Shown here piece by piece: positions 1 through 64,000 of a stretch of DNA of 64,000 nucleotides. Location: NCBI GenBank assembly GCA_947475875.1, contig CANJME010000015.1:1-64000 (forward strand), read 5' to 3'. Source of the stretch: Caulobacteraceae bacterium (GTDB lineage Bacteria; Pseudomonadota; Alphaproteobacteria; Caulobacterales; Caulobacteraceae). The notes beneath the pieces were generated by a model, which ran no database searches, had not been told where the DNA came from, and was given only the letters and a program-made list of their open reading frames with translations. Positions within the stretch are counted from its first letter, which is position 1; each line of letters starts with the position of its first letter. The position numbers and the translations under genes were made by a program.

Positions 1-364
1 CCGCTCCGCCCGGTGCGCCCCCGCCCGCCGGGGCCGCGCCACGACCCGCGCCCGCCGCACCGCCCCGTCCGGCGGCGGCTGCGCCGGGCATGGCGTTGGC
101 CGTTCTGGCATCGGCGGCGAAGCGGTTCCAGTCGGTCAGGAAACCGTCGCGTAGCGACATATGTTCGTGGAACAGGGTCGCGCCGCCGGCCAGCTCAGCC
201 GGCGCATAGTCCTTCAGGATGGTGCGGATGACCGCGCCCGGCGCAAACGCCGGCTGGGCGAACACGCCCGACGGCAGAGCCGCAGCGGCGGCTCCCGCGC
301 CCAGCAGGGTCAGCGCTTCGCGCCGCGACAGAACCGAGTTGGTCAAATAGGGCCGCCGTTGCAT
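1..364 (-). CDS. Phosphotriesterase-family exported metal hydrolase (partial, 3' end outside window)
   Basis: The minus-strand frame opens at ATG 364 and stays open to the window edge (about 121 residues visible). The N-terminus has a twin-arginine signal (SRREALTLLGAG, then an Ala-rich stretch to FAQP), so Tat export to the periplasm is likely. Near residue 66 ATLFHEHMSLRDGF matches the start of the phosphotriesterase/amidohydrolase fold, where HxH binds the metal pair. A Gly/Ala/Arg-rich low-complexity insert follows (from about residue 95). The substrate cannot be inferred. The family call rests on the HEH motif and the Tat signal only. Confidence 0.7.
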   Translation of the reverse strand, partial: MQRRPYLTNSVLSRREALTLLGAGAAAAALPSGVFAQPAFAPGAVIRTILKDYAPAELAGGATLFHEHMSLRDGFLTDWNRFAADARTANAMPGAAAAGRGGAAGAGRGAAPAGGGAPGGA

Positions 365-432
365 GGAAATTCCCCCAGAGATTATTGTTTTCAGTTGCTG
401 ATTGATCGGACCTGCCTGGCCCGTTCGTCAAG

Positions 433-693
433 CTATTTGAACCTGAGCTTCAGGATCAGGATGAAGGCGGCCATCGCCAGCATGACCGCATTGGCCGCTA
501 CGATCGGCCAGTTCCGCTCCGCGAGGCCGAAAATCAGCCACAGCAAAAAGCCCGCGGTCGTCAGCCCGTACATCTTCGCCGAGATCGCATGGGTCTCGCG
601 CTCACGCAGAATCCTGGCGATCTGCGGCGCAAACCCCGCGATGCCGCAAAGGCCCGCGGCCACCCCGACCAGCTCGATCCATCCCAACGCCAT
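433..693 (-). CDS. SemiSWEET / PQ-loop sugar transporter
   Basis: An 86-residue protein with three predicted membrane helices, the size and layout of a bacterial SemiSWEET (one triple-helix bundle that dimerises into a sugar facilitator). The family signature is visible: GFAPQIARILRERETHAIS (PQ motif after helix 1), then LLWLIFGLAERNWPIVAANA with the pore Asn-Ala near the start of helix 3, and a basic C-terminus. It lies on the same strand upstream of the partial phosphotriesterase-family gene, separated by 68 bp. The sugar carried cannot be told from sequence. Confidence 0.85.
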   Translation of the reverse strand: MALGWIELVGVAAGLCGIAGFAPQIARILRERETHAISAKMYGLTTAGFLLWLIFGLAERNWPIVAANAVMLAMAAFILILKLRFK

Positions 694-775
694 GAACCGG
701 TAACGTCACGCTGAAGTCGAGGTTCACAGAAACCGTTCTTTCGGATCGACGGGAATTGCCGCAAAAGACCACTCG

Positions 776-1891
776 ATGACCCCCGACGCGCTAACCGCGA
801 TTTTCGACGCTCTGCCGGACCCCGCCATGGTCGTGCGGGTGGACCCCTATTCGGTGGGCCGCCGGGTGGTTATGGCCAATACCGCCGCGCGCGAGATGTT
901 CCGCATCAATGAGGCCCAGCCGATGCTTGCCTCGGTGATCCGCCGTCCCGATCTGCTCGATCTGGTCGAGACGGCCCTGTCGGGTGGAGCGGGCGGTGAG
1001 GTCGAATGGGAATCCGCTGATGCGGTTCAGGACCGCAGCTTTCGGGCCATCGTCAAACCCCTGACTCTGGAAGACCAGGGCTCGCGCGCCGCGCTGATCA
1101 TCGTGCGTGACGAGACCGATGCGCGCCGCAATGAGCGAATGCGAGCCGATTTCCTGGCCAACGCCAGCCACGAGCTGAAAACCCCGCTCGCCTCGCTGGC
1201 CGGGTTCATCGAGACCCTGCGGGGGCACGCCAAGGACGACAAGCACGCGCGCGAAAAATTCCTCGGCATCATGGCGGTCCAGGTCGACCGGCTGATCCGC
1301 CTGGTCGGCGATCTGATGAATCTCTCGCGCATCGAGCTCAATGAACACATCGCGCCGACCGGAACCGTTGAGCTTTCAGCGAACGTCGCCGACGTGGTCG
1401 ACGCCTTGGCGCCCATCGCCGCTGCGACGGAGGTTTCGGTGGCGGTCGATCCAGCCACGGCTGTCATCGTGGGCGACTCCCTGCAGATCACCCAGGTGCT
1501 GCAGAACCTGATCGAAAACGCCATCAAACATGCGACGCCCCGCGGGCAGGTGCGTGTTGAAATCCTCACCGGCCAAAGCCAGGCTGCGCTGACCACGCCC
1601 GCCGACCCGAACGCCGCCCATCGCTCGCTGGTGTTTCCCGCCGTGGAGTCGGCCGCGCGCTTCCACGCGGTGCGCATCGTCAATCCCGGCGAGGGGATAC
1701 CGCGCGAATACCTGCCGCGCCTGACCGAACGATTCTACCGCGCGCCCGGCCAGAAGAGCGGCGATACCAGCGGTACGGGCCTCGGTTTGGCCATCGTCAA
1801 ACACATCGTCGGCCGCCACCATGGCGGCCTCTTTGTCGAAAGCGCCGAGGGAAACGGCGCGGCCTTCACCGTCTACTTTCCAGCGCCGTAA
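776..1891 (+). CDS. phoR: Phosphate regulon sensor histidine kinase PhoR
   Basis: A 371-residue histidine kinase: PAS-like N-terminal region (about 1-110), HisKA domain with phospho-acceptor His132 in NASHELKTPLASL, and HATPase_c domain with N box NLIENAIKHA and the GTGLGLAIVKHIV glycine box. It is named PhoR because it lies directly upstream of a Pho box and pstB-phoU-phoB. In known systems PhoR phosphorylates PhoB under phosphate limitation and is restrained by the Pst transporter through PhoU. No convincing transmembrane segment is visible from the ATG at 776, so either the sensor is cytosolic or membrane-attached through partners. Confidence 0.88.
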   Translation: MTPDALTAIFDALPDPAMVVRVDPYSVGRRVVMANTAAREMFRINEAQPMLASVIRRPDLLDLVETALSGGAGGEVEWESADAVQDRSFRAIVKPLTLEDQGSRAALIIVRDETDARRNERMRADFLANASHELKTPLASLAGFIETLRGHAKDDKHAREKFLGIMAVQVDRLIRLVGDLMNLSRIELNEHIAPTGTVELSANVADVVDALAPIAAATEVSVAVDPATAVIVGDSLQITQVLQNLIENAIKHATPRGQVRVEILTGQSQAALTTPADPNAAHRSLVFPAVESAARFHAVRIVNPGEGIPREYLPRLTERFYRAPGQKSGDTSGTGLGLAIVKHIVGRHHGGLFVESAEGNGAAFTVYFPAP

Positions 1892-1895
1892 GCGG

Positions 1896-1923
1896 CGTCA
1901 TTAAACCGTCATCAAACTGTCAC
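1896..1923 (+). promoter_or_regulatory. Pho box (PhoB operator) upstream of pstB
   Basis: Tandem 11-bp half-sites CGTCATTAAAC and CGTCATCAAAC are followed by a third partial unit TGTCAC. Each starts with the (C/T)GTCA core and an A/T-rich tail, the PhoB recognition pattern. The site starts five bases after the phoR stop codon, so pstB-phoU-phoB probably has its own PhoB-activated promoter and autoregulates. Confidence 0.8.
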
Positions 1924-2034
1924 AGGCCAGTAGTCCGGATCAGCCAAGGACAAAGCCATGCCTTGCGCCCCCTCGCCTGATCGGCAACATGGTTCCGCCG
2001 CGAGACGCCAGTTTTCCGCGCGGTGAGAGAGACG

Positions 2035-2850
2035 ATGAACATGACCCTGAGCCACGTCACGCTCGGCCATGCGGACGCCGTGCCCGAAGGCGCGCCGATC
2101 AAGGTGAAGGCCGCGGGCGTCAATGTCTTTTATGGCAACAAGCAGGCGCTGTTCGACGTCTCGCTCAATATGCTGGACCGGGCGGTCACCGCCCTGATCG
2201 GCCCGTCGGGCTGCGGCAAGTCGACCTTCCTGCGCTGCATCAACCGGATGAACGACACCATCGTCGGCGCTCGCGTCGAAGGCCTGATCGAGATCGACGG
2301 CGAGAACGTCAACGACCGCTCGGTTGACCCGGTGCTGCTGCGCAGCCGGGTCGGCATGGTGTTCCAGAAACCCAACCCTTTCCCCAAGTCGATCTTCGAC
2401 AACGTCGCTTACGGTCCGCGCATCCACGGCATGACCAAAAACAAGACCGAGCTTGCCGACCGGGTCGAAGCAGCCCTCAAGAAAGCCGGCCTCTGGGCCG
2501 AGGTCAGCGACCGGCTGAATTCTCCGGGCATCGGTCTCTCCGGCGGCCAGCAGCAGCGCCTCGTTATCGCCCGGGCCATCGCCGTCAATCCTGAGGTCAT
2601 CCTGATGGACGAGCCCTGTTCGGCGCTCGATCCCATCGCTACGGCCCGTATCGAGGAGCTGATCGACGAGCTGCGCCGCCAGTACTGCATCGTCATCGTC
2701 ACCCACTCCATGGCCCAGGCCGCGCGCGTCTCGCAGCGCACGGCCTTCTTCCACCTCGGCAAACTGGTCGAGAGCGGTTCGACCGAGGCCATGTTCACCA
2801 ACCCCCTCGATCCGCGCACCCAGGACTACATCACCGGCCGGTCCGGCTAG
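2035..2850 (+). CDS. pstB: Phosphate ABC transporter ATPase PstB
   Basis: ATPase of the high-affinity phosphate importer. Walker [10 protein letters not shown], signature LSGGQQQRL, Walker [14 protein letters not shown] and the switch histidine in [12 protein letters not shown] are all present; Q-loop [16 protein letters not shown] is typical of PstB. I chose ATG 2035 because AGAGAG lies just upstream; a GTG at 2023 would add four residues. The permease genes pstC and pstA, which usually precede it, are absent between phoR and pstB. It is followed 11 bp later by phoU. Confidence 0.95.
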
Positions 2851-2861
2851 GAGACCCCGCC

Positions 2862-3548
2862 ATGAACGAGCACATCGTCAAGTCCTACGAGGAAGAACTC
2901 ACCCAGCTCGCCGCCGAAGTCGCCCGCATGGGGGGCCTCGCCGAAGCCCAGGTCGCATCCTGCATAGAGGCCGTCGCCAAGCGGGACGTGAAACTGGCCG
3001 AGGCGGTGGTCGCCCGCGATGAGCGCCTCGACGCCATGGAGATCGAGATCGACGCGCGCTGCACCCGGCTGATCGCGCTGCGCCAACCCATGGCCAACGA
3101 CCTGCGCCGCACCCTGGCGGCCATCAAGATCGCCGGCAATCTGGAGCGCTGCGGCGACATGGCCAAGTCCATCGCCAAGCGGGCGCTGCAACTGGCCGAG
3201 ACCGAACCGCTCACCCCGCTCACCGGCCCGATCCAGCGGCTGGGCAAACTGGTCAACGGGCGGCTGCATCAGGTGCTCGACGCCTACACCTCCAGTGACG
3301 TCGATCGCGCCGTCGCCGTCTGGTCCTCGGATCATGAGGTCGACGAACACTACAACAGCCTGTTCCGTGAACTGCTCACCTACATGATGGGCGATCCGCG
3401 CATGATCACTGCCTGCACCCACCTGCTGTTCGTCGCCAAGAATCTCGAGCGCATCGGCGACCACGCCACCAATATCGCCGAGGTCATCCATTATGAGCTG
3501 ACCGGCACGCCGCTGAACACGCCAAGGCCCAAGGGAGCCGCCGTCTGA
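2862..3548 (+). CDS. phoU: Phosphate transport regulator PhoU
   Basis: A 228-residue PhoU: two tandem three-helix PhoU domains, each with the acidic metal-binding pattern (LERCGDMAKSIAKRA near residue 90 and LERIGDHATNIAEV near residue 195). PhoU links the Pst transporter to PhoR and keeps the regulon off in phosphate-rich medium. The start has AGGAGA upstream, and the stop overlaps the phoB start (TGATG), indicating translational coupling. Confidence 0.95.
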   Translation: MNEHIVKSYEEELTQLAAEVARMGGLAEAQVASCIEAVAKRDVKLAEAVVARDERLDAMEIEIDARCTRLIALRQPMANDLRRTLAAIKIAGNLERCGDMAKSIAKRALQLAETEPLTPLTGPIQRLGKLVNGRLHQVLDAYTSSDVDRAVAVWSSDHEVDEHYNSLFRELLTYMMGDPRMITACTHLLFVAKNLERIGDHATNIAEVIHYELTGTPLNTPRPKGAAV

Positions 3549-4240
3549 TGGCCGGTCCCTCGATCCTGATCGTCGAGGACGAAGAGGCCCTGGCCCAGCT
3601 TCTCCAGTACAACCTCGAAAAGGAAGGTTATCAGATCACCCGCGCCGCCGACGGCGAGGAAGCCATGCTGCTGGCCGACGAGGCCGCGCCCGACCTCGTG
3701 CTGCTCGACTGGATGCTGCCCAAGCTCTCTGGGATAGAGGTCTGCCGGCGCCTGCGCGCCAACCGCAAGCTGCGCAACACCCCGATCATCATCCTCACCG
3801 CTCGCGGCGAGGAAACCGACCGCATCCGCGGGCTCGACACCGGCGCCGACGACTATCTGGTCAAGCCGATCTCGATGACCGAACTGGTCGCCCGCGTCCG
3901 CGCCGTGCTGCGCCGGGTGCGCCCGGGCCTCGCCGAAGATGTCGTCATTCACGGCGACATCACCCTTGACCGCGTCGCCCACCGGGTGCGACGGGCCGAA
4001 CAGGAAGTTCACCTGGGCCCCACCGAGTTTCGCCTGCTCGATCACCTGATGCAGAACCCCCGCCGGGTGTTTTCCCGCGAACAGCTCCTGGACAGCGTCT
4101 GGGGCGCCGACATCTACGTCGAAGCCCGCACCGTCGATGTCCACGTCGGGCGGTTGAGGAAAGCCCTGATGCAGGGCGGCAAGCCCGATCCGGTCCGCAC
4201 CGTTCGGTCGGCGGGGTACTCGCTGGATATGGAAAGCTAG
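3548..4240 (+). CDS. phoB: Phosphate regulon response regulator PhoB
   Basis: A 230-residue OmpR/PhoB-class regulator. The receiver domain (about 1-120) has acidic pocket VEDEE, phospho-acceptor Asp in LLDWMLPKLSG, Thr in ILTAR and Lys in YLVKPIS. A winged-helix DNA-binding domain follows (about 130-228) with EFRLLDHLMQNPRRVFSRE and the recognition helix VDVHVGRLRKAL. It activates phosphate-starvation genes through Pho boxes, probably including the one at 1896. It is the last gene of the pstB-phoU-phoB unit. Confidence 0.95.
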   Translation: MAGPSILIVEDEEALAQLLQYNLEKEGYQITRAADGEEAMLLADEAAPDLVLLDWMLPKLSGIEVCRRLRANRKLRNTPIIILTARGEETDRIRGLDTGADDYLVKPISMTELVARVRAVLRRVRPGLAEDVVIHGDITLDRVAHRVRRAEQEVHLGPTEFRLLDHLMQNPRRVFSREQLLDSVWGADIYVEARTVDVHVGRLRKALMQGGKPDPVRTVRSAGYSLDMES

Positions 4241-4246
4241 GAATTC

Positions 4247-4378
4247 TTTCCCTCCCGCTTGTCGGGAGGGTGGATCGGCGCACCGCGCCGAGACGGGTGG
4301 GCAACGTTCGCGTCGTTGACTAGAGTCGCCCACCCTGGCCGCTGCGCGGCCTGTCCCTCCCGACGAGCGGGAGGGAAA
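4247..4378. repeat. Two-arm hairpin repeat, copy R1
   Basis: An imperfect palindromic unit of about 130 bp. The left arm has hairpin CCCTCCCG-CTTGT-CGGGAGGG, then a second hairpin around GGCGC/GCGCC, then core GGGTGGGC. The right arm mirrors it with ACAGGCCGC...GCGGCC and GGGTGGGC. Copies with the same architecture occur at 45356 (opposite orientation) and 61520. It occupies most of the phoB-acyl-CoA dehydrogenase gap. Confidence 0.88.
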
Positions 4379-4401
4379 AGAGCCCGGCAAGGACCTTTCC
4401 C

Positions 4402-5637
4402 ATGGCGATCGATTTTGAAATTCCGGCTGCGGCCAAGGCTGTGCGCGAACGCGTGCGCAAGTGGGTCCACGACGAATGCCGGCCCGCCGAGGAAAAGCTG
4501 CTGGCCGGGGCCGACTACAAGACCACGCTGGGTGAGCTCCGCGCCAAGGCCCGCGCCCAGGGCCTGTGGTGCCCCTTCATCCCCAAGGAACACGGCGGCA
4601 TGGGTCTCGGACCCCTCGCCAATGCCCTGGTGCAGATGGAGCTCGGCGAGAGTTACCTCGGCGCCCTCTCCATGAACACGCAAGGCCCCGACGACGCCAC
4701 CATGCTCACCCTGCTGCAGCACGGCACCGAGGATCAGAAGGAGCGGTTCCTCAAACCCCTGCTGAACGGCGAAAAGCGCATCTGCTATTCGATGACCGAG
4801 AAGGCGGCCGGCGCCGACGCCACCGGCATGCAGACAATGGCCGTACGCAAGGGCAACGACTCCTGGCTGCTGAACGGCGAAAAGTGGTTCTCATCGGCCG
4901 CATCCGTCGCCGACATCGCGCTGGTCATGGCCAAGACCAACCCGGACGCGCCGCGCCACAAGCAGTTTTCCACCTTCCTCGTCGAGCTGCCCAACCCCGG
5001 CTACCGCATCAAGCGCGACATCCCGACCATGGCCATCGAGGGCCCGCTGACCCACATCCTCGGCGGCGGCCATTCCGAGATCGAGATCAAGGACCTGGAA
5101 GTCCCGGCCGAGAACCTCTTGGGCGGCGAGGGCGAAGGCTTCAACATGGGCCAGCACCGGCTGGCCTACGGGCGGTTGCGCCATGGCATGCACAATGTCG
5201 CCATGGCCCAGCGGGCGCTCGATATGGCGACGGCCCATGTGACGAACCGTACGACCTTCGGGACCAAACTCGACCAGCGGCAGGCCGTGCAGTTCATGCT
5301 CGCCGAGTGCGCCAGCCAGCTCTACATCGCCCGGCTGATGCTGCTGCACATCGCCTACAAGGCGGAAAACGGCCTCGATCTTCGCCAGGAAAACGGCATC
5401 GCCAAGGTCTATCTGGCCAATATGGTCCACCACGTGGTCGACACCGCCATCCAGCTGCACGGCGCCCTGGGCTATAGCCAGGATACCCCGCTGGCCATGT
5501 GGTACACCCACATCCGCTCCCAGCGCCTGGTCGACGGGCCAGACGAAGTCCACCGCTGGACCACGGGCCGCAATGTCATCAAGGCGTTCAAGGAAACCGG
5601 CACAACGGCCGGCGCCTGTGGTGGGGATATGCTCTAA
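4402..5637 (+). CDS. Acyl-CoA dehydrogenase family protein
   Basis: A 411-residue flavoenzyme with the acyl-CoA dehydrogenase fold: N-terminal helical domain, central beta domain (CYSMTEKAAGADATGMQT, then LNGEKWFSSAASVADIALVMAKT) and C-terminal helical domain with the FAD/CoA motifs RTTFGTKLDQRQAVQFMLAE and QLHGALGYSQDTPLAMW. It would oxidise an acyl-CoA to the enoyl-CoA and pass electrons to ETF. The chain-length class is not determinable. A DUF559 element begins on the base after its stop codon. Confidence 0.9.
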   Translation: MAIDFEIPAAAKAVRERVRKWVHDECRPAEEKLLAGADYKTTLGELRAKARAQGLWCPFIPKEHGGMGLGPLANALVQMELGESYLGALSMNTQGPDDATMLTLLQHGTEDQKERFLKPLLNGEKRICYSMTEKAAGADATGMQTMAVRKGNDSWLLNGEKWFSSAASVADIALVMAKTNPDAPRHKQFSTFLVELPNPGYRIKRDIPTMAIEGPLTHILGGGHSEIEIKDLEVPAENLLGGEGEGFNMGQHRLAYGRLRHGMHNVAMAQRALDMATAHVTNRTTFGTKLDQRQAVQFMLAECASQLYIARLMLLHIAYKAENGLDLRQENGIAKVYLANMVHHVVDTAIQLHGALGYSQDTPLAMWYTHIRSQRLVDGPDEVHRWTTGRNVIKAFKETGTTAGACGGDML

Positions 5638-6192
5638 TCCTCTCCCCGCAAAGCGGGGAGAGGCAAGGTGAGGGGCGGCGCGTCCGCGCCGCGACAAGTG
5701 TTGCTATTTTGTTCTCATTTCTCTAATGTTCTATTGAGGATTTCAGAGGGGATGGCAAATGGCGCATTCAATTCTAACACCTCGGGCCCGCGAACTCCGC
5801 ACCCATGACACCCGCGCTGAAGCCCGTCTCTGGCAGGCTCTGCGCAACCGCAACCTTGGCGGATGGAAATGGAAACGACAGGTTCCTCGTGGGCCTTACA
5901 TCGTCGACTTTCTCTGTGTAGAGGCCGGCCTAATCGTTGAGGTGGACGGCGCCACGCACAACGAAGACCACGAAATCGATTATGACGAGCGCCGCACGGC
6001 CTACCTGAACACTCTTGGCCTGAAGGTCTTGCGTGTCACTAACACAGGCGTGTTTGAAGACACTAACAGCATCTGTCTGTGGATCCTTGAGGCGTGCGAA
6101 CTTTCAAGAGGGCTAGGCGCCGCAATCGATATGAAGCGCGCCGCGGACGCGGCGCCCCTCACCCAGCCTCTCCCCACTTCGTGGTGAGAGGA
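5638..6192. mobile_element. DUF559 element A: nuclease gene between 55-bp hairpin inverted repeats
   Basis: The left arm (5638-5692) and right arm (6138-6192) are near-perfect inverted repeats of 55 bp. Each contains hairpin CCTCTCCCCGC/GCGGGGAGAGG, core GGTGAGGGG and an inner hairpin around CGCGTCCGCG. Several differences between the arms fall in the hairpins or their loops. The only gene inside is a DUF559 protein. The unit starts right after the acyl-CoA dehydrogenase stop and ends five bases before the gcrA stop codon, filling a convergent gap. I found no target-site duplication by eye. Mobility is inferred from the second, differently sequenced unit at 54877-55426. Confidence 0.65.
5759..6187 (+). 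CDS. DUF559 domain protein (Vsr/PD-(D/E)XK endonuclease-like), element A
   Basis: A 142-residue protein of the DUF559/COG2852 family, related to very-short-patch-repair and restriction endonuclease folds. The family pattern is clear: TPRARELRTHDTRAEARLW at the N-terminus, KRQVPRGPYIVDFLC, LIVEVDGATH (the Asp/Glu motif of the nuclease core) and YDERRTAYLNTLGLKVLRV. The last dozen or so residues (AADAAPLTQPLPTSW) are encoded by the element's right arm, and the stop lies inside it. Base composition is visibly lower in GC than the neighbours. Catalysis and role are unproven. Confidence 0.85.
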   Translation: MAHSILTPRARELRTHDTRAEARLWQALRNRNLGGWKWKRQVPRGPYIVDFLCVEAGLIVEVDGATHNEDHEIDYDERRTAYLNTLGLKVLRVTNTGVFEDTNSICLWILEACELSRGLGAAIDMKRAADAAPLTQPLPTSW

Positions 6193-6196
6193 GGGA

Positions 6197-6691
6197 TTAG
6201 ATATAGCGCCGCAGGCTGCGGGCCAGGTCGTTGGCGCTGGAGCGTTTGCGCGACTGGGCCGGCTGGTAGGCGACCTGGGCGTGGTGCTGGCAGTAGGGGA
6301 TGTCGCCGTCGGTGCGCTTGCCGCAGAAGGTGAAGGTGTCGGCGGACGGATCGCCGATCGGCCACTTGCACATGTGGGCGCCGAGCGTCAGCACCGTCGC
6401 TGATCCCGGCTCCTCGTCGCGGAGGATCGGCCGGGGTTCGGCGCGGACAATTTCGCGCGGTTCCATGCGGCGCGGGGCCGACGGAACGGAGGGGCGCGGC
6501 GGCCGGGGCGTCTTGAAGCTGACCCGCGCGGGCTGGCTTGGCGTCGCGCGGCCCGACAGGCCCAGGCGGTGCACCTTGCCGATCACGGCGTTGCGGGTCA
6601 CCCCGCCGAGCTGTTTGGCGATCTGGCTGGCGGACAGGCCGTCGAGCCAGAGCTTCTTCAGCAATTCAACCCGTTCATCAGTCCAGCCCAT
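6197..6691 (-). CDS. gcrA: Cell-cycle regulator GcrA
   Basis: A 164-residue GcrA homologue. The N-terminal DNA-binding domain has the family signature WTDERVELLKKLWLDGLSA, SQIAKQLGGVTRNAVIGKV and HRLGLSGRA. A Pro/Arg-rich linker follows, then a C-terminal region ending CGKRTDGDIPYCQHHAQVAY. In Caulobacter, GcrA binds sigma-70 and activates promoters at CcrM-methylated GANTC sites, controlling S-phase genes. Here it is a single gene on the minus strand, converging on element A. A DnaA-box-like and GANTC site lie upstream. Confidence 0.95.
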   Translation of the reverse strand: MGWTDERVELLKKLWLDGLSASQIAKQLGGVTRNAVIGKVHRLGLSGRATPSQPARVSFKTPRPPRPSVPSAPRRMEPREIVRAEPRPILRDEEPGSATVLTLGAHMCKWPIGDPSADTFTFCGKRTDGDIPYCQHHAQVAYQPAQSRKRSSANDLARSLRRYI

Positions 6692-6800
6692 GTCCCGCCT
6701 CCAGACCTACCAGATGTTGTGTGCCGCAGGTCTCCGAATAGCAACCCGCCACAACATATCGTAATCAAAACGTCACAAGCCACAATAGGCGCCATGCCTT

Positions 6801-6814
6801 TCATCCACAGAATC
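6801..6814. promoter_or_regulatory. DnaA-box-like site next to a GANTC methylation site upstream of gcrA
   Basis: TCATCCACA (one change from TTATCCACA) is followed directly by GAATC, a CcrM GANTC target. It lies between the divergent gcrA and ABC permease starts, about 110 bp upstream of gcrA. DnaA activation and methylation-sensitive control of gcrA are known in Caulobacter; operation here is inferred. Confidence 0.4.
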
Positions 6815-6866
6815 CAGATATTGTGAGGTATTGCGCCAACGTGCCGCAGCGCGCATTTCTGGGGCC

Positions 6867-7676
6867 ATGACCGAGACCACCGCACCCTCGCTGACCCCGC
6901 GCCGCTACGGCGGCGTCAACTGGATCGGGCTGAAAACCCTCTATTTCCGCGAGGTCAAACGCTTCTGGAAAGTGGGGATGCAGACGGTGCTGGCCCCCGT
7001 CATCACCAGCTTGCTCTACATGCTCGTCTTCGTCGTCGCGGTTGGCGGCACGCGGGCGGGGGCGGGCGGGGTCAATTTCGCGACCTTCATCGCGCCGGGC
7101 CTCGTCATGATGTCGATCCTCAACAACGCCTTCGCCAATTCCTCGTCATCGATCCTGCAGGCCAAGATGATGGGGCTGACGCCGGATTTCCTGACCCCGC
7201 CCCTGTCGGCCATCGAGCTGGCGGCAGGGTTTGCGGCCGGCGCCATGACGCGCGGCGTGTTCGTGGGTCTGGTGACGGCGATCTCGGTCTGGCCGTTCAC
7301 GCACTATCATATCGAGCACGTCTGGGCCGTTCTCTACTTCGGTCTGGGCGCAGCCATGATGCTCGGCCTGCTGGGCGCTTTCGCGGGCCTGTGGAGCGAG
7401 AAGTTCGATCACCTGGCGGCGGTGACCAACTTCCTGGTCATGCCGATGACGTTCCTGTCGGGGACCTTCTACCTGGTCGACAACCTGCCCGAGCCGTTCC
7501 GTTCGGCTTCGCACTTCAACCCGTTCTTCTACATGATCGACGGCTTCCGTTACGGCTTCATCGGCTTTGCCGACGGCTCGCTGATGATCGGCGTGATCAT
7601 GGTCGCGGTGATCAACCTGATCCTCGCCGTCGCCTGCTGGGCGCTGTTCCACACGGGATACCGGCTGAAGAGCTAG
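6867..7676 (+). CDS. ABC-2 type transporter permease
   Basis: About 269 residues with six predicted membrane helices and the ABC-2 permease motif near the C-terminus (FLVMPMTFLSGTFYLVDNLPE, then HFNPFFYMIDGFRYGFIG), as in efflux and polysaccharide-export permeases. The start at 6867 gives MTETTAPSLTPRRYG and removes a shadow N-terminus. No ATPase gene is adjacent on either side, so the nucleotide-binding partner must be encoded elsewhere. Substrate unknown. Confidence 0.85.
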   Translation: MTETTAPSLTPRRYGGVNWIGLKTLYFREVKRFWKVGMQTVLAPVITSLLYMLVFVVAVGGTRAGAGGVNFATFIAPGLVMMSILNNAFANSSSSILQAKMMGLTPDFLTPPLSAIELAAGFAAGAMTRGVFVGLVTAISVWPFTHYHIEHVWAVLYFGLGAAMMLGLLGAFAGLWSEKFDHLAAVTNFLVMPMTFLSGTFYLVDNLPEPFRSASHFNPFFYMIDGFRYGFIGFADGSLMIGVIMVAVINLILAVACWALFHTGYRLKS

Positions 7677-7691
7677 CACGAGGGGATCGCG

Positions 7692-8018
7692 ATGCTTCGA
7701 GAGTGGGAGGCGAAATACCGAAGCTACCTCACCGCTGAGGCCGGTCGCCACGACCCAGCAACGCGGGTTACCGCCATTAGTTGGCTTTGTTTGCCGTGGA
7801 TGGCTCCGATCCTGGTGGGGGGCGTGATCGCTTTGATATTTTCGCCCACCAGTTTGCTCGGGCGTGTTGCGGTCATCGTCTTAGGTTCCATCAGCGTCGC
7901 CGGGATTTTGTACATGAGCTGCGTCTTCGCCTATCAAGGCATCAAGCTCGACCTTCGCCGACTCAAAGAGCGACAGGAGGCTGGAAAGACACAATCATCA
8001 AACGGCGATGACTCGTGA
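7692..8018 (+). CDS. Hypothetical two-helix membrane protein
   Basis: A 108-residue protein with a short soluble N-terminus, two hydrophobic helices (roughly 36-55 and 60-82) and a charged C-terminal tail (LDLRRLKERQEAGK). GAGGGGAT lies just upstream of the ATG. It begins 15 bp after the ABC permease and could be co-transcribed with it. Base composition is less GC-rich than its neighbours. I do not recognise the family. Confidence 0.6.
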   Translation: MLREWEAKYRSYLTAEAGRHDPATRVTAISWLCLPWMAPILVGGVIALIFSPTSLLGRVAVIVLGSISVAGILYMSCVFAYQGIKLDLRRLKERQEAGKTQSSNGDDS

Positions 8019-8068
8019 CGCCACCTTGACTTTTCACCCTGTATTTACGACAAGGCGACGCTTCCCCG

Positions 8069-8090
8069 GCCCCGCAACCTGCGGGGCTTT
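8069..8090 (+). terminator. Intrinsic terminator-like hairpin before argD
   Basis: GCCCCGC-AACCT-GCGGGGC is followed by TTTCACTTTT. It sits between the small membrane-protein gene and argD, with the argD Shine-Dalgarno (GGGAGG) just downstream. It most likely ends the upstream transcript. Confidence 0.6.
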
Positions 8091-8110
8091 CACTTTTCGG
8101 GAGGCGCGCC

Positions 8111-9316
8111 ATGCCCTCACCCTCGTCCACGCAATCCCACATCATGGGTGTCTATTCGCGCGCGGGCCTGGCGTTTGAGCGAGGCGAGGGCGTTTGGCTC
8201 ACCTCCACCACCGGAGAGCGCTATCTCGACGCCGTGGCCGGCATCGCGGTCAATGCGTTGGGCCATGCCAATCCCGTGCTGATCGAGGCCCTGACCGCCC
8301 AGGCCCACAAGCTCTGGCACGTCTCCAACATTTTCCAGATCCCCGAGCAGGAGGCGCTGGCCAAACGGCTGACTGACGCCACCTTCGCCGACGTGGTGTT
8401 CTTCACCAATTCCGGCACGGAAGCCGTGGAGTGCGCGCTGAAGACCGCCCGCAAATACTTCGCCCACAAGGGCCAGCCGGAGCGGATCGACATCATCGGC
8501 TTTGACGGCTCGTTCCACGGCCGCACCTATGCCGCCGTCAACGCTTCGGGCAATGCGAGCTACCTCGAAGGCTTCGGCCCGCGCCTGCCCGGTTACCTTC
8601 AGATTCCGTTCGGCGACATGGCCGCGCTGAAGGCCGCGCTTGGCCCGACCTCCTGCGCGGTCATCATCGAGCCCGTGCAGGGCGAGGGCGGCGCCCGCGT
8701 GCTCTCCGACAGCCAGCTGCGCGAAATCCGCCAGTTGTGCTCCGACGCCGGCGCCTTGCTCATCTATGACGAAATTCAGTGCGGCCTTGGGCGGACCGGC
8801 AAGCTCTTCGCCCATGATTGGGCCCCTGGCTCCGAGCCAGACATCATGTGCGTGGCGAAAGCCCTGGGCGGCGGTTTCCCGGTTGGCGCGTGCCTGGCCA
8901 CCACCGAGGCGGCCAGCGGCATGGTGTTCGGAACCCACGGCTCGACCTATGGCGGCAACCCGCTGGCCATGGCCGTTGGATGTGCGGCCTTTGATCTGCT
9001 CAACGACGAGGCGCTGCTCGACCACGTCAAATCCGTCGCCGGCTACCTGACCCAGCAGCTCTCGGGGCTGAAAGACCGCTATCCCGACATCATCGAGGAC
9101 CTGCGCGGCAAGGGCCTGCTCATCGGTATCAAGATCAAGCCGAACAACCGTGAATTCATGCAGATGGCCCGCGACGAACACCTGCTCATCGCCGGCGGCG
9201 GTGACAACTGCGTCCGGATGCTGCCGCCGCTCAACATCACCCTGGATGAAGCCCGTGAACTGATCGCGCGTTTTGAAGCGACCTGCGATCGGGCCAGGAA
9301 GGCGGCCACCGCATGA
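8111..9316 (+). CDS. argD: Acetylornithine aminotransferase
   Basis: A 401-residue class III PLP aminotransferase. Visible motifs: FFTNSGTEAVECALKTARKY, SFHGRTYAAVNASG, LLIYDEIQCGLGRTGKLFA and the PLP-lysine segment CVAKALGGGFPVGACL. It converts N-acetylglutamate semialdehyde to N-acetylornithine in arginine synthesis and may also serve as succinyl-diaminopimelate aminotransferase in lysine synthesis. argF follows after a 104-bp inverted repeat, a common argD-argF pairing. Confidence 0.93.
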   Translation: MPSPSSTQSHIMGVYSRAGLAFERGEGVWLTSTTGERYLDAVAGIAVNALGHANPVLIEALTAQAHKLWHVSNIFQIPEQEALAKRLTDATFADVVFFTNSGTEAVECALKTARKYFAHKGQPERIDIIGFDGSFHGRTYAAVNASGNASYLEGFGPRLPGYLQIPFGDMAALKAALGPTSCAVIIEPVQGEGGARVLSDSQLREIRQLCSDAGALLIYDEIQCGLGRTGKLFAHDWAPGSEPDIMCVAKALGGGFPVGACLATTEAASGMVFGTHGSTYGGNPLAMAVGCAAFDLLNDEALLDHVKSVAGYLTQQLSGLKDRYPDIIEDLRGKGLLIGIKIKPNNREFMQMARDEHLLIAGGGDNCVRMLPPLNITLDEARELIARFEATCDRARKAATA

Positions 9317-9327
9317 TCCGCTGTGCT

Positions 9328-9431
9328 CCGACTGTCCCCGCGAAGGCGGGGATCCAGCCAAAGATTGGGATTGCGACCACTCAGAATGAGGTCACGCTCG
9401 CATGGGTCCCCGCCTGCGTGGGGACAATCGG
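9328..9431. repeat. CCGATTGTCCCCGC-family inverted repeat, copy 1
   Basis: Outer ends CCGACTGTCCCCGCGAAG and (reverse complement) CCGATTGTCCCCACGCAGG are inverted, each carrying its own CCCCGC/GCGGGG hairpin, with about 45 bp between. It lies between argD and argF, and the argF Shine-Dalgarno GGAGG begins at its right edge. Related copies are at 33746 and 48417. Confidence 0.85.
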
Positions 9432-9440
9432 AGGTTTGGC

Positions 9441-10367
9441 ATGAGCCCGCGCCACTTCGTTGATCTGTGGAAGCTGGACGCGGTCACCCTGCGCGCCATC
9501 ATGGACGACGCCCACGCCCGCAAGAAGGCGCGGGCCGGCTGGCCGAAGGGCAAGGTCGACGCTGACGCGCCTTGCCGTGACAAAACACTTGCCCTGATCT
9601 TCGAAAAGAACTCGACCCGCACCCGCTTTTCGTTCGATGCGGCCATGCGCCAGCTGGGCGGCTCATCGGTCATCGCCAACGCCGGCGACATGCAGCTGGG
9701 CCGGGGCGAGGAAGTGCCGGATACCGCCCGCGTGCTGTCCCGAATGGTCGATGCGGTGATGATCCGCGCCAACAAACACGAAGACGTCCAGGTCTTCGCC
9801 GAGGCCGCCAGCGTGCCGGTGATCAACGGCCTGACCGACGCCTCGCACCCCTGCCAGCTGATGGCCGACCTGATGACCTATGAGGAACATCGCGGCTCGT
9901 TGAAGGGCCGCACGCTCGCCTGGGTGGGCGATGGCAACAACATGTGCGCGAGCTTCATCCACGCCGCCGCGAAGTTCGGCTACACCCTGAATATCGCCAC
10001 GCCCTCGGCCTACGCGCCCGACCGCGTCGACCTGGCCCGCGCGGCGGAGGAAAAGGCCCGCATCAACCTGACCAACGACCCCCGCGAGGCTGCCGCCGGC
10101 GCCGACCTGATCCTCGCCGACACCTGGGTCTCCATGGGCGACACCGACTACGACGCCCGGATGAAGGCGCTCGAACCCTACCAGGTCAACGCCGCCTTGA
10201 TGGCGCTGGCGGCCAAGGACGCCGTCTTCATGCACTGTCTGCCGGCCCACCGCGGCGAGGAGGTCACCGAAGAGGTGCTCGACGGCCCGGCCTCCCTGGT
10301 CTGGAACGAGGCGGAGAACCGCATCCATGCCCAGAAATCGGTGATCGCCTGGTGCCTGGCGGGATAA
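9441..10367 (+). CDS. argF: Ornithine carbamoyltransferase
   Basis: A 308-residue enzyme of arginine synthesis (ornithine + carbamoyl phosphate to citrulline). Carbamoyl phosphate motif [11 protein letters not shown], ornithine-side motif [20 protein letters not shown] and the C-terminal [13 protein letters not shown] are present. The start at 9441 is supported by GGAGG six bases upstream; the reading frame is open further upstream only into repeat DNA. hslO follows after about 60 bp. Confidence 0.95.
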
Positions 10368-10428
10368 GTGGGCGAGCAGATGTCGCAGGGCGTCGAAACC
10401 CTGGCATCACTGCCCTATATTCAACGCC

Positions 10429-11346
10429 ATGAGCCCCACCCCCCATCCCCCGTCGGACGATCTCGTCGCCCCGTTTCAGATCGAGAGCGAGCCCGTCCGC
10501 GGCCGTATCGTCCGCCTCGGCCCTGCCATCGACGACATTCTGAACCGCCATTCCTACCCTGACGCCGTCGCCAACCTGGTCGGCGAGGCCTGCGCGCTGG
10601 CCGCACTGGTGGGCGCCTCGCTGAAGTTCGACGGACGCCTGATCCTTCAGGCCCAGGGCGACGGACCCGTCTCCTTCGTCGTCGCCGACTATGACACGGC
10701 CGGGGACCTGCGCGCCTATTGCCGCTTCAACGAGGACCGCGTCGCCGAGGCGAGCGAGGGCTTTTCCCGCCCCGGCGCCAAGACCCTGCTGGGCGAGGGG
10801 GTCTTCATCATGACCCTTGATCAGGGCCCGGACATGGAACGCTATCAGGGCGTCACGCCGATCGAAGGCGAGACATTGGCCCTCTGCGCCGAGCGCTATT
10901 TCGCCCAGTCGGAACAGACCCCGACGCGCGTCATGCTGGCCACCGCCCAGGTGCGCGATTCCGGCCCCGACCGCTGGCGGGCGGGCGGCATCATCCTGCA
11001 GAACATCGCGGGCGACGCGGCACGGGGGTCAACCGACGAGGCCTGGAACACGGTGCAGGCCCACTTCGGCACCCTTGGCGAAGATGAGCTGGTCGATCCC
11101 ACCATATCGCCGGCGACGCTGCTCTTCCGCCTGTTCCACGAGGAGGGCGTGCGCCTGTTCAAGACCACGCCCGTGCGCAGCCACTGCCGCTGCTCGCGGG
11201 AGAAGATCATCTCGGTCCTGGGCTCGTTTCCCTCGGCCGAGCGCGGCGACATGCTCGACGTCGAGGGCAACTTCGAGGTGACGTGCGAGTACTGCAGCCG
11301 CGTCTACCAGATCGAACCTGAAGCGCTTGACGAGCGCGAGGGCTAG
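10429..11346 (+). CDS. hslO: Redox-regulated chaperone Hsp33
   Basis: A 305-residue Hsp33. The C-terminal redox switch is complete, with Zn ligands in HCRCSREKI and CEYCSRVYQI (CxC and CxxC pairs about 30 residues apart). Oxidation releases zinc and activates this cytosolic holdase under oxidative heat stress. It lies downstream of argF on the same strand and converges with apaG, with a 4-bp overlap of stop codons. Confidence 0.93.
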   Translation: MSPTPHPPSDDLVAPFQIESEPVRGRIVRLGPAIDDILNRHSYPDAVANLVGEACALAALVGASLKFDGRLILQAQGDGPVSFVVADYDTAGDLRAYCRFNEDRVAEASEGFSRPGAKTLLGEGVFIMTLDQGPDMERYQGVTPIEGETLALCAERYFAQSEQTPTRVMLATAQVRDSGPDRWRAGGIILQNIAGDAARGSTDEAWNTVQAHFGTLGEDELVDPTISPATLLFRLFHEEGVRLFKTTPVRSHCRCSREKIISVLGSFPSAERGDMLDVEGNFEVTCEYCSRVYQIEPEALDEREG

Positions 11347-11774
11347 TTCACCACCCGCCGCGCGCCTGGCAGGTCGAGGCTGAACTCAGGGATCGCCACC
11401 GCAAACCCGTCACCGGCCGGGGTCATCATCTGGTACTCGCCGCGCATGGTGCCCGACGGAGTCGTCAGCGGGCAGCCCGACGAATAGCGGAACGCTTCGC
11501 GTGGCCCGAGCGTCGGCTGTTCGCCGACAACGCCGGGCCCCCGCACATCCTCGCGCCGGTTCAGCGCGTCGGTGATGATCCAGTGGCGCGAGATCAGCTG
11601 CACGGTCTCGCCCCCGTGGTTTTCGATCTCCACGGTGTAGGACCAGAACCAGCGGCCTTCGTCCGGCTCGGACTGTTCGGGCATGAAGGCCGGGTTGACG
11701 CGCACGACGATGTCGCGCGTGCGGGCCTCATAGACGGGCGCCTCTTTCGCCCCGAACTTGCGGATGCGTTTCAC
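11343..11774 (-). CDS. apaG: ApaG domain protein
   Basis: A 143-residue protein of the ApaG/FN3-like fold. Family motifs: YTVEIENHGGETVQLISRHWIITDA (split by the reader here into two strands), GPGVVGEQPTLGPREAFRYSSGCPL and GTMRGEYQM. ApaG has been linked to Co2+/Mg2+ resistance and to diadenosine tetraphosphate metabolism, but its biochemical role is unsettled. Its start overlaps the metZ stop by 4 bp, so it is co-translated with metZ. Confidence 0.93.
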   Translation of the reverse strand: MKRIRKFGAKEAPVYEARTRDIVVRVNPAFMPEQSEPDEGRWFWSYTVEIENHGGETVQLISRHWIITDALNRREDVRGPGVVGEQPTLGPREAFRYSSGCPLTTPSGTMRGEYQMMTPAGDGFAVAIPEFSLDLPGARRVVN

Positions 11775-12979
11775 CGGGCGTTGGCCCGCGCCCGGTCGAG
11801 CGCGCGGGTGACATCGCGCGCCAGGTCGTTCTGGCCTTCGAGGCCGACCGACATACGCACCCAGCCGGCCGTAAGCCCCATGGCGAGGCGCTCGGCCTCG
11901 GGGACTGAGCGGTGGGTGGTGGTGGCCGGATGAGTCGCCATGGATTTGGCGTCGCCGAGGTTGTTGGATATGTCGACGATCTGCAGGGCGTCGAGAAACG
12001 CCCAGGCCGCTTCCTGGCTGCCGAGGTCGAAGGCCAGCACGCTGCCGCCGCCGGTCATCTGCTTGTCCACGATCGCCGCCTGCGGATGGTCCGGCCGGCC
12101 GGGATAGGCGCAGGCCGCCACGTTCTTGTGGGCGGCGACGATGTCGGCGAGGAAGCGCGCGGTCTGAGCTTGCCGGCGCACGCGCAGGTCCAGGGTTTCC
12201 AGACCTTTGAGCAGCACCCAGGAATTGAACGGGCTCATGGCCGGGCCGGTGTGGCGCAAGAGATCCTTGTAAGCCTTTTCGAACAGCTCCTCGTCATTGA
12301 GCAGGATCGCCCCGCCCAGCACGCGGCCCTGGCCGTCGATGTGTTTGGTGGCCGAATAGACGACCACGTCGGCGCCCAGTTCCAGCGGCTTCTGGAAGAT
12401 CGGCGTCGCAAAGACGTTGTCGACCACCACCTTGGCGCCGGCCTCATGGGCGATAGCGCAGACGGCCGGAATGTCGGTGATCTCCAGCAGGGGATTGGCC
12501 GGGCTCTCGATCAGGAACGCCACCGTATTGGGCCTGACCGCCGCCTTCCAGGCCGAGAGGTCAGTGGCGTCGACAAAGGTGGTCTCGACACCATAGCGCG
12601 GCAGGAGTTCAGCGCAGATCCACCGGCACGAGCCGAACAGAGCGCGGCCCGCCACCAGATGGTCGCCCGCCTTGAGCAAGCCGCGTAACGCGGCGTCCAC
12701 TGCGCTCATGCCTGAGGCGGTCGCGCGGCACACCTTGGCGCCTTCCAGCAGGGCCAGCCGATCTTCAAAGATCTGCGTCGTCGGGTTACCGAACCGCTGA
12801 TAGATGAACCCCGGCGCATCGCCGGCGAACCGGGCGTTGGCGGAGGCCGCGTCCGGATAGGCAAAGCTCTGGGTCAGATAGAGCGCCTCGGAAATCTCGC
12901 CATGTTCGGAACGCGCCATGCCGCCGCGCACGAGCCTCGTGGCGGTTTCCCAATCTTCCGGCTTTTCGTCCTTGGCCAT
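11771..12979 (-). CDS. metZ: O-succinylhomoserine sulfhydrylase
   Basis: A 402-residue Cys/Met-metabolism PLP enzyme. It has FIYQRFGNPTTQIFEDRLA, SGMSAVDAAL, LLEITDIPAVCAIAHEAG and the PLP lysine in SATKHIDGQGRVLGG. It joins O-succinylhomoserine with sulfide to give homocysteine. AAAGGAG lies upstream of the ATG. The leader (12980-13082) contains a degenerate C/G-rich hairpin near 13016-13043 but I see no SAM-II riboswitch. Promoter region is shared with the divergent DUF2834-like gene. Confidence 0.9.
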   Translation of the reverse strand: MAKDEKPEDWETATRLVRGGMARSEHGEISEALYLTQSFAYPDAASANARFAGDAPGFIYQRFGNPTTQIFEDRLALLEGAKVCRATASGMSAVDAALRGLLKAGDHLVAGRALFGSCRWICAELLPRYGVETTFVDATDLSAWKAAVRPNTVAFLIESPANPLLEITDIPAVCAIAHEAGAKVVVDNVFATPIFQKPLELGADVVVYSATKHIDGQGRVLGGAILLNDEELFEKAYKDLLRHTGPAMSPFNSWVLLKGLETLDLRVRRQAQTARFLADIVAAHKNVAACAYPGRPDHPQAAIVDKQMTGGGSVLAFDLGSQEAAWAFLDALQIVDISNNLGDAKSMATHPATTTHRSVPEAERLAMGLTAGWVRMSVGLEGQNDLARDVTRALDRARANAR

Positions 12980-13082
12980 GGCGCGGCTCCTTTAGAGCGC
13001 GTGGGGATAAGCCTGCGCCCCTCTCGCCGCAAGGGGGAGGTCGGTCTATCATGGCCAGGCTTTTCTACGGGGGACTTTAGCC

Positions 13083-13517
13083 ATGACGCGTTCGCGCAAA
13101 CTGCTGTGCCTGTTTTACGGCCTGGTCGCGGTGGTCGCGCTGTTTGCCACCTGGAGCCAGAACCTCACCTATTCGGGCAATGCAGTGACCATCTTCACCA
13201 CCTTCTGGACCGACACCAAGGTCAATGCCGCCAGCCGTTCGATCACCGTCGACATCGGGCTGTTCCTGCTCGCCGCCACCGCCTTCATGGTCACCGAGGC
13301 GCGCAAGCTGCGCGTCCGATTCGTCTGGGCCTATGTGGTCCTCGGCGTCCTCGTCGCTATCAGCGTCACCTTCCCGCTGTTCATGATCGCCCGCGAGGTC
13401 CGCCTCGAGAAGGCCAAGGGAACTGACGCCTCGCTGGCGCTGACGGCTGCCGATCTCATCGGCCTGGCGCTGACCACCGGCTTTATCCTGGGGATGGTCT
13501 GGTTCACCCTGCGCTGA
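13083..13517 (+). CDS. DUF2834-like integral membrane protein
   Basis: A 144-residue protein with four predicted helices (about 8-25, 57-73, 79-100 and 121-142). The N-terminal LLCLFYGLVAVVALFATWSQN and the overall layout resemble the DUF2834 family of small membrane proteins, whose function is unknown. It is divergent from metZ and 40 bp upstream of dcd. Confidence 0.65.
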   Translation: MTRSRKLLCLFYGLVAVVALFATWSQNLTYSGNAVTIFTTFWTDTKVNAASRSITVDIGLFLLAATAFMVTEARKLRVRFVWAYVVLGVLVAISVTFPLFMIAREVRLEKAKGTDASLALTAADLIGLALTTGFILGMVWFTLR

Positions 13518-13557
13518 GCGGCTTGTCAGACTCGTCCCGGCGCCCGAAGACGAAAGC

Positions 13558-14565
13558 ATGACTGCTACCGGCATCCTGCCCTGCCAGGCCATCGAGGCCC
13601 TGATCGCCGGCGGCGCCATTTCCGCCGATGAGCCCTTCGCCGAGGGCCAGGTCCAGCCCGCCAGTCTTGATCTGCGGTTGGGTCCGAAATGCTGGCGGGT
13701 GCGGGCGAGTTTCCTGCCTGGGTCCGGCCGCAAGGTGGCCGACCGCATCGCTCATGTCGCCATGCACCAGATCGACCTTTCCGCCGGCGCCGTGCTCGAA
13801 AAGGGCTGCGTCTATCTGGTCGAGATCGCCGAGCGGCTGGCGCTGCCGGTCGGGGTATCGGCCCGCGCCAATCCGAAGAGTTCCACGGGCCGGGTCGACG
13901 TGTTCGTGCGCCTGCTGACCGACCACGGCGAGGCGTTCGACGATGTGGCGGCGGGCTACACCGGGCCGCTCTATGTCGAGATCGCGCCGCAGACCTTCTC
14001 GGTCCTGGCCCGGGCCGGCACGCGGTTGAACCAGCTGCGCCTGAAGGCCGGCGATCCGCCGCGGTTGCATACTCTCAGCGTCAGCGTCGACCTGACCGGC
14101 GCCGTCGCCGGCTACCGGGCCCGCCGCCACGCTGGCGTCATCGACCTTGATCTTGAAGCGGGCCAGGACCCACGCGACTTTTGGGAGCGCCTGGAGCCGC
14201 GCCATGGCGAGCTTCTGCTCGATCCCGGCGAATTCTACATTCTGGCCTCCAAGGAAGACGTCGCCATCCCCGTCGATCAGGCCGCCGAGATGACCCCGAT
14301 CGATCCGGCGGTCGGAGAGTTTCGCGTCCATTATGCGGGCTTTTTCGATCCGGGATTCGGCATGGACGAGGCTCACGGCGCCGGTTCAAAGGGTGTGCTG
14401 GAAGTCCGCTCTCACGCCCCGTTCCTGCTTGAGGACGGCCAGATCGTCGCGCGGCTCGTTTATGAACCGCTGACTGAGCGCCCGGCGCGCCTCTACGGCG
14501 AGGGTGGCTCGCACTACCAGAAACAGGGCCTGAAACTTTCCAAGCACTTCAAGGCGTGGGCCTAA
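13558..14565 (+). CDS. dcd: 2'-deoxycytidine 5'-triphosphate deaminase
   Basis: A 335-residue dCTP deaminase of the double-length type found in Alphaproteobacteria (the enterobacterial enzyme is about 190). The N-terminal half has QPASLDLRLGPKCWRV and ARANPKSSTGRVDVFVRL, holding the substrate-binding Ser-Arg-Asn cluster; the C-terminal half repeats the trimeric dUTPase-like fold (VHYAGFFDPGFGM, VEIAPQTF). It deaminates dCTP to dUTP for thymidylate synthesis. It converges with a FkbM-like gene, with a 4-bp overlap. Confidence 0.9.
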   Translation: MTATGILPCQAIEALIAGGAISADEPFAEGQVQPASLDLRLGPKCWRVRASFLPGSGRKVADRIAHVAMHQIDLSAGAVLEKGCVYLVEIAERLALPVGVSARANPKSSTGRVDVFVRLLTDHGEAFDDVAAGYTGPLYVEIAPQTFSVLARAGTRLNQLRLKAGDPPRLHTLSVSVDLTGAVAGYRARRHAGVIDLDLEAGQDPRDFWERLEPRHGELLLDPGEFYILASKEDVAIPVDQAAEMTPIDPAVGEFRVHYAGFFDPGFGMDEAHGAGSKGVLEVRSHAPFLLEDGQIVARLVYEPLTERPARLYGEGGSHYQKQGLKLSKHFKAWA

Positions 14566-15398
14566 GGCTGGGCCCCGGCCGCCAGCCATTCGATGTAGCG
14601 CAGCACCGTCTCCTTCGGAATTGCGCGCCGTTTTTCCAGAACGCCCATGCAGAATCGCGCCTCGTCGTGCGCGCCATAGTGGTGACAAATCACCGCCAGA
14701 TGCTTCAGCTGCTCGTCGTCCATCAGGTCGTGCCGCGACAGGTCGCGAAGATACAGCATCTCGCCGTTGATCAGTTGGCCTGACGGGCCCTGGTTGCGAT
14801 AGGACGGCGTTCCAGCCGCCATGACGAAGTACTTCGCGTTCAGCAGGTGGTGCGGAACCAGACCCAGCCGCCGCAGCTCCAGATCGATATCGCCGAAGGT
14901 GGGTTGGCCCTTGTAGAGTCGCACAAAGGCCACATCGACATGCACCGCCAGGACCCGCGCGAGAACCTGACGGCCGCCGCGCAGCACGGCCAGCTCGCCG
15001 CCCTGCATATTGACCTTGAGCAGGTCGATCAGCCTGATCTCGGTGACTTCATCCAGCCGGCGGGTCCGCAAATCCTTGACGCGCCTGACCACCGTCCCGT
15101 TGCGCTGCAGGTCGGGATAGAGCGCCAGCACCGCCGGGTTCGGCTCCAGCAGGCTGTTCAGGCCGGGGTAGGCGCAGACGTAAAGGGTCTGGTCTTTGCC
15201 GTCGCCCACAAGGTGAGGCAGGAAGCGCTCGCCCGGTCTTGGCTTGGGAAAGTCATCGACTACCAGCGCCGGTTCGAACCGCGTCAGCCGGCAATCGCCC
15301 TCGGCGAACAGGGCCCCATAGGGCGCCGGCCCTTCGGCCGGACCCATCTCGATGTCCACGACTTCGGTGTCGCGATCCAGATTCAGCGGTTTACGCAT
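14562..15398 (-). CDS. FkbM-like SAM-dependent methyltransferase (divergent)
   Basis: About 278 residues. The core IRLIDLLKVNMQGGELAVLRGG corresponds to the FkbM signature (usually IDFLKIDVEGxE), with Asn-Met-Gln in place of Asp-Val-Glu. The N-terminal nucleotide-binding half is poorly conserved, and a C-terminal helical extension of about 70 residues follows. ATG 15398 has GGAG close upstream; a TTG at 15407 is the alternative. A role in sugar or glycan O-methylation is inferred from the family. It lies beside a sensor kinase and another FkbM gene. Confidence 0.7.
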   Translation of the reverse strand: MRKPLNLDRDTEVVDIEMGPAEGPAPYGALFAEGDCRLTRFEPALVVDDFPKPRPGERFLPHLVGDGKDQTLYVCAYPGLNSLLEPNPAVLALYPDLQRNGTVVRRVKDLRTRRLDEVTEIRLIDLLKVNMQGGELAVLRGGRQVLARVLAVHVDVAFVRLYKGQPTFGDIDLELRRLGLVPHHLLNAKYFVMAAGTPSYRNQGPSGQLINGEMLYLRDLSRHDLMDDEQLKHLAVICHHYGAHDEARFCMGVLEKRRAIPKETVLRYIEWLAAGAQP

Positions 15399-15508
15399 AA
15401 TCTCCAAGCTAGTGCAGAGCGGCCGCCAAGGGAAAGCCGGTTTAATCGTGGTGGGGGCGTCGTCTGCACTCTCCGCAAGGCGCTTCGCCCGTGATAGTCG
15501 CTTGAACC

Positions 15509-17638
15509 GTGCCCAAACTTGGTTCGCCCGCTCAGGTCCTGCTGATCGCCGTTCATCTTTGCGCGGCCTTAGTGCTGTTCAGCGTCTGGTCGGTATCGCG
15601 CTTTCCGGAATTCGGCGTGCGGTTCGACGGCGCGCCGGCCGGGCAGGTTCGACTGATGGCCGGTGACCGGTGGCTGGCCAGGCTGGCGGCCACCGACAAG
15701 GTGACGTTCCGCCAGGGGGATGTCGCCGTGACCGACGAGGCCGGCGCCTTCCGCCCGTCCTTCATGCACGGAGGCAGTCCGGAGCAGCTGGCGGCCTGGT
15801 ACGGCGACCGCTCGAGATTGACGGACATGGCTTCAAAGGGTCCGGTCACCCTCGAAACCCCGGCCGGCCGCTTTACCCTGACCGCGCACAAACGCAGCCT
15901 TGCTCATCTGCCCGCCGAGTTCTGGCTTGTGCTCGGCGGCGGCGCCTTGGGTCTGCTGAGCGGCGTCTGGGTCTGGGCGTTCAGACCGCGGGACTGGGGC
16001 GCGCGGCTCTTTGCGCTGTCTGCTATCGGCCTGTTTGGCTCAATTTGTACCACGGCAATCTATGAGGGACGCGAGGTGGCGGCGCCGGGCGGCTTCCTGT
16101 GGGGGGTGACGGTCGTCAACTACCTGACATCGCAGCTCTACGCCTGGGCAAGCGCGGCGATGTTCATGGCCTTTCCAAAGCCGGTGATCAGGCCGCGCCT
16201 GTGGCACCTGGCGCTGGTCGTGGCCATCGTTGCGGGTGTGGCCGCCTCGACCGCCTTCCTCAACTTCGCGCTGGTGTTCAGATCGCTGTTCCTGGCCTTC
16301 GTGGTGATGCTGGTGCTCATCGCTCTGCAGTGGCGCGCGGCCCGCGCTGACCCGCTGGCCCGCGCCGCCATGACCTGGATGGGGGTATCCATCCTGGTCA
16401 GCGCCAGTCTCGGTGTCGTCGGCTTCGTCCTGCCGCGCCTGGCCGGCGGTCCTCAGCTGGTCAGCAACGGCTTTATACTCATCCCCATCCTGATCGGCTA
16501 TGGCGGCATCGCTATCGGCGTAGGTCGCTACCGTTTGTTCGATCTCGACCGCTGGGCCTACCGGCTGATCGCCGTAGCCGTCACCGCCTTGGCGCTGTTG
16601 CTACTTGACGCGGTACTGATCCTTGTCCTGCAGATTCAGCCGGGCGCGGCCCTTGGTTCTGCCCTGGTGCTGGTTGCGTTGTTCTACCTGCCGCTGCGCG
16701 GCGTGCTCTGGAGGGTGATGGCCGGAAAGATCGCGGCGGTCGACAGCCGTCTCTTCCAGGCCGCCGCCGAGGTTGCCTTCACGCCGGGACTTGCCGACCG
16801 CAAGCTCGCCTGGCGGGCCATGATCACCAGCCTCTTTGATGTGCTCGAGATCGAGCCGGCCGCCGGCGAAATTTCCGAGCCCAGGGCCCGGGCCCAGGGC
16901 CTGGAGCTGTATATCCCCGCCACGGCCGGCGAAACGGCGCTGGTCCTGCGCTATCCCGGCCAGGGCCGGCGCCTGTTCAACGCGAGCCATGTGTCGCTCG
17001 CCCGCGAACTCACCGCCTTCATGGACAAGGCCGAAGCCGCCCGCGATTCCTACCGCCGCGGGGTGATGGAAGAGCGCGGCCGCATCGCCCAGGATCTGCA
17101 CGACGATGTCGGCGCACGGCTATTGTCCAGCCTGCACCGGCCTGATGTCGAACAGGTCCGCGCCGACGTGCGCACGGCCATGGATGATATCCGCGTCATT
17201 GTCGGCGGCATGGCGGGCGATCAGATCCTCGCCAGCCGCATGGTCGCAGACCTGCGCAACGAAACCGCCGACCGGCTGGAAGACGCCGGGTTGTCGCTGG
17301 ACTGGCCCCTGACAGAAGAGGCGGGCGGCGACCGTACGCTCGACTTCTGGCTTTACAAAAATGTCCGCTCGGCTCACCGCGAGGTCGTGTCCAATGTCCT
17401 GCGTCATGCCAAGGCCAGCCGGGTTCGCGCCTCGGCCAGGATCGAGGACGAGGTGCTGCGTCTGTTCATGGAGGACGATGGCGTTGGCCTGATCATCAAG
17501 GCCGCCGGCGGCCGCGAGGGCAACGGGATGCGCAACACCCGCCGCCGCCTCGAACAGTTCGGCGGCCGTATTACCCTGGAGCCGGCCAACCCGGGCCTGC
17601 GCGTTGAGATTGCTGTGCCGCTCGGGGCCAGAAGCTGA
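15509..17638 (+). CDS. Membrane sensor histidine kinase (HisKA_3/NarX-like)
   Basis: A 709-residue kinase. It has an N-terminal signal anchor, an exported domain (about 30-140), then about seven further helices (about 145-400), a linker with a predicted coiled coil, the phospho-acceptor His531 in GRIAQDLHDDVGARLLSSL and a HATPase_c domain (REVVSNVLRHAKASRV, MEDDGVGL, GNGMRNTRRRLEQFGG). The GTG start at 15509 is the best available, with a weak ribosome site. No response regulator lies next to it. Its stop overlaps the start of the FkbM gene (TGATG), so the two are co-translated. Confidence 0.85.
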   Translation: MPKLGSPAQVLLIAVHLCAALVLFSVWSVSRFPEFGVRFDGAPAGQVRLMAGDRWLARLAATDKVTFRQGDVAVTDEAGAFRPSFMHGGSPEQLAAWYGDRSRLTDMASKGPVTLETPAGRFTLTAHKRSLAHLPAEFWLVLGGGALGLLSGVWVWAFRPRDWGARLFALSAIGLFGSICTTAIYEGREVAAPGGFLWGVTVVNYLTSQLYAWASAAMFMAFPKPVIRPRLWHLALVVAIVAGVAASTAFLNFALVFRSLFLAFVVMLVLIALQWRAARADPLARAAMTWMGVSILVSASLGVVGFVLPRLAGGPQLVSNGFILIPILIGYGGIAIGVGRYRLFDLDRWAYRLIAVAVTALALLLLDAVLILVLQIQPGAALGSALVLVALFYLPLRGVLWRVMAGKIAAVDSRLFQAAAEVAFTPGLADRKLAWRAMITSLFDVLEIEPAAGEISEPRARAQGLELYIPATAGETALVLRYPGQGRRLFNASHVSLARELTAFMDKAEAARDSYRRGVMEERGRIAQDLHDDVGARLLSSLHRPDVEQVRADVRTAMDDIRVIVGGMAGDQILASRMVADLRNETADRLEDAGLSLDWPLTEEAGGDRTLDFWLYKNVRSAHREVVSNVLRHAKASRVRASARIEDEVLRLFMEDDGVGLIIKAAGGREGNGMRNTRRRLEQFGGRITLEPANPGLRVEIAVPLGARS

Positions 17639-19095
17639 TGGCTACCGAACTCGCCGGCATAGCGGTGCGGACCGGCTCGGGCCTGAAGGTTTGCGTCCCG
17701 GCGACCCTGGGCTGCGTTTCCACCTACATCCTGCTGGAACAGGAGGCCTGGTTCGAAAAGGAAGCCCAGTTCGTTGAGCGATTAGTTGAGCCGGGCGACA
17801 CGGCCGTCGACATCGGCGCCAACTACGGTGTCTATGCCCTGGCCCTGGCCAGAGCGGTTGGACCGGACGGGCAGGTCTTTGCCTATGAGCCCTCGGCTCA
17901 GACGGCCGCCTACCTAGCGGAAAGCAAAAAGCTCAACGCCGCCGCGTCTCTGGTCATCGAACAGCGGGCTCTGTCGGACACCGAGGGCTGGGCCCAGCTG
18001 TACACCAGTTCAATGGGCGGCGAGTTCCATGCGCTCCAGCCGGGGCAAACCCACGGCGGCGCGTCGGAACGGGTGCCGCTGACCACCCTCGATGTCGAGC
18101 AGCGGCGGCACAACTGGACGCGGCTCGATTTCCTCAAGATCGACGCCGAGGGCGAAGAAGCGCGCATCATCGCAGGGGGAGTCGGCGTTTTGACCGATCA
18201 ATCGCCGCTCGTGATGTTCGAGATCAAACATGAAAAAGGCGTCGATCTCGGCGTCGCCAATGCGCTGCACGCCCTCGGCTATGAGCTTTATCGCCTGATT
18301 GGACCGGCCGTCATGCTGGTTCCGGCCGACCTCAGCCGGATTTCGAACTCGGAGCTTAATCTTTTCGCCGCCAAGCCCGACCGCGCTCAAATTATGGAAG
18401 CGAAAGGTCTTCTGGCGCGCAAGCTCACCCTGCCCGAGCATCTGACCGCCGATGACGCACGCTGGGTGTTCGATGCCCCGCACCACCGTCATTTCGCCAT
18501 TCAGCCCGGCGAAATCGACGGCGCCTATACCAAGGGCCTGGCGGCATTCGGTGTCTGGCGCGACGAGGCGCGCCCGCCGGACGAGCGCTTCGGCGCCCTG
18601 ATTCTGGCTTTGAATGAACTGAGAGGTGCGGCCCAATCCATGCCGAACGCCAGCCGTATCGCCATGCTCGCCCGCGCCAGTTGGGAAGCCGACGAATGGC
18701 AGGCCGCCCATGCCTGCCTGACCGAGCTGGTCAGGGTGCAAGCCCTGCCGACAGGCGAGCCTTTTCTGGCCGTCCACCCGCGATTCGATACGCTCTCAGC
18801 CGAGGGGCAGGCGAGCGAGTGGTTCTTCGTGGCGATCATGGAACTGGCCGAGAAGATCAACGCCTTTTCATCCATTTTCCGCCAAAGCCACTACGAAAGC
18901 CTGATGATGATCAGCCGCAGCCGTCTGGCCTCTCCTGAAATGCCGAGGCGCCTGGCCATGCAACTGGTGAGGAGCGGTAAGCCCGTCCCGCCGGGCCTCG
19001 ACGCGGTCCTGGCCGGCGAGGATCACCTCAATCGCGACTATCTGACGCCCGAACGCCTCAAACAGCTCTGCGCCAACCTCAAACCCGCCTTCTGA
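17638..19095 (+). CDS. FkbM family methyltransferase with C-terminal helical extension
   Basis: A 485-residue protein. Residues about 35-225 form the FkbM methyltransferase: VEPGDTAVDIGANYGVYAL (SAM-binding loop), VFAYEPSAQ, and WTRLDFLKIDAEGEEARII, the family signature. Residues about 260-485 are helical with no motif I recognise, possibly TPR-like. The family O-methylates sugars and natural products. Coupling to the upstream kinase suggests shared control, which is inference. Confidence 0.85.
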   Translation: MATELAGIAVRTGSGLKVCVPATLGCVSTYILLEQEAWFEKEAQFVERLVEPGDTAVDIGANYGVYALALARAVGPDGQVFAYEPSAQTAAYLAESKKLNAAASLVIEQRALSDTEGWAQLYTSSMGGEFHALQPGQTHGGASERVPLTTLDVEQRRHNWTRLDFLKIDAEGEEARIIAGGVGVLTDQSPLVMFEIKHEKGVDLGVANALHALGYELYRLIGPAVMLVPADLSRISNSELNLFAAKPDRAQIMEAKGLLARKLTLPEHLTADDARWVFDAPHHRHFAIQPGEIDGAYTKGLAAFGVWRDEARPPDERFGALILALNELRGAAQSMPNASRIAMLARASWEADEWQAAHACLTELVRVQALPTGEPFLAVHPRFDTLSAEGQASEWFFVAIMELAEKINAFSSIFRQSHYESLMMISRSRLASPEMPRRLAMQLVRSGKPVPPGLDAVLAGEDHLNRDYLTPERLKQLCANLKPAF

Positions 19096-19107
19096 TCGTC
19101 CCGGGCC

Positions 19108-19136
19108 TTGCCGCGGCGGCTGCGGATTGCGATATA
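19108..19136 (+). promoter_or_regulatory. Sigma-70-type promoter of ffs
   Basis: TTGCCG (19108-19113), 17 bp, then GATATA (19131-19136), placing transcription start at about 19142, where the SRP RNA's 5' stem begins. Confidence 0.6.
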
Positions 19137-19140
19137 GGCC

Positions 19141-19240
19141 TTGGAGATCGGCGGCGGACGAGCGCCTCGCCAACCTGGTCAGGGCCGGAAGGCAGCAGCC
19201 ACAACGAATCCCGCTTCGGGTTGCCGTTCGGTCTCCACCT
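19141..19240 (+). ncRNA. ffs: Signal recognition particle RNA (small bacterial 4.5S type)
   Basis: The invariant SRP core is present: CTGGTCAGGGCCGGAAGGCA followed by GCAGCC, with the GGAA tetraloop and the Ffh-binding asymmetric loop. The ends pair: TGGAGA at 19142-19147 with TCTCCA at 19232-19237, giving a hairpin of about 98 nt. Downstream is T-rich (CCACCTTTCCTTTCG). The position immediately upstream of dnaX is the usual one in Alphaproteobacteria. With Ffh it targets membrane proteins to FtsY/SecYEG. Confidence 0.95.
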
Positions 19241-19317
19241 TTCCTTTCGTTGCGGAATCTGTGCGTGCTTGCAGGCGCGTGCTTGCGTGCGCCCCACAAG
19301 GTGACGAGAGTAGGCGG

Positions 19318-21093
19318 ATGGCTGACGAGGACCTCCAGAGCGAAGACGAGGCGCCTGAGCGCGATCCGGCCACCGACGACATGTTCGGCGCGCCGCCCGC
19401 CGCCGCGCCCTTGCCGCCGCTGGAAACGTCCGCCGCCTACACCGTCATCGCCCGCAAATACCGGCCGCGGCGCTTCGAGGACCTGATCGGCCAGGAGGCC
19501 ATGGTCCGCACCCTGACCAACGCCTTCGCCTCGGGCCGCATCGCCCAGGCCTTCATGCTCACCGGCGTGCGCGGGGTCGGCAAGACCACCACCGCCCGGC
19601 TGATCGCCCGGGCCCTGAACTATCGCACCGATGAGGCCGATGCGCCGTCGATAGCGCTGACCGACGCCGGCTATCACGATGCGGCCATTATGGCGGGTCA
19701 GCACATCGATGTGCTCGAGCTCGACGCCGCCAGCCATACCGGCGTCGACAACATGCGCGATATCCTGGACTCGGTGCGCTATGCGCCGGTCGAGGCGCGC
19801 TACAAGGTCTACATCATCGACGAGGTGCACATGCTCTCGAAGGGCGCGTTCAATGCCCTTTTGAAGACGCTGGAAGAGCCGCCGCCGCACGCCAAGTTCA
19901 TCTTCGCCACCACCGAGATCCGCAAGGTTCCGGTGACCATCCTGTCGCGTTGCCAGCGCTTCGACCTGCGCCGGGTCGAGCCCGACGTGATCGCCGGCAA
20001 CCTCAAACAGATCGCCGCCAACGAGGGCGCGAGGCTTGAGGACGAGGCGGTGATGATGATCGCGCGGGCCGCGGAGGGCTCGGTGCGCGACGCCCAGTCC
20101 CTGCTCGACCAGGCCATCGTCCAGGCTGAGGGCGGCGCCATGGTCAGCGCTGCGGTGGTGCGTGATATGCTGGGTCTGGCTGATAGGGCTCAGACCATCG
20201 GTCTGTTCGAACACGTCATGAAGGGCGAGATCGGTCTCGCCCTTGAGGCCGCCCGCGCGCTCTACGGCCTCGGCGCCGACCCGGCCCAGGTCGCGCTCGA
20301 TCTTCTGGAACATTCCCACGCCGCTTCGATCGCCAAGGCGCTAGGCGCCGATGCCCTGATCATGCCCAAGGACCAGGCCGCGCGACTGACCGCTCTGGGC
20401 GTCGCCATCTCGGCCGGTACGCTGAGCCGCGTCTGGCAGATGCTGCTGAAAGCCCACGACGAGGTGCGCCAGGCGCCCGATCCGCTGGCTGCTCTGGAGA
20501 TGGCCCTGATCCGCCTCGCCTACGCCGCCGACCTGCCCGGGCCGGAGGAGGCGCTGAAGGCGCTGCAGTCCGGCGAGCCGTTCGGTGGTTCCGGACCATC
20601 GCCCTCGCCGGGCGGCGGCGGGGGAGGGGGCGGCTCGGCCGCCCGCGCGGTGGCGCCAATGACGGCGTCTCAACCTCAGCAGATCGCCCAGCCGCAGTCC
20701 TTCGACGATGTGGTGCGCATGATCGAACAGCGCCGCGACATCGGGCTGCTGCTCGACGTGAAAAAGTACATGCGGCCGATCAGTTTCCGGCCGGGCGCTC
20801 TGACGTTCGAGCCGGTTCCGGGCGCGCCGTCGAACCTCGCCGGCCGTCTCGTCGCCCGGCTCAAGGACTGGACCGGCCAGCCGTGGCTGGTGGCGGCCGA
20901 GGGCGGCGGCGGGGCCGAAAGCGCCTACGAACGCGAGCAGCGCGAACGGCGGGAGGTCCGCGCAGAGGTTGAGGCCGATCCCTTCGTCCAGTCGATCATG
21001 GAGGCCTTCCCCGGCGCGGAAATCGTCGAGGTGCGCGCCCTTGCCGCGCCGGTGGTTGAGGCGGCGCCGGAGGGTGAAGCCGAGAGCGAATAG
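19318..21093 (+). CDS. dnaX: DNA polymerase III subunits gamma/tau
   Basis: 591 residues from ATG 19318; the frame is open further upstream but through the SRP RNA gene. AAA+ clamp-loader ATPase: RKYRPRRFEDLIGQEAMV, Walker A GVRGVGKTTTARLIARAL, DEVHMLSKGAFNALLKTLEEPP and sensor ATTEIRKVPVTILSRCQRFD. The usual zinc-module cysteines between Walker A and the DEVH box are not seen: the segment has no cysteine. A Gly/Pro-rich linker near residues 425-440 precedes the C-terminal tau domain. It loads the beta clamp and couples replication-fork components. Confidence 0.95.
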   Translation: MADEDLQSEDEAPERDPATDDMFGAPPAAAPLPPLETSAAYTVIARKYRPRRFEDLIGQEAMVRTLTNAFASGRIAQAFMLTGVRGVGKTTTARLIARALNYRTDEADAPSIALTDAGYHDAAIMAGQHIDVLELDAASHTGVDNMRDILDSVRYAPVEARYKVYIIDEVHMLSKGAFNALLKTLEEPPPHAKFIFATTEIRKVPVTILSRCQRFDLRRVEPDVIAGNLKQIAANEGARLEDEAVMMIARAAEGSVRDAQSLLDQAIVQAEGGAMVSAAVVRDMLGLADRAQTIGLFEHVMKGEIGLALEAARALYGLGADPAQVALDLLEHSHAASIAKALGADALIMPKDQAARLTALGVAISAGTLSRVWQMLLKAHDEVRQAPDPLAALEMALIRLAYAADLPGPEEALKALQSGEPFGGSGPSPSPGGGGGGGGSAARAVAPMTASQPQQIAQPQSFDDVVRMIEQRRDIGLLLDVKKYMRPISFRPGALTFEPVPGAPSNLAGRLVARLKDWTGQPWLVAAEGGGGAESAYEREQRERREVRAEVEADPFVQSIMEAFPGAEIVEVRALAAPVVEAAPEGEAESE

Positions 21094-21096
21094 GGC

Positions 21097-21140
21097 GGGG
21101 AAAGGTTATGGTGTCCCATGGGACGTCATAACCTGTCCCC
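21097..21140. repeat. 44-bp imperfect palindrome between dnaX and the epoxide hydrolase gene
   Basis: GGGGAAAGGTTATG, centre TCCCATGGGA, then CATAACCTGTCCCC form a long stem with few mismatches and C-rich DNA after it. It sits three bases after the dnaX stop between convergent genes, so it may act as a two-way terminator. It is unlike the two other repeat families in the window. Confidence 0.75.
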
Positions 21141-21145
21141 CCGTC

Positions 21146-22207
21146 TTACCCCTTCAACCCATTGAAAAACGCGATCAGCGCCGCGTTGACCTCATTCGAG
21201 CGCTCCTGTTGCACCCAATGGCCGGCGCCGGGATAGAGCGTCACGCCTCTGAAATCGGTGCAGACCCGCTTCATCTGGGTGGTCAGGCTGTCGGCGGTGG
21301 CGCCGCGGATGACGATGTCGTCGCTGCCGGCCAGGAACTTCACCGGCTGGGGAATGGTCTTGCCGGTCAGCTCAGGCGTTATCTCCCAGTTGCGGTCGAA
21401 GTTGCGGTAGTAGTTGACCCCGCCGCGGAATCCCGCCGCCTTGAATTCATTGACGTAGTAATCCAGGTCCTGCGGCCGCAGCCAGGCGGGGAGTTCTTTT
21501 GGCTTGCCCAGACGCGGGATCCACCCCCCTGCCGAGCGCTTGGGATCGGTGACGGTGGGCGCTTCAAGCGGCGTATTGGGTGAGGTGTAGAGCCGGCTGA
21601 GCAGGCCGCGCGGATCGGCGTCGTACTCCTTCTCTGCCACGCCGCCCGGCTCGTTGTGGTAAAGGATATAGTAGAAGTTATCGCCATTTGCCCGGCGCAT
21701 GCCGGCCAGCGGCGCGGCCGCCGCCCGCCCGCCGTAGGGCACGCTCATCGCTACCAGCGCCTTGAAGCGGTCGGGATAGAGCAGCATGGCGTTCCAGGAG
21801 ATGATCGAGCCCCAGTCGTGGCCGACCAGGAACGCCTGGCGCTCGCCCAGCGCATCCAGGATGCCGATGAGGTCGGCCGTGGTGTGCTTGACGTCATAGT
21901 CTTCCACCGCCGCCGGCTTGTCAGTCTTGCCATAGCCGCGCATGTCGGGCGCCACGCACCGATAGCCGGCCGCCGCCAGGGCCGAGATCTGGTGGCGCCA
22001 CGAGTACCAGCTCTCGGGCCATCCATGGACGAACAGCACCAGCGGCCCCTTGCCCAGCTCGGCGATCCGCATGCGGATGCCGTTGGACTTGATCATGCGA
22101 AGGCGCGGCAATCGCTCGCCGGCCACCGCTTTCGGCTGGGCCAGAGCCTCGCCCGCGCCCAACACTGCCATCGCTGCTCCACCGGCCACTACACCGCGTC
22201 TGTTCAT
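21146..22207 (-). CDS. Alpha/beta hydrolase, epoxide hydrolase-like, exported
   Basis: 353 residues from ATG 22207, chosen for GGGAGG just upstream; an in-frame start at 22252 adds 15 residues. The N-terminus has a twin-arginine-like signal (MNRRGVVAGGAAMAVLG ... EALAQ). Epoxide hydrolase motifs: oxyanion HGWPESWYSW, nucleophile elbow GHDWGS (Asp), the cap region with tyrosines, and the terminal GAGHWVQQE (His). It would hydrolyse epoxides or related esters in the periplasm. Substrate unknown. Confidence 0.88.
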   Translation of the reverse strand: MNRRGVVAGGAAMAVLGAGEALAQPKAVAGERLPRLRMIKSNGIRMRIAELGKGPLVLFVHGWPESWYSWRHQISALAAAGYRCVAPDMRGYGKTDKPAAVEDYDVKHTTADLIGILDALGERQAFLVGHDWGSIISWNAMLLYPDRFKALVAMSVPYGGRAAAAPLAGMRRANGDNFYYILYHNEPGGVAEKEYDADPRGLLSRLYTSPNTPLEAPTVTDPKRSAGGWIPRLGKPKELPAWLRPQDLDYYVNEFKAAGFRGGVNYYRNFDRNWEITPELTGKTIPQPVKFLAGSDDIVIRGATADSLTTQMKRVCTDFRGVTLYPGAGHWVQQERSNEVNAALIAFFNGLKG

Positions 22208-22344
22208 CGTCGTTCCTCCCTGAAGGCCAAGCTGAACATCGTTCAGGCTCAAAGAAAAGGCCTGTCAGAAAATGAGGTGTTTCTGGCGGTGACGACCGCA
22301 CTGTGCGGTATTATGTTGCGCTGCAACACGAGGAGATCGCGGTC

Positions 22345-22800
22345 ATGAAGAAGATCGACATCGAAACCGCGCCGGAGCGGATCGGCAGCCGCTATCCGGG
22401 CGGCTACCACGTGACCGGAATGAACAAGGTGAGGAAGCAGCTGGCCGACGCCGCCGGCCTCACCCAGCTCGGCGTTCACCGCCTGACGCTGGAGGCGGGC
22501 GCCTGGTCCGGCCAGCGCCACTGGCACAGCCACGAGGATGAACTGATCTATGTGCTGGCAGGCAGCGTCACGATGATCACCAACGACGGCGAGGAAATCC
22601 TGCAGGCGGGCGACGCCGCCGGCTTCAGGGCGGGCAACCCCGACGCCCACCACTTTATCAACCACACTGATGTGCCCGCCGTGCTTCTGGAAATCGGCAC
22701 GCGCAACCCCGAAGCCGACACCACCACCTATCCCGACATCGACTTGCTGATGCCCGCGGGCCGACGCGGCTACCTGCACAAGGACGGGACGCCATATTAG
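22345..22800 (+). CDS. Cupin domain protein
   Basis: 151 residues from ATG 22345, which has GAGGAGAT upstream (an earlier ATG at 22303 lacks one). A single cupin barrel: motif 1 WHSHEDELIYVLAGSVTM holds HxHxxxxE, and motif 2 GDAAGFRAGNPDAHHFIN holds the distal histidine, so a divalent metal site is likely. Similar proteins are often called cupins of transcriptional-regulator or dioxygenase type, but nothing here fixes the reaction. Confidence 0.8.
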   Translation: MKKIDIETAPERIGSRYPGGYHVTGMNKVRKQLADAAGLTQLGVHRLTLEAGAWSGQRHWHSHEDELIYVLAGSVTMITNDGEEILQAGDAAGFRAGNPDAHHFINHTDVPAVLLEIGTRNPEADTTTYPDIDLLMPAGRRGYLHKDGTPY

Positions 22801-22808
22801 CCCAAAAT

Positions 22809-22840
22809 CCGCTCATCCCGGCATTCGCCGGGATGAGCGG
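22809..22840. terminator. Perfect 14-bp hairpin downstream of the cupin gene
   Basis: CCGCTCATCCCGGC, loop ATTC, and the exact reverse complement. It starts nine bases after the cupin stop. No T-run follows on the plus strand, so it may act as an mRNA-stabilising or weak terminator hairpin, or be a REP-like unit. Confidence 0.55.
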
Positions 22841-22896
22841 GTGTTTATGGAACGGTTCAGTTCGTCCGCCGCTTTCCTTGGTGAAGGAGACGCTCC

Positions 22897-23376
22897 ATGC
22901 CCGGATTCGATGGACGACAGGACCTTGACGGCGACGAACAGGATCAGTCCGAAGTCTTTGACGAGGAAAATTTCGAGGCCGCCGATCCCGGCTTCGATTT
23001 CGGCGACATGAAGACCTTCGAGGAAAATCCCGAAGTGCTCGACCTGACCGCTCGTCTTGGCGATGCCGATGACGACGAAGCGCTGATCGCCGAAGAGCTC
23101 GACGACGACGACATCATTGAACTTGAATTGGAGGCCGAGGAAGTCGACGACGCAGCCCTCGAAGGCCAGGCTGATAACGAAGACTCAGATCAGGGCGTTC
23201 TCGATCTGGAAGGTGAGGTCGAATTCCTGGATGCGGGCGGACTCAATGAGGTGAGCGTACGGGCGCTGAAGGAAAACCGTTATTTCGAGTCCAACCGCCT
23301 CGATGACGACGACATCGAAGACCTGGGCTACGGCCCCACCGACGGCGGCGGCAAGGCCCGCGAAGGCCGCGCCTAG
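22897..23376 (+). CDS. Acidic low-complexity conserved hypothetical protein
   Basis: 159 residues, very rich in Asp and Glu (for example [19 protein letters not shown]), with no signal peptide or membrane segment. The ATG has GAAGGAGA upstream, and the frame is clean. It converges on dapD with a 4-bp overlap. I do not recognise a functional family; the charge suggests a binding or scaffold role, which is a guess. Confidence 0.7.
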
Positions 23377-24209
23377 TCCCTCAGCAGCTCATTGACGCTG
23401 GTCTTCGACCGCGTCTGGGCGTCCACCGTCTTGACGATGACCACGCAGGCGAGGCTCGGGCCATCGCCCTTCGGGTTGGGGATCGCGCCTGGGACCACCA
23501 CCGAATAGGGCGGCACCTTGCCGCGGTGCACCTGGCCGGTTTCGCGGTCGATGATCTTGGTCGAGGCGGAAATGAACACGCCCATGGACAGCACCGCGCC
23601 TTCGCCGATGATCACTCCCTCGGCGACCTCGGACCGGGCGCCGATGAAACAGCCGTCCTCGATGATGGTCGGATTGGCCTGCAGGGGTTCGAGCACCCCG
23701 CCGATGCCCGCTCCGCCGGACAGGTGCACATGCTTGCCGATCTGGGCGCAGGACCCGACCGTCGCCCAGGTGTCGACCATGGTCCCTTCATCGACATAGG
23801 CGCCGATGTTGACGAAGCTCGGCATCAGCACCGCGTTTTTGGCGATGAACGCGCCCCGGCGGACCACGCAGCCCGGCACGGCGCGGAAACCGGCGGCCTT
23901 GAACTGATTTTCGCCCCAGCCTTCAAACTTGCCCGGAACCTTGTCCCAGTAGGGGCCCGGCGTGGGTGCGCTGGTGATACTGTTGGGGTTCAGGCGGAAG
24001 GACAGCAGGATCGCCTTCTTGGCCCACTGACGCACCACCCAATCGCCCTCGAATTTCTCGGCCACGCGCAGGCGGCCGGAATCCAGCAACATCAGGGTTT
24101 CGTCCACGGCAGTGCGGACCGGCCCCCTGGTGTCGACGTTCAGGGTGTCGCGCGCCTCCCAGCCGGCTTCGATTTCGGTTTCCAGGTCAGAGACGGAGAT
24201 GGTGGTCAT
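23373..24209 (-). CDS. dapD: Tetrahydrodipicolinate N-succinyltransferase
   Basis: A 278-residue left-handed beta-helix acyltransferase. Hexapeptide repeats run through [40 protein letters not shown] and [20 protein letters not shown], preceded by the helical N-terminal domain. It adds succinyl-CoA to tetrahydrodipicolinate in lysine and peptidoglycan diaminopimelate synthesis. Last gene of the argB-phosphatase-dapD unit; its start overlaps the phosphatase stop (ATGA). Confidence 0.95.
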
Positions 24210-24916
24210 CGAATATCTTTCGTGGCGGCGGCGTTCAGAAAGGCCGTCAGGTCGTTGGTGCGGTGGTGAACGAAGGCGGCCTCAGATTCAAGAGCGTTCG
24301 GGCCCACCAGCACGGTGGTCATACCCAGATCATGGGCCGGCTCGAGGTTGCGGGAGCTGTCTTCGAAGAAGCAGGTGGCGGGCCCTGACAAGGCGTGATG
24401 CCGCATCATGCGGGCGAAGGTGGCCAGGTCCGGCTTGGGCACATAGTTTGCCATCTCGATGTGGAAGAGGTCGTCAAACAGGTCCTCGATTCCCAGGCGC
24501 GCCAGCACCCGCTCGACATGTTTCAGATCGGCGTTGGTGAAGATCAGCCGCCGGCCCGGCAGGCGCTGCAAGGCCAGCCGCAGATCGGGGTCGGGCGGAA
24601 TGACGTCGATCGGCACATCATGGACTTCGTCGATAAAGGTCTGGGGATCGATGGCGTGTGTCTTCATCAGGCCCGCCAATGTCGTGCCGTGTTCGCGCAG
24701 GTATTGTTTCTGGACGGCGAAGGCCTTGTCGTGCGGCAGGCCGGTGATGCGGGCCACGACGCCGGTCATCCTGCGCTCGATCGCCGCCATGAACCCGGAA
24801 TTGTGCGGGTAGAGCGTGTTGTCGAGATCAAACAGCCAGTCGTCAATGTGACGAAGGTCACTCCTCCCCCCCAGGGGGAGGGGGACCGCCGAAGGCGGTG
24901 GAGGGGGCCTCGTCAC
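24206..24916 (-). CDS. HAD-family pyrimidine 5'-nucleotidase-like phosphatase
   Basis: A 236-residue HAD hydrolase. Motif [16 protein letters not shown], motif II IFTNAD, motif III Lys in NYVPKPD and motif [10 protein letters not shown]. Members dephosphorylate nucleotides or similar metabolites. The start is GTG 24916, overlapping the argB stop (GTGA). Residues about 4-18 ([15 protein letters not shown]) are encoded by a hairpin repeat arm at 24863-24907, and no ATG, GTG or TTG lies between the repeat and motif I. The protein therefore seems to have acquired a Pro-rich N-terminus. Confidence 0.88.
24863..24907. repeat. Solo arm of the DUF559-element type, inside a coding start
   Basis: Hairpin CCTCCCCCC/GGGGGAGG, then GGGACCGCCGAAGGCGGTGG and AGGGG, closely matching one 51-bp arm of element B (54877-54927). 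There is no partner arm nearby. It lies in frame in the first 18 codons of the phosphatase gene. Confidence 0.85.
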
Positions 24917-25836
24917 GCCCTGATCAGCGTTCCCGCGCCGTGTTCGGTGAAGAGTTCGGTCAGCATGGCGTGGGGGCGGCGCCCGTCCAGGATGACCACC
25001 GCCTCGACGCCGGAATCCACCGCCTCGATGGCGGTTTCCAGTTTGGGGATCATGCCGCCGGAAGCCACGCCCGACTTGATAGCGTCGAAGGCCTCTTTCA
25101 CGGTCATGGAGCGGATGAGCTCGCCGTTCTTGTCCAGCACGCCCGCCACATCGGTCAGCAGCAGCATGCGCTTGGCCTTCAGCGCGCCGGCCATGGCGCC
25201 CGCCACGGTGTCGGCGTTGATGTTGTAGGTATCGCCCGCGTCCGACACGCCGATCGGGGCGATGACGGGGATATAGTCTTCATCGGCATAGATCAGGGCT
25301 TCGATCAGCTTGGGATCGACCCGCTTGGGCTCGCCGACGAAGCCGAGGTCGATCACGCGCTCGATGTTCGACTCCGGGTCCTTTTTCGTCCGCCGCGCCT
25401 TGGTGACGGTGATCATCCGCGCATCCTTGCCCGACAGGCCCACGCCCCGCACGTCGGCTTCCTGGCCGGCGCGGTTGATCCAGTGAACGATCTCCTTGTT
25501 GATATTGCCCGACAGCACCATCTCGGCGATTTCCATGGTCGCCGGGTCGGTGACCCGCAGGCCGTCGACAAAGGTCGATTTGACGCCAGACTTTTCCAGC
25601 ATGCGCGAGATCTGAGGGCCACCGCCGTGCACGATGACCGGGTGCAGGCCGAGCAGCTTGAGCAGCACCGCGTCGGCTGCGAACAGCTTGGCGACTTCCT
25701 CGTCGCCCATGGCGTGGCCGCCGTATTTGATGACCACGGTTTCGCGGTCGTAGATCTGGATGAACGGCAGGGCCTCGGCCAGGGTCTTGGCGGTGGCCCA
25801 GCCCGGCTCTTCAGTGTGGTTGGTCTCGCTCATCAC
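24913..25836 (-). CDS. argB: Acetylglutamate kinase
   Basis: A 307-residue amino-acid kinase. [12 protein letters not shown] (nucleotide-binding Lys-Gly-Gly), [24 protein letters not shown], and the C-terminal [13 protein letters not shown] and [14 protein letters not shown] motifs. It phosphorylates N-acetylglutamate in arginine synthesis. First gene of a minus-strand operon with the phosphatase and dapD, tied by 4-bp overlaps; argD and argF lie elsewhere in this window. Confidence 0.95.
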
Positions 25837-25917
25837 TGCCCCCTTCGAAAGGCGGCTCCCCGATAGAGCAGGGCGGGGCGCTTGTCACCCTCCCCCGCAG
25901 CAAGCTAACCGGGCGGC

Positions 25918-27018
25918 ATGGGGGCGCTGCGAACAGCCTACGACCGCAAGATCGCTGAGGGGTGCCTGCGTGCGGACCCCGCGCAGGCCGCCGCGCTGAC
26001 GGCGCTGGAACGCCTTGAGGCCGACTTGGCCGCGCCCGTCTCCATTTTCCGCAAGGCCGCGCTGCCTAAGGGGGTCTATCTCTGGGGTCCGGTGGGGCGG
26101 GGAAAGTCCATGCTGATGGACCTGTTCTTCACCACAGCGCCTGAGAAATCCAAACGCCGCGTACACTTCCAGACCTTCATGCAGGAGGTCCACCGCCTGA
26201 TCGACGCCTGGCGCAAGGGCGATGCCGCCGCCCGCCGCGCCAAATTCGGCCAGGCCAAGGGGGACGATCCGGTCGCGCCGACCGCCGACGCGCTGGCCAA
26301 ATCCGCCCGCCTGCTCTGTTTCGACGAGCTGCAGGTCAGCGACATCGCCGACGCCATGATCCTCGGGCGCCTGTTCGAAGCCCTGTTCGCCCGCGGCGTC
26401 ATCCTGGTCGCCACCGGGAACCGCCCGCCGGAAGACCTCTACAAGCACGGCCTCAACCGCGAGCTCTTTCTGCCCTTTATCGGCATGCTGAAGGAGAAGT
26501 TGGAGATCGTCGCCGTCAAGGGCCCCAACGACTACCGCCTCGACCGCCTGCGCGGCCACTCCACCTGGTTCTCGCCGGTCAATGCCGAGACGGAAGGCCA
26601 GTTCGACGCCTTCTGGGCCGAGATGCTGGAGGGCGCCGAGGAAACCGGCGCCACCCTGGAGGTTCAGGGCCGCAAGACTCATCTGCCGCGCGGCGCCGGC
26701 GGCTTCCTGCGCGCCCAGTTCGCCAGCCTCTGCGACCAGGCCTTGGGCGCGGCCGATTACCTGGCCATCGCGGAGCGTTTCCACACAGTCTTCCTGGAGC
26801 ACGTCCCCCACCTGGGCCCCGAGCGCCGCAGCGCCGCACGCAGGTTCGTGAACCTCATCGATGCCCTCTACGAAGCGTCGGTGAAACTGGTCGTCCTGGC
26901 GGAGGCCGAACCCGACGCGCTTTATCCACAGGGCGAAGGCAGTTTCGAGTTCGAGCGAACCGCTTCGCGGCTGCATGAGATGCGGTCGGAGGACTACCTG
27001 GCTCGGGTGCGGGACTAG
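25918..27018 (+). CDS. zapE: Cell division ATPase ZapE (AFG1 family)
   Basis: A 366-residue AFG1-like P-loop ATPase: Walker A WGPVGRGKSMLMDLFF, VHFQTFMQEVH, Walker B LLCFDELQVSDIADAMIL, arginine motif LVATGNRPPEDLYKHGLNRE and the C-terminal RRFVNLIDALYE. In Escherichia coli the homologue is linked to Z-ring constriction under stress, and in mitochondria it is AFG1. Divergent from argB; converges with a response regulator, overlapping 4 bp. Confidence 0.93.
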   Translation: MGALRTAYDRKIAEGCLRADPAQAAALTALERLEADLAAPVSIFRKAALPKGVYLWGPVGRGKSMLMDLFFTTAPEKSKRRVHFQTFMQEVHRLIDAWRKGDAAARRAKFGQAKGDDPVAPTADALAKSARLLCFDELQVSDIADAMILGRLFEALFARGVILVATGNRPPEDLYKHGLNRELFLPFIGMLKEKLEIVAVKGPNDYRLDRLRGHSTWFSPVNAETEGQFDAFWAEMLEGAEETGATLEVQGRKTHLPRGAGGFLRAQFASLCDQALGAADYLAIAERFHTVFLEHVPHLGPERRSAARRFVNLIDALYEASVKLVVLAEAEPDALYPQGEGSFEFERTASRLHEMRSEDYLARVRD

Positions 27019-27389
27019 CCTGTAAGCGCCGCCGTCAGCACCCGCTCCAGCTCGCCCAGCATGAACGGTTTGCGCAGCTGCGGGCTGGCGCGCCATTCCT
27101 CGGGCATGCCGCCCTCGTCATAGCCGGTGGAGAAGACGAACGGGGTCTGGGTTTTCGTTAGCGCTTCGGCGGCCGGGTAGCTGCGGGCTCCGGCAACGTT
27201 GACGTCCAGCAAAGCCAGGTCGATGCCGCCGCCTGACGATATCCGCTCTAGGGCCTCGTCCAGGCGCGCGTAGGGCCCGACTACCGTGCAGCCCAGTTCC
27301 TCCAGCATGTCCTCGATCATCATCGAGACCAGCGCCTCGTCTTCGAGCACCAGCACGCGCGCTCCGTTGAGGTCCTTGCCGGCAGTCAT
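27015..27389 (-). CDS. Single-domain response regulator
   Basis: 124 residues from ATG 27389 (the longer open frame upstream reads through non-coding DNA). Receiver features: acidic pair in VLVLEDEALVSMMIED, phospho-acceptor Asp in LALLDVNVAG, Thr/Ser in FVFSTGY and Lys in LRKPFMLGELE. There is no output domain, so it would signal by protein contact. No kinase gene is adjacent. It is divergent from sdhC. Confidence 0.88.
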   Translation of the reverse strand: MTAGKDLNGARVLVLEDEALVSMMIEDMLEELGCTVVGPYARLDEALERISSGGGIDLALLDVNVAGARSYPAAEALTKTQTPFVFSTGYDEGGMPEEWRASPQLRKPFMLGELERVLTAALTG

Positions 27390-27548
27390 GGAATGCGCCC
27401 CTTTCGACGTTCGGAAACGCCGTTCTGCATACTCCGGTTCCGCTTCGTCCGCAGCATTCGCACCAAGCGGGACAGCGTTCGTTGACAGCGGGGTCTCGCG
27501 GCTTAAAAGCGGGCTCAGTCGATTTGGGGGCAGGAGACGGAGCAAGGC

Positions 27549-27944
27549 ATGGCCGAGACGCGCGAGAGGCCACTCTCACCCCACCTGTCGGTCTGGCGCT
27601 GGCACATCACCATGGCCAGCTCGATCTTTCACCGGGCGACCGGTTTTGCGCTCTATGTGGGTGCGCTGCTGGCGGCAGGATGGGCTGTGTCTCTGGCCAG
27701 CGGCCCGGTGGCCTATGGCCGCTACATGAGCCTGCTGGGCTCAATCCCCGGCAAGGTGGTGATGTTCGGCCTGACCCTCTCGATCTTCTTCCATCTGGCC
27801 AACGGCATCCGCCATCTGGTCTGGGATAGCGGCAAGGGGTTTGATCTGAAGCTCGCCGACGCCACGGCCACGGCCGCCATCGTCTTTTCGATTGTGGCGA
27901 CGGTCCTGATCTGGGTGATCGGCATGATGACGGGAGCGGTCTGA
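27549..27944 (+). CDS. sdhC: Succinate dehydrogenase cytochrome b556 subunit
   Basis: A 131-residue membrane anchor with three helices. Motifs: RPLSPHLSVWRWHITMASSI near the N-terminus (quinone-site Ser/Arg region), and HLANGIRHLVWD with the haem-ligand histidine. Part of complex II in the inner membrane. The ATG follows GGAG at 27538. Its stop overlaps the sdhD start (TGATG). Confidence 0.93.
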   Translation: MAETRERPLSPHLSVWRWHITMASSIFHRATGFALYVGALLAAGWAVSLASGPVAYGRYMSLLGSIPGKVVMFGLTLSIFFHLANGIRHLVWDSGKGFDLKLADATATAAIVFSIVATVLIWVIGMMTGAV

Positions 27945-28336
27945 TGAGCGGCTTTCGCACCGACCATTCGAGAGCCCGGGGCCTGGGCGCAGCCAAACAC
28001 GGCGCCGGTCACTGGATCGGCGAGCGGGTCAGCGCCATCGCCCTGGCGCCCCTGTCGCTCTGGGCCATCTACGCGGTCCTCTGGCTGGCGAGGGCCGACT
28101 TCTACACGGCCTCGGCCTGGCTGGGTAATCCGCTGAACGCCGTGCTGGTCAGCCTGCTGCTGCTCACCGCCTTCTGGCACATGCACGCCGGCATGCGGGT
28201 GATCGTCGAGGACTATATCCACACCACCTTCTCCAAGGCCGTCCTCCTGGTGCTCAACCTCTTTGTCTGTGTCCTGGTCGGCGGCCTCGGTCTCTTCGCC
28301 GTCCTCAAGGTAGCCTTGTCGGGAGGCGTGTTCTGA
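27944..28336 (+). CDS. sdhD: Succinate dehydrogenase membrane anchor subunit
   Basis: 130 residues, three helices. The family motif [16 protein letters not shown] near residue 25 and [15 protein letters not shown] with the haem/quinone-region histidines are present. With SdhC it anchors SdhAB and forms the ubiquinone site. Its stop overlaps the sdhA start (TGATG). Confidence 0.93.
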
Positions 28337-30126
28337 TGGCCGCTTACGAGTTTATCGATCACACCTTTGACGTGGTCGTCGTCGGCGCCGGCGGCTCTGG
28401 GCTTCGGGCGGCTTTGGGCGCGGCGCAGGCGGGCCTCAAGACCGCCTGCATCACCAAGGTCTTCCCGACCCGCAGCCATACCGTGGCCGCCCAGGGCGGC
28501 ATCTCGGCCAGCCTCGGCAACATGAGCGAGGACGACTGGCGCTGGCATATGTACGACACCGTCAAGGGGTCCGACTGGCTGGGTGACCAGGACGCCATCG
28601 AATACCTGGTCCGCAACGCCCCCGCCGCCGTCTATGAGCTGGAGCACTGGGGCGTACCATTCAGCCGCACGCCCGAGGGCAAGATCTATCAGCGCGCCTT
28701 CGGCGGCATGACCAAGAACTATGGCGAAGGCCCGATCCAGCGCACTTGCGCGGCGGCCGACCGCACCGGCCACGCCATGCTGCACACCATGTACGGCAAG
28801 GCCCTGTCCAAGAGCTGCGAGTTCTTCATCGAGTACTTCGCCCTCGACCTGATCATGGATGAGGCTGGCGTCTGCCGCGGCCTCACCGCCTGGAAGCTCG
28901 ACGATGGCACCCTGCATCGCTTCCGCGCCCAGACGGTGGTGATGGCGACCGGCGGCTATGGCCGGGCCTATTTCTCCGCGACGTCAGCCCACACCTGCAC
29001 GGGCGATGGCAACGCCATGGTGCTGCGCGCCGGCCTGCCGCTGCAGGACATGGAGTTCGTCCAGTTCCACCCGACGGGGATCTACGGCGCCGGCTGCCTG
29101 ATTACCGAAGGCGCCCGCGGCGAAGGCGGCTATCTGACCAATTCCGAGGGCGAGCGGTTCATGGAGCGCTATGCGCCGACCGTGAAGGATCTGGCCTCAC
29201 GCGACGTCGTCTCCCGCGCCATGACCATGGAAATCCGCGAGGGGCGCGGCGTGGGCCCTAACAAGGACCACATCTTCCTGCACCTCGATCACCTCGACCC
29301 GAAGATCCTGCACGAGCGCCTGCCGGGCATTTCCGAGACCGCCAAGATCTTCGCCGGTGTCGACGTCACCAAAGAGCCGATCCCGGTGCTGCCGACCGTC
29401 CACTACAACATGGGCGGCATCCCGACGAACTTCTACGGCGAGGCGGTCACCCGCAAAGGCAAGGACCCTGACGCCGTCGTGCCCGGCCTGATGGCAGTGG
29501 GGGAAGCGGCCTGCGTTTCCGTGCACGGCGCCAACCGCCTCGGTTCCAACAGCCTGATCGACCTCGTCGTCTTCGGCAGAGCCGTCGGCCTGCGGTGCGC
29601 CGACCAGCTGAAGGCCGGCGCGACCCAGCCGGAGTTCAAGGCCTCACAAACCGACGGACACCTCGCCCGCTTCGACCGCTTCCGCAATGCGTCTGGCTCG
29701 ATCAAGACCGCGACCCTGCGCCTCGAAATGCAGCGCGCCATGCAGGAAGACGCGGCCGTCTATCGCACCGGTCCGACCCTGGCGAACGGCGTCAAACGCA
29801 TCGACGCGGTGCGGGCGAAAGCCAAGGACATCCAGGTCACCGACCGCGGCCTGATCTGGAACACCGACCTGGTTGAAACACTCGAGTTCGACAACCTGCT
29901 CGATCAGGCGACTGTCACCATCGCCGGCGCCTTCAACCGCCAGGAATCGCGCGGCGCCCAGGCCCGCGAGGACTTCCCCGACCGCGACGACGCCAAGTGG
30001 ATGAAGCACACGCTTGCCTGGTGCGACCCGGCGACCGGCAAGGTCAAGCTCGATTACCGGCCGGTGCACACCTACACGCTCTCCAAGGACATCGACTACA
30101 TCAAGCCCAAGGCGCGGGTGTACTGA
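28336..30126 (+). CDS. sdhA: Succinate dehydrogenase flavoprotein subunit
   Basis: A 596-residue flavoprotein. FAD-binding [19 protein letters not shown], the flavinylated His in [11 protein letters not shown], substrate-site HPTGIYGAG and [12 protein letters not shown] (catalytic Arg), and C-terminal [14 protein letters not shown] are all visible. It oxidises succinate to fumarate in the TCA cycle. The usual next gene, sdhB, lies 2.4 kb downstream, after an FkbM gene and creD. Confidence 0.97.
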
Positions 30127-30127
30127 G

Positions 30128-30949
30128 GTGACGCCCAGCGCCGTCGCGCCCCTGGAGCCGCCCTTCGGGGCGCTGGCGCCGACGTCGTTGCAATCGGCGC
30201 TGCTGGGGCTGGCGAGGGATTCCTTCCTGAAGCGCGGTGACTTCCGGCCCATGGTGACGGGACTTTTGTCCGCGATGCGCGGCGGCCCCATCGATGATCG
30301 GTTTCGCGGAGCGGGCTTTCGGCTTCATCTGAAAGGCAGCCCGACCGAGGCGGCGATGCTGCTAAATCCCGGCTACAACGCCCCGGAATTCGAGCTGCTG
30401 GAAGCCTGCCTCGCCGGCGGCGGAACCTTTGTCGACGTGGGCGCCAATATCGGCCTCTACAGCCTCTCCGTCGCGGCTTTCCTGGGCTCGAAGGGCCGCG
30501 TCATCGCCATCGAGCCGGAACCGGTGGCGCACGAGCGCCTGCTGATCAATGTGGCGGCCAATGCGGCCTCGAACATCAGCGTCTACAAGACCGCCGTGGG
30601 CGACCGGACCGGCGAGGTGTCCTTCATCCATGACGATGCCAACCTCGGTCACAGCCGGGTAGGCGAAGGCGGGCTGACAGTGCCGATCCTGCCGCTGGCC
30701 GATCTGCTGACCCAGGCGGGCGTCAAATCGGTCGATGCCCTGAAGATCGACGTTGAAGGCTTCGAAGACCACGTGCTGTTCCCGTTTTTCGAGACCTGGC
30801 CGGCAAAGGCGCGCCCCCGCGCCGTGGTCATCGAACACATCGACCGCGAGCGCTGGGGCCGCGACTGCATCGATCTGATGCTATCGCTGGGCTATGTTCA
30901 GCGCTTGAAAGAGCGCAGCAATACGGTTCTGACCCTGGGAGGCGGCTGA
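30128..30949 (+). CDS. FkbM family methyltransferase in the sdh cluster
   Basis: 273 residues from GTG 30128, one base after the sdhA stop codon. FkbM core: GGGTFVDVGANIGLYSLSVA (SAM loop), VIAIEPEPVAHE, and SVDALKIDVEGFEDHVL signature. A sugar or glycan O-methyltransferase by family; no link to succinate oxidation is known to me. The position between sdhA and creD-sdhB makes it part of the sdh transcript. Confidence 0.85.
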   Translation: MTPSAVAPLEPPFGALAPTSLQSALLGLARDSFLKRGDFRPMVTGLLSAMRGGPIDDRFRGAGFRLHLKGSPTEAAMLLNPGYNAPEFELLEACLAGGGTFVDVGANIGLYSLSVAAFLGSKGRVIAIEPEPVAHERLLINVAANAASNISVYKTAVGDRTGEVSFIHDDANLGHSRVGEGGLTVPILPLADLLTQAGVKSVDALKIDVEGFEDHVLFPFFETWPAKARPRAVVIEHIDRERWGRDCIDLMLSLGYVQRLKERSNTVLTLGGG

Positions 30950-31072
30950 GGACTGGTTGGTTTCGGCGCCGTTTCTGCACATTCGCGCCAATCTGGCCGG
31001 AAAATACATTGGCCAATCCTGACCGCGAGGGGGATGATCCCGCCCGACGCTCAGGATCACAAAGGTGACGCC

Positions 31073-32485
31073 ATGGCCCAAGCTCCAGCCCCCACCGCCC
31101 GCCGTTCCCTTGGATTGAAACTGCTGCTGGTCTGCGGCCTCGCGCTCTTGATGACCATCCCGGCGATGTTCGTCTTCGTGCTGCTCTATGACCGCACCAG
31201 CCATGCCGAGCAGACGGTTGAGGAAATTTCCAAGCTGGTTGGCGGGCCACAACAGTTCGTCGGCCCCGTGCTCTCCATTCCCTACACCATTCCTGCCCCG
31301 CCGCCGGCCAAGGACGAACGCGCCCAGTCCGACACCACCGGCGCCTACATCATCTTCCCCAAGACGGCGGCCGGCAGCGCTACTGTGGCCATCGGCGAAA
31401 AACATCGCGGCCTCTTCAAGGCAGCGACCTGGACCTCCAACCTGTCGCTTCGTTCGGACTTCGACCTGGCCGAAGCCGGCAAACAGCTGCCCGCCGATGC
31501 GCGGCCCGACTGGGCGCGGGCGGAAATTCTCGTCGGCGCCTCGGACGCCCGCGGCGCCCAGGCCGACATCACCCTGACCGGCCCGGGCCCTGTCGCCCGG
31601 ATGACCCCCGCCATGACCCTGAGTTCGACCGGCGTGGAAGCCCCGGATGCGCCGCCCGGCCCCCGGCGGGTCTATGCGCCGGGACACGACAGCCTGAAAT
31701 TCTTCGGAACGCCCGCCGCCGCGATCGCTAAACCGGGCGCCGTTTTCAGCGTCACCGCCAACCTCAAGTTCGGCGGCGCGCGGCGCATGGCCATGCTGGC
31801 CTATGGCGAGACCACTACCTTCCACGCCACCGGCGGCTGGGGCGATCCGTCCTATGACGGCGGCTTCCTGCCCACGACCCACCACGAAACCGGTCAGTCC
31901 GGGACCAGGGGCGCGTTCACCGCCGACTGGTCGGTGCCCTATATCGCGCGCGGCGTCGCGGGCGAGGGGACCGGCGACATTCTGACCTCGCTGGGCGCCA
32001 CCTCGCTGGGCGTCACTTTCATCGACTCGGCCAATCCCTATCAGGCGGTGTCGCGATCCCTGAAGTACGCGGTGATGTTCATCGGCCTCGTCTTCCTGGC
32101 CTATTTCGTCTTCGAGACGGCGCTGAAGCGGCGCGTGCACCCGGCGCAATATGTGCTGATCGGACTGGCCCAGGTCATCTTCTACCTCTTGCTTCTGTCG
32201 ATCTCCGAGCGGGTCGGGTTCGACTTCGGCTTCCTTATCGCGGCGGGTGCGACCGTCAGCCTGATCAGCGCCTACGCTGGCTGGGTGTTCGACAGCCGCC
32301 GCCAGGGCACGATCGCCTTCGGAGCGTTCAGCGTGCTTTATGGCCTGATCTATGTGCTGATGCGGCTCGATGACTGGGCCTTGCTCGTCGGCGCGGTCAC
32401 CAGCTTCGCGGCCATCGCCGGCGTCATGTACGCCACCCGCAAGGTCGACTGGTACGGCGATGGTCCCGAGGCCGCCGCCAAATAA
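31073..32485 (+). CDS. creD: CreD-like inner membrane protein
   Basis: 470 residues from ATG 31073 (AAAGGTG upstream). One N-terminal helix (about 14-36), a large periplasmic beta-rich region with VGGPQQFVGPVLSIPYTIP, the motif FIDSANPYQAVSRSLKYAVMFIGLVF (split at its centre: family pattern Y..v.Rs.KY) and four or five C-terminal helices. Matches the CreD/COG4452 family, linked to envelope stress and colicin tolerance. It separates sdhA from sdhB. Confidence 0.85.
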   Translation: MAQAPAPTARRSLGLKLLLVCGLALLMTIPAMFVFVLLYDRTSHAEQTVEEISKLVGGPQQFVGPVLSIPYTIPAPPPAKDERAQSDTTGAYIIFPKTAAGSATVAIGEKHRGLFKAATWTSNLSLRSDFDLAEAGKQLPADARPDWARAEILVGASDARGAQADITLTGPGPVARMTPAMTLSSTGVEAPDAPPGPRRVYAPGHDSLKFFGTPAAAIAKPGAVFSVTANLKFGGARRMAMLAYGETTTFHATGGWGDPSYDGGFLPTTHHETGQSGTRGAFTADWSVPYIARGVAGEGTGDILTSLGATSLGVTFIDSANPYQAVSRSLKYAVMFIGLVFLAYFVFETALKRRVHPAQYVLIGLAQVIFYLLLLSISERVGFDFGFLIAAGATVSLISAYAGWVFDSRRQGTIAFGAFSVLYGLIYVLMRLDDWALLVGAVTSFAAIAGVMYATRKVDWYGDGPEAAAK

Positions 32486-32567
32486 AGCCGGGCCTCACCG
32501 AAAATGTCTTGCGAAACCTCGCGCCTGAAACTTGTCAGACCGGCCGCGAGCCGTTTAGGAAGGCGCC

Positions 32568-33350
32568 ATGGTTGAACTGACGCTCCCCAAGAATTCCGTC
32601 GTCGGCAAGGGCAAGCATTTCCCGGCCCCCGAAGGCGCGAAGAAGGTCAAGACCTTCCGCGTCTATCGCTATGACCCCGAGACCGGCCAGAACCCGCGCT
32701 GGGACACCTATGACGTCGCCGTCGACCAGTGCGGCCCGATGGTGCTGGACGCCATCATTCACATCAAAAATACCATGGACCCCTCGCTCACCTTCCGCCG
32801 CTCTTGCCGCGAAGGGGTGTGCGGCTCGTGCGCCATGAACATCGGCGGGCGCAATACTCTGGCCTGCACCCATGCCTGGGAAGACACGCCCGGCGCAGTC
32901 GTTCAGATCAGCCCGCTGCCGCACCAGCCGGTGATCAAGGACCTGGTGCCGGACCTGACCCAGTTCTTCGCCCAGTACGCCGAGATCGAGCCCTGGCTGC
33001 ACACCGACACGCCGGCCCCCGAAAAGGAATGGAAACAGTCGATCGAGGACCGCTCCAAACTCGATGGTCTCTACGAGTGCATCCTCTGCGCCTGCTGTTC
33101 GACCTCGTGCCCCAGCTACTGGTGGAATTCGGAAAAGTTCATGGGCCCGGCGGCGCTGCTGCACGCCTACCGCTGGCTGATCGATTCCAGAGACGAGGCC
33201 ACCGGCGAGCGGCTGGATGCCCTGGAAGACCCCTTCAAGCTCTACCGTTGCCACACCATCATGAACTGCGCCCAGGTCTGCCCCAAGGGCCTGAACCCGG
33301 CCAAGGCCATCGCCGAAATCAAAAAGATGATGGCCGAGCGGCTGATCTAG
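32568..33350 (+). CDS. sdhB: Succinate dehydrogenase iron-sulfur subunit
   Basis: 260 residues with all three clusters' ligands: [2Fe-2S] [13 protein letters not shown] and TLACTH, then [4Fe-4S] and [3Fe-4S] ligands in [16 protein letters not shown] and [24 protein letters not shown] lies upstream of the ATG. It carries electrons from SdhA to the quinone site. It is separated from sdhCDA by two unrelated genes but kept in the same direction. Confidence 0.96.
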
Positions 33351-33400
33351 GCGGCCTGCGTCCAATCGGCCCTTGCCTCACCCAGCGTCATTCCCGATAA

Positions 33401-33730
<330 letters not shown>

Positions 33731-33745
33731 GCTCAATATTTGGTT

Positions 33746-33826
33746 CCGATCATCCCCGCGAAGGCGGGGACCCAGCCAACCTCTCCGCACCACCGGATGG
33801 ACCCCCGCCTGCGCGGGGGCAATCGG
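33746..33826. repeat. CCGATTGTCCCCGC-family inverted repeat, copy 2
   Basis: Left end CCGATCATCCCCGCGAAG and right end (reverse complement) CCGATTGCCCCCGCGCAGG, each with a C/G hairpin, with about 20 bp between. It occupies the convergent gap between the ferredoxin and the CAAX protease genes. Confidence 0.85.
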
Positions 33827-33850
33827 AAGTGTGGGTGGCTGATCTCGCGC

Positions 33851-34894
33851 TTACGCGAAAACCTCTTCCGGCGGCCCGGCGCCCTTGCCCGGCGGGCCCA
33901 CCAAAGCCGCAATCCACGGAACCCGGATCGCGGCCTCCGTCACCGCGATCATCAGCGCCAGCATGATGGCGGTCTCGAGCAGACTGTCGAACGAAAACGG
34001 CTCGCCGTCAGGCATGGCCATGTTGAACGGTTCGATGAATAGCACCAGCAAGAGGTTGTTGGCCGCGTGAGCCCCGGTCGAAAACTCGATCCCGCCCATG
34101 CGCAGCGCCATGTAGCAAAGCCCGCCGCCCATCACCGTGCGCGAAATGAAGGCGTTGATGTCGAAGTGGGCCGGCACGAAGTCCCAGTGGATGAACGAAA
34201 ACAACACCCCGTTGAACAGGATGTAGAGCCACGTCAGCCGGAACATCAGCGCCGAGTGGCGTAGCAGCCAGCCGCGGAAGGCCAGTTCCTCGACGCCGGC
34301 GGCGATGATCCAGCCGGGCACGGTGACGATGACGAAAACCAGGGCGAGCAGTGGCGTGGGCGCGATTTTGAAAATCGGCAGATCGACCGGCTGGTGCAGC
34401 ACGATCACCTCGAAGGCCATCATCGCGCCCAGCACCAGACCATAGAGCACAAGTCCTCCAAAAAGGTGCCCCCACCGCCACTTCGGCGCCGTGGTGAAAC
34501 TGAGTTTGAATTTCTTCTTGGTCAGCAGACTGCCGATGAGGGTCAACCCAACCAGCATGAGGCCGTTGAGAATCGCCAGCGCCCAGATCAGCGTGATCGC
34601 GACCCTGAAACCCGGCTCGTAATCAACTTGTTGAATCTCGTTGAAGAACTCAGTGGGAACCTTGGGATCCATGCCCCGAAGCGTCAGGATGATCATGGCC
34701 GGAAACGCGATCACGAGGGCGACGCCCAGGGCCAGCGCTACGCCGCCGACTCCGCCTGCGAAAATGCCCAGCAGGAACCGCCACCAGCTGCGATCGGCGC
34801 CCTTAAGGTCGGCAAGCAGGGGCGAGGCGTCCACGCCAAGGCCGCGCCAAACCCGCGCTATTGCACCCTTCAGGCCCGCCCCGTTTGAGTCCAT
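33851..34894 (-). CDS. CPBP family intramembrane metalloprotease (CAAX protease-like)
   Basis: 347 residues from ATG 34894 (GAAGAAGGGG upstream); the longer open frame is a shadow of rsmD. About eight helices. Abi/CPBP motifs: EELAFRGWLLR (Glu-Glu...Arg), FIHWDF (His) and a later AHAANNLLL (His, Asn). Family roles range from prenyl-protein processing to membrane peptide release; substrate unknown. Divergent from rsmD with 43 bp between starts. Confidence 0.88.
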   Translation of the reverse strand: MDSNGAGLKGAIARVWRGLGVDASPLLADLKGADRSWWRFLLGIFAGGVGGVALALGVALVIAFPAMIILTLRGMDPKVPTEFFNEIQQVDYEPGFRVAITLIWALAILNGLMLVGLTLIGSLLTKKKFKLSFTTAPKWRWGHLFGGLVLYGLVLGAMMAFEVIVLHQPVDLPIFKIAPTPLLALVFVIVTVPGWIIAAGVEELAFRGWLLRHSALMFRLTWLYILFNGVLFSFIHWDFVPAHFDINAFISRTVMGGGLCYMALRMGGIEFSTGAHAANNLLLVLFIEPFNMAMPDGEPFSFDSLLETAIMLALMIAVTEAAIRVPWIAALVGPPGKGAGPPEEVFA

Positions 34895-34937
34895 GCCCCT
34901 TCTTCGGCTAAGCCGCGAGGAAGCGAAAGGGTCACGG

Positions 34938-35501
34938 GTGCGGATTATTTCGGGAAAATATCGCGGGCGCACCATTGTGGCCCCGGAGGGACAGGTGGCC
35001 CGGCCTACCTCCGACCGCGCGCGCCAGGCGGTGTTCAACATCCTGGAACACGCTGCCTGGGCGCCGCCCCTGGCCGGCGCGCGCGTGATCGACCTCTTCG
35101 CGGGCTCGGGCGGGCTGGGTCTGGAAGCCCTCTCGCGCGGCGCGGCCTTTTGCCTGTTCGTTGAGACCGACGCCAATGCTCGCGGCGCCATCCGTGACAA
35201 CGTCGAAGCCCTGGGCCTGTTCGGCGTCACCCGCATTCACCGGCGCGACGCGTCCGACCTCGGGGCCATGCCGGGCGCCGACGGGCCAGGATTTGATCTC
35301 GCCTTCCTCGATCCGCCCTATCGCAAGGGCCTGGGAGAGCAGGCGCTGGCCGGACTTCTGGCCGGTGGCTGGCTGCGTCCCGGCGCGCTTGTGGTGTTCG
35401 AACGGGGATCCGACGAGCCCGATCCGGAAACGCCCAGGTTCGAACAGTCGGATGTGCGCGACTACGGCGCGGCGCGAGTCTACTTTCTGAAAGCTCCCTG
35501 A
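34938..35501 (+). CDS. rsmD: 16S rRNA (guanine-966-N2) methyltransferase RsmD
   Basis: 187 residues from GTG 34938, giving the canonical RIISGKYRGRTIVAP start, with AAAGGG upstream. RPTSDRARQAVFNIL, SAM motif VIDLFAGSGGLGLEALSRGA and catalytic DPPY in LAFLDPPYRKG. It methylates G966 of 16S rRNA in the 30S subunit. It converges with a methyltransferase gene, ending nine bases from it. Confidence 0.93.
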   Translation: MRIISGKYRGRTIVAPEGQVARPTSDRARQAVFNILEHAAWAPPLAGARVIDLFAGSGGLGLEALSRGAAFCLFVETDANARGAIRDNVEALGLFGVTRIHRRDASDLGAMPGADGPGFDLAFLDPPYRKGLGEQALAGLLAGGWLRPGALVVFERGSDEPDPETPRFEQSDVRDYGAARVYFLKAP

Positions 35502-35509
35502 CCCCAAGA

Positions 35510-36349
35510 CTAAACCCGCGCTCGCATCACATGGGCGGTGGGGCCGAACGTCAGCCCGTCGCCGCGGTCGGCGAAATAGCGCGCATTCATCTCATCGCCG
35601 CCGAGGTCTTCGAGCTCCGAAAATCCCAGTCGGCGAAGCTCGGCGGCGATGTCGGTCGGATCGAAAAAGCTGATCCACGGCTCGCCGATGCTGGCCATCA
35701 CCTGAGCCCGGGCCTGCAGCAACGCCCGCATGGGCTCCGGCAGGTTTTCGCGCGGCTCGCCATAGTCGAACACCACCTGACTGCCGGGCGGATAGGCCGC
35801 GATCGTCGCTAGCGTCGCCATGATGGCGTCGTGGGTCAGGTAGGGCACGACGCCAAGCCAGGCGAATACCGTCGGCGTGGCCGGATCGACTCCATTGCGC
35901 GCAAGGCCCTCGGCCAGCGCTTCCCGTTCGAAGTTGACCGGTGCGAAGGTCAGTGAGGCAGGCGGGGTAATTCCGGCGCGTTCCAGATGCCCCTTCTTCC
36001 AGGCCTGGGTGTCGGGATGATCGACCTCGAAGACCCGGAGATCGGGATAGGGATTGCGATAGGCAAAGGTGTCGAGGCCCGCCCCCAACAGGACATACTG
36101 ACGCAAACCCTGTTTCACCGCCGCGGCGAGGGTGTCTTCGACGACGCAGCTGCGCCCCACGACCAGCGCCCGCATACCGCCCCGGCCGCGCTGGAACTCG
36201 ATGTTCTGACGCACCAGGGCTTCGCCCGCGGGATCCATGATCTGCAGGGCCAGCGGGTCTTCGAAGACCAGCGGACGATCCAGCAACTGGTGGCTGGCGC
36301 GGTGGCTCGCCGCGGCCCAGGCCGTGCGGCTTGGCTTTCCCTCTTCCAC
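35510..36349 (-). CDS. Class I SAM methyltransferase (leucine carboxyl methyltransferase/PPM1-like)
   Basis: About 279 residues if started at GTG 36349, whose first base is the last base of the mutL stop (TAGTG); the open frame extends to 36421 inside mutL. Motifs of the S-adenosylmethionine O-methyltransferase family: PSRTAWAAASHRASHQLL, YVLLGAGLDTFAYRNP, RVFEVDHPDTQAWK and PTVFAWLGVVPYLT. Substrate unknown. Translational coupling to mutL is suggested by the overlap. Confidence 0.85.
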   Translation of the reverse strand: MEEGKPSRTAWAAASHRASHQLLDRPLVFEDPLALQIMDPAGEALVRQNIEFQRGRGGMRALVVGRSCVVEDTLAAAVKQGLRQYVLLGAGLDTFAYRNPYPDLRVFEVDHPDTQAWKKGHLERAGITPPASLTFAPVNFEREALAEGLARNGVDPATPTVFAWLGVVPYLTHDAIMATLATIAAYPPGSQVVFDYGEPRENLPEPMRALLQARAQVMASIGEPWISFFDPTDIAAELRRLGFSELEDLGGDEMNARYFADRGDGLTFGPTAHVMRARV

Positions 36350-38145
36350 TATCGCCGCCCGAACAGCCGCTCGATATCGGCGAGCTTTAGCTCCACATAG
36401 GTCGGCCGGCCGTGGTTGCACTGGCCGGAATGAGGGGTCGCCTCCATCTGGCGGAGCAGGGCATTCATCTCATCGGCGGTCAGCCGTCGCCCGGCGCGCA
36501 CGCTGCCATGGCAGGCCATGGTCGAACAGACGGCTTCGATGCGTTCCTTCAAAGCCAGCGGCGCATCGTTCTCGGCCAGGTCGTCGGCGATGTCGCGCAC
36601 CAGGCCGGCGGCGTCGGTGCGGCCGAGCAGGGCGGGGGTCTCGCGCACCAGCACCGCGCCCGGTCCGAACGGCTCCAGGATCAGGCCAAAGGCGGCAAGA
36701 TCGTCAGCTCTGGCGATCACCCGTTCGGCCTCGGCGGGATCAAGCTCGACCACCTCGGGCATGAGCAGCGCCTGACGGGCGACGCCGCCGTTCTCCATTT
36801 CAGTCTTCATGCGCTCATAAACCAGGCGCTCGTGCGCGGCATGCTGGTCGACGACGATCATGCCGTCGCGGGTCTGGGCGACGATATAGGTCTCGTGCAG
36901 CTGAGCCCGCGCCGCGCCCAGTGGGGCGTCGATGGGATCGAAGCCGCCAGCCGGCGCTGCCGGCTCGAAACGCGCAGAGGGTTCGGATACACCGGGCAGA
37001 TCGAGGCTCTGCGCCTGCGCCGGCCTCGGCGTCCAGCCGCCGGCGTTCCAGGCGGAAAATCCTGCGGCGCTTGGTCCCTCTCGCTGGAAACCCGCCAGCG
37101 CGGCCCCGGCCGCCGTTGTCGAGGCGCGGTTCGCGCCGCTGGCCAGAGCATGCTTCAGCGCGCCGACGATCAGGCCGCGCACCAGGGCCGGATCACGGAA
37201 CCGCACCTCGGCCTTGGCCGGGTGGACATTCACGTCGACCATCTTCGGATCGAGCTCGAGATAGAGCGCGGCGACCGGATGGCGGTCCCTCGCCAGGAAG
37301 TCAGCATAGGCGCCGCGCAGGGCGCCCTGCAGCAGTCGGTCTCGCACCGGTCGGCCGTTGACGAACAGATACTGGTGGGCAGCGTTGCCACGATTAAAGG
37401 TCGGCAGGCCGATGAAGCCGGAAAGGCCGATGCCGTCCCGCTCGGCGTCAATGGCCAGGGCATTGTCCTGAAACTCGCGGCCCAGCACGGCCGAAAGCCG
37501 CGCCAGGCGCCCCTCGGGGCCGGGATGCTCGGCCGGGAGGCGCAGCACCTTGCGCCCGTCGATGTCCAGCGCCACGCCGACGGTCTCGCGCGCCATGGCC
37601 TGGCGCTTGATCTCCTCGGTGATGGCCAGCGCCTCGGCCCGTTCGGATTTCATGAACTTCAGCCGCGCCGGGGTGGCGTAGAAGAGGTCGCGCACCTCGA
37701 CCCGCGCGCCATGCTCGCCGGCAAACGCGGCCGGCGCGGGCTCGCCGGCCGATCCTGCGTCCACCGTCACCGACCAGGCGTCGTCGCCCTTCGTACGGCT
37801 GGTCAAGGTGAGCCGCGCCACTGAACCGATCGAGGGCAGGGCCTCGCCGCGAAAGCCCAGCGAGGTGATGTGCATCAGGTCCCACTCGCCGTCCTCGCCC
37901 GGCGAAAGTTTCGAGGTCGCGTGCCGCTCAATGGCCAGGGGCAGTTCGTCACGGCTCATGCCGCCGCCGTCGTCGGCCACGAGAATCCGCGCAAGGCCAC
38001 CCTGTTCGATCTGCACCTCGATCCGGGTGGAGCCGGCGTCCAGGGCGTTTTCGACAAGCTCCTTCACCGCGCTTGCGGGGCGCTCGACCACCTCGCCGGC
38101 GGCGATGCGGTTGACCGTCGATGAAGGCAGGCGGCGGATGGGCAT
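36349..38145 (-). CDS. mutL: DNA mismatch repair protein MutL
   Basis: 598 residues from ATG 38145 ([20 protein letters not shown]). GHKL ATPase motifs [20 protein letters not shown] and [10 protein letters not shown], a Pro/Ala-rich linker (about 340-420) and the C-terminal domain with [12 protein letters not shown] and QCNHGRPT. The C-terminal metal-site motifs suggest the endonuclease-type MutL found where no MutH exists. It coordinates strand incision after MutS. Stop overlaps the downstream methyltransferase start. Confidence 0.96.
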
Positions 38146-38205
38146 GGGGGGAATATAGGATGGATTCTTGGGCGTGGACGGCAAATCGCTCTATCTGTCC
38201 CCAGG

Positions 38206-39246
38206 ATGCGCAGACTTCTCACCCTGACGGCGCTCGCCGCGAGCCTTGCCCTGGCCGGCGCCGGGGCCGTGGCTCAGCCGGAGGCGCCAGCGCCAGCCGA
38301 CGCACCTGCCGTGGACTCCACCTTGCTGGAGACCCTGATGGTCAAGGCCGTGCGCCCGGGACCGGCCTTCTGGAAGGTATCGGACGGCGATTCCACGGTC
38401 TGGGTGCTGGGTGTGCCGTCCGCCCTGCCGCGAGGCGTCCGCTGGAAGCACGATGAGCTGAAGGCCCACCTGCGCAACGCCAATGTGCTGATCATCGGAA
38501 CCGGCGGCTACACGATCAATATCTTCGACATCATCAAGCTGCTGTTCACGGCCAAACAGTTCAAGGCTGACGAGCCGCTCGACAAGGTGATCTCGCCGGC
38601 GCTGATGGCCCGCTTCGAGACCGCGCGCAAAGACCTCGATGTCTCGGACCGGGTTCTGGAGCTTCGCCCCGGCTTTGCGGCCATGGCGCTGTCCGGCCAG
38701 TTTCAGCGCTCGCTCAACATGCAGGACGGACAGCCCGAACGGGCGATCACGCGCGACGCTTTCTTAAGGGTGCGCACCGAACGGGTCGGTCGCAGCGCCG
38801 TCGTCGATCTGATCAAGATGTTCAACGAAATGCCGACCCGGGCTGCCGAGGTCTGCATGGAAGACGCCCTGCGCCAGATCGAGGCCGGCAAGGCCCGCCA
38901 GCTGGAATCGGCGCGCGGCTGGACTACCGGCGATCTTCGCGTCGCCATCTCGGCCGAGCGGGGCTTTGAACATTGCATAGACGACGATCCGCGCATCAAG
39001 GCCGAGGTGAACCGCAATATCACTGAAGTCACCGGCGCGGTCGCCGAGGCTCTGAAAAAGCCCGGCAAGTCGGTGGCGGTGGTCGATTTGCGGCCGCTGC
39101 TCAGCAAAGGCGGCATACTGGTGCGGCTGCAAGCCATGCCGGGCGTCGTTCTGACCCCCCCGGATGCACCCGGTCTGGAAGATGAAATCGGCGCCGAAGC
39201 GGTCGAGCCTGTGAGGTCTGCGGAGCCTACAGCCCCGGCAGCTTGA
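38206..39246 (+). CDS. TraB/GumN family exported protein
   Basis: A 346-residue protein with a cleavable signal peptide (to about residue 24, AVAQP). WVLGVPSALPRGVRW near residue 66 corresponds to the family's first motif, in which GxxH is normally seen; here Ser stands in the histidine position, so metal-dependent activity may be lost. A second conserved region is VAVVDLRPLLSKGGILVRLQ near the C-terminus. Function of this periplasmic family is poorly known. Convergent with bamF, overlapping by 20 bp. Confidence 0.78.
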   Translation: MRRLLTLTALAASLALAGAGAVAQPEAPAPADAPAVDSTLLETLMVKAVRPGPAFWKVSDGDSTVWVLGVPSALPRGVRWKHDELKAHLRNANVLIIGTGGYTINIFDIIKLLFTAKQFKADEPLDKVISPALMARFETARKDLDVSDRVLELRPGFAAMALSGQFQRSLNMQDGQPERAITRDAFLRVRTERVGRSAVVDLIKMFNEMPTRAAEVCMEDALRQIEAGKARQLESARGWTTGDLRVAISAERGFEHCIDDDPRIKAEVNRNITEVTGAVAEALKKPGKSVAVVDLRPLLSKGGILVRLQAMPGVVLTPPDAPGLEDEIGAEAVEPVRSAEPTAPAA

Positions 39247-39802
39247 ACAGGCGCCGGCCCTGCGGGCTTTTCGCGGCCTTCTGGGAAATCGTCACCGGCT
39301 TGTTGCCCGTCAGCGAGGCGATGCGGGCGGCCTCGTCGGCGGCGTTCAGCGGGGTGGAATCGGCCGAGCCGCTGGCGGCGATCTGCGGGTCGCCCGGTTT
39401 CCAGAACATCACCAGGTCGGCGAAGCCCTTGGACTTGTGCGTCAGGTCGCCCTGCTCGTCGTCGACCACGGCCTTGATCGAGGGATCAGGCGCCGTTCCG
39501 CCATTGGCCTTGGCGACCAGCAGGCGTTCGCCCTGGCTGGCGTTCGGGTCGGGCCGCGGCGGGCCGACCAGCGCCGCGCGGGCGGCTTGTTCCGGATCGA
39601 GTTCCTGCGGGCGCGGCTCGCCCGGCGAGGGCGGACGCAGAGCGTATTCCGGCGGAATGGCCAGGGGCGCGCGCTGCACGACCCGGAAATCGTCCGGCAC
39701 CTGGCCGTAGAGGGTAGCGCCCTGGCCGGACTTGCAGGCGCCGAGGCTGGCCGCGCTCGCCAGCAGCAGGCAGGCGATGGAAAGGCGGTGGATAGGCGTC
39801 AA
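39227..39802 (-). CDS. bamF: DUF3035 lipoprotein, BamF-type subunit of the BAM complex
   Basis: 191 residues with a lipoprotein signal peptide; lipobox LGAC with Cys near residue 23. DUF3035 body: VPDDFRVVQRAPLAIPPEYAL and LRPPSPGEPRPQEL near the start, matching alphaproteobacterial BamF, which assembles with BamA in the outer membrane of Caulobacter. Third gene of the ileS-lspA-bamF minus-strand group. Confidence 0.82.
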   Translation of the reverse strand: MTPIHRLSIACLLLASAASLGACKSGQGATLYGQVPDDFRVVQRAPLAIPPEYALRPPSPGEPRPQELDPEQAARAALVGPPRPDPNASQGERLLVAKANGGTAPDPSIKAVVDDEQGDLTHKSKGFADLVMFWKPGDPQIAASGSADSTPLNAADEAARIASLTGNKPVTISQKAAKSPQGRRLFKLPGL

Positions 39803-39905
39803 ACGACAACTCCTCGCAAGGACCGCCCCCGGTCCCCAATTCGGCTGGATGGATAGCCTATCTGTATGCCAAGGCCAACGGCCAAATCTAGGCTGACAAG
39901 TGCGG

Positions 39906-40403
39906 CTAACTCGTGGCGGCCTTGCGGCGGTCGGGCGCCAGGAAAGTCTCGATCAGCAGGATGGCGATGCCGACATTGATGGCCGCGTCAGCGACGTTGA
40001 AGACATAGCGAAAGTGCAGTTTCGAAAAATCGAGGAAGTCGGTCACGTGCCCGAACCGCACCCGATCGATCAGATTGCCGAGCGCCCCGCCCATGATCAA
40101 GCCAATAGACACGGCGGACCAATTCCGACGGGCGCCTTTGACCCAGATCGCCAAGATGGCCACTACCACGGCTGAAAACCCAACGAGGGCCCATTTGATC
40201 CATTCCTGCCCATTGTCTGCCTGGAAGAGGCCAAAACTGACGCCGGGGTTCGGAACGTAGGTCAGGTCAAAGAAGGGCAAAACCGCAACGGTGTGCTTGT
40301 TAGGCAGATCGAAGATCACCGTCACCCAATATTTGGACAGTTGGTCCAGTGCGACAACGAGGAGAGCGAGTCCATAAGCGAGGAGAGGGCGGCGAGATTT
40401 CAT
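39906..40403 (-). CDS. lspA: Lipoprotein signal peptidase II
   Basis: 165 residues, four helices. Catalytic aspartates lie in the two signature blocks, DRVRFGHVTDFLDF and NVADAAINVGIAILL; NPGVSFGLF is the third conserved box. It cleaves prolipoproteins, presumably including BamF next door. Base composition is lower in GC than its surroundings. Confidence 0.95.
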   Translation of the reverse strand: MKSRRPLLAYGLALLVVALDQLSKYWVTVIFDLPNKHTVAVLPFFDLTYVPNPGVSFGLFQADNGQEWIKWALVGFSAVVVAILAIWVKGARRNWSAVSIGLIMGGALGNLIDRVRFGHVTDFLDFSKLHFRYVFNVADAAINVGIAILLIETFLAPDRRKAATS

Positions 40404-40446
40404 CGACGCTCTCTAGCCCCTTCGCCCGCTTGCACGAAAGAGGCAA

Positions 40447-43308
40447 TTAGGTGGTATGGGTTCGATCCCATTCGCTGACTGCGTCCTCGCATCTCAAGCA
40501 CAACATGGAGGTTGATTTGACCTCGGGCAGAATGCGCCAGCAGCGTTCGCATTTGCAGCCGCTCGCTAGACCGCGAGCCATTCTTGTTTGAAACCCGCTC
40601 AAACTGGCATCGCCGCGCATTTCCACGGAGCTTGTACGAAACACATCGGCGGCTTCCAGGCCCTCGAATGCGCGGGCACTTTCACCACTCATCGCAATTG
40701 AGGGTGCGGCTTCAAGCGATGAGCCAATTTCTCTGTCTCGCCTTTGATCCTCAAGATGCATGGTGACGGTGGCAAGGATGACTTGAACGTTCTGCCAGCG
40801 CTGCGCCTCCGCATCGTTGCGCCATACAGCCGGCGTGTCGGGAATGACGCGTAGCACGTTCGATCCGCGGTCCGGGAACCGGCTCGTCCAGGCTTCTTCG
40901 GTGGTGAAACAGGCGATGGGCGAGAGCCAGGCGGTCAGGCGCTCGAACACCGCGTCCATAACCGTGCGGCAGGCCCGGCGGCGGATCGAATCCGGCCGGT
41001 CGCAATAGAGCGCGTCCTTGCGGACGTCGAAATAGAGGGTGGACAGGTCGCCCGAGCAGAACTCGCTGATCGGCCGCCAGACATCCTGGAAGCGGAACTC
41101 GGCGTAGGCGGTGCGCACCTTGCCATCCAGGTCCCACAGCCGGTGCAGGATAAAGCGCTCGAGCGGCGGCATCTGATCGTAGGCGACCTTTTCGGCCTCT
41201 TCGAAACCGTTCAGCCCGCCCAAAAGATAGCGAAGGGTGTTCCGCAGCTTGCGATAGCCGTCGATGGTGGTCTGCAGGATCTGTTTGCCGATCCGCTGGT
41301 CCTCGGCGTAGTCGACCATGGCGGTCCACAGGCGCAGGATCTCGGCCCCGCTTTCCTTGGTGATGGTCTGCGGCTCGACGGTATTGCCCTTGGACTTGGA
41401 CATCTTCTCGCCGTTCTCATCCTGGGTGAACCCGTGGGTGAGGATGGCCTTGTAGGGCGCTCTACCGCGCGTGCCCGAGCTCTCCAGCAAGCTCGACTGG
41501 AACCAGCCGCGATGCTGGTCGGAGCCTTCGAGGTAAAGATCAGCCGGCCAGTGGCTGTCAGTCCGCCCCTCGATGGTGAAGGCGTGGGTGCAGCCGGAAT
41601 CGAACCAGACATCGAGGATGTCCTCGATCTTTTCGTATTTGGCCGGGTCGTGGTTGCCGAGGAAATCGCCGGACGGGCGCGTGTACCAGGCGTCGGCCCC
41701 CTCGGCCGCGACGGCTTTCAGGATGCGGTCGTTGACGTCCCTGTCGACCAGCGGCTGACCGGTCTGCTTGTCGACGAACATGGCCAGCGGCGCGCCCCAG
41801 GCTCGCTGGCGGCTGATAAGCCAGTCTGGCCTCGTCTCCACCATCGAGCGGATACGGTTCTTGCCCTGCTCGGGGTGGAAGGCGGTAGCGTCGATGGCGG
41901 CGAGCGCGCGTTCACGCAGGGTGGTTCCGCCCTCAATTTTCTCATCCATGCGGATGAACCACTGCGGCGTGTTGCGGAAGATTACCGGCGCCTTGGAGCG
42001 CCAGCTCATCGGGTAGGAGTGTTCCAGCCGTCCGCGGGCCAGCAGCGTTCCAGCCTCGATCAGCTTTTCGATGACCGCAGTGTTGGCAGGGCCGAACTTG
42101 CCGGCCTTCTTGCCCTCGACCTCAAGCACGGCGAGGCCGCCGAACAGGGGCACGTGGTCATAGTACTTGCCGTCGGGATCGACGGTGTCGGGGATGTCTT
42201 CGCGCGACAGGCCATGCGCCAGCCAGACATTGTAGTCGTCGGCGCCGTGACCGGGCGCGGTGTGGACAAAGCCTGTGCCGGCATCCTCGGTGACGTGGTC
42301 GCCGGAAAGCAGCGGCACGTCGAAGCCGTAGCCTGGGTCGAGCGCCGCCAGCGGATGGTTGCAGACCGCGCCCGCCGGATCGAAGGCCGCGACCTTGTGG
42401 AACTTCGCGACCTTGGCGGCGGCGAACACATCGGCGGCGAGTTTTTCCGCCAGCACCATCCGGTCGCCCGGTTTGGCCCAGGGTTCGAACGGCAGGTCGG
42501 CTTCGATGGCGTCGACCTCGAACACCGCATAGGCGATATCCGGGTTGAAGCTGATCGCCCGGTTGGCCGGCAAGGTCCAGGGCGTGGTCGTCCAGATGAC
42601 GATGGGCGCATCGCCACCCTTGACCGGGAACCTCACCCACACCGTCGGCGAGACGTGATCGGCGTATTCGACCTCGGCGTCGGCGAGCGCGGTGCGCTCG
42701 ACCGGGCTCCACATCACCGGCTTGGAGCCGCGATAGAGCTGGCCGCTCTGTGCAAACTTCATGAACTCCGAAACGATCACCGCCTCGGACCCATAATCCA
42801 TGGTCGCGTAGCGGTTTTCCCAGTCGCCGAGCACGCCCAGGCGTTTGAACTCGGCCATCTGGACCTCGATCCAGTCGGCGGCGTACTCGCGGCATCGGGC
42901 GCGAAATTCGGCGGCGGGGACCTCGTCCTTGCGCCGGCCCCGGCCGCGGAATTCTTCTTCGATCTTCCACTCGATCGGCAGGCCGTGGCAGTCCCAGCCC
43001 GGCACGTAGTCAACGTCCTTGCCGAGCAGGAACTGCGAGCGGACGACGAAGTCCTTCAAGAGCTTGTTGAGCGCGTGGCCGATGTGGATGGCGCCATTCG
43101 CATAGGGCGGGCCATCGTGGAGCACGAACAGGGGCGCGCCCGCCGCCTGGCGAGCCTTGCGGATACGCTTGTAGAGACCCTCGCCCTGCGCCCAGGCGTG
43201 CAGGATCTCGGGTTCCTTCTGCGGCAGGCCTGCCCGCATGGGAAAGGGCGTATCGGGCAGGAAAACGGTGGCGCGGTAATCGCGGCCGGAGGAATCAGCG
43301 TCGGACAT
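40447..43308 (-). CDS. ileS: Isoleucyl-tRNA synthetase
   Basis: 953 residues, class I synthetase. HIGH motif IHIGHALNKLLKDF, KMSKS motif GEKMSKSKGNTVEP, a large editing domain between them, and the C-terminal zinc knuckle CKCERCWR...LCLRCEDAV. Charges tRNA-Ile and hydrolyses Val-tRNA-Ile. The last 380 bp or so, from about 40800 downward, has clearly lower GC than the rest, though the frame is intact. First gene of the ileS-lspA-bamF group. Confidence 0.96.
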   Translation of the reverse strand: MSDADSSGRDYRATVFLPDTPFPMRAGLPQKEPEILHAWAQGEGLYKRIRKARQAAGAPLFVLHDGPPYANGAIHIGHALNKLLKDFVVRSQFLLGKDVDYVPGWDCHGLPIEWKIEEEFRGRGRRKDEVPAAEFRARCREYAADWIEVQMAEFKRLGVLGDWENRYATMDYGSEAVIVSEFMKFAQSGQLYRGSKPVMWSPVERTALADAEVEYADHVSPTVWVRFPVKGGDAPIVIWTTTPWTLPANRAISFNPDIAYAVFEVDAIEADLPFEPWAKPGDRMVLAEKLAADVFAAAKVAKFHKVAAFDPAGAVCNHPLAALDPGYGFDVPLLSGDHVTEDAGTGFVHTAPGHGADDYNVWLAHGLSREDIPDTVDPDGKYYDHVPLFGGLAVLEVEGKKAGKFGPANTAVIEKLIEAGTLLARGRLEHSYPMSWRSKAPVIFRNTPQWFIRMDEKIEGGTTLRERALAAIDATAFHPEQGKNRIRSMVETRPDWLISRQRAWGAPLAMFVDKQTGQPLVDRDVNDRILKAVAAEGADAWYTRPSGDFLGNHDPAKYEKIEDILDVWFDSGCTHAFTIEGRTDSHWPADLYLEGSDQHRGWFQSSLLESSGTRGRAPYKAILTHGFTQDENGEKMSKSKGNTVEPQTITKESGAEILRLWTAMVDYAEDQRIGKQILQTTIDGYRKLRNTLRYLLGGLNGFEEAEKVAYDQMPPLERFILHRLWDLDGKVRTAYAEFRFQDVWRPISEFCSGDLSTLYFDVRKDALYCDRPDSIRRRACRTVMDAVFERLTAWLSPIACFTTEEAWTSRFPDRGSNVLRVIPDTPAVWRNDAEAQRWQNVQVILATVTMHLEDQRRDREIGSSLEAAPSIAMSGESARAFEGLEAADVFRTSSVEMRGDASLSGFQTRMARGLASGCKCERCWRILPEVKSTSMLCLRCEDAVSEWDRTHTT

Positions 43309-43662
43309 GGGATGATCTTTAAACCAGCGTTTGCGGGAAGGGGCGATGGCAATTCCCGGCGCGCGCGAAAGGGACCTCGTCCCGGCGGCGTCACGCCGGG
43401 CGGATAATTCGCAGATTCAGTCGCAAAGCGCTCATGGCGCGGCGTCTAGCAGAGGGGGTGTTATAGATAAACTGCTGAACCGCCCTCAGGCCTCGGCGCT
43501 GGCTCAGGAACGGAGCAAGGGCGCCCTATTTTTAGGCGCCGAAACGCTCGCAACCCCAAGCGCTGCAAGGGATTTCCGTAACCGCGAATTAATCTGTCCG
43601 GCGTATGAGGCAGCCTGCGCATAGCGTGTGGAGGCGCTGTCTTGGCTATCTAGAAAGCGGAA
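43309..43662. other. Intergenic region between divergent ileS and hybrid kinase genes
   Basis: About 354 bp without a convincing gene. The open frame at 43331-43624 has no family or ribosome site that I trust. Less GC-rich DNA around 43455-43475 and 43520-43600 probably holds the two promoters. I see no repeat. Confidence 0.6.
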
Positions 43663-45348
43663 TTGAAAGAGGGCGCGGTCGCCGGCTTCTTCTCCGGGAT
43701 GTGGCGCGAAATGGCCCACCGGATGCAGAGCGAGGTCACGCTCCGCGGCTCCAACCACCTGGCGATTTCGCGCGCCGAGGCGCGCGCCAACTGGGCCGAA
43801 AATCGCCTGCGCGAGGCGCTGAATGTGCTGCCCGAGGGCATCGTCTTCCTCGACGCCGAAGGTCGCTATGTCCTGTGGAACGACGCCTACGCCGAGATCT
43901 ACGCCAAATCCGCCGACCTGTTCCGCGAGGGCGTGAAGCTCGCCGACACCCTGCGGGTCGGTGTCGAACGCGGCGACTATCCCGAAGCCATCGGCCACGA
44001 GGAAGAGTGGCTGGCCGAGCGCCTGGCCCTGCTCGATAATCCCGGTGTGCGTCACACCCAGCGCCTGGCCAACGGCCGCTGGATCATGATCGAGGAGCGC
44101 AAGACCGCCGACGGCGGCACCATCGGCATCCGTATCGACATCTCGGAAATGAAGGCCCAGTCCGAGCGGCTGGAAGTCGCGCTGGATGAAGCCAAGGCCG
44201 CCAGCCAGGCCAAGAGCGACTTCCTGGCCAATATGAGCCACGAGATCAGAACGCCCCTGAACGGGGTTATCGGTCTGGCCGACGTACTCGCGCGCACCCC
44301 GCTGGACGAGTCCCAGCGCGAACTGCTGCGCACCGTCATGGCCTCGGCCGGCGATCTCAACAATCTGCTCGGCGACCTGCTGGACTTCAGCAAGGCCGAG
44401 GCGGGCAAGCTGACCCTGGAAGAAGCCGAATTCGATCTTGGCGAGGTCGCCGAGGCGTGCGTGGGTCTCTACCGGCCGCAGGCGCAGGCCAAGGGGCTGG
44501 AGCTGGGCCTCACCCTCTCGGCCAACGTCGAGGGCAAGGTGACCGGCGATCCGGCCCGCGTGCGCCAGATCCTCGGCAACCTGATTTCCAACGCCGTGAA
44601 GTTCACTTCCCAAGGCCGCATCCGCGTGAATATCACCCGCGACGCTGCCGGCGCCTGTCTGATGGAAGTCAGCGACACTGGCTCAGGGTTCGACCAGAGG
44701 CAGGCCGAGCGCCTGTTCGCGCGCTTCGAGCAGGCCGATGGCTCGACCACCCGTCAGTTCGGCGGCACGGGGCTTGGCCTTTCAATCTGCCGCCAGCTGG
44801 CCGGGCTGATGGGCGGGGCGATCAATGCCCGCGGCGAGAAGGGCAAGGGCGCGACCTTTACCGTCACCCTGCCGCTGCCACCGGTGGAAGGCCTGGCTGT
44901 AGCCGCCGCCCCGGTTGTCGAAGAGGCGATGGATTATCCGCCGCTGAGGGTGCTGGTGGTTGATGACAACGCGACCAACCGCAAGGTCGTCGAGCTGATG
45001 CTGGCCCAGGTCGGCGCCGAAGTGACGGCCTGCGAAAACGGCCAGGAGGCGGTGATGGCGTTCCAGAAGGAAGCCTTCGACGTCATCCTCATGGATCTGC
45101 AGATGCCGGTGATGGACGGCCTGACCGCCACCCGCGCCATTCGCGAGATCGAACGCGTCGAGGGCCGCCCCGTCACCCCCCTGATCGTACTCTCCGCCAA
45201 TGTCGCGCCCGAGGATCGCGCGGCCACCAAGGAAGCCGGCGCCGACGCCCACATCGGCAAACCCATCCGCGCCGACGAACTCTATTCGACAATCGAAGGC
45301 GCGCTGGATGAGGGTGGGGCTGAGACCGGGACCTCGGTCGCGGCTTAG
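43663..45348 (+). CDS. Hybrid sensor histidine kinase/response regulator
   Basis: A 561-residue cytosolic hybrid kinase. PAS domain (about 50-160, EGIVFLDAEGRYVLWNDAYA), HisKA with His193 in NMSHEIRTPLNGVIGLADVL, HATPase_c (NLISNAVKFTSQGRIRV, GGTGLGLSICRQLAG) and receiver (about 425-545, VLVVDDNATN, DVILMDLQMPVMDGLTA). The start TTG 43663 or ATG 43699 is unresolved. The receiver may feed a phosphorelay; no partner is adjacent. It converges on the symporter gene across repeat R2. Confidence 0.9.
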   Translation: MKEGAVAGFFSGMWREMAHRMQSEVTLRGSNHLAISRAEARANWAENRLREALNVLPEGIVFLDAEGRYVLWNDAYAEIYAKSADLFREGVKLADTLRVGVERGDYPEAIGHEEEWLAERLALLDNPGVRHTQRLANGRWIMIEERKTADGGTIGIRIDISEMKAQSERLEVALDEAKAASQAKSDFLANMSHEIRTPLNGVIGLADVLARTPLDESQRELLRTVMASAGDLNNLLGDLLDFSKAEAGKLTLEEAEFDLGEVAEACVGLYRPQAQAKGLELGLTLSANVEGKVTGDPARVRQILGNLISNAVKFTSQGRIRVNITRDAAGACLMEVSDTGSGFDQRQAERLFARFEQADGSTTRQFGGTGLGLSICRQLAGLMGGAINARGEKGKGATFTVTLPLPPVEGLAVAAAPVVEEAMDYPPLRVLVVDDNATNRKVVELMLAQVGAEVTACENGQEAVMAFQKEAFDVILMDLQMPVMDGLTATRAIREIERVEGRPVTPLIVLSANVAPEDRAATKEAGADAHIGKPIRADELYSTIEGALDEGGAETGTSVAA

Positions 45349-45355
45349 GCCTATG

Positions 45356-45481
45356 TTTCCCTCCCGCTTGTCGGGAGGGACAGGTCGCGAAGCGACCAGG
45401 GTGGGCAACTCTATTTCTCGGTTCGCCCACCCGTCTCGGCGCTACGCGCCGATCCACCCTCCCGACAAGCGGGAGGGAAAA
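45356..45481. repeat. Two-arm hairpin repeat, copy R2 (inverse orientation to R1)
   Basis: Both arms carry CCCTCCCG-CTTGT-CGGGAGGG. The left arm then has ACAGGTCGCGAAGCGACCAG and the right (reversed) TGGATCGGCGC...GCGCCGAG, both ending GGGTGGGC. So the arm types of R1 are swapped, that is, R2 is R1 inverted. It fills the convergent gap between the kinase and symporter genes. Confidence 0.88.
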
Positions 45482-45484
45482 AGC

Positions 45485-46741
45485 TTACGGCGCGTGAGGC
45501 GGTTCGATTTCCGGCGGCTCCGGCGGGTCGAGGTGGCCTTCCCATTTGGCGACGACGAGGGTCGCCACCGCGTTGCCGACCACATTGGTTCCGGACCTGC
45601 CCATGTCGAGGAACTGATCGACGGCGAGGATCAGCACCAGCCCCGCCTCCGGGATGCCGAACTGGGCCATGGCGCCCTGGATAATGACCAGGCTGGCGCG
45701 CGGCACGCCGGCGATGCCCTTCGAGGTGATCATCAGGGTCAGCAGCATGACGATCTGGTCGCCGATGCTCAGGTGAATGCCATAGAGCTGGGCGATGAAC
45801 ATGGCCGCGAAGGTCATGTACATCATCGAGCCGTCCAGATTGAACGAATAACCCAGCGGCAGCACGAAGCTCGCGATCTTGGGCGGCACCCCAAAGCGGT
45901 CCAGCGCCTCAAGCGTGCGCGGATAGGCGGCCTCGGATGAGGCGGTGGAGAAGGCCAGCAGGATCGGCTCGCGGATGTAGCGGAGCAAGGTGCCGGCCCG
46001 CTTGCCGACCACCGCGAAAGCCGCCGCGCCGAGGATCAGCCAGAGCAGGAAGAGGCCGAAATAGACGCAGCTGACGAAGATGGCGAAGGTGCCCAGGACC
46101 CCCAACCCCTTGTCGGCGACCACCTTGGTCATGGCCGCGAACACCGCCAGCGGCGAGACGCGCATCACATAGTCGGTGACCTGCAGCATGATCTTGACCA
46201 GGGCGTCGATCCCGTCGGCCATCGGTTTGGCCTTCTCGCCCAAGGCGCTCATGGCCACGCCGAAGAACAGGGCGAAGATGACGATCTGCAGGATGGTGTT
46301 GTTGGTCATCGCCTCGGCGATCGAGCGCGGGAACATCTCCGACAGGGTGGTGGTGATGTCGGGGTGCGTCAGGCCGAGGTTGGCGTCGGCCGGCGGCAGG
46401 GTGAAGTGGCTGTAGTGGCCCGGCTGCAGGACGTTGACGAGGATCAGACCCAGCGTCAGCGACGTCAGGCTGGCCAGGATGAACCAGAACACGGCCTTCA
46501 GCCCCACCCGGCCCATGGCCGCGGAATCGCCCATGTGCATGATTCCCGAAACCAGGGTGGCGAAGACCAGCGGGGCGATGATCATCTTGATCAGCCGCAG
46601 GAAGACGGTGGTTATCAGCCCCAGCCACTTGCTGATCGTGGCGAGCGTGTCGGCATCGGTGACGGCGCTGTGCAGGATGGCGCCTGTGATCAGGCCCAGC
46701 ACCAGGCCGATCATGATGAACAGCGTCAGTTTCTTCGCCAT
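45485..46741 (-). CDS. Dicarboxylate/amino acid:cation symporter (DAACS family)
   Basis: A 418-residue transporter with about eight helices and two re-entrant loops. Family motifs: LLAFSTASSEAAYPRTLEAL (serine-rich hairpin 1), SFNLDGSMMYM (NxDG, cation site) and MITSKGIAGVPRASLVI. It imports C4-dicarboxylates or acidic amino acids with sodium or protons, as DctA and GltP do; the choice between them is not clear from sequence. Confidence 0.92.
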   Translation of the reverse strand: MAKKLTLFIMIGLVLGLITGAILHSAVTDADTLATISKWLGLITTVFLRLIKMIIAPLVFATLVSGIMHMGDSAAMGRVGLKAVFWFILASLTSLTLGLILVNVLQPGHYSHFTLPPADANLGLTHPDITTTLSEMFPRSIAEAMTNNTILQIVIFALFFGVAMSALGEKAKPMADGIDALVKIMLQVTDYVMRVSPLAVFAAMTKVVADKGLGVLGTFAIFVSCVYFGLFLLWLILGAAAFAVVGKRAGTLLRYIREPILLAFSTASSEAAYPRTLEALDRFGVPPKIASFVLPLGYSFNLDGSMMYMTFAAMFIAQLYGIHLSIGDQIVMLLTLMITSKGIAGVPRASLVIIQGAMAQFGIPEAGLVLILAVDQFLDMGRSGTNVVGNAVATLVVAKWEGHLDPPEPPEIEPPHAP

Positions 46742-46891
46742 GCGCCTGGGCCCCTCAAAGCAGGCCCTGAGTTGGACGCGGGGCGGGGTGCGGCGTCAAG
46801 GCCCGATCATTTCTCGGTGTCCGGGATAGCCGCGCCCGCGGTTTTGATCCTATGGTTCCGCTAACCATAAAAACGAAGACGGGGCGGGCGC

Positions 46892-47086
46892 ATGGGCGAG
46901 CAACTGCAATCCTCTCAAAGCAAGCACAGCACGCGTTACAACGCTGCGCGAAAACATCTGGGCGACGGCCACTGGCATGTGCGTATCCGCACCAGCGTCA
47001 TCGTCTGCGGCGCCTGCGAGGCCGCCATCCCCAAAAGCCTGAAACCCAAATTCTGTCCCGTGTGCGGGGCGGGCCGGGTCAGCTAG
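46892..47086 (+). CDS. Small zinc-ribbon protein
   Basis: A 64-residue protein with one C4 zinc ribbon: VCGACEAAIP and FCPVCGAG (CxxC pairs 17 residues apart). The N-terminal half is polar with RYNAARKHLGDGHWHVRI. Function unknown; ribbons of this kind bind nucleic acid or protein partners. Divergent from the symporter and overlapping the next gene's stop by 4 bp. Confidence 0.6.
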   Translation: MGEQLQSSQSKHSTRYNAARKHLGDGHWHVRIRTSVIVCGACEAAIPKSLKPKFCPVCGAGRVS

Positions 47087-47409
47087 CCCACCCCCGTCAC
47101 CGCCCGGATGAAGAGGTCGGCGGGTATGAACCCGCCCCAGGCGCCCTTGTCGAGCATCCACGGCAGGCACCCGAACCCGGCGTCGAGGATGGCGATGGTC
47201 GAGAGCAGCATCAGCAGCCGGCCGATGGCGATCGTCGCATGCAGATGGATCAGCGGCGTCAGCGGCGGTCCGGCGAAGTCGGGCTTGCGGAAAATGAAGC
47301 TGGGCCAAAAGCCGATGAAGAACACCACCAGCATGGCCATCACCTTGCCGGAATCGAACAGCCGCTCTCGCCGCGGCCGCGGCGTCTCGAGGACGCTGTC
47401 ACTGGCCAT
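47083..47409 (-). CDS. Hypothetical membrane protein
   Basis: 108 residues with two hydrophobic segments (about 24-40 and 58-78) and an Arg-rich N-terminus. It is a clean frame on the minus strand, converging with the zinc-ribbon gene. I do not recognise the family. Confidence 0.6.
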   Translation of the reverse strand: MASDSVLETPRPRRERLFDSGKVMAMLVVFFIGFWPSFIFRKPDFAGPPLTPLIHLHATIAIGRLLMLLSTIAILDAGFGCLPWMLDKGAWGGFIPADLFIRAVTGVG

Positions 47410-47504
47410 GCGAGCCGCCCCCCGGATGCGTTGGGGGAGAGATTAGCTTAGGTTTGGGGGATGGCTAGCTGGGGGCGGGACGAGCGACCGGACCTTCTCC
47501 AGCC

Positions 47505-48347
47505 TCACATCCCCCGCTTCTGCGGCAGCAAATCCGGGAACACCCCCTCGCGCCCCTCGGCTTTGGCCCTGAAAGCTTCGGCCATGTGCTGGCGGCCGAA
47601 CATGCCGCTCTGCCAGGTCGCGATGTAATCCAACCCGTCGGCGATGGTGTGGTCGCGGGCATAGTTGATCATCACCTTGGAGCCGGCCACGGCCAGTGGG
47701 TTCTTGGCCGCGATCTCGCGGGCGGCGGCGAGGGCGTGGGCGATGCAGGCCTCGTGGCTTTCCAGCACGGCGTTGACGAGGCCGATCTCGCGGGCCTTTT
47801 CGGCGGGCAGGCGCCGGCCGGTGTAGGCGAGCTCGCGCACCCAGCCCTCGGGGATCAGCTTGCACAGCCTGGGGAAGGTGCCGACGTCGGCGGTCATGCC
47901 GATGTTGATTTCCATGATCTGGAAGAAGGCGTCGGCGGAGGCATAGCGGATGTCGCACGCGCTGGTCATGTCCACCGCCCCGCCGATGCAGCCGCCCTGG
48001 ATGGCGGCGATCACCGGCATGCGCGCCTCGTCCAGGCAGCTGAATACGTCCTGCAACGAGTGGACATAGCGGCGGAACATTTCGCCCGCGACCTCGCGGT
48101 CGGCCGGGGCGGAGAGGGCGGATGACGGATCGCCGAACACCGCCAGATCCATGCCGGCCGAGAAATGCTTGCCAGTCGAGGAGATGACGATGCAGCGGGC
48201 CTTCGCCCCATCATCGATGTCGCGGACGATGGCCGGCAGCTCGTTCCAGAACGCCTTGTTCATGGAATTCAGCGCCTCGGGCCGGTTGAGGACGATGTGG
48301 GCGACGCCGTCAGAGAGGGTGACGTCGAAACAGGTGTGGGTGGTCAT
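47505..48347 (-). CDS. Crotonase-family protein, probable delta(3,5)-delta(2,4)-dienoyl-CoA isomerase
   Basis: 280 residues from ATG 48347; upstream open frame is repeat DNA. Crotonase fold with oxyanion segments STGKHFSAGMDLAVF and AAIQGGCIGGAVDMTSACD. The segment QIMEINIGMTADVGTFPRL matches the dienoyl-CoA isomerase pattern, with acidic residues at the three positions (Asp in AVDM, Glu in MEIN, Asp in TADVG) used by that enzyme. It would act in oxidation of unsaturated fatty acids. Plain enoyl-CoA hydratase is the alternative. Confidence 0.82.
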   Translation of the reverse strand: MTTHTCFDVTLSDGVAHIVLNRPEALNSMNKAFWNELPAIVRDIDDGAKARCIVISSTGKHFSAGMDLAVFGDPSSALSAPADREVAGEMFRRYVHSLQDVFSCLDEARMPVIAAIQGGCIGGAVDMTSACDIRYASADAFFQIMEINIGMTADVGTFPRLCKLIPEGWVRELAYTGRRLPAEKAREIGLVNAVLESHEACIAHALAAAREIAAKNPLAVAGSKVMINYARDHTIADGLDYIATWQSGMFGRQHMAEAFRAKAEGREGVFPDLLPQKRGM

Positions 48348-48416
48348 GCGTGGGGCTCCGTGTTTCCGCGATAACAACCACGCTTTCATTGGACGCGCGA
48401 GAGTAGCCCCAATATT

Positions 48417-48522
48417 CCGATTGTCCCCGCGAAGGCGGGGACCCATCCGAATGTTGGATATCTCAAACCGGCCTTTGATCTGGATATAGTGTTTGGATCC
48501 CCGCTTTCGCGGGAGCAGTCGG
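48417..48522. repeat. CCGATTGTCCCCGC-family inverted repeat, copy 3
   Basis: Left end CCGATTGTCCCCGCGAAG, right end (reverse complement) CCGACTGCTCCCGCGAAAG, about 45 bp between. It lies between the aminotransferase stop and the crotonase start, both on the minus strand. Confidence 0.85.
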
Positions 48523-48535
48523 TGGGAAAAGGAGC

Positions 48536-49693
48536 CTACCCCCGCGCCTTCGCCAGCCGCCTCGCGCCCTCGTCCAGCACCTCGTCGGATTTGGCGAAGC
48601 ACAGGCGCAGGATGTTGGTGACCGGGTTCTCTTCATAGAAGGCCGAGACCGGGATCGAGGCGACGCCGTGTTCGGCCACGGCGCGCAGGGCGAAGTCCCG
48701 GTCGGGCTCTTTCACGCCTGAGGCCGCCAGGTCAATGTTGAGGAAATAGGTGCCGGCGGAGGGCAGGACCTCAAAGCCTTCGGAGGTCAAGGCAGCGGTC
48801 AGGCGGTCGCGTGAGCGCTGCAGCTCGGCGGGCATCGTCTCGAACCAGTCGCCCGGATTGTTCAGCCCCTCGGCCACCGCGGCCTGAAGGTTGGGCGGGG
48901 TGGTGAAGGTCAGGAACTGGTGGGCCTTGAGGATGACGCTGAGAAGCGGCGGGGCGGCGCAGATGAACCCCACCTTCCAGCCCGTCAGACCAAACATCTT
49001 GCCGGCCGAGCCGATCTTGACGGCGCGGTCGCGCATGCCCGGCATGGCGATCAGCGGCAGGTGGCGCGCGCCATCGAACACCACTTCTTCCCACACCTCG
49101 TCGCAGACGCAGATCAGGTCGTGCGCCACACAGATCCCGGCGAGCAAGGTGAGGTCTTCGGCGCCATAGACCACGGCGGCGGGATTGAGCGGGTTGTTGA
49201 GCGCGATCACCTTCGTCTTCGGCGTGATCAGCGCCTCGATCATGAACCGGTCGAACCGGAAATGCGGCGGCTCCAGCCTCGCCAGCACGGCCTTGGCCCC
49301 CGCCAGCCGCACCATAGGCGCATAGGAATCATAGAGCGGCTGGAAGAGGATCGCCTCGTCGCCGGGCGAGAGCAGGGCCAGGAAACTGGCCGCCAGCGCC
49401 TCGGTGGCGCCCGAGGTGATGATCACCTCGCGCTCCCAGTCCAGTTCGAGGTTCTGCCGCCGACCATAGTGGCCGGCCACCGCCTGTCGCAGGTCGGGTA
49501 TCCCGGCCATCGGCGGGTACTGGTTCAAGCCGTGCATCACCGCCTCGGCCGCCGCCCGCCGCACGAACTCCGGCCCCGGCGCATCCGGAAACCCCTGGCC
49601 CAGGTTGATCGCCCCATGCTTGCGCGCCAGCCCCGACATGACGTCGAAGATCGTGGGCGGCAGGGCGGAAAACAGCGGGTTCATGTGGGTCAA
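48536..49693 (-). CDS. Class I/II PLP aminotransferase (MetC/YbdL-like)
   Basis: A 385-residue fold-type I aminotransferase. INLGQGFPDAPGP, ITSGATEALAASFLALL, NNPLNPAAVVY, ICVCDEVWEEVVF and PLP-lysine KIGSAGKMFGLTGWKVGF. The GQGFPDxxGP and VWEExVFDG pattern resembles methionine/kynurenine aminotransferases (YbdL group). The substrate is not certain. Upstream of the crotonase gene on the same strand. Confidence 0.87.
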   Translation of the reverse strand: MTHMNPLFSALPPTIFDVMSGLARKHGAINLGQGFPDAPGPEFVRRAAAEAVMHGLNQYPPMAGIPDLRQAVAGHYGRRQNLELDWEREVIITSGATEALAASFLALLSPGDEAILFQPLYDSYAPMVRLAGAKAVLARLEPPHFRFDRFMIEALITPKTKVIALNNPLNPAAVVYGAEDLTLLAGICVAHDLICVCDEVWEEVVFDGARHLPLIAMPGMRDRAVKIGSAGKMFGLTGWKVGFICAAPPLLSVILKAHQFLTFTTPPNLQAAVAEGLNNPGDWFETMPAELQRSRDRLTAALTSEGFEVLPSAGTYFLNIDLAASGVKEPDRDFALRAVAEHGVASIPVSAFYEENPVTNILRLCFAKSDEVLDEGARRLAKARG

Positions 49694-49744
49694 GCTTCAA
49701 TACCGGGCTTCCCCCGCGTCCGATAGCGCTCTAGTCCCCCGCCC

Positions 49745-49924
49745 ATGGCCAAACTCGACCATCCCATCCCCAAGCCGCCGCCGATGCCGGACGAGGCCGA
49801 GTGCTGCCATCGCGGGTGCGAGCCCTGCATCTTCGACTATTACGACAAGGCCATGGAGCGCTGGGAGGCGCGGGTGCGGGCGCTGGGGCATGACCCGGAA
49901 GAGCTGAAACGGAGGACGCCATGA
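49745..49924 (+). CDS. Oxidoreductase-like N-terminal domain protein (59 aa)
   Basis: A 59-residue gene, ATG 49745 to TGA 49924, with a Cys-rich motif AECCHRGCEPCIFDYYDKAMERW that is typical of the small Oxidored-like family (CCxxGCxxCVxDxYxxxLxxY); shown here as pieces CCHRGCEPCIFDYY and AMERWEARVRAL. The fourth-cysteine pattern suggests metal binding. Its stop overlaps the next gene's start (ATGA), so they form an operon. Confidence 0.8.
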   Translation: MAKLDHPIPKPPPMPDEAECCHRGCEPCIFDYYDKAMERWEARVRALGHDPEELKRRTP

Positions 49925-50334
49925 GCGTGAGAACAGGTACGGCTGCAGCGTTGCTGCTGCTGGTTTTGGGCCAGGCGGCGCTGGCCCAGACGCCGCCGCC
50001 GGCCTCGCCTGAGCCGGTGAACAAGGACGCCAAGTGTCTGGCGCTGGGCGTGGCGATGAACACGAGCGCCAACAACGACGACCGCACCCGCGCGGCGGGC
50101 AACCTCCTGACCTATTTTTATCTCGGCCGTATCAGCGCAGCCGGCAAGCAGGTCGATCTCGACAGAGCTCTGGAGGCGGTGCGCACCGAAACCCGCAATG
50201 GCGCCGGACCTCTGCGCGATGACTGCAGCGCTCTCTTTACCGCAGCCCAGGGGCTGACGGTCGCCAGGCCCGACCCGGCGGACACGCCCGCTCCGGCGCC
50301 GTCAAGAACGATACCGGCGCCGAGCGCGCCCTAG
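49921..50334 (+). CDS. Hypothetical exported protein
   Basis: 137 residues with a signal peptide (cleavage after about residue 22, ALAQT), a Pro-rich mature start, a helical middle part with two cysteines (KCLALG and DDCSALF) and a Pro/Ala-rich tail. Found in operon with the 59-residue oxidoreductase-like gene. I do not recognise the family. Confidence 0.65.
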   Translation: MSVRTGTAAALLLLVLGQAALAQTPPPASPEPVNKDAKCLALGVAMNTSANNDDRTRAAGNLLTYFYLGRISAAGKQVDLDRALEAVRTETRNGAGPLRDDCSALFTAAQGLTVARPDPADTPAPAPSRTIPAPSAP

Positions 50335-50363
50335 GGCAGAACTCACCAGCGCCTGATGCGCCT

Positions 50364-50651
50364 TCAGGCCGGATCGAAGCGCAGCAGCAATGCGGCCAGT
50401 TCGGTTTGCCGCACGTCGCTGACGCCATGGCGTTCGACGTCGTCGCGCCTTTCGCGGGCCGCCACGCGGGCCACCAGGCCAACAATGGCCGAGGCCTGGG
50501 TATGATTGACCCCGCCTGAATTCAGATAATAAACGATGGACTGCCGGGGTACGCCGATGGCCCTGGCCATGCCGCCTTGCCAGACTTTTCCGAACAGCGT
50601 CTCGCCGATTTCTTGTATTTCCGCCGATGTCAGTTCGAATGTGAGGGCCAT
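50364..50651 (-). CDS. Small helix-turn-helix-like DNA-binding protein
   Basis: 95 residues. The central WQGGMARAIGVPRQSIVYYL has the spacing of a helix-turn-helix (Ala-Gly turn, then recognition helix), as in phage-type or XRE-like regulators. TATACAAAATGG lies at the start, so a leader of only a few bases is possible. It faces an AT-rich, palindrome-containing region that may include its operator (CGCATA-ATAA-TATGCG at 50771-50786). Confidence 0.55.
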   Translation of the reverse strand: MALTFELTSAEIQEIGETLFGKVWQGGMARAIGVPRQSIVYYLNSGGVNHTQASAIVGLVARVAARERRDDVERHGVSDVRQTELAALLLRFDPA

Positions 50652-50860
50652 TTTGTATATTTCAGCCTAGCACGGATCGTTCTGGAATCCGGCAGACAAA
50701 ATCGATCTCGGAAAATTCGCTTGATTACTATTCAGATAGCAAAGACTATTACTTAACCATCGGGGTATTGCGCATAATAATATGCGAATTGACTCGACAA
50801 TCGTCATATTCGACCGTCCGATGGTTCCCATCACCGGCAAGCTGATGGCCGCCGGCGGCT
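50652..50860. other. AT-rich intergenic region with palindromes
   Basis: The stretch 50690-50815 is much less GC-rich than its surroundings. It holds CGCATAATAATATGCG (arms of 6 bp, spacer 4), a GACTC (GANTC) site at 50791 and a possible plus-strand promoter TTGATT-17-GACTAT near 50723-50751. No gene is evident. Confidence 0.5.
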
Positions 50861-50969
50861 GAGAGATACGCGTCGCGCTCCCGCCTTGAGGCTGGAAAGA
50901 TGACGTCCGACCTTTCCGGCCACAAATCTCGGCCGTGGTCCATCCCAACCGGATCATGACCTTCGCGCG

Positions 50970-51058
50970 CGACCGGGGCGGTATCCCTTGAGCCCCGGTC
51001 ACCTCGCGTCTGCTCGGTGGAGGTCCACCCCCCGTTCCCCCACGGAGCAGCTTTTTTT
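50970..51058 (+). ncRNA. Candidate small RNA ending in an orphan intrinsic terminator
   Basis: GACCGGGGC (50971-50979) pairs perfectly with GCCCCGGTC (50992-51000), and a terminator follows directly. No plus-strand coding gene lies within 630 bp upstream. The 5' end is unknown; the transcript could start in the AT-rich DNA near 50750. It might instead be the far 3' end of the 49921 gene's transcript. The loop CCCTTGAGCC resembles part of 6S RNA, but the rest does not clearly fit. Confidence 0.3.
51010..51058 (+). terminator. Rho-independent terminator with seven T residues
   Basis: CTGCTC-G-GTGG pairs with CCAC-G-GAGCAG (one mismatch) followed by CTTTTTTT. An alternative inner stem GGTGGA-GG-TCCACC is also possible. 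It works only for plus-strand transcription. Confidence 0.7.
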
Positions 51059-51210
51059 GAGTTCCGGGGGACCTTTGTTCTCCAAAGACTGCGGCGCTAG
51101 CTGTTTTAGCGAAAGAAGCCGCTTCATGCAGGGCAGGCCAGCTCCCGGCGCGCAGTCAGAGGGATCAGGCGCTATCGGCCCGGCTTTCGCCGGACCTGCT
51201 TGAGCGCGGG

Positions 51211-51913
51211 CTAGGACAGAACCTGGATGACCACGCGGCGGTTTTCCGCCCGGCCGGCCCGGGTGTTGTTGGGCGCGATCGGGTTGCTCTCGCCGTAAGA
51301 GATGGTGTTGATCCGGTTCAGCGGCACGCCATGGGATGAGAGATAACGGCGTACGGCCTCGGCGCGCTCGGCGCCCAGCCGTTCATTGACCTGCGGCGAG
51401 CCGGTGGCGTCGGCGTAGCCCTGAATCTCCAGATAGACGTTCTTGTTCTCGGCCCGCAGGCGGGTGACCAGCTCGTCGAGCCGAGCCGAGCCGAGCCTGG
51501 GCCTCGGGCGTCAGCTGCGCCTTGTTGGCGGGGAACTTGATGCTGTCGTCGGTGAGCACCACCGAATACATGAACTTGCCCTCGGCCAGTACGCCGGCGG
51601 CCTTGGCCCGATCAAGCGCTTCCTGAGCGGTGGCGCCAATGCGGCCGACCTGGCCGTTCAGCGAACTGACCTGACCGCCGAGCTGGTCGACCTGACCGCC
51701 GACCTTGCCAAGCTGGTCGCCCTGGTTGTTGAGCGCGCCCTGGGTCGAGGCGAGCTCGCTCTGGGTGCGGCTGATCTCGGCGGCATTGGCCTGGGCCTGG
51801 GCGTCGACGGGAGCGACTGCCTTGGCGATGTCCTCTTTGGTGGCGCAGGCGGAGAGGGAAAGGGCGCCCAGCACGGCGACGCCGCTGACAAACCCGGAAT
51901 GCAATGACCTCAC
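51211..51913 (-). pseudogene. OmpA-family lipoprotein, frameshifted at a pentanucleotide repeat
   Basis: The GTG start at 51913 gives a lipoprotein signal (LGALSLSAC lipobox), then a coiled-coil region rich in Gln and Ser (LGKVGGQVDQLGGQVSSLNG). The C-terminal OmpA/Pal peptidoglycan-binding domain (VYLEIQGYADATG, RLGAERAEAVRRYL, ISYGESNPIAPNN) is read in a different frame. The frames meet at (GAGCC)4, 51478-51497: two or five copies would restore one frame of about 230 residues. It may be an assembly error, a dead gene or a phase-variable one. Everything else is intact. Confidence 0.8.
51478..51497. repeat. Pentanucleotide tandem repeat (GAGCC)4 in the OmpA-family gene
   Basis: Four perfect GAGCC units (GGCTC on the coding strand). 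With the present count the reading frame breaks; n=2 or n=5 keeps it open. Confidence 0.95.
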
Positions 51914-52047
51914 GGAACTGATCCTTCTTTGGTGAACTTGAGTCCCCGGGAGGGAAACGCAACTGTCACGCTTCTGTTCCCGGTCGGATGTGACGGCTCG
52001 CCACGATGGTGACACCGGCGCAATATCCAAAAGCGCCTGAATAGCCG

Positions 52048-52794
52048 ATGAACATGCGATTGCCTCTTGAACAGACAGGTCCCAGGGCCGGGCGGCGGCA
52101 AGGTGAGCGCCGGATCGGGATGGCCGCGGCCCTCAGTATCGCCGGACATGTGGCCGTGCTGCTCGCCCTCTTCTGGACCCCGCATGCGAAACCCCGGCCG
52201 CCGGGCGAGGATTTCGTCATGGTCTCGGTGATCGCCGCGCCCGCGCCCGCCCCGGCGCCCTCGGCAGCCGCCAAGCCCAAGGTAAAGCCGGCCAAAATGC
52301 CCACCGTCAAACCCGTCAAGGCTCCGGTCAAGCCGCCGCGCCAGGCCCCCAGCCCGATCGCCGCCAAGGCGCCCGCCGCGCCCACCGCCCCCGAACTCAG
52401 CGACGCCCAGCTGGCGGCCGCCACTACCGCCCGCACCGGATCAGGTTCGGGCAGCGGCGCCGGTTCGGGCGGGCGGGACTGCAACATGGTCCAATGGCTC
52501 GAGACGGCGCTGCGCCGTGACCCCGAGGTGCAGACGGCCATGGCCGCCGCCCATCGCGGCCGCCCGATGCTGGTCTGGGACCGCCGCTGGATCCGCAGTC
52601 AGGGCGAGGACGGCGAGGGCCTGGCGATCGTCCGCGAGGCGATGATGGTGCACATCGCGTTCGCGCCGGCCGCCTGCAAGGCCGACCCGGTGCGGGGCCT
52701 GGTGCTGATTTCATTGAACGATACGCCGGGCGCGCCAAAGCTGGCGCTCGGCGCCGGTGACTGGCGATGGACGGATTTGCTGGGCGGGCGGTGA
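52048..52794 (+). CDS. TonB-like protein
   Basis: 248 residues with one N-terminal signal-anchor helix (about 24-43), a long Pro/Lys/Ala-rich periplasmic stretch (about 60-125) and a small C-terminal domain with two conserved cysteines (RDCNMVQWLETAL and APAACKAD). The layout is that of a TonB energy-transducing protein, but the C-terminus is not a clear TonB domain. I see no ExbB/ExbD gene. Divergent from the OmpA-family gene. Confidence 0.55.
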   Translation: MNMRLPLEQTGPRAGRRQGERRIGMAAALSIAGHVAVLLALFWTPHAKPRPPGEDFVMVSVIAAPAPAPAPSAAAKPKVKPAKMPTVKPVKAPVKPPRQAPSPIAAKAPAAPTAPELSDAQLAAATTARTGSGSGSGAGSGGRDCNMVQWLETALRRDPEVQTAMAAAHRGRPMLVWDRRWIRSQGEDGEGLAIVREAMMVHIAFAPAACKADPVRGLVLISLNDTPGAPKLALGAGDWRWTDLLGGR

Positions 52795-52878
52795 CGCCGG
52801 AGGCCGACTGACAGTCACAAAAATGTTTTTTTGCGTCGTTGCAACGCCGGAGCCCATTGACCGGGTATTAACCGTGTG

Positions 52879-52925
52879 GCCCCATACCTAGGGTGTTGGG
52901 GTGATTTGCCCACAACATGTAGCGC
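52879..52925 (+). promoter_or_regulatory. Tandem NrdR-like boxes upstream of nrdA
   Basis: Two 16-bp sites, 52879-52894 (around ATACCTAGGGTG) and 52910-52925 (around CACAACATGTAGCG), resemble the NrdR box pattern CxAcATcTAG. Their starts are 31 bp apart, about three helical turns, as in known NrdR-controlled promoters. A possible -35 TTGACC lies at 52857. Confidence 0.5.
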
Positions 52926-52982
52926 CGAAAGTCCCTCAAAAGGCTTGAACGGGCGCACCAGGGGCATAAGGTAAACCGGGCT

Positions 52983-54857
52983 ATGATGGGTAGAGAAGCA
53001 GTTCAGACCGTATCGGTATCGACGCACCAGGCGCGCTTTGCGAGCACGCGGCCGGCGGCCAAGGTGGAGCTCAAGCTGGTGCGCAAGGTCGAGGTCGACC
53101 GCACGCGTGACGCCCTGCTCACCGACTTCGGCAAGAAGACCCTGGAAGATCGCTATCTGCTGCCCGGCGAGAGCTATCAGGACATGTTCGCCCGCGTCGC
53201 GACCGCCTTCGCCGACGATGCCGATCACGCCCAGCGCCTGTACGACTATGTCTCAAAACTGTGGTTCATGCCGGCCACGCCGGTGCTGTCGAACGGCGGC
53301 GCCGACCGCGGCCTGCCGATCAGTTGTTTCCTCAATTCGGTCGGCGACAGCCTCGAAGACATCGTTGGCACCTGGAACGAAAACGTGTGGCTGGCCTCCA
53401 ACGGCGGCGGCATCGGCACCTATTGGGGCGGCGTCCGCTCCATCGGCGAGAAGGTCAAGGGCTCGGGCCAGACCAGCGGCATCATCCCCTTCATCCGGGT
53501 GATGGACTCGCTGACGCTCGCCATCAGCCAGGGCTCGCTGCGCCGCGGCTCGGCGGCGGTATATCTCGACATCCACCATCCCGAGATCGAGGAATTCCTC
53601 GAAATCCGCAAACCCTCGGGCGACTTCAACCGCAAGTCCCTGAACCTGCACCACGGCCTGTCGGTGACCGACGAGTTCATGGAAGCCGTCCGCGACGGCG
53701 CCTTGTTTGACCTGCGCTCGCCAAAGACCGGCGAGTCGGTCAAGCAGGTCGACGCCCGCACCCTCTGGCAGAAAATCCTCGAGATCCGCCTGCAGACCGG
53801 CGAGCCGTACCTGATCTTCTCGGACACCGTGAACCGGGCCATGCCTGAGCACCAGCGCGCGCTGGGCCTGAAGGTCCGCCAGTCGAACCTGTGCTCGGAA
53901 ATCATGCTGCCGACCGGGACCGACCACACCGGCACGGACCGCACCGCCGTTTGCTGCCTGTCGTCGGTCAACGCCGAAACCTTCCTGGAATGGCGCGACC
54001 ATCCGACTTTCGTCGAGGACGTGATGCGCTTCCTCGACAATGTGCTGCAGGACTTCATCGACCGGGCCCCGGCGGCCATGGGGGCCGCATCCTACGCCGC
54101 GATCCGTGAGCGCTCGGTCGGCCTGGGGCTGATGGGTTTCCACTCTTTCCTGCAGGCCCAGAACGTGCCGTTCGAATCCGCTCTGGCCAAGAGCTGGAAC
54201 ATGCGGCTTTTCAAGCATCTGCGCCGCGAGGCCGACAAGGCTTCCCGCACCCTCGCCGCTGAGCGCGGGCCCTGCCCGGACGCCGAAGAGAACGGCGTCA
54301 TGGAGCGGTTCAGCCACAAGCTCGCCATCGCCCCGACCGCCTCGATCAGCATCATCTGCGGCGGCACATCCGCCGGCATTGAGCCGATCCCGGCCAATAT
54401 CTATACCCACAAGACCCTCTCGGGCTCGTTCGCGGTGAAGAACCCGTATCTGGAAAAACTGCTCGAAACCAAGGGCAAGAACGACGACTTCACCTGGCGC
54501 TCGATCCTCGAACACGAGGGCTCGGTGATGCACCTTGATTGCCTGACCCAGGACGAGAAAGACGTCTACAAGACTGCCTTCGAACTCGACCAGCGCTGGG
54601 TGGTGGAACTGGCCGCCGACCGCACCCCGGAAATCTGCCAGTCCCAGTCGCTCAACATCTTCCTGCCGGGCGATGTCGATAAGTGGGACCTGCACATGCT
54701 GCACTACCAGGCCTGGGAACGCGGCGTGAAAAGCCTCTACTACCTGCGCTCAAAGTCCGTACAGCGCGCCGCCTTCGCCGGCGGCGAAGACGCCCCGATC
54801 GTGGCGGCCATGGACACGCCGAAAACCGACTACGAAGAGTGTCTCGCCTGCCAGTAG
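52983..54857 (+). CDS. nrdA: Ribonucleoside-diphosphate reductase alpha subunit
   Basis: A 624-residue class I reductase large subunit without the N-terminal ATP-cone. Catalytic features: Ser-Cys pair ISCFLNSVGDSLEDI, the NLCSEI motif with the radical-site Cys-x-Glu, PTASISIICGG, and the C-terminal Tyr pair SLYYLRS and thiol tail ECLACQ. It reduces ribonucleotides to deoxyribonucleotides. nrdB is not in this window; the DUF559 element B lies 19 bp downstream. Confidence 0.93.
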   Translation: MMGREAVQTVSVSTHQARFASTRPAAKVELKLVRKVEVDRTRDALLTDFGKKTLEDRYLLPGESYQDMFARVATAFADDADHAQRLYDYVSKLWFMPATPVLSNGGADRGLPISCFLNSVGDSLEDIVGTWNENVWLASNGGGIGTYWGGVRSIGEKVKGSGQTSGIIPFIRVMDSLTLAISQGSLRRGSAAVYLDIHHPEIEEFLEIRKPSGDFNRKSLNLHHGLSVTDEFMEAVRDGALFDLRSPKTGESVKQVDARTLWQKILEIRLQTGEPYLIFSDTVNRAMPEHQRALGLKVRQSNLCSEIMLPTGTDHTGTDRTAVCCLSSVNAETFLEWRDHPTFVEDVMRFLDNVLQDFIDRAPAAMGAASYAAIRERSVGLGLMGFHSFLQAQNVPFESALAKSWNMRLFKHLRREADKASRTLAAERGPCPDAEENGVMERFSHKLAIAPTASISIICGGTSAGIEPIPANIYTHKTLSGSFAVKNPYLEKLLETKGKNDDFTWRSILEHEGSVMHLDCLTQDEKDVYKTAFELDQRWVVELAADRTPEICQSQSLNIFLPGDVDKWDLHMLHYQAWERGVKSLYYLRSKSVQRAAFAGGEDAPIVAAMDTPKTDYEECLACQ

Positions 54858-55333
54858 GAAAGTAGCAGCGGCTTCCAAAACACCTCCCCGTCATACGGGG
54901 GAGGGGGACCGCGAAGCGGTGGAGGGGCAAACGCCCGCACGAGCCCCTCCCGCCTCGCAATCATCGCCGACGCAAGCTTGAGCGCCCGCTCGGCCATCTC
55001 GTCCGGCCGCTCCATAACCCAACGCGCCGGAATCCGAACCACCCGCACCCCCTGATCGCGCACCCAGGCGTCACGCCGCGCATCGTACTGAGGTTCGGCC
55101 CCGAGGTAGTGCCCCTCGCCATCAATCTCGATCGCCAGCCGCGCCGGCGCACAGAAGAAATCCAGGATGTACGGCCCGAACGGATGCTGGCGGCGGAACT
55201 TGGGTTTGCCGGGTTCGCGGCCGCGAAAGCGCTCCCAGAGATAGACCTCGGGCTTCGACATCCTTTTGCGAAGGGATCGAGCGCGGGTGACGACTGTGGA
55301 GCGCGGGGACACGAAAGAACAAAAACAGAACAT
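54830..55333 (-). CDS. DUF559 domain protein (Vsr/PD-(D/E)XK endonuclease-like), element B
   Basis: About 167 residues from ATG 55333; an internal ATG at 55261 would drop part of the domain. Family pattern: TRARSLRKRMSKPEVYLWER, KFRRQHPFGPYILDFFC, LAIEIDGEGH and YDARRDAWVRDQGVRVVRI, parallel to the protein of element A. The last residues run through the element's left arm and end antisense to the nrdA 3' end, so this copy has no stop inside the element. Catalysis is unproven. Confidence 0.8.
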   Translation of the reverse strand: MFCFCSFVSPRSTVVTRARSLRKRMSKPEVYLWERFRGREPGKPKFRRQHPFGPYILDFFCAPARLAIEIDGEGHYLGAEPQYDARRDAWVRDQGVRVVRIPARWVMERPDEMAERALKLASAMIARREGLVRAFAPPPLRGPPPPYDGEVFWKPLLLSYWQARHSS

Positions 55334-55426
55334 TGTTCTTTTGGCAAGACTGGATGGGGCTGTGCGAGCGGCGACCCCTCCACCGCTTCGCGGTCCCCCT
55401 CCCCGGCCAAGCCGGGGAGGTGTTTT
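54877..55426. mobile_element. DUF559 element B: nuclease gene between 51-52 bp hairpin inverted repeats
   Basis: The left arm (54877-54927) and right arm (55375-55426) are inverted: AAAACACCTCCCCG, hairpin, GGGACCGCGAAGCGGTGG and AGGGG in each. Only the hairpin loops differ much. The unit (550 bp) sits between nrdA and the M28 gene, which converge, ending five bases before the M28 stop codon. Element A is 555 bp with different arm sequences but the same plan. Confidence 0.65.
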
Positions 55427-55431
55427 CGGCG

Positions 55432-57015
55432 CTAGCCCCCGCGCCCGCCTCTGGCCGGAGCAGCCCCACCCCTCGCCGGCGCCGCGCCCCCCCGCGCCGG
55501 AGCGCCGGCCGCCGCCGGGGGCGCAGGCGGGTTGACGCTGGCCGCCGGCGCCCCCGCCACCGCATCGATGAAGTAGCGGTAGAAGTTCGCCGCCCGGGTC
55601 AGGCCTTCGGGCGAGATGGTCGAATAAACGTCGCCGCTGGTGTGATAGTAGGGCCCCGAGTGGATGCCCTGGACGCGCGCCACGTTCAGCGGCGCATAGC
55701 CGCCGAGGTCGCCGGGCACGCTGTTGGTGATCTCGCCGCCATAGGTGTAGCCGTAACGCGCAGCGCCGGCCTTCAGCGTATCCACCAGGAACGGCGCCAT
55801 GTTGGAAACACCAACATTCTTGGGCTCCTCGGTCGGGTCGACGCGCCAGGGATCGACGCGGAACTGGAACTGGGCGACGTGCTCGAGATTGAGCACCAGG
55901 ATCACCCTGGAAAGCTTGCCCTGGTTCATGCGCACCAGGTTGGTGGCCCCGTTCATGCCGCCCGAGTGGTGACCGGCTGAGCCCACGAAGATCAAGGTGC
56001 GCTTGGGCTTGGGCCCCTTGCCATAGTGGCGGGCGAGCGCGAGCGCGACGGCCACGCCATCGCCGTTGTCGCCGGCCCCGTCGAACCAGCTGTCGAGGTG
56101 CGCATTGATGATGATCGCTTCGTCGGAGTCGCCCGGGATCATGCCGATGACGTTGTCGGCCTTGAGGCCCGTAGCGGTGTCGGAATCGAGGCTGAGCTTC
56201 GCCTTCAGCGAGCCGGCCGGCGCCTTTTCCAGCACGGCCTTGAGGAAGGCGCCGTCGGCGCCGCCGAGATTGAACGAGGGCCGCCCGCGGGCTGCGAAGT
56301 CGTAGACGTGCATGTTGCCCGGCTGGTCGATCCAGTTGAACACCGCCACGGCCCCGGCCTGTTCCAGCGCCTGGGTCGACTGAACGATCTTGCTGCGATC
56401 CGAATAGGCGCCGGTCGTGGGGTGCGAACGCTGGATGGCGATCTTGCCCTTGACGTCGACGCTGACGGCTGCGCCGGCGTCGCCCGCATAGACGACCTGC
56501 GCCGTCAGCGGCGTCGGGATCGACGAGCCCGAGGTCGGCATGGCCGATTTCAGGACGATGTCCTTGGAGCCTGCGCCATAGGCCGCATCGGCCAGGACGC
56601 GCACCTCCCAGCTCTTGGGCCGCCAGAAGGCGGTGGTCCCCTCGAAGGTCTGCACTTCCACGGTCTGGACGCCCGCCTTGCGAAGTTCGCCTGCGAACCA
56701 CTCGGCGGTCTTGATCTCTGAGGGGTAGCCCGAGATGCGGCCCCAGAACTGGCTGGTCTTTTCCATCTCGTCGGAGAATTGCGTCACGCGCAGCAAGTCG
56801 CGCTGGATGCGTTTGCCGGCGAATTCCGGATCCAGCGTCTCGCCCGCCGGGATCACGGCCCTGGGCGTGGCGCGCGCGGCCTTGGCGACATCCTGCGGCG
56901 GGTTCGAAAGCCCCGGCGGCGGCTTGATCCCAAACCAGGCCACGGGCGCCGCGATCGCGGCCGCGCCGGTGAGCGTCAGGGCCAGACCAAAGCCGATGAT
57001 GGTGTGGCGTTTCAT
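55432..57015 (-). CDS. M28-like exported peptidase, C-terminal Gly/Ala/Arg-rich tail
   Basis: 527 residues with a signal peptide (to about residue 23), a PA-like insertion domain and a C-terminal M28 domain: IINAHLDSWFDGAGDNGDG (metal His and bridging Asp) and HTSGDVYSTI (last metal His). Where M28 enzymes have a Glu-Glu pair (SxEExG), this one has VGSAGHHSGG. The tail repeats the unit AAPARGG. It may be an inactive or altered relative of the aminopeptidase/carboxypeptidase family. Convergent with nrdA. Confidence 0.85.
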   Translation of the reverse strand: MKRHTIIGFGLALTLTGAAAIAAPVAWFGIKPPPGLSNPPQDVAKAARATPRAVIPAGETLDPEFAGKRIQRDLLRVTQFSDEMEKTSQFWGRISGYPSEIKTAEWFAGELRKAGVQTVEVQTFEGTTAFWRPKSWEVRVLADAAYGAGSKDIVLKSAMPTSGSSIPTPLTAQVVYAGDAGAAVSVDVKGKIAIQRSHPTTGAYSDRSKIVQSTQALEQAGAVAVFNWIDQPGNMHVYDFAARGRPSFNLGGADGAFLKAVLEKAPAGSLKAKLSLDSDTATGLKADNVIGMIPGDSDEAIIINAHLDSWFDGAGDNGDGVAVALALARHYGKGPKPKRTLIFVGSAGHHSGGMNGATNLVRMNQGKLSRVILVLNLEHVAQFQFRVDPWRVDPTEEPKNVGVSNMAPFLVDTLKAGAARYGYTYGGEITNSVPGDLGGYAPLNVARVQGIHSGPYYHTSGDVYSTISPEGLTRAANFYRYFIDAVAGAPAASVNPPAPPAAAGAPARGGAAPARGGAAPARGGRGG

Positions 57016-57135
57016 GGTGTCCTCCCCAGGATTTTCCCAAAGCCTAGCGCGAATTTGCAGTCAGGTCTGCCCGCTGCGTGAACGGAACCGAACCGGCGCT
57101 CGATCCTTCTTCATCCGGGGACGAAGGAGCGCCGC

Positions 57136-59184
57136 ATGGAATGGCTTGATAGCGGCTGGACGTCAGTCAAGGCAAAGGCGAGCGCCGTGAGCGCCCGCGT
57201 CTCGCCAAAGGCGCGCCGTCGGATCGCCTGGGCGGGCGGCTCGGCTTTCGCCATTCTCATCCTTGTGGTGCTGTTCCTGGGCTTCGTGGACTGGAACCTC
57301 CTCAAGCGGCCGGTGGAAAGCCTGCTTTCGGCCCGCACCGGCCGGACAGTGCATATCGACGGCAACCTGAAGGTCCACCTGCTCTCCTGGACGCCCTCGG
57401 CCTCGCTCGAGGGCCTGCGCATCGGCAACCCAGCCTGGGTCGGCGGTGGCGAAACCGCCCGCATCCGGCGCCTGGCCCTCAAGGTCAAGCTGATGCCGCT
57501 CTTCAAGGGCGATGTGGTTCTGCCGCTCGTTGAGGTCGATCAGCCGCTGATCCGGCTCGTCCGTCAGGCCGACGGGCGCAACAACTGGACCTTCGGTAAA
57601 AAGGCAAAGCCCCTGTCATTGCCGGCCATCCGCCGGTTTGAAATCAACGGCGGGCAGGTCACACTCAACGACGCCCAGCGCAGCCTGCTGTTCGCCGGGC
57701 GGGTGAGCTCCCGCGAGATCGTCGACACTCGAAATGTCGAGGCCTTCAAGCTGGTCGGCGACGGCACGCTGAACAACGCGCCCTTCGCCCTCACTCTGAC
57801 GGGCGGGCCGCTGCTCAACGTCGATCCGAACAAGCCCTATCCGTTCGATGCGGTCATGGTCGCCGGCGACAGCCATATCGCGGCGACCGGCTCGATCGCC
57901 AAGCCGTTCGATCTCGGCGTCTTTGACACCTCCCTGTCGATCCGCGGCCAGGATCTGGCCGGCCTCTACCACCTGACCGGCCTGGCTCTGCCCAACACCC
58001 CGCCCTACGAGGTCAGCGGCCATCTGGCGCGGCGGAATTTCACCTATACCTACAGCGGCCTTTCCGGCCGCTTCGGCTCCAGCGATGTCGGCGGCGTGGT
58101 CTCGGTGCGCACGGGCGGCGCCAAACCCTACCTTTCCGGGGACGTTCGCTCGCGCCATCTCGACTGGGGCGATCTGGCCGCCATGGTCGGCGGCGGCGGC
58201 AGCACCCGCGTCAGCGCCAGGGCCTCGCCGCAACAGGCCCAGACAGCCCGGCGCATGGCGGCCACGGTCAGCCTCTTTCCCGACACCGAACTGCATGTTG
58301 AACGCCTGAGAAACATGGACGCCCATGTCAAATATTCCGCCGAAGTCATCACCTCGAAATCGCTGCCGCTACGATCAGGTTCAGTGGATATGACGCTCGA
58401 CAATGGCCTGGTCACCCTCAATCCGGTGCAGCTGGTGCTGTCCAACGGCCGGCTGGCCGGAACATTCGCGCTCAACGCCCGCCAGGCGGTTCCGGCCATG
58501 AATGCGGACCTGCGGCTCTCGGGCGCGCGCATCGATGAGTTCATTCCAGCCAGCTACAAGGGCGCGGCCTCGGGCAGTCTGCTGGGCCGGGCGCGGCTGT
58601 CGGCCACGGGCAATTCAGTTCGCAAGGCCGCGGCCAGCGCCAATGGCCAGGTGAGCCTCGTGGTGCCGCAGGGCGAGATGCGCTCACAACTGGCCGAACT
58701 CCTCGGCGTCAATGTGCTGCGGGCGCTGTTCGACAACCCGCAGAAAAAGACCCAGCTGCGCTGTGCCGTGGCCGATTTCAAAGTCACCGGCGGGATGATG
58801 AACGCCCAGACCATCGTGCTTGACACCGGCCCGGTCATCGCCACCGGCGGCGGTTACATCAATCTGAAGACCGAGCGGATGGACCTGCGCTTGAGGGGTC
58901 ATCCGAAAGAGGTGCGCCTGGTTCGCCTGCGCATTCCGCTGCAGCTGTCGGGACCCTTGCGCCAGCCCCATCTCGGCGTTGAAGCAGGCTCAGCCGTGGG
59001 GCAGGGGGCCCTCGCGGCCGTGGTCGGCGCGGTGCTTACCCCGCTCGCCGCCATTCTGCCGTTCGTGGATTCGGGCCTCGCCAAAGACGCCAACTGCCAG
59101 GCGCTGATCGCCCAGGCGGGGACGGGAAACCCCGCGCCCGTGCAAACCACGGCAGAACGGGCGCCTTCCAAAAAGGCGGGCTAG
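57136..59184 (+). CDS. AsmA family protein
   Basis: A 682-residue protein with one N-terminal membrane helix (about 33-52), then the AsmA N-terminal domain (LLKRPVESLLSARTGRTVHI, DGNLKVHLLSWTPSASLEG) and a C-terminal AsmA_2 region (LRLRGHPKEVRLVRLRIPLQ). AsmA-like proteins act in the envelope and are linked to phospholipid transport and outer membrane homeostasis. Its stop overlaps the next convergent gene by 4 bp. Confidence 0.9.
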   Translation: MEWLDSGWTSVKAKASAVSARVSPKARRRIAWAGGSAFAILILVVLFLGFVDWNLLKRPVESLLSARTGRTVHIDGNLKVHLLSWTPSASLEGLRIGNPAWVGGGETARIRRLALKVKLMPLFKGDVVLPLVEVDQPLIRLVRQADGRNNWTFGKKAKPLSLPAIRRFEINGGQVTLNDAQRSLLFAGRVSSREIVDTRNVEAFKLVGDGTLNNAPFALTLTGGPLLNVDPNKPYPFDAVMVAGDSHIAATGSIAKPFDLGVFDTSLSIRGQDLAGLYHLTGLALPNTPPYEVSGHLARRNFTYTYSGLSGRFGSSDVGGVVSVRTGGAKPYLSGDVRSRHLDWGDLAAMVGGGGSTRVSARASPQQAQTARRMAATVSLFPDTELHVERLRNMDAHVKYSAEVITSKSLPLRSGSVDMTLDNGLVTLNPVQLVLSNGRLAGTFALNARQAVPAMNADLRLSGARIDEFIPASYKGAASGSLLGRARLSATGNSVRKAAASANGQVSLVVPQGEMRSQLAELLGVNVLRALFDNPQKKTQLRCAVADFKVTGGMMNAQTIVLDTGPVIATGGGYINLKTERMDLRLRGHPKEVRLVRLRIPLQLSGPLRQPHLGVEAGSAVGQGALAAVVGAVLTPLAAILPFVDSGLAKDANCQALIAQAGTGNPAPVQTTAERAPSKKAG

Positions 59185-59945
59185 CGGCCGCCGTCGGGCT
59201 GGTAGGCGACCTTGCCCGACCAGGTGAGGAATCCGTACTGGTCGAACGGAATGTGCGGGCCTTGCCCGCCGCGCCCCTGGGCGCAGCAGGGGCCTTGCGC
59301 GCCGTAGGCATAGCCTGCCGAACCACTGGCGCTGGAACTGGAGCTGCTGGAATAGGTGCTGGAGCTGGACTGGGAATAACCAGAGCTCGATGAATTGGTG
59401 GCCGAACTGGCGTTGCCGCTGGCGAAGGTCTTCACCCGTTCGTTCTCATCAACCTGGGCGTAGTCGATGCCGAGGCCAACGTATTCTCTGGCGCCGCCGC
59501 CGGACGTGTAGGCGTGGCTGGTGCGGCCTCGGCTGGCGACGCGGCGTTTGACAGCAGCCTTGCCGGCCCGGACCTTGGGCCGGACGCTTGAGGTGGCGAC
59601 ATAGCTCGCGCCGCCACTGGGCGCGGCGCAGACGGGAACTTTGATGCAGGTAGTCGCGACGCCGGAGGCGGCAGTCTGTGTTGTGACGGGGGCGGCGGTC
59701 TGACCCTCGGCGGCCGGCTCAGCGGCGGCGACCTCGGCAGCGGGTTCGGCCGAGGCTTCTTCCGCGGCCGGCGCGGCCCCGTCAGCGCAAGGCACCTTGC
59801 CAAGGTTGGGTTCGCCCAGGCTGCCCTTGCTCACCACGGTGTAGCATTCACCCACCTGGGCCTTGGACAGGGCGGAGGGGCCATCGCAGGCGGCCAGGGC
59901 CATCAGGCCGGCGGCGGCGGTGACGAAGAGGAGAGGGCGGATCAT
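59181..59945 (-). CDS. Hypothetical Ser-rich lipoprotein
   Basis: About 254 residues from ATG 59945, with a lipobox LMALAAC, an Ala/Glu-rich region (about 55-85), four cysteines, and a Ser/Tyr/Gly-rich stretch near residues 185-220 ([17 protein letters not shown]). The C-terminus ends FDQYGFLTWSGKVAYQPDG. I do not recognise a domain; surface or envelope location is likely from the lipobox. Confidence 0.7.
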   Translation of the reverse strand: MIRPLLFVTAAAGLMALAACDGPSALSKAQVGECYTVVSKGSLGEPNLGKVPCADGAAPAAEEASAEPAAEVAAAEPAAEGQTAAPVTTQTAASGVATTCIKVPVCAAPSGGASYVATSSVRPKVRAGKAAVKRRVASRGRTSHAYTSGGGAREYVGLGIDYAQVDENERVKTFASGNASSATNSSSSGYSQSSSSTYSSSSSSSASGSAGYAYGAQGPCCAQGRGGQGPHIPFDQYGFLTWSGKVAYQPDGGR

Positions 59946-60007
59946 GTGCAACTCCGGGACAGTTACCCATCACACTCCAATTTCCGCGCCAGAGGGGCCG
60001 GTTTCTA

Positions 60008-60805
60008 TCAGGGGGCGAGAAACGCCTCGATCAGCGCATCGTAGGCGGCGAGGCCCTTGTAGGCCCGGAACTCATCGCTGGCCCCGCGCCAGGCGGCCGC
60101 GAAGGCGGCCAGGCGATCAGGTTCAGACTTCAAATCATTCAAAGGGTTACGCCAGGCGCGGATAGTAAACAGGACGCCTTCTGTATCCGGGAGTTTCTGC
60201 AGTGTCTGGCGCTCCACCCGCAGGAAAACTCGTGATCCCGCCTCGCCTGGCGGGATATCCGGTACCTTCGCCCGCACCGGCGCTGAAGAGGGCAGATAGG
60301 CCTCGCCGGAGGCCGTCACCGTCCAGTTCGAACGTTCCAGAATGGGACCCGCGGCCAGTGCATCAAACATCCGTGCTACCCGCGGCAGGAAGCGGTCTTC
60401 GAACCCGGGGACCGGCCCGTGCAGCTCATCGAGGCTCTTGCCCAGGGATTCGGCGACGGTGAAAAAGGTCGGCGAACACAGGCTGACGGCTGACAGCACC
60501 CAGCGGCCGTCGCGCCGCTCCATCAGGCAAAGATCGTCGGCGCAGAGTAGCGATGCGGCCCACAGCGGTGGCGGGTCGGCATCGGCGCGGGCGCCGGTGG
60601 CCGCCTCAACCAGGCTCCGCACCTCCGCCTGGCCCGGGCGGGAGCCTTCGGTTTCGCCCCAGACGTTCTGCGGCGCCTCGGCCAGCAAGGCGGTCTTGCG
60701 GCCGGCCTCGGCGTCTCCCCCCTCCAGCCAGTCTTCCGGCGCGATGGTCCGCAGACCGATAGCGAAATCGTAGGGCGGCGCGGCCCAGGGCGTATGGCGG
60801 ATCAT
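60008..60805 (-). CDS. DUF3445 family protein (heme-dependent oxidative N-demethylase-like)
   Basis: 265 residues. DUF3445 pattern: AAPPYDFAIGLRTIAPEDWL, then DLCLMERRDGRWVLSAVSLC and SPTFFTVAESLGKSLDELHG, and RVFLRVERQTLQKLPDTEGV. Characterised members bind heme and demethylate amines oxidatively; whether this one does cannot be seen. Start overlap: the neighbouring HAD gene begins 60 bp away on the opposite strand. Confidence 0.85.
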   Translation of the reverse strand: MIRHTPWAAPPYDFAIGLRTIAPEDWLEGGDAEAGRKTALLAEAPQNVWGETEGSRPGQAEVRSLVEAATGARADADPPPLWAASLLCADDLCLMERRDGRWVLSAVSLCSPTFFTVAESLGKSLDELHGPVPGFEDRFLPRVARMFDALAAGPILERSNWTVTASGEAYLPSSAPVRAKVPDIPPGEAGSRVFLRVERQTLQKLPDTEGVLFTIRAWRNPLNDLKSEPDRLAAFAAAWRGASDEFRAYKGLAAYDALIEAFLAP

Positions 60806-60865
60806 GGCGCTTGCCGCCCGCCGCTGCGGTCCCTAAAGGCTGGCCCCGTCAAAACAGGGGCGCAC

Positions 60866-61513
60866 ATGGCGATCGAAGCGGTGATCTGGGATTTCGGCGG
60901 GGTGTTCACCTCTTCGCCGTTCGAGGCGTTCAACCGGTTCGAAGCCGATCGCGGCCTGCCCCACGACCTGATCCGCTCGGTCAACCGCATTAATCCGGAC
61001 GGTAACGCCTGGGCCCTTTTCGAACGCACCGAGATCGACGCCGAAGGCTTTGACAGGCTGTTCCTGGAAGAATCCACGGCCCTGGGCCACCCCGTGCGTG
61101 GGGCCGACGTCCTGCCGCTGATCTCAGGCCAGGTCCGCCCGGCGATGGTGGGCGCGCTCACGGCCTGCAAGGCCCGCTTCAAGGTGGGCTGCATCACCAA
61201 CAACATGGCCACCGGCAAGGGCGCGTCCATGGCCGCCGACGAGGACAAGGCCTCGGCGGTCGCCGCCATCTTCCCCCTGTTCGACGCCATCATCGAAAGC
61301 TCCAAGTCGGGCGTTCGAAAGCCCGATCCACGCATCTATCTGATGATGTGCGAGATGCTTTCCGTCAAACCGCAGACCTGCATCTACCTCGACGACCTGG
61401 GCGTGAACTGCAAACCGGCCGCTCAGCTCGGCATGACGGCGATCAAGGTGACGGGCGAGACCCAGGCGCTGGATGATCTGGAACGCGTGACTGGACTGAC
61501 CTTCGCGCGGTAG
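60866..61513 (+). CDS. HAD-family hydrolase (epoxide-hydrolase N-terminal-domain-like phosphatase)
   Basis: 215 residues from ATG 60866. HAD motif I IEAVIWDFGGVFTSSPFEAF, motif II GCITNN, motif III Lys in SGVRKPDPRIY and motif IV CIYLDDLGVN. The WDFGGV and GVRKPD pattern matches the HAD-IA group (YihX and the N-terminal domain of soluble epoxide hydrolases). Substrate unknown. It converges with an exported-protein gene over repeat R3. Confidence 0.87.
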   Translation: MAIEAVIWDFGGVFTSSPFEAFNRFEADRGLPHDLIRSVNRINPDGNAWALFERTEIDAEGFDRLFLEESTALGHPVRGADVLPLISGQVRPAMVGALTACKARFKVGCITNNMATGKGASMAADEDKASAVAAIFPLFDAIIESSKSGVRKPDPRIYLMMCEMLSVKPQTCIYLDDLGVNCKPAAQLGMTAIKVTGETQALDDLERVTGLTFAR

Positions 61514-61519
61514 ATCTTA

Positions 61520-61643
61520 CTTTCCCTCCCCTTCATGGGGAGGGTGGCTCCCGAAGGGAGCCGGGTGGGGAACACCTGTGCGACACCAAAGTACCCCACC
61601 CTGATCGCTTCGCGATCTGTCCCTCCCCATAAAGGGGAGGGAG
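61520..61643. repeat. Two-arm hairpin repeat, copy R3
   Basis: Left arm TTTCCCTCCCC-TTCAT-GGGGAGGG then TGGCTCCCGAAGGGAGCCG and GGTGGGG; right arm (reversed) CCCTCCCC-TTTAT-GGGGAGGG then ACAGATCGCGAAGCGATC and AGGGTGGGG. Same two-hairpin plan as R1 and R2 with different stem sequences. Fills a convergent gap. Confidence 0.88.
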
Positions 61644-61647
61644 GAGG

Positions 61648-62043
61648 TCAGTTCATCAAAATCGAGCCGATCAGAAACTTCGCGCCCGGCTTGCCCAGGG
61701 TGCGGTCGGTCAGCCGCTGGAATTCGGCGGCCAGCAAGTCGGCGTTGGGCGGGGCGCCGGGAGAAAGCCCGATCATGTATTTCGACAGAAAAGCGTTATA
61801 GGCCGCCCGCAAGCGCGGGGCGCTGGCCGCCGCCAGGGCGCGAAGGGCGGGATCGGGCACGTTCAGGCCGTTGTCGACCGTGACCACGCCGCGCGAGCCG
61901 TTGATACGCACAGTGGTGGCGTTGAGCGTCTGCAGCTCGACATAGGTCGAGGCGCCGGCCTTGTCCTTGGCCTCTTCCTTGGCGAAGGCCACGGGGGTCG
62001 CAAGCAGGGTGAGAGCCAGGGCGATGACGGCGCGGCGGTGCAT
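61648..62043 (-). CDS. Hypothetical exported protein
   Basis: 131 residues with a signal peptide (about 1-21, MHRRAVIALALTLLATPVAFA). The mature part has VELQTLNATTVRINGSRGVV and a helical C-terminus ending GKPGAKFLIGSILMN. I do not recognise the family. It is divergent from DUF983. Confidence 0.65.
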   Translation of the reverse strand: MHRRAVIALALTLLATPVAFAKEEAKDKAGASTYVELQTLNATTVRINGSRGVVTVDNGLNVPDPALRALAAASAPRLRAAYNAFLSKYMIGLSPGAPPNADLLAAEFQRLTDRTLGKPGAKFLIGSILMN

Positions 62044-62113
62044 GGCCGAAATCTACCGCCCCACAGGTTGATGTGGGGTTACGCGGGACCCGCGGGCGGC
62101 CTACATAGACCTC

Positions 62114-62503
62114 ATGTCCCTTTCCCGGGTTTTCGGCGCGATGAAGCGCGGTATCGCCTTCCGCTGCCCCCACTGCGGCCAGGGCAATCTGTTCCGCAAA
62201 TATCTCAAGGTGCAGGAGACCTGCCCGGTCTGCGGCCACGACAACGGCCAGTACCCGGCTGACGACGGCCCGGCCTATTTCACCATCCTGATCGTCGGCC
62301 ACCTGTTCGTGGCGCCGCTGTTCCTGGCCCCGTTCATACTCAGGTGGCCGCTGGTCTGGGTAGCGGCCGTGCTGGTGCCGGCGGTCATGCTGGTCGCCCT
62401 GTTCCTGCTGCCACGCGTCAAGGGCGCCGTCATCGGCCTGATGTGGGCCCTGCGCGAAGTCGAGGGCCGGGCGCCGGGGCAGGAAGAAAGCGAACTGTTC
62501 TGA
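62114..62503 (+). CDS. DUF983 family membrane protein
   Basis: 129 residues. N-terminal zinc knuckle RCPHCGQGNLFRKYLKVQ and ETCPVCGHDN (two CxxC pairs), then two helices. DUF983 proteins of this type are common in Alphaproteobacteria. Function unknown, likely inner membrane. The tRNA-Ala gene follows 59 bp later. Confidence 0.88.
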   Translation: MSLSRVFGAMKRGIAFRCPHCGQGNLFRKYLKVQETCPVCGHDNGQYPADDGPAYFTILIVGHLFVAPLFLAPFILRWPLVWVAAVLVPAVMLVALFLLPRVKGAVIGLMWALREVEGRAPGQEESELF

Positions 62504-62562
62504 ACCGGGGGTCACGCTTGACAGGCGCCCACCGGGACTCGTATCTGCCGCTTCCCGTTTAA

Positions 62563-62638
62563 GGGGCTATAGCTCAGCTGGTAGAGCGCCTCGTTCGCAA
62601 TGAGGAGGTCAGCGGTTCGATTCCGCTTAGCTCCACCA
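62563..62638 (+). tRNA. tRNA-Ala (CGC)
   Basis: A 76-nt cloverleaf: acceptor GGGGCTA/TAGCTCC with the G3:U70 alanine identity pair, D arm GCTC...GAGC, anticodon stem-loop CCTCG-TTCGCAA-TGAGG with anticodon CGC (reads GCG), T arm GCGG-TTCGATT-CCGC, and encoded CCA. Confidence 0.97.
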
Positions 62639-62987
62639 ACCTTCCGGCTGGGGCGTGACCCGAGTCACGCTCAAGGGCCGGAATTTTATCAGGATCTGGC
62701 CCTCCTGGCCGACTGACTGTCATCCTGAGACCCGGCCGGCAGAGTTTCGGAGACCCTTTCCGGCGTCGCCGACGGCGGCATCCCCCAGCTGCTCCTGTCT
62801 GGTTAGCTTCCGCCGGCGCTCCAAAGCAAAAAGAAGGCTCATTTCCGAAACGGCTTCATGAGATTTGCTTTGAAAGATCAAATCGTTACGGAGTCTCAAG
62901 TGAGCGGCGGCTGGACTTGGCATGGATGACGCCGTATCGTCTCCGTGTCATCATGCCCGGATTGCCCAGCCTTCGGAGTCGCACACG
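62639..62987. other. Intergenic region after tRNA-Ala
   Basis: About 350 bp without a convincing gene. A hairpin GCGTGAC-CCGA-GTCACGC lies 13 bp after the tRNA; 62810-62910 is locally less GC-rich (CAAAGCAAAAAGAAGG). I see no copy of the tRNA 3' end, so no attachment site is visible here. Confidence 0.5.
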
Positions 62988-64000
62988 GTGAGCCCCACAA
63001 AGATACGCAGCGGCGGGGGTTCGAAAGGGCGCAGAGGGCTCGTCGGAACACGCACGAGCGCATCGTCTTTGTCTCTCGCCGCGAGTGTGACAGGGCTTAT
63101 TCTGGCCAGCTGCGCGGGTTCCGGTCAAACGGCCGATCGCGAGCCGGGTGCGGGGGTCAGCGGCGCGCGGGCCGTCGCGCCCAGGACAGTTCAGAATAGA
63201 TCTGGAAATGTGGCTACGCGCGCAGGTCAACCTCAAAGCGGCAAACTCATGGTGGTGGCGCATCGGCGTATCACGGAAGCGGAATACAGGCATGCCGTCG
63301 CCGATGTTTTCGGAGCGGCGATCAAGGTGGACGGCCGGTTCGAACCTGAACTGCGCAAAGATGGCCTACTGGCCATCGGCGCCGGCGAGGCATCCATTTC
63401 GGATGCGGGGTTCGCCCAGTATTTCGCGATCGCGCGCGGGGTCGCCGATCAGGTTTTGCCGGACCTTCCCGCCCAGCCGGCTCAGCGGGCGGCAGGTCAG
63501 GCGGCGCGCGATCGGGTCGTGGGCTGCGCGCCGGCCAGGGCGGAGGCTCCGGATGCGGTCTGCGCCGAGAAATTCGTCCGCGCCTATGGCGAACGCCTTT
63601 TCCGCCGGCCCCTCACCGACGCCGAAGTCGCTGCGCGTGTGCGGCTGGCCGAGGCCGGCGCGACGCAAAACAACGACTTCTACGTCGGTCTCAAACTGTC
63701 GTTGATCAGCCTGCTAACCGCCCCGGAGTTCCTTTTCCGCTTGGAAACCGCTGAACCCGACCCCGCCCGGCCTGGTTCAATGCGTCTCGACGCCTATTCC
63801 AAGGCCGCGCGCCTTTCGTATCTGATGTGGGACGCTCCGCCCGACGCCGAGCTGCTCGCGGCGGCCAGGAGCGGCGCCATCCACACCCCTGCTGGCCTCA
63901 AGGCCCAGGTTGACCGGCTCACGGCCAATCCCGCCCGCCTGGAAGCTGGCATGCGCGCATTTTTCAGCGACATGCTTCAATTCAATCTCTTCGACGATCT
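62988..64000 (+). CDS. DUF1587/DUF1595/DUF1592-type lipoprotein (partial, 3' end outside window)
   Basis: Visible length about 337 residues from GTG 62988 (GGAG 9 bp upstream); the frame is open to the window end. The N-terminus has a basic region, a hydrophobic stretch and lipobox LILASC. Then RRITEAEYRHAVADVFG (DUF1587 start), KFVRAYGERLFRRPLTDAEV (DUF1595) and the DUF1592 region (SLLTAPEFLFRLE, LDAYSKAARLSYLMWDAPPD). Such proteins, often with a DUF1552 partner, are abundant in Planctomycetes and scattered in Proteobacteria. Their function is not established. Confidence 0.8.
   Translation, partial: MSPTKIRSGGGSKGRRGLVGTRTSASSLSLAASVTGLILASCAGSGQTADREPGAGVSGARAVAPRTVQNRSGNVATRAGQPQSGKLMVVAHRRITEAEYRHAVADVFGAAIKVDGRFEPELRKDGLLAIGAGEASISDAGFAQYFAIARGVADQVLPDLPAQPAQRAAGQAARDRVVGCAPARAEAPDAVCAEKFVRAYGERLFRRPLTDAEVAARVRLAEAGATQNNDFYVGLKLSLISLLTAPEFLFRLETAEPDPARPGSMRLDAYSKAARLSYLMWDAPPDAELLAAARSGAIHTPAGLKAQVDRLTANPARLEAGMRAFFSDMLQFNLFDD

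Follow-up and report, generated by a model that had tools for sequence, protein, structure and literature searches.

What kind of DNA is a small nuclease gene enclosed by inverted hairpin repeats: a unit that spreads itself, a gene copied into repeats that were already there, or a host gene with repeats around it by accident? The question is raised by element B, which occupies positions 54877-55426 (~550 bp) of the window, by which we mean the whole 64-kb stretch of DNA analysed here, and which consists of a DUF559 gene enclosed by inverted hairpin arms. We consider it likely that B is a self-spreading unit, composed of a single gene together with two target sequences of its own, the binding and cutting of the arms and the copying of the unit being inferred.

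Element B and its sister unit

Two convergent genes, ending at 54857 and 55432 (Table 1), enclose element B, which sits in the gap between their stop codons. A preliminary description of this DNA had placed the DUF559 gene inside inverted arms of 51-52 bp; indeed, the gene is enclosed by mutually inverted arms of 52 bp each. Two inverted matches were detected, one of 61 nt at 80% (54898-54958/55344-55404) and one of 31 nt at 74% (54877-54907/55396-55426), and a single gapped match of the arms gives 61 identities over 71 nt. From its outer end each arm reads AAAACA, an outer hairpin (CCTCCCC...GGGGAGG), a GGGACC-type tag, an inner hairpin with a GAA loop and finally GGTGGAGGGG. Both arms fold into the outer and the inner hairpin, with shuffled sequences folding equally well in 3/200 cases for the left arm and 0/200 for the right. 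When the arm core was searched for across the window with up to three mismatches, the two matches found were exactly the two arms of B (0.00 expected by chance).

Table 1. Coordinates of elements A and B and of associated features within the window
Feature	Positions	Strand	Remarks
Element A, sister unit (561 bp)	5637..6197		arms 5638-5693 / 6137-6192
Element A DUF559 gene	5759..6187	+	stop inside its own 3' arm
Diverged solo B-type arm	24860..24906		84% identity
Left host gene, ribonucleotide reductase large chain	52983..54857	+	convergent with M28 peptidase
Element B DUF559 gene	54830..55312	-	domain 54980-55291; start inferred, GTG 55312 or ATG 55333
Element B left arm	54877..54928	+	outer hairpin about 54883-54904, tag, inner hairpin, tag
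B-type motif GGGAGGGGGACC-hairpin-GGTGGAGGGG, left	54899-54927
LexA-type (SOS) box GTTC-N7-GTTC	55317..55331	-	immediately 5' of the inferred GTG start
B-type motif, right	55375-55403	-
Element B right arm	55375..55426	-	inverted version of the left-arm motif
Right host gene, M28 peptidase	55432..57015	-	convergent with ribonucleotide reductase large chain

The encoded protein matches PF04480 (DUF559) with an E-value of 7.5e-24 and 84.1 bits, against a curated cut-off of 20.6, and the match covers almost the whole domain (positions 4-105 of 109); the conserved E, Q, D, E-x-D-G, H, D and R residues, acidic E55 and D57 of the B domain among them, are all intact when compared with 68 and with 23 relatives. 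Its AlphaFold2 model (pLDDT 88, pTM 0.82) has NGO0050 (3hrl, E 5.2e-6) and the homing endonuclease I-Bth0305I (3r3p, E 4.4e-5) as best Foldseek matches, followed more weakly by PvuRts1I, mitoribosomal proteins and E. coli Vsr (1vsr, E 0.09), and a profile search of the protein agrees, returning NGO0050, PvuRts1I and I-Bth0305I (the last at E 0.003). The B protein models as a small PD-(D/E)XK nuclease with a Vsr fold, of the Vsr/I-Bth0305I type; its cleavage of DNA is inferred. PADLOC holds no defence model for it and offers only a marginal one for the protein of element A (DpdF, E 8.6e-5), so that a defence role was set aside. A search of IMG/VR bearing on phage origin gave no match, a weak test with one peptide pattern only, and a search of Rfam gave two matches, both far under the gathering threshold.

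The reading frame crosses the left arm and stops at 54830-54832, 45 nt past the unit end and within the 3' end of the neighbouring gene, much as the preliminary description had reported. Its further suggestion, that this copy is possibly decayed at its end, was rejected because in 73/107 units the stop falls within the 3' arm or past it.

The box upstream of the gene has the GTTC-N7-GTTC consensus given for C. crescentus in PMC12907096, and a LexA-type box also lies upstream in the third DUF559 unit of the same genome. Within the family it is found upstream of 13/82 units versus downstream of 1/82, with 3/492 random windows and 0/106 control flanks containing one; outside the family it is rare (1/42 other loci), which counts against our main reading. 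According to the same source, induction of the SOS response in C. crescentus brings with it the DUF559 protein VsrA, and cells that lack a cytosine methylase, and hence ScmA methylation, require VsrA for that response (PMC12907096); on these data, one member of the family, if not more, probably acts on cellular DNA. Together with the Vsr-like fold, this supports the rival view that the B protein is a host enzyme of very short patch repair, the role put forward for VsrA, with the arms as incidental REP sequences. The main text of that study, as far as it is available, contains no occurrence of "palindrom-" or "transpos-" (PMC12907096), and the findings below on arms and copies are ones that a repair enzyme would have to accommodate.

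The window holds a sister unit, element A, and the preliminary description had likened the two in insertion context, rightly, as each sits in a gap between convergent genes. It had also ascribed the same arm plan to both. The succession of outer and inner hairpin does recur in A, in arms of unrelated sequence (A-B arm similarity 0.21), but the GAA inner loop belongs to B, the loops of A being different. PF04480 has exactly three matches in this genome, namely A, B and a third on contig C28 outside the window, and the genome-wide check that the preliminary description had proposed turned out in its favour: all three genes carry inverted arms, each pair with its own sequence, around proteins that are 36-38% identical to each other. 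The third unit (L002 1334-2091) stands, as judged by eye, in a BIME-like cluster with four more arm copies in both orientations.

Arms across the family and their match to the nuclease

The arm score of a locus is that of the best inverted match obtained when the 350 bp to the left of the DUF559 domain are compared with the 350 bp to its right; a score of at least 16 was required. With no locus counted twice, 119/144 distinct DUF559 loci carry arms: 51/55 in one set, 54/60 in a second drawn mostly from multi-copy genomes, and 14/29 among phylum-wide best-scoring loci, the remaining 15/29 best-scoring genes across the phylum being without inverted arms. Shifted windows of the same geometry on the same DNA pass at 2/294, 0/238 and 1/116, and ParE genes, toxins of toxin-antitoxin pairs from Caulobacteraceae genomes, at 0/27, a comparison that supports the earlier judgement that chance is unlikely. 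Y1_Tnp loci, meant as a positive control, carry arms at only 3/26, and the arm score is therefore no general REPtron detector; perhaps, as we infer, this low figure reflects shorter RAYT repeats along with other Y1 proteins in the sample. The median unit length is 526 bp (107 units with a score of at least 18), and direct arm matches of at least 16 accompany the inverted ones at 25/55 loci.

These counts depend on how loci were chosen. In L015-44 and L069-98 each genome is represented by its best-scoring locus; L099-158 were hand-picked among the listed matches, mostly from multi-copy genomes; and L240-259 are the top 20 B-like matches, by which choice the class at least 50% identical to B is enriched and includes B itself. 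L240 is the same locus as L045, and L244 the same as L047, the duplicates being excluded from the motif-flank and stop-position counts, and L069-98 were left out of the B-motif flank count. Loci at contig edges were dropped (2/57; then 6, 1, 0, 3 and 4 in five further groups; and 3/30 GxxExxY loci).

Arm-bearing loci include Planctomycetes, Chloroflexi, Myxococcota and Bacteroidia (taxa as given in the records, most of them MAGs). On plasmids, 6/10 loci chosen from 31 records have arms, and inverted arms are absent from the other 4/10, in A. brasilense and A. argentinense. These four Azospirillum loci (L351-L354) represent one DUF559 place common to seven replicons, adjoining a gene that is labelled prfA in Klebsiella matches; a stretch lying immediately upstream of the L353 and L354 genes recurs, dispersed, on other Azospirillum plasmids. 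No empty site was obtained there, as all seven records covering at least 80% of the region retain the DUF559 gene, and further comparisons yielded none either. Short-armed DUF559 genes lie within operons on Sphingomonas parapaucimobilis plasmids (L360, sufB-DUF559-sufC; L355, pnt operon), 1-2 nt from the following gene. The ycjD gene of E. coli has no inverted arms (score 8.0); in K-12 (L239 2540-3340) two CCCTC/GAGGG palindromes are seen by eye on its 3' side and none at its 5' end, perhaps a remnant of a DUF559-type unit.

The arms also occur dispersed through the genomes. Among 149 Caulobacteraceae genomes, 110 contain exact copies of the B-type motif, 1,821 sites in all with 14 of them in the genome of B, and the reversed pattern has none. 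Genomes with a B-like gene (E <= 1e-18; n = 86) have a median of 12.5 sites, compared with 1 in the 28 genomes with another DUF559 gene and 0 in the 35 without any, a difference reached by 0/5000 label shuffles within genera. The association has exceptions: 6/35 genomes without DUF559 carry 10-36 sites, 10/86 with a B-like gene carry none, and genus g22 is reversed, with a median of 14.5 sites in genomes lacking the B-like gene (n=4) versus 9 in those having it (n=18).

Among 124 of 150 listed sites, 355/360 variable cells of the inner stem are paired, with A-T, G-C and C-G all occurring at one position; the inner loop is GNA in 119/124 and its closing pair C-G in 117/124. Pairing in the outer stem is weaker (160/196 cells, in a fixed register broken by indels). 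C(GNA)G loops form DNA mini-hairpins of unusual stability. Such a loop would fit recognition of folded single-stranded DNA, for which there are no binding data.

Close pairs of B-type sites take B's orientation in 14/19 cases, eleven of them spanning 113-138 bp and three 493-507 bp. The three longer pairs enclose a listed DUF559 match, and ten of the eleven shorter ones are whole two-arm elements with short variable spacers. One further pair about 495 bp apart (C15:81.9-82.4 kb) was considered as a gene-less unit and rejected; a DUF559 frame is missing from it, and the two arms appear to be independent of each other.

Does each nuclease have its own arm? The preliminary description had asked whether arms and genes agree in their relationships, and within genomes they do. 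Arms of at least 18 are present in 58/68 units, and in the 15 genomes having at least two of these units (85 pairs) protein identity and arm similarity are correlated with a Spearman coefficient of 0.81, which 3/5000 within-genome permutations reach. Mean arm similarity is 0.82 above 60% protein identity and 0.25 at 35-45%, and the corresponding values between genomes are nearly equal (0.79 and 0.25). Specifically, the B motif flanks 16/31 DUF559 genes whose identity to B is 50% or more (counting B itself), as opposed to 0/91 others; 8 of those 16 have it on both sides in the expected orientation. It was not found at the other 15/31 close relatives, and it also occurs in the opposite orientation at 5/31. 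Genomes of genes below 50% can nonetheless abound in B-type arms (102 sites in G003). The G-rich arm tags are fixed, and among the tested DUF559 genes only B's own clade uses that arm. Judged from sequence comparison, then, arm type goes with the nuclease and not with the host. Such a pattern could also be obtained by plain linked inheritance; it speaks against the gene landing in any host repeats.

These results bear on two of the alternatives. If the hairpins were bidirectional terminators gathering in convergent gaps, and small genes simply fell among them, the position of A and B would be accounted for; against this passive account stand the ParE and shifted-window controls and the units inside the Sphingomonas suf and pnt operons, and the nuclease-specific arm type within one genome already contradicts it, leaving it scarcely credible. 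The repair-enzyme explanation, for its part, leaves unexplained the clade-matched arms at both ends, and likewise the gene-less doublets, the presence of up to 13 DUF559 copies per genome and the copies of whole units at unrelated sites described next; we regard it as improbable.

Unit copies, shared sites and an empty site

Whole units at different sites of one genome are 71-93% identical in 25 pairs; the 400-bp flanks of 24 of these score at most 18.5 against each other, the one remaining pair having one common flank. In genus g22, furthermore, one query unit aligns with copies in many places, the match running almost exactly from one arm to the other.

The site of the g22 unit L101 varies among relatives: G141 holds the unit, G055 and G443 have a pair of arms that encloses no gene and is of another type, G444 has a CGTC-like pair, and G137 and G463 have no arm (by eye). 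The G444 occupant (L262, G444:C1:973961-974191) consists of inverted CGTCATTCCCGC-like repeats resembling CGTC REPs. The orthologous site of B in the relative G015 is likewise occupied, by a GxxExxY (TIGR04256) gene between different inverted arms (score 14.5, under the cut-off; C10:64960-65492, L220 2158-2700). Among GxxExxY genes of the Caulobacteraceae set (L290-L319), 20/27 have arms of at least 16, compared with 0/108 shifted windows; these arms are ACGAAGG-type repeats, and the genome of B has six GxxExxY matches. These genes may form a second system of small genes that are associated with repeats.

For element A, G015 provides a clean empty site. There its flanks are contiguous with a single TA, part of the overlapping stop codons of a convergent acyl-CoA dehydrogenase gene and gcrA, and no arm whatsoever is present. 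In the window this TA, common to the two overlapping stops, is the insertion point of A and is doubled around it, and the ends of A restore both stop codons, as read from the sequences. The duplication was seen for A alone, a single case; no target duplication was found by eye around B or the g22 units inspected.

It is on these sites that a homing-like process has to be weighed, in which the nuclease would cut pre-existing dispersed arms or arm pairs and repair of the double-strand break would copy the gene in, the arms being targets and not transposon ends. Two observations lend it some weight: besides a DUF559 relative, the nearest solved fold is that of the homing endonuclease I-Bth0305I, and the gene-less pairs at the L101 site in G055 and G443 have a left end that coincides by eye (TGATCCCTCTC). 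However, these pairs are of a different arm type and therefore are not cognate empty targets, G137 and G463 show no arm there, and A's empty site offers TA only. Because that site lacks an arm, we prefer transposition-like insertion over homing, which we consider unlikely without dismissing it.

A REPtron-like plan with another enzyme

The best reading, drawn by analogy, is that B works like the REPtron of a RAYT and its REPs with an unrelated enzyme, cutting and copying being inferred. In both, one nuclease gene lies between inverted palindromic repeats, the repeats are dispersed in the genome and also form gene-less inverted doublets, and enzyme and repeat go together (for RAYTs, PMC8266576). 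REPtrons (TnpA_REP/RAYT with REP/REPIN) differ in their enzyme, an HUH Y1 transposase, whereas that of B has a PD-(D/E)XK Vsr-like fold; PF01797 (HUH Y1) has no matches in the genome of B, the gene of B being PF04480, and the GTAG tag is absent from the B arms, which read AAAACACCTCCCC...GGTGGAGGGG. As neither the Y1 HUH enzyme nor the GTAG tag is met, we do not call B a REPtron.

Other systems share single traits with B. I-Bth0305I, an EDxHD homing endonuclease, shares the fold, but carries the PDB name "mobile intron protein", whereas the gene of B sits between hairpin arms. C. crescentus VsrA, NGO0050 and E. coli YcjD are DUF559 proteins or close relatives, YcjD differing from B in having palindromes on one side only. 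The CGTC-tagged REPs of alphaproteobacteria resemble the B arms in being palindromic and abundant in the class, and a 2013 survey has them predominate there with no dedicated transposase reported (PMC3733652); the arms of B lack the CGTC tag, and a CGTC-like pair appears only as the alternative occupant in G444. GxxExxY has in common with B a small gene, inverted arms and the very gap it fills in G015, and differs in protein family and in arm type.

How might such a unit spread? In the B copy, the nuclease would be expressed from the putative LexA-type (SOS) promoter and would recognise the folded arm, as a single-stranded or extruded hairpin, through its paired stem, GNA loop and tags. It would cut at the arm ends, after which host repair may copy or insert the piece between the arms at another place. 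Full units would in this way spread the gene, with gene-less inverted doublets and solo arms as the non-autonomous majority, standing to them as REPINs do to RAYTs. Binding and cutting of its own arms by the protein, and the way of copying, remain inferences. Among the observations that count against this reading are the 15/29 phylum-wide genes without arms and the genomes that carry arms but no DUF559 gene.

The plan of a gene with matched repeats is already known; the enzyme class and the repeats are not. In a full-text literature search, which left subscription journals mostly uncovered and did not cover bioRxiv itself, a connection between DUF559 and repeats of this kind did not come up in any paper. 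On balance we incline to the wider proposal that Vsr-fold DUF559 nucleases are the missing mobilisers of palindromic repeats without a GTAG tag, a large class. They would stand beside RAYT/REPIN as an independent counterpart without an HUH enzyme, present in Alphaproteobacteria, Planctomycetes, Chloroflexi and Myxococcota, cutting hairpins specifically and in some units under SOS control, and GxxExxY may be a second system.

Palindromic repeats without a known mobilising enzyme are scattered through many bacterial genomes, and the DUF559 nuclease is a candidate enzyme for an orphan repeat class other than the CGTC REPs. A unit of ~550 bp and its gene-less derivatives, spread across many bacterial genomes, point to an overlooked kind of mobile DNA, of which one small genome holds the matched repeat, the gene and the gene-less derivatives, with a fold that is biochemically tractable. 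If our reading is true, the DUF559 family, including YcjD and VsrA, would have a role other than the repair role proposed in 2026 (PMC12907096), and recognition of hairpin DNA by a Vsr-type enzyme would become directly testable.
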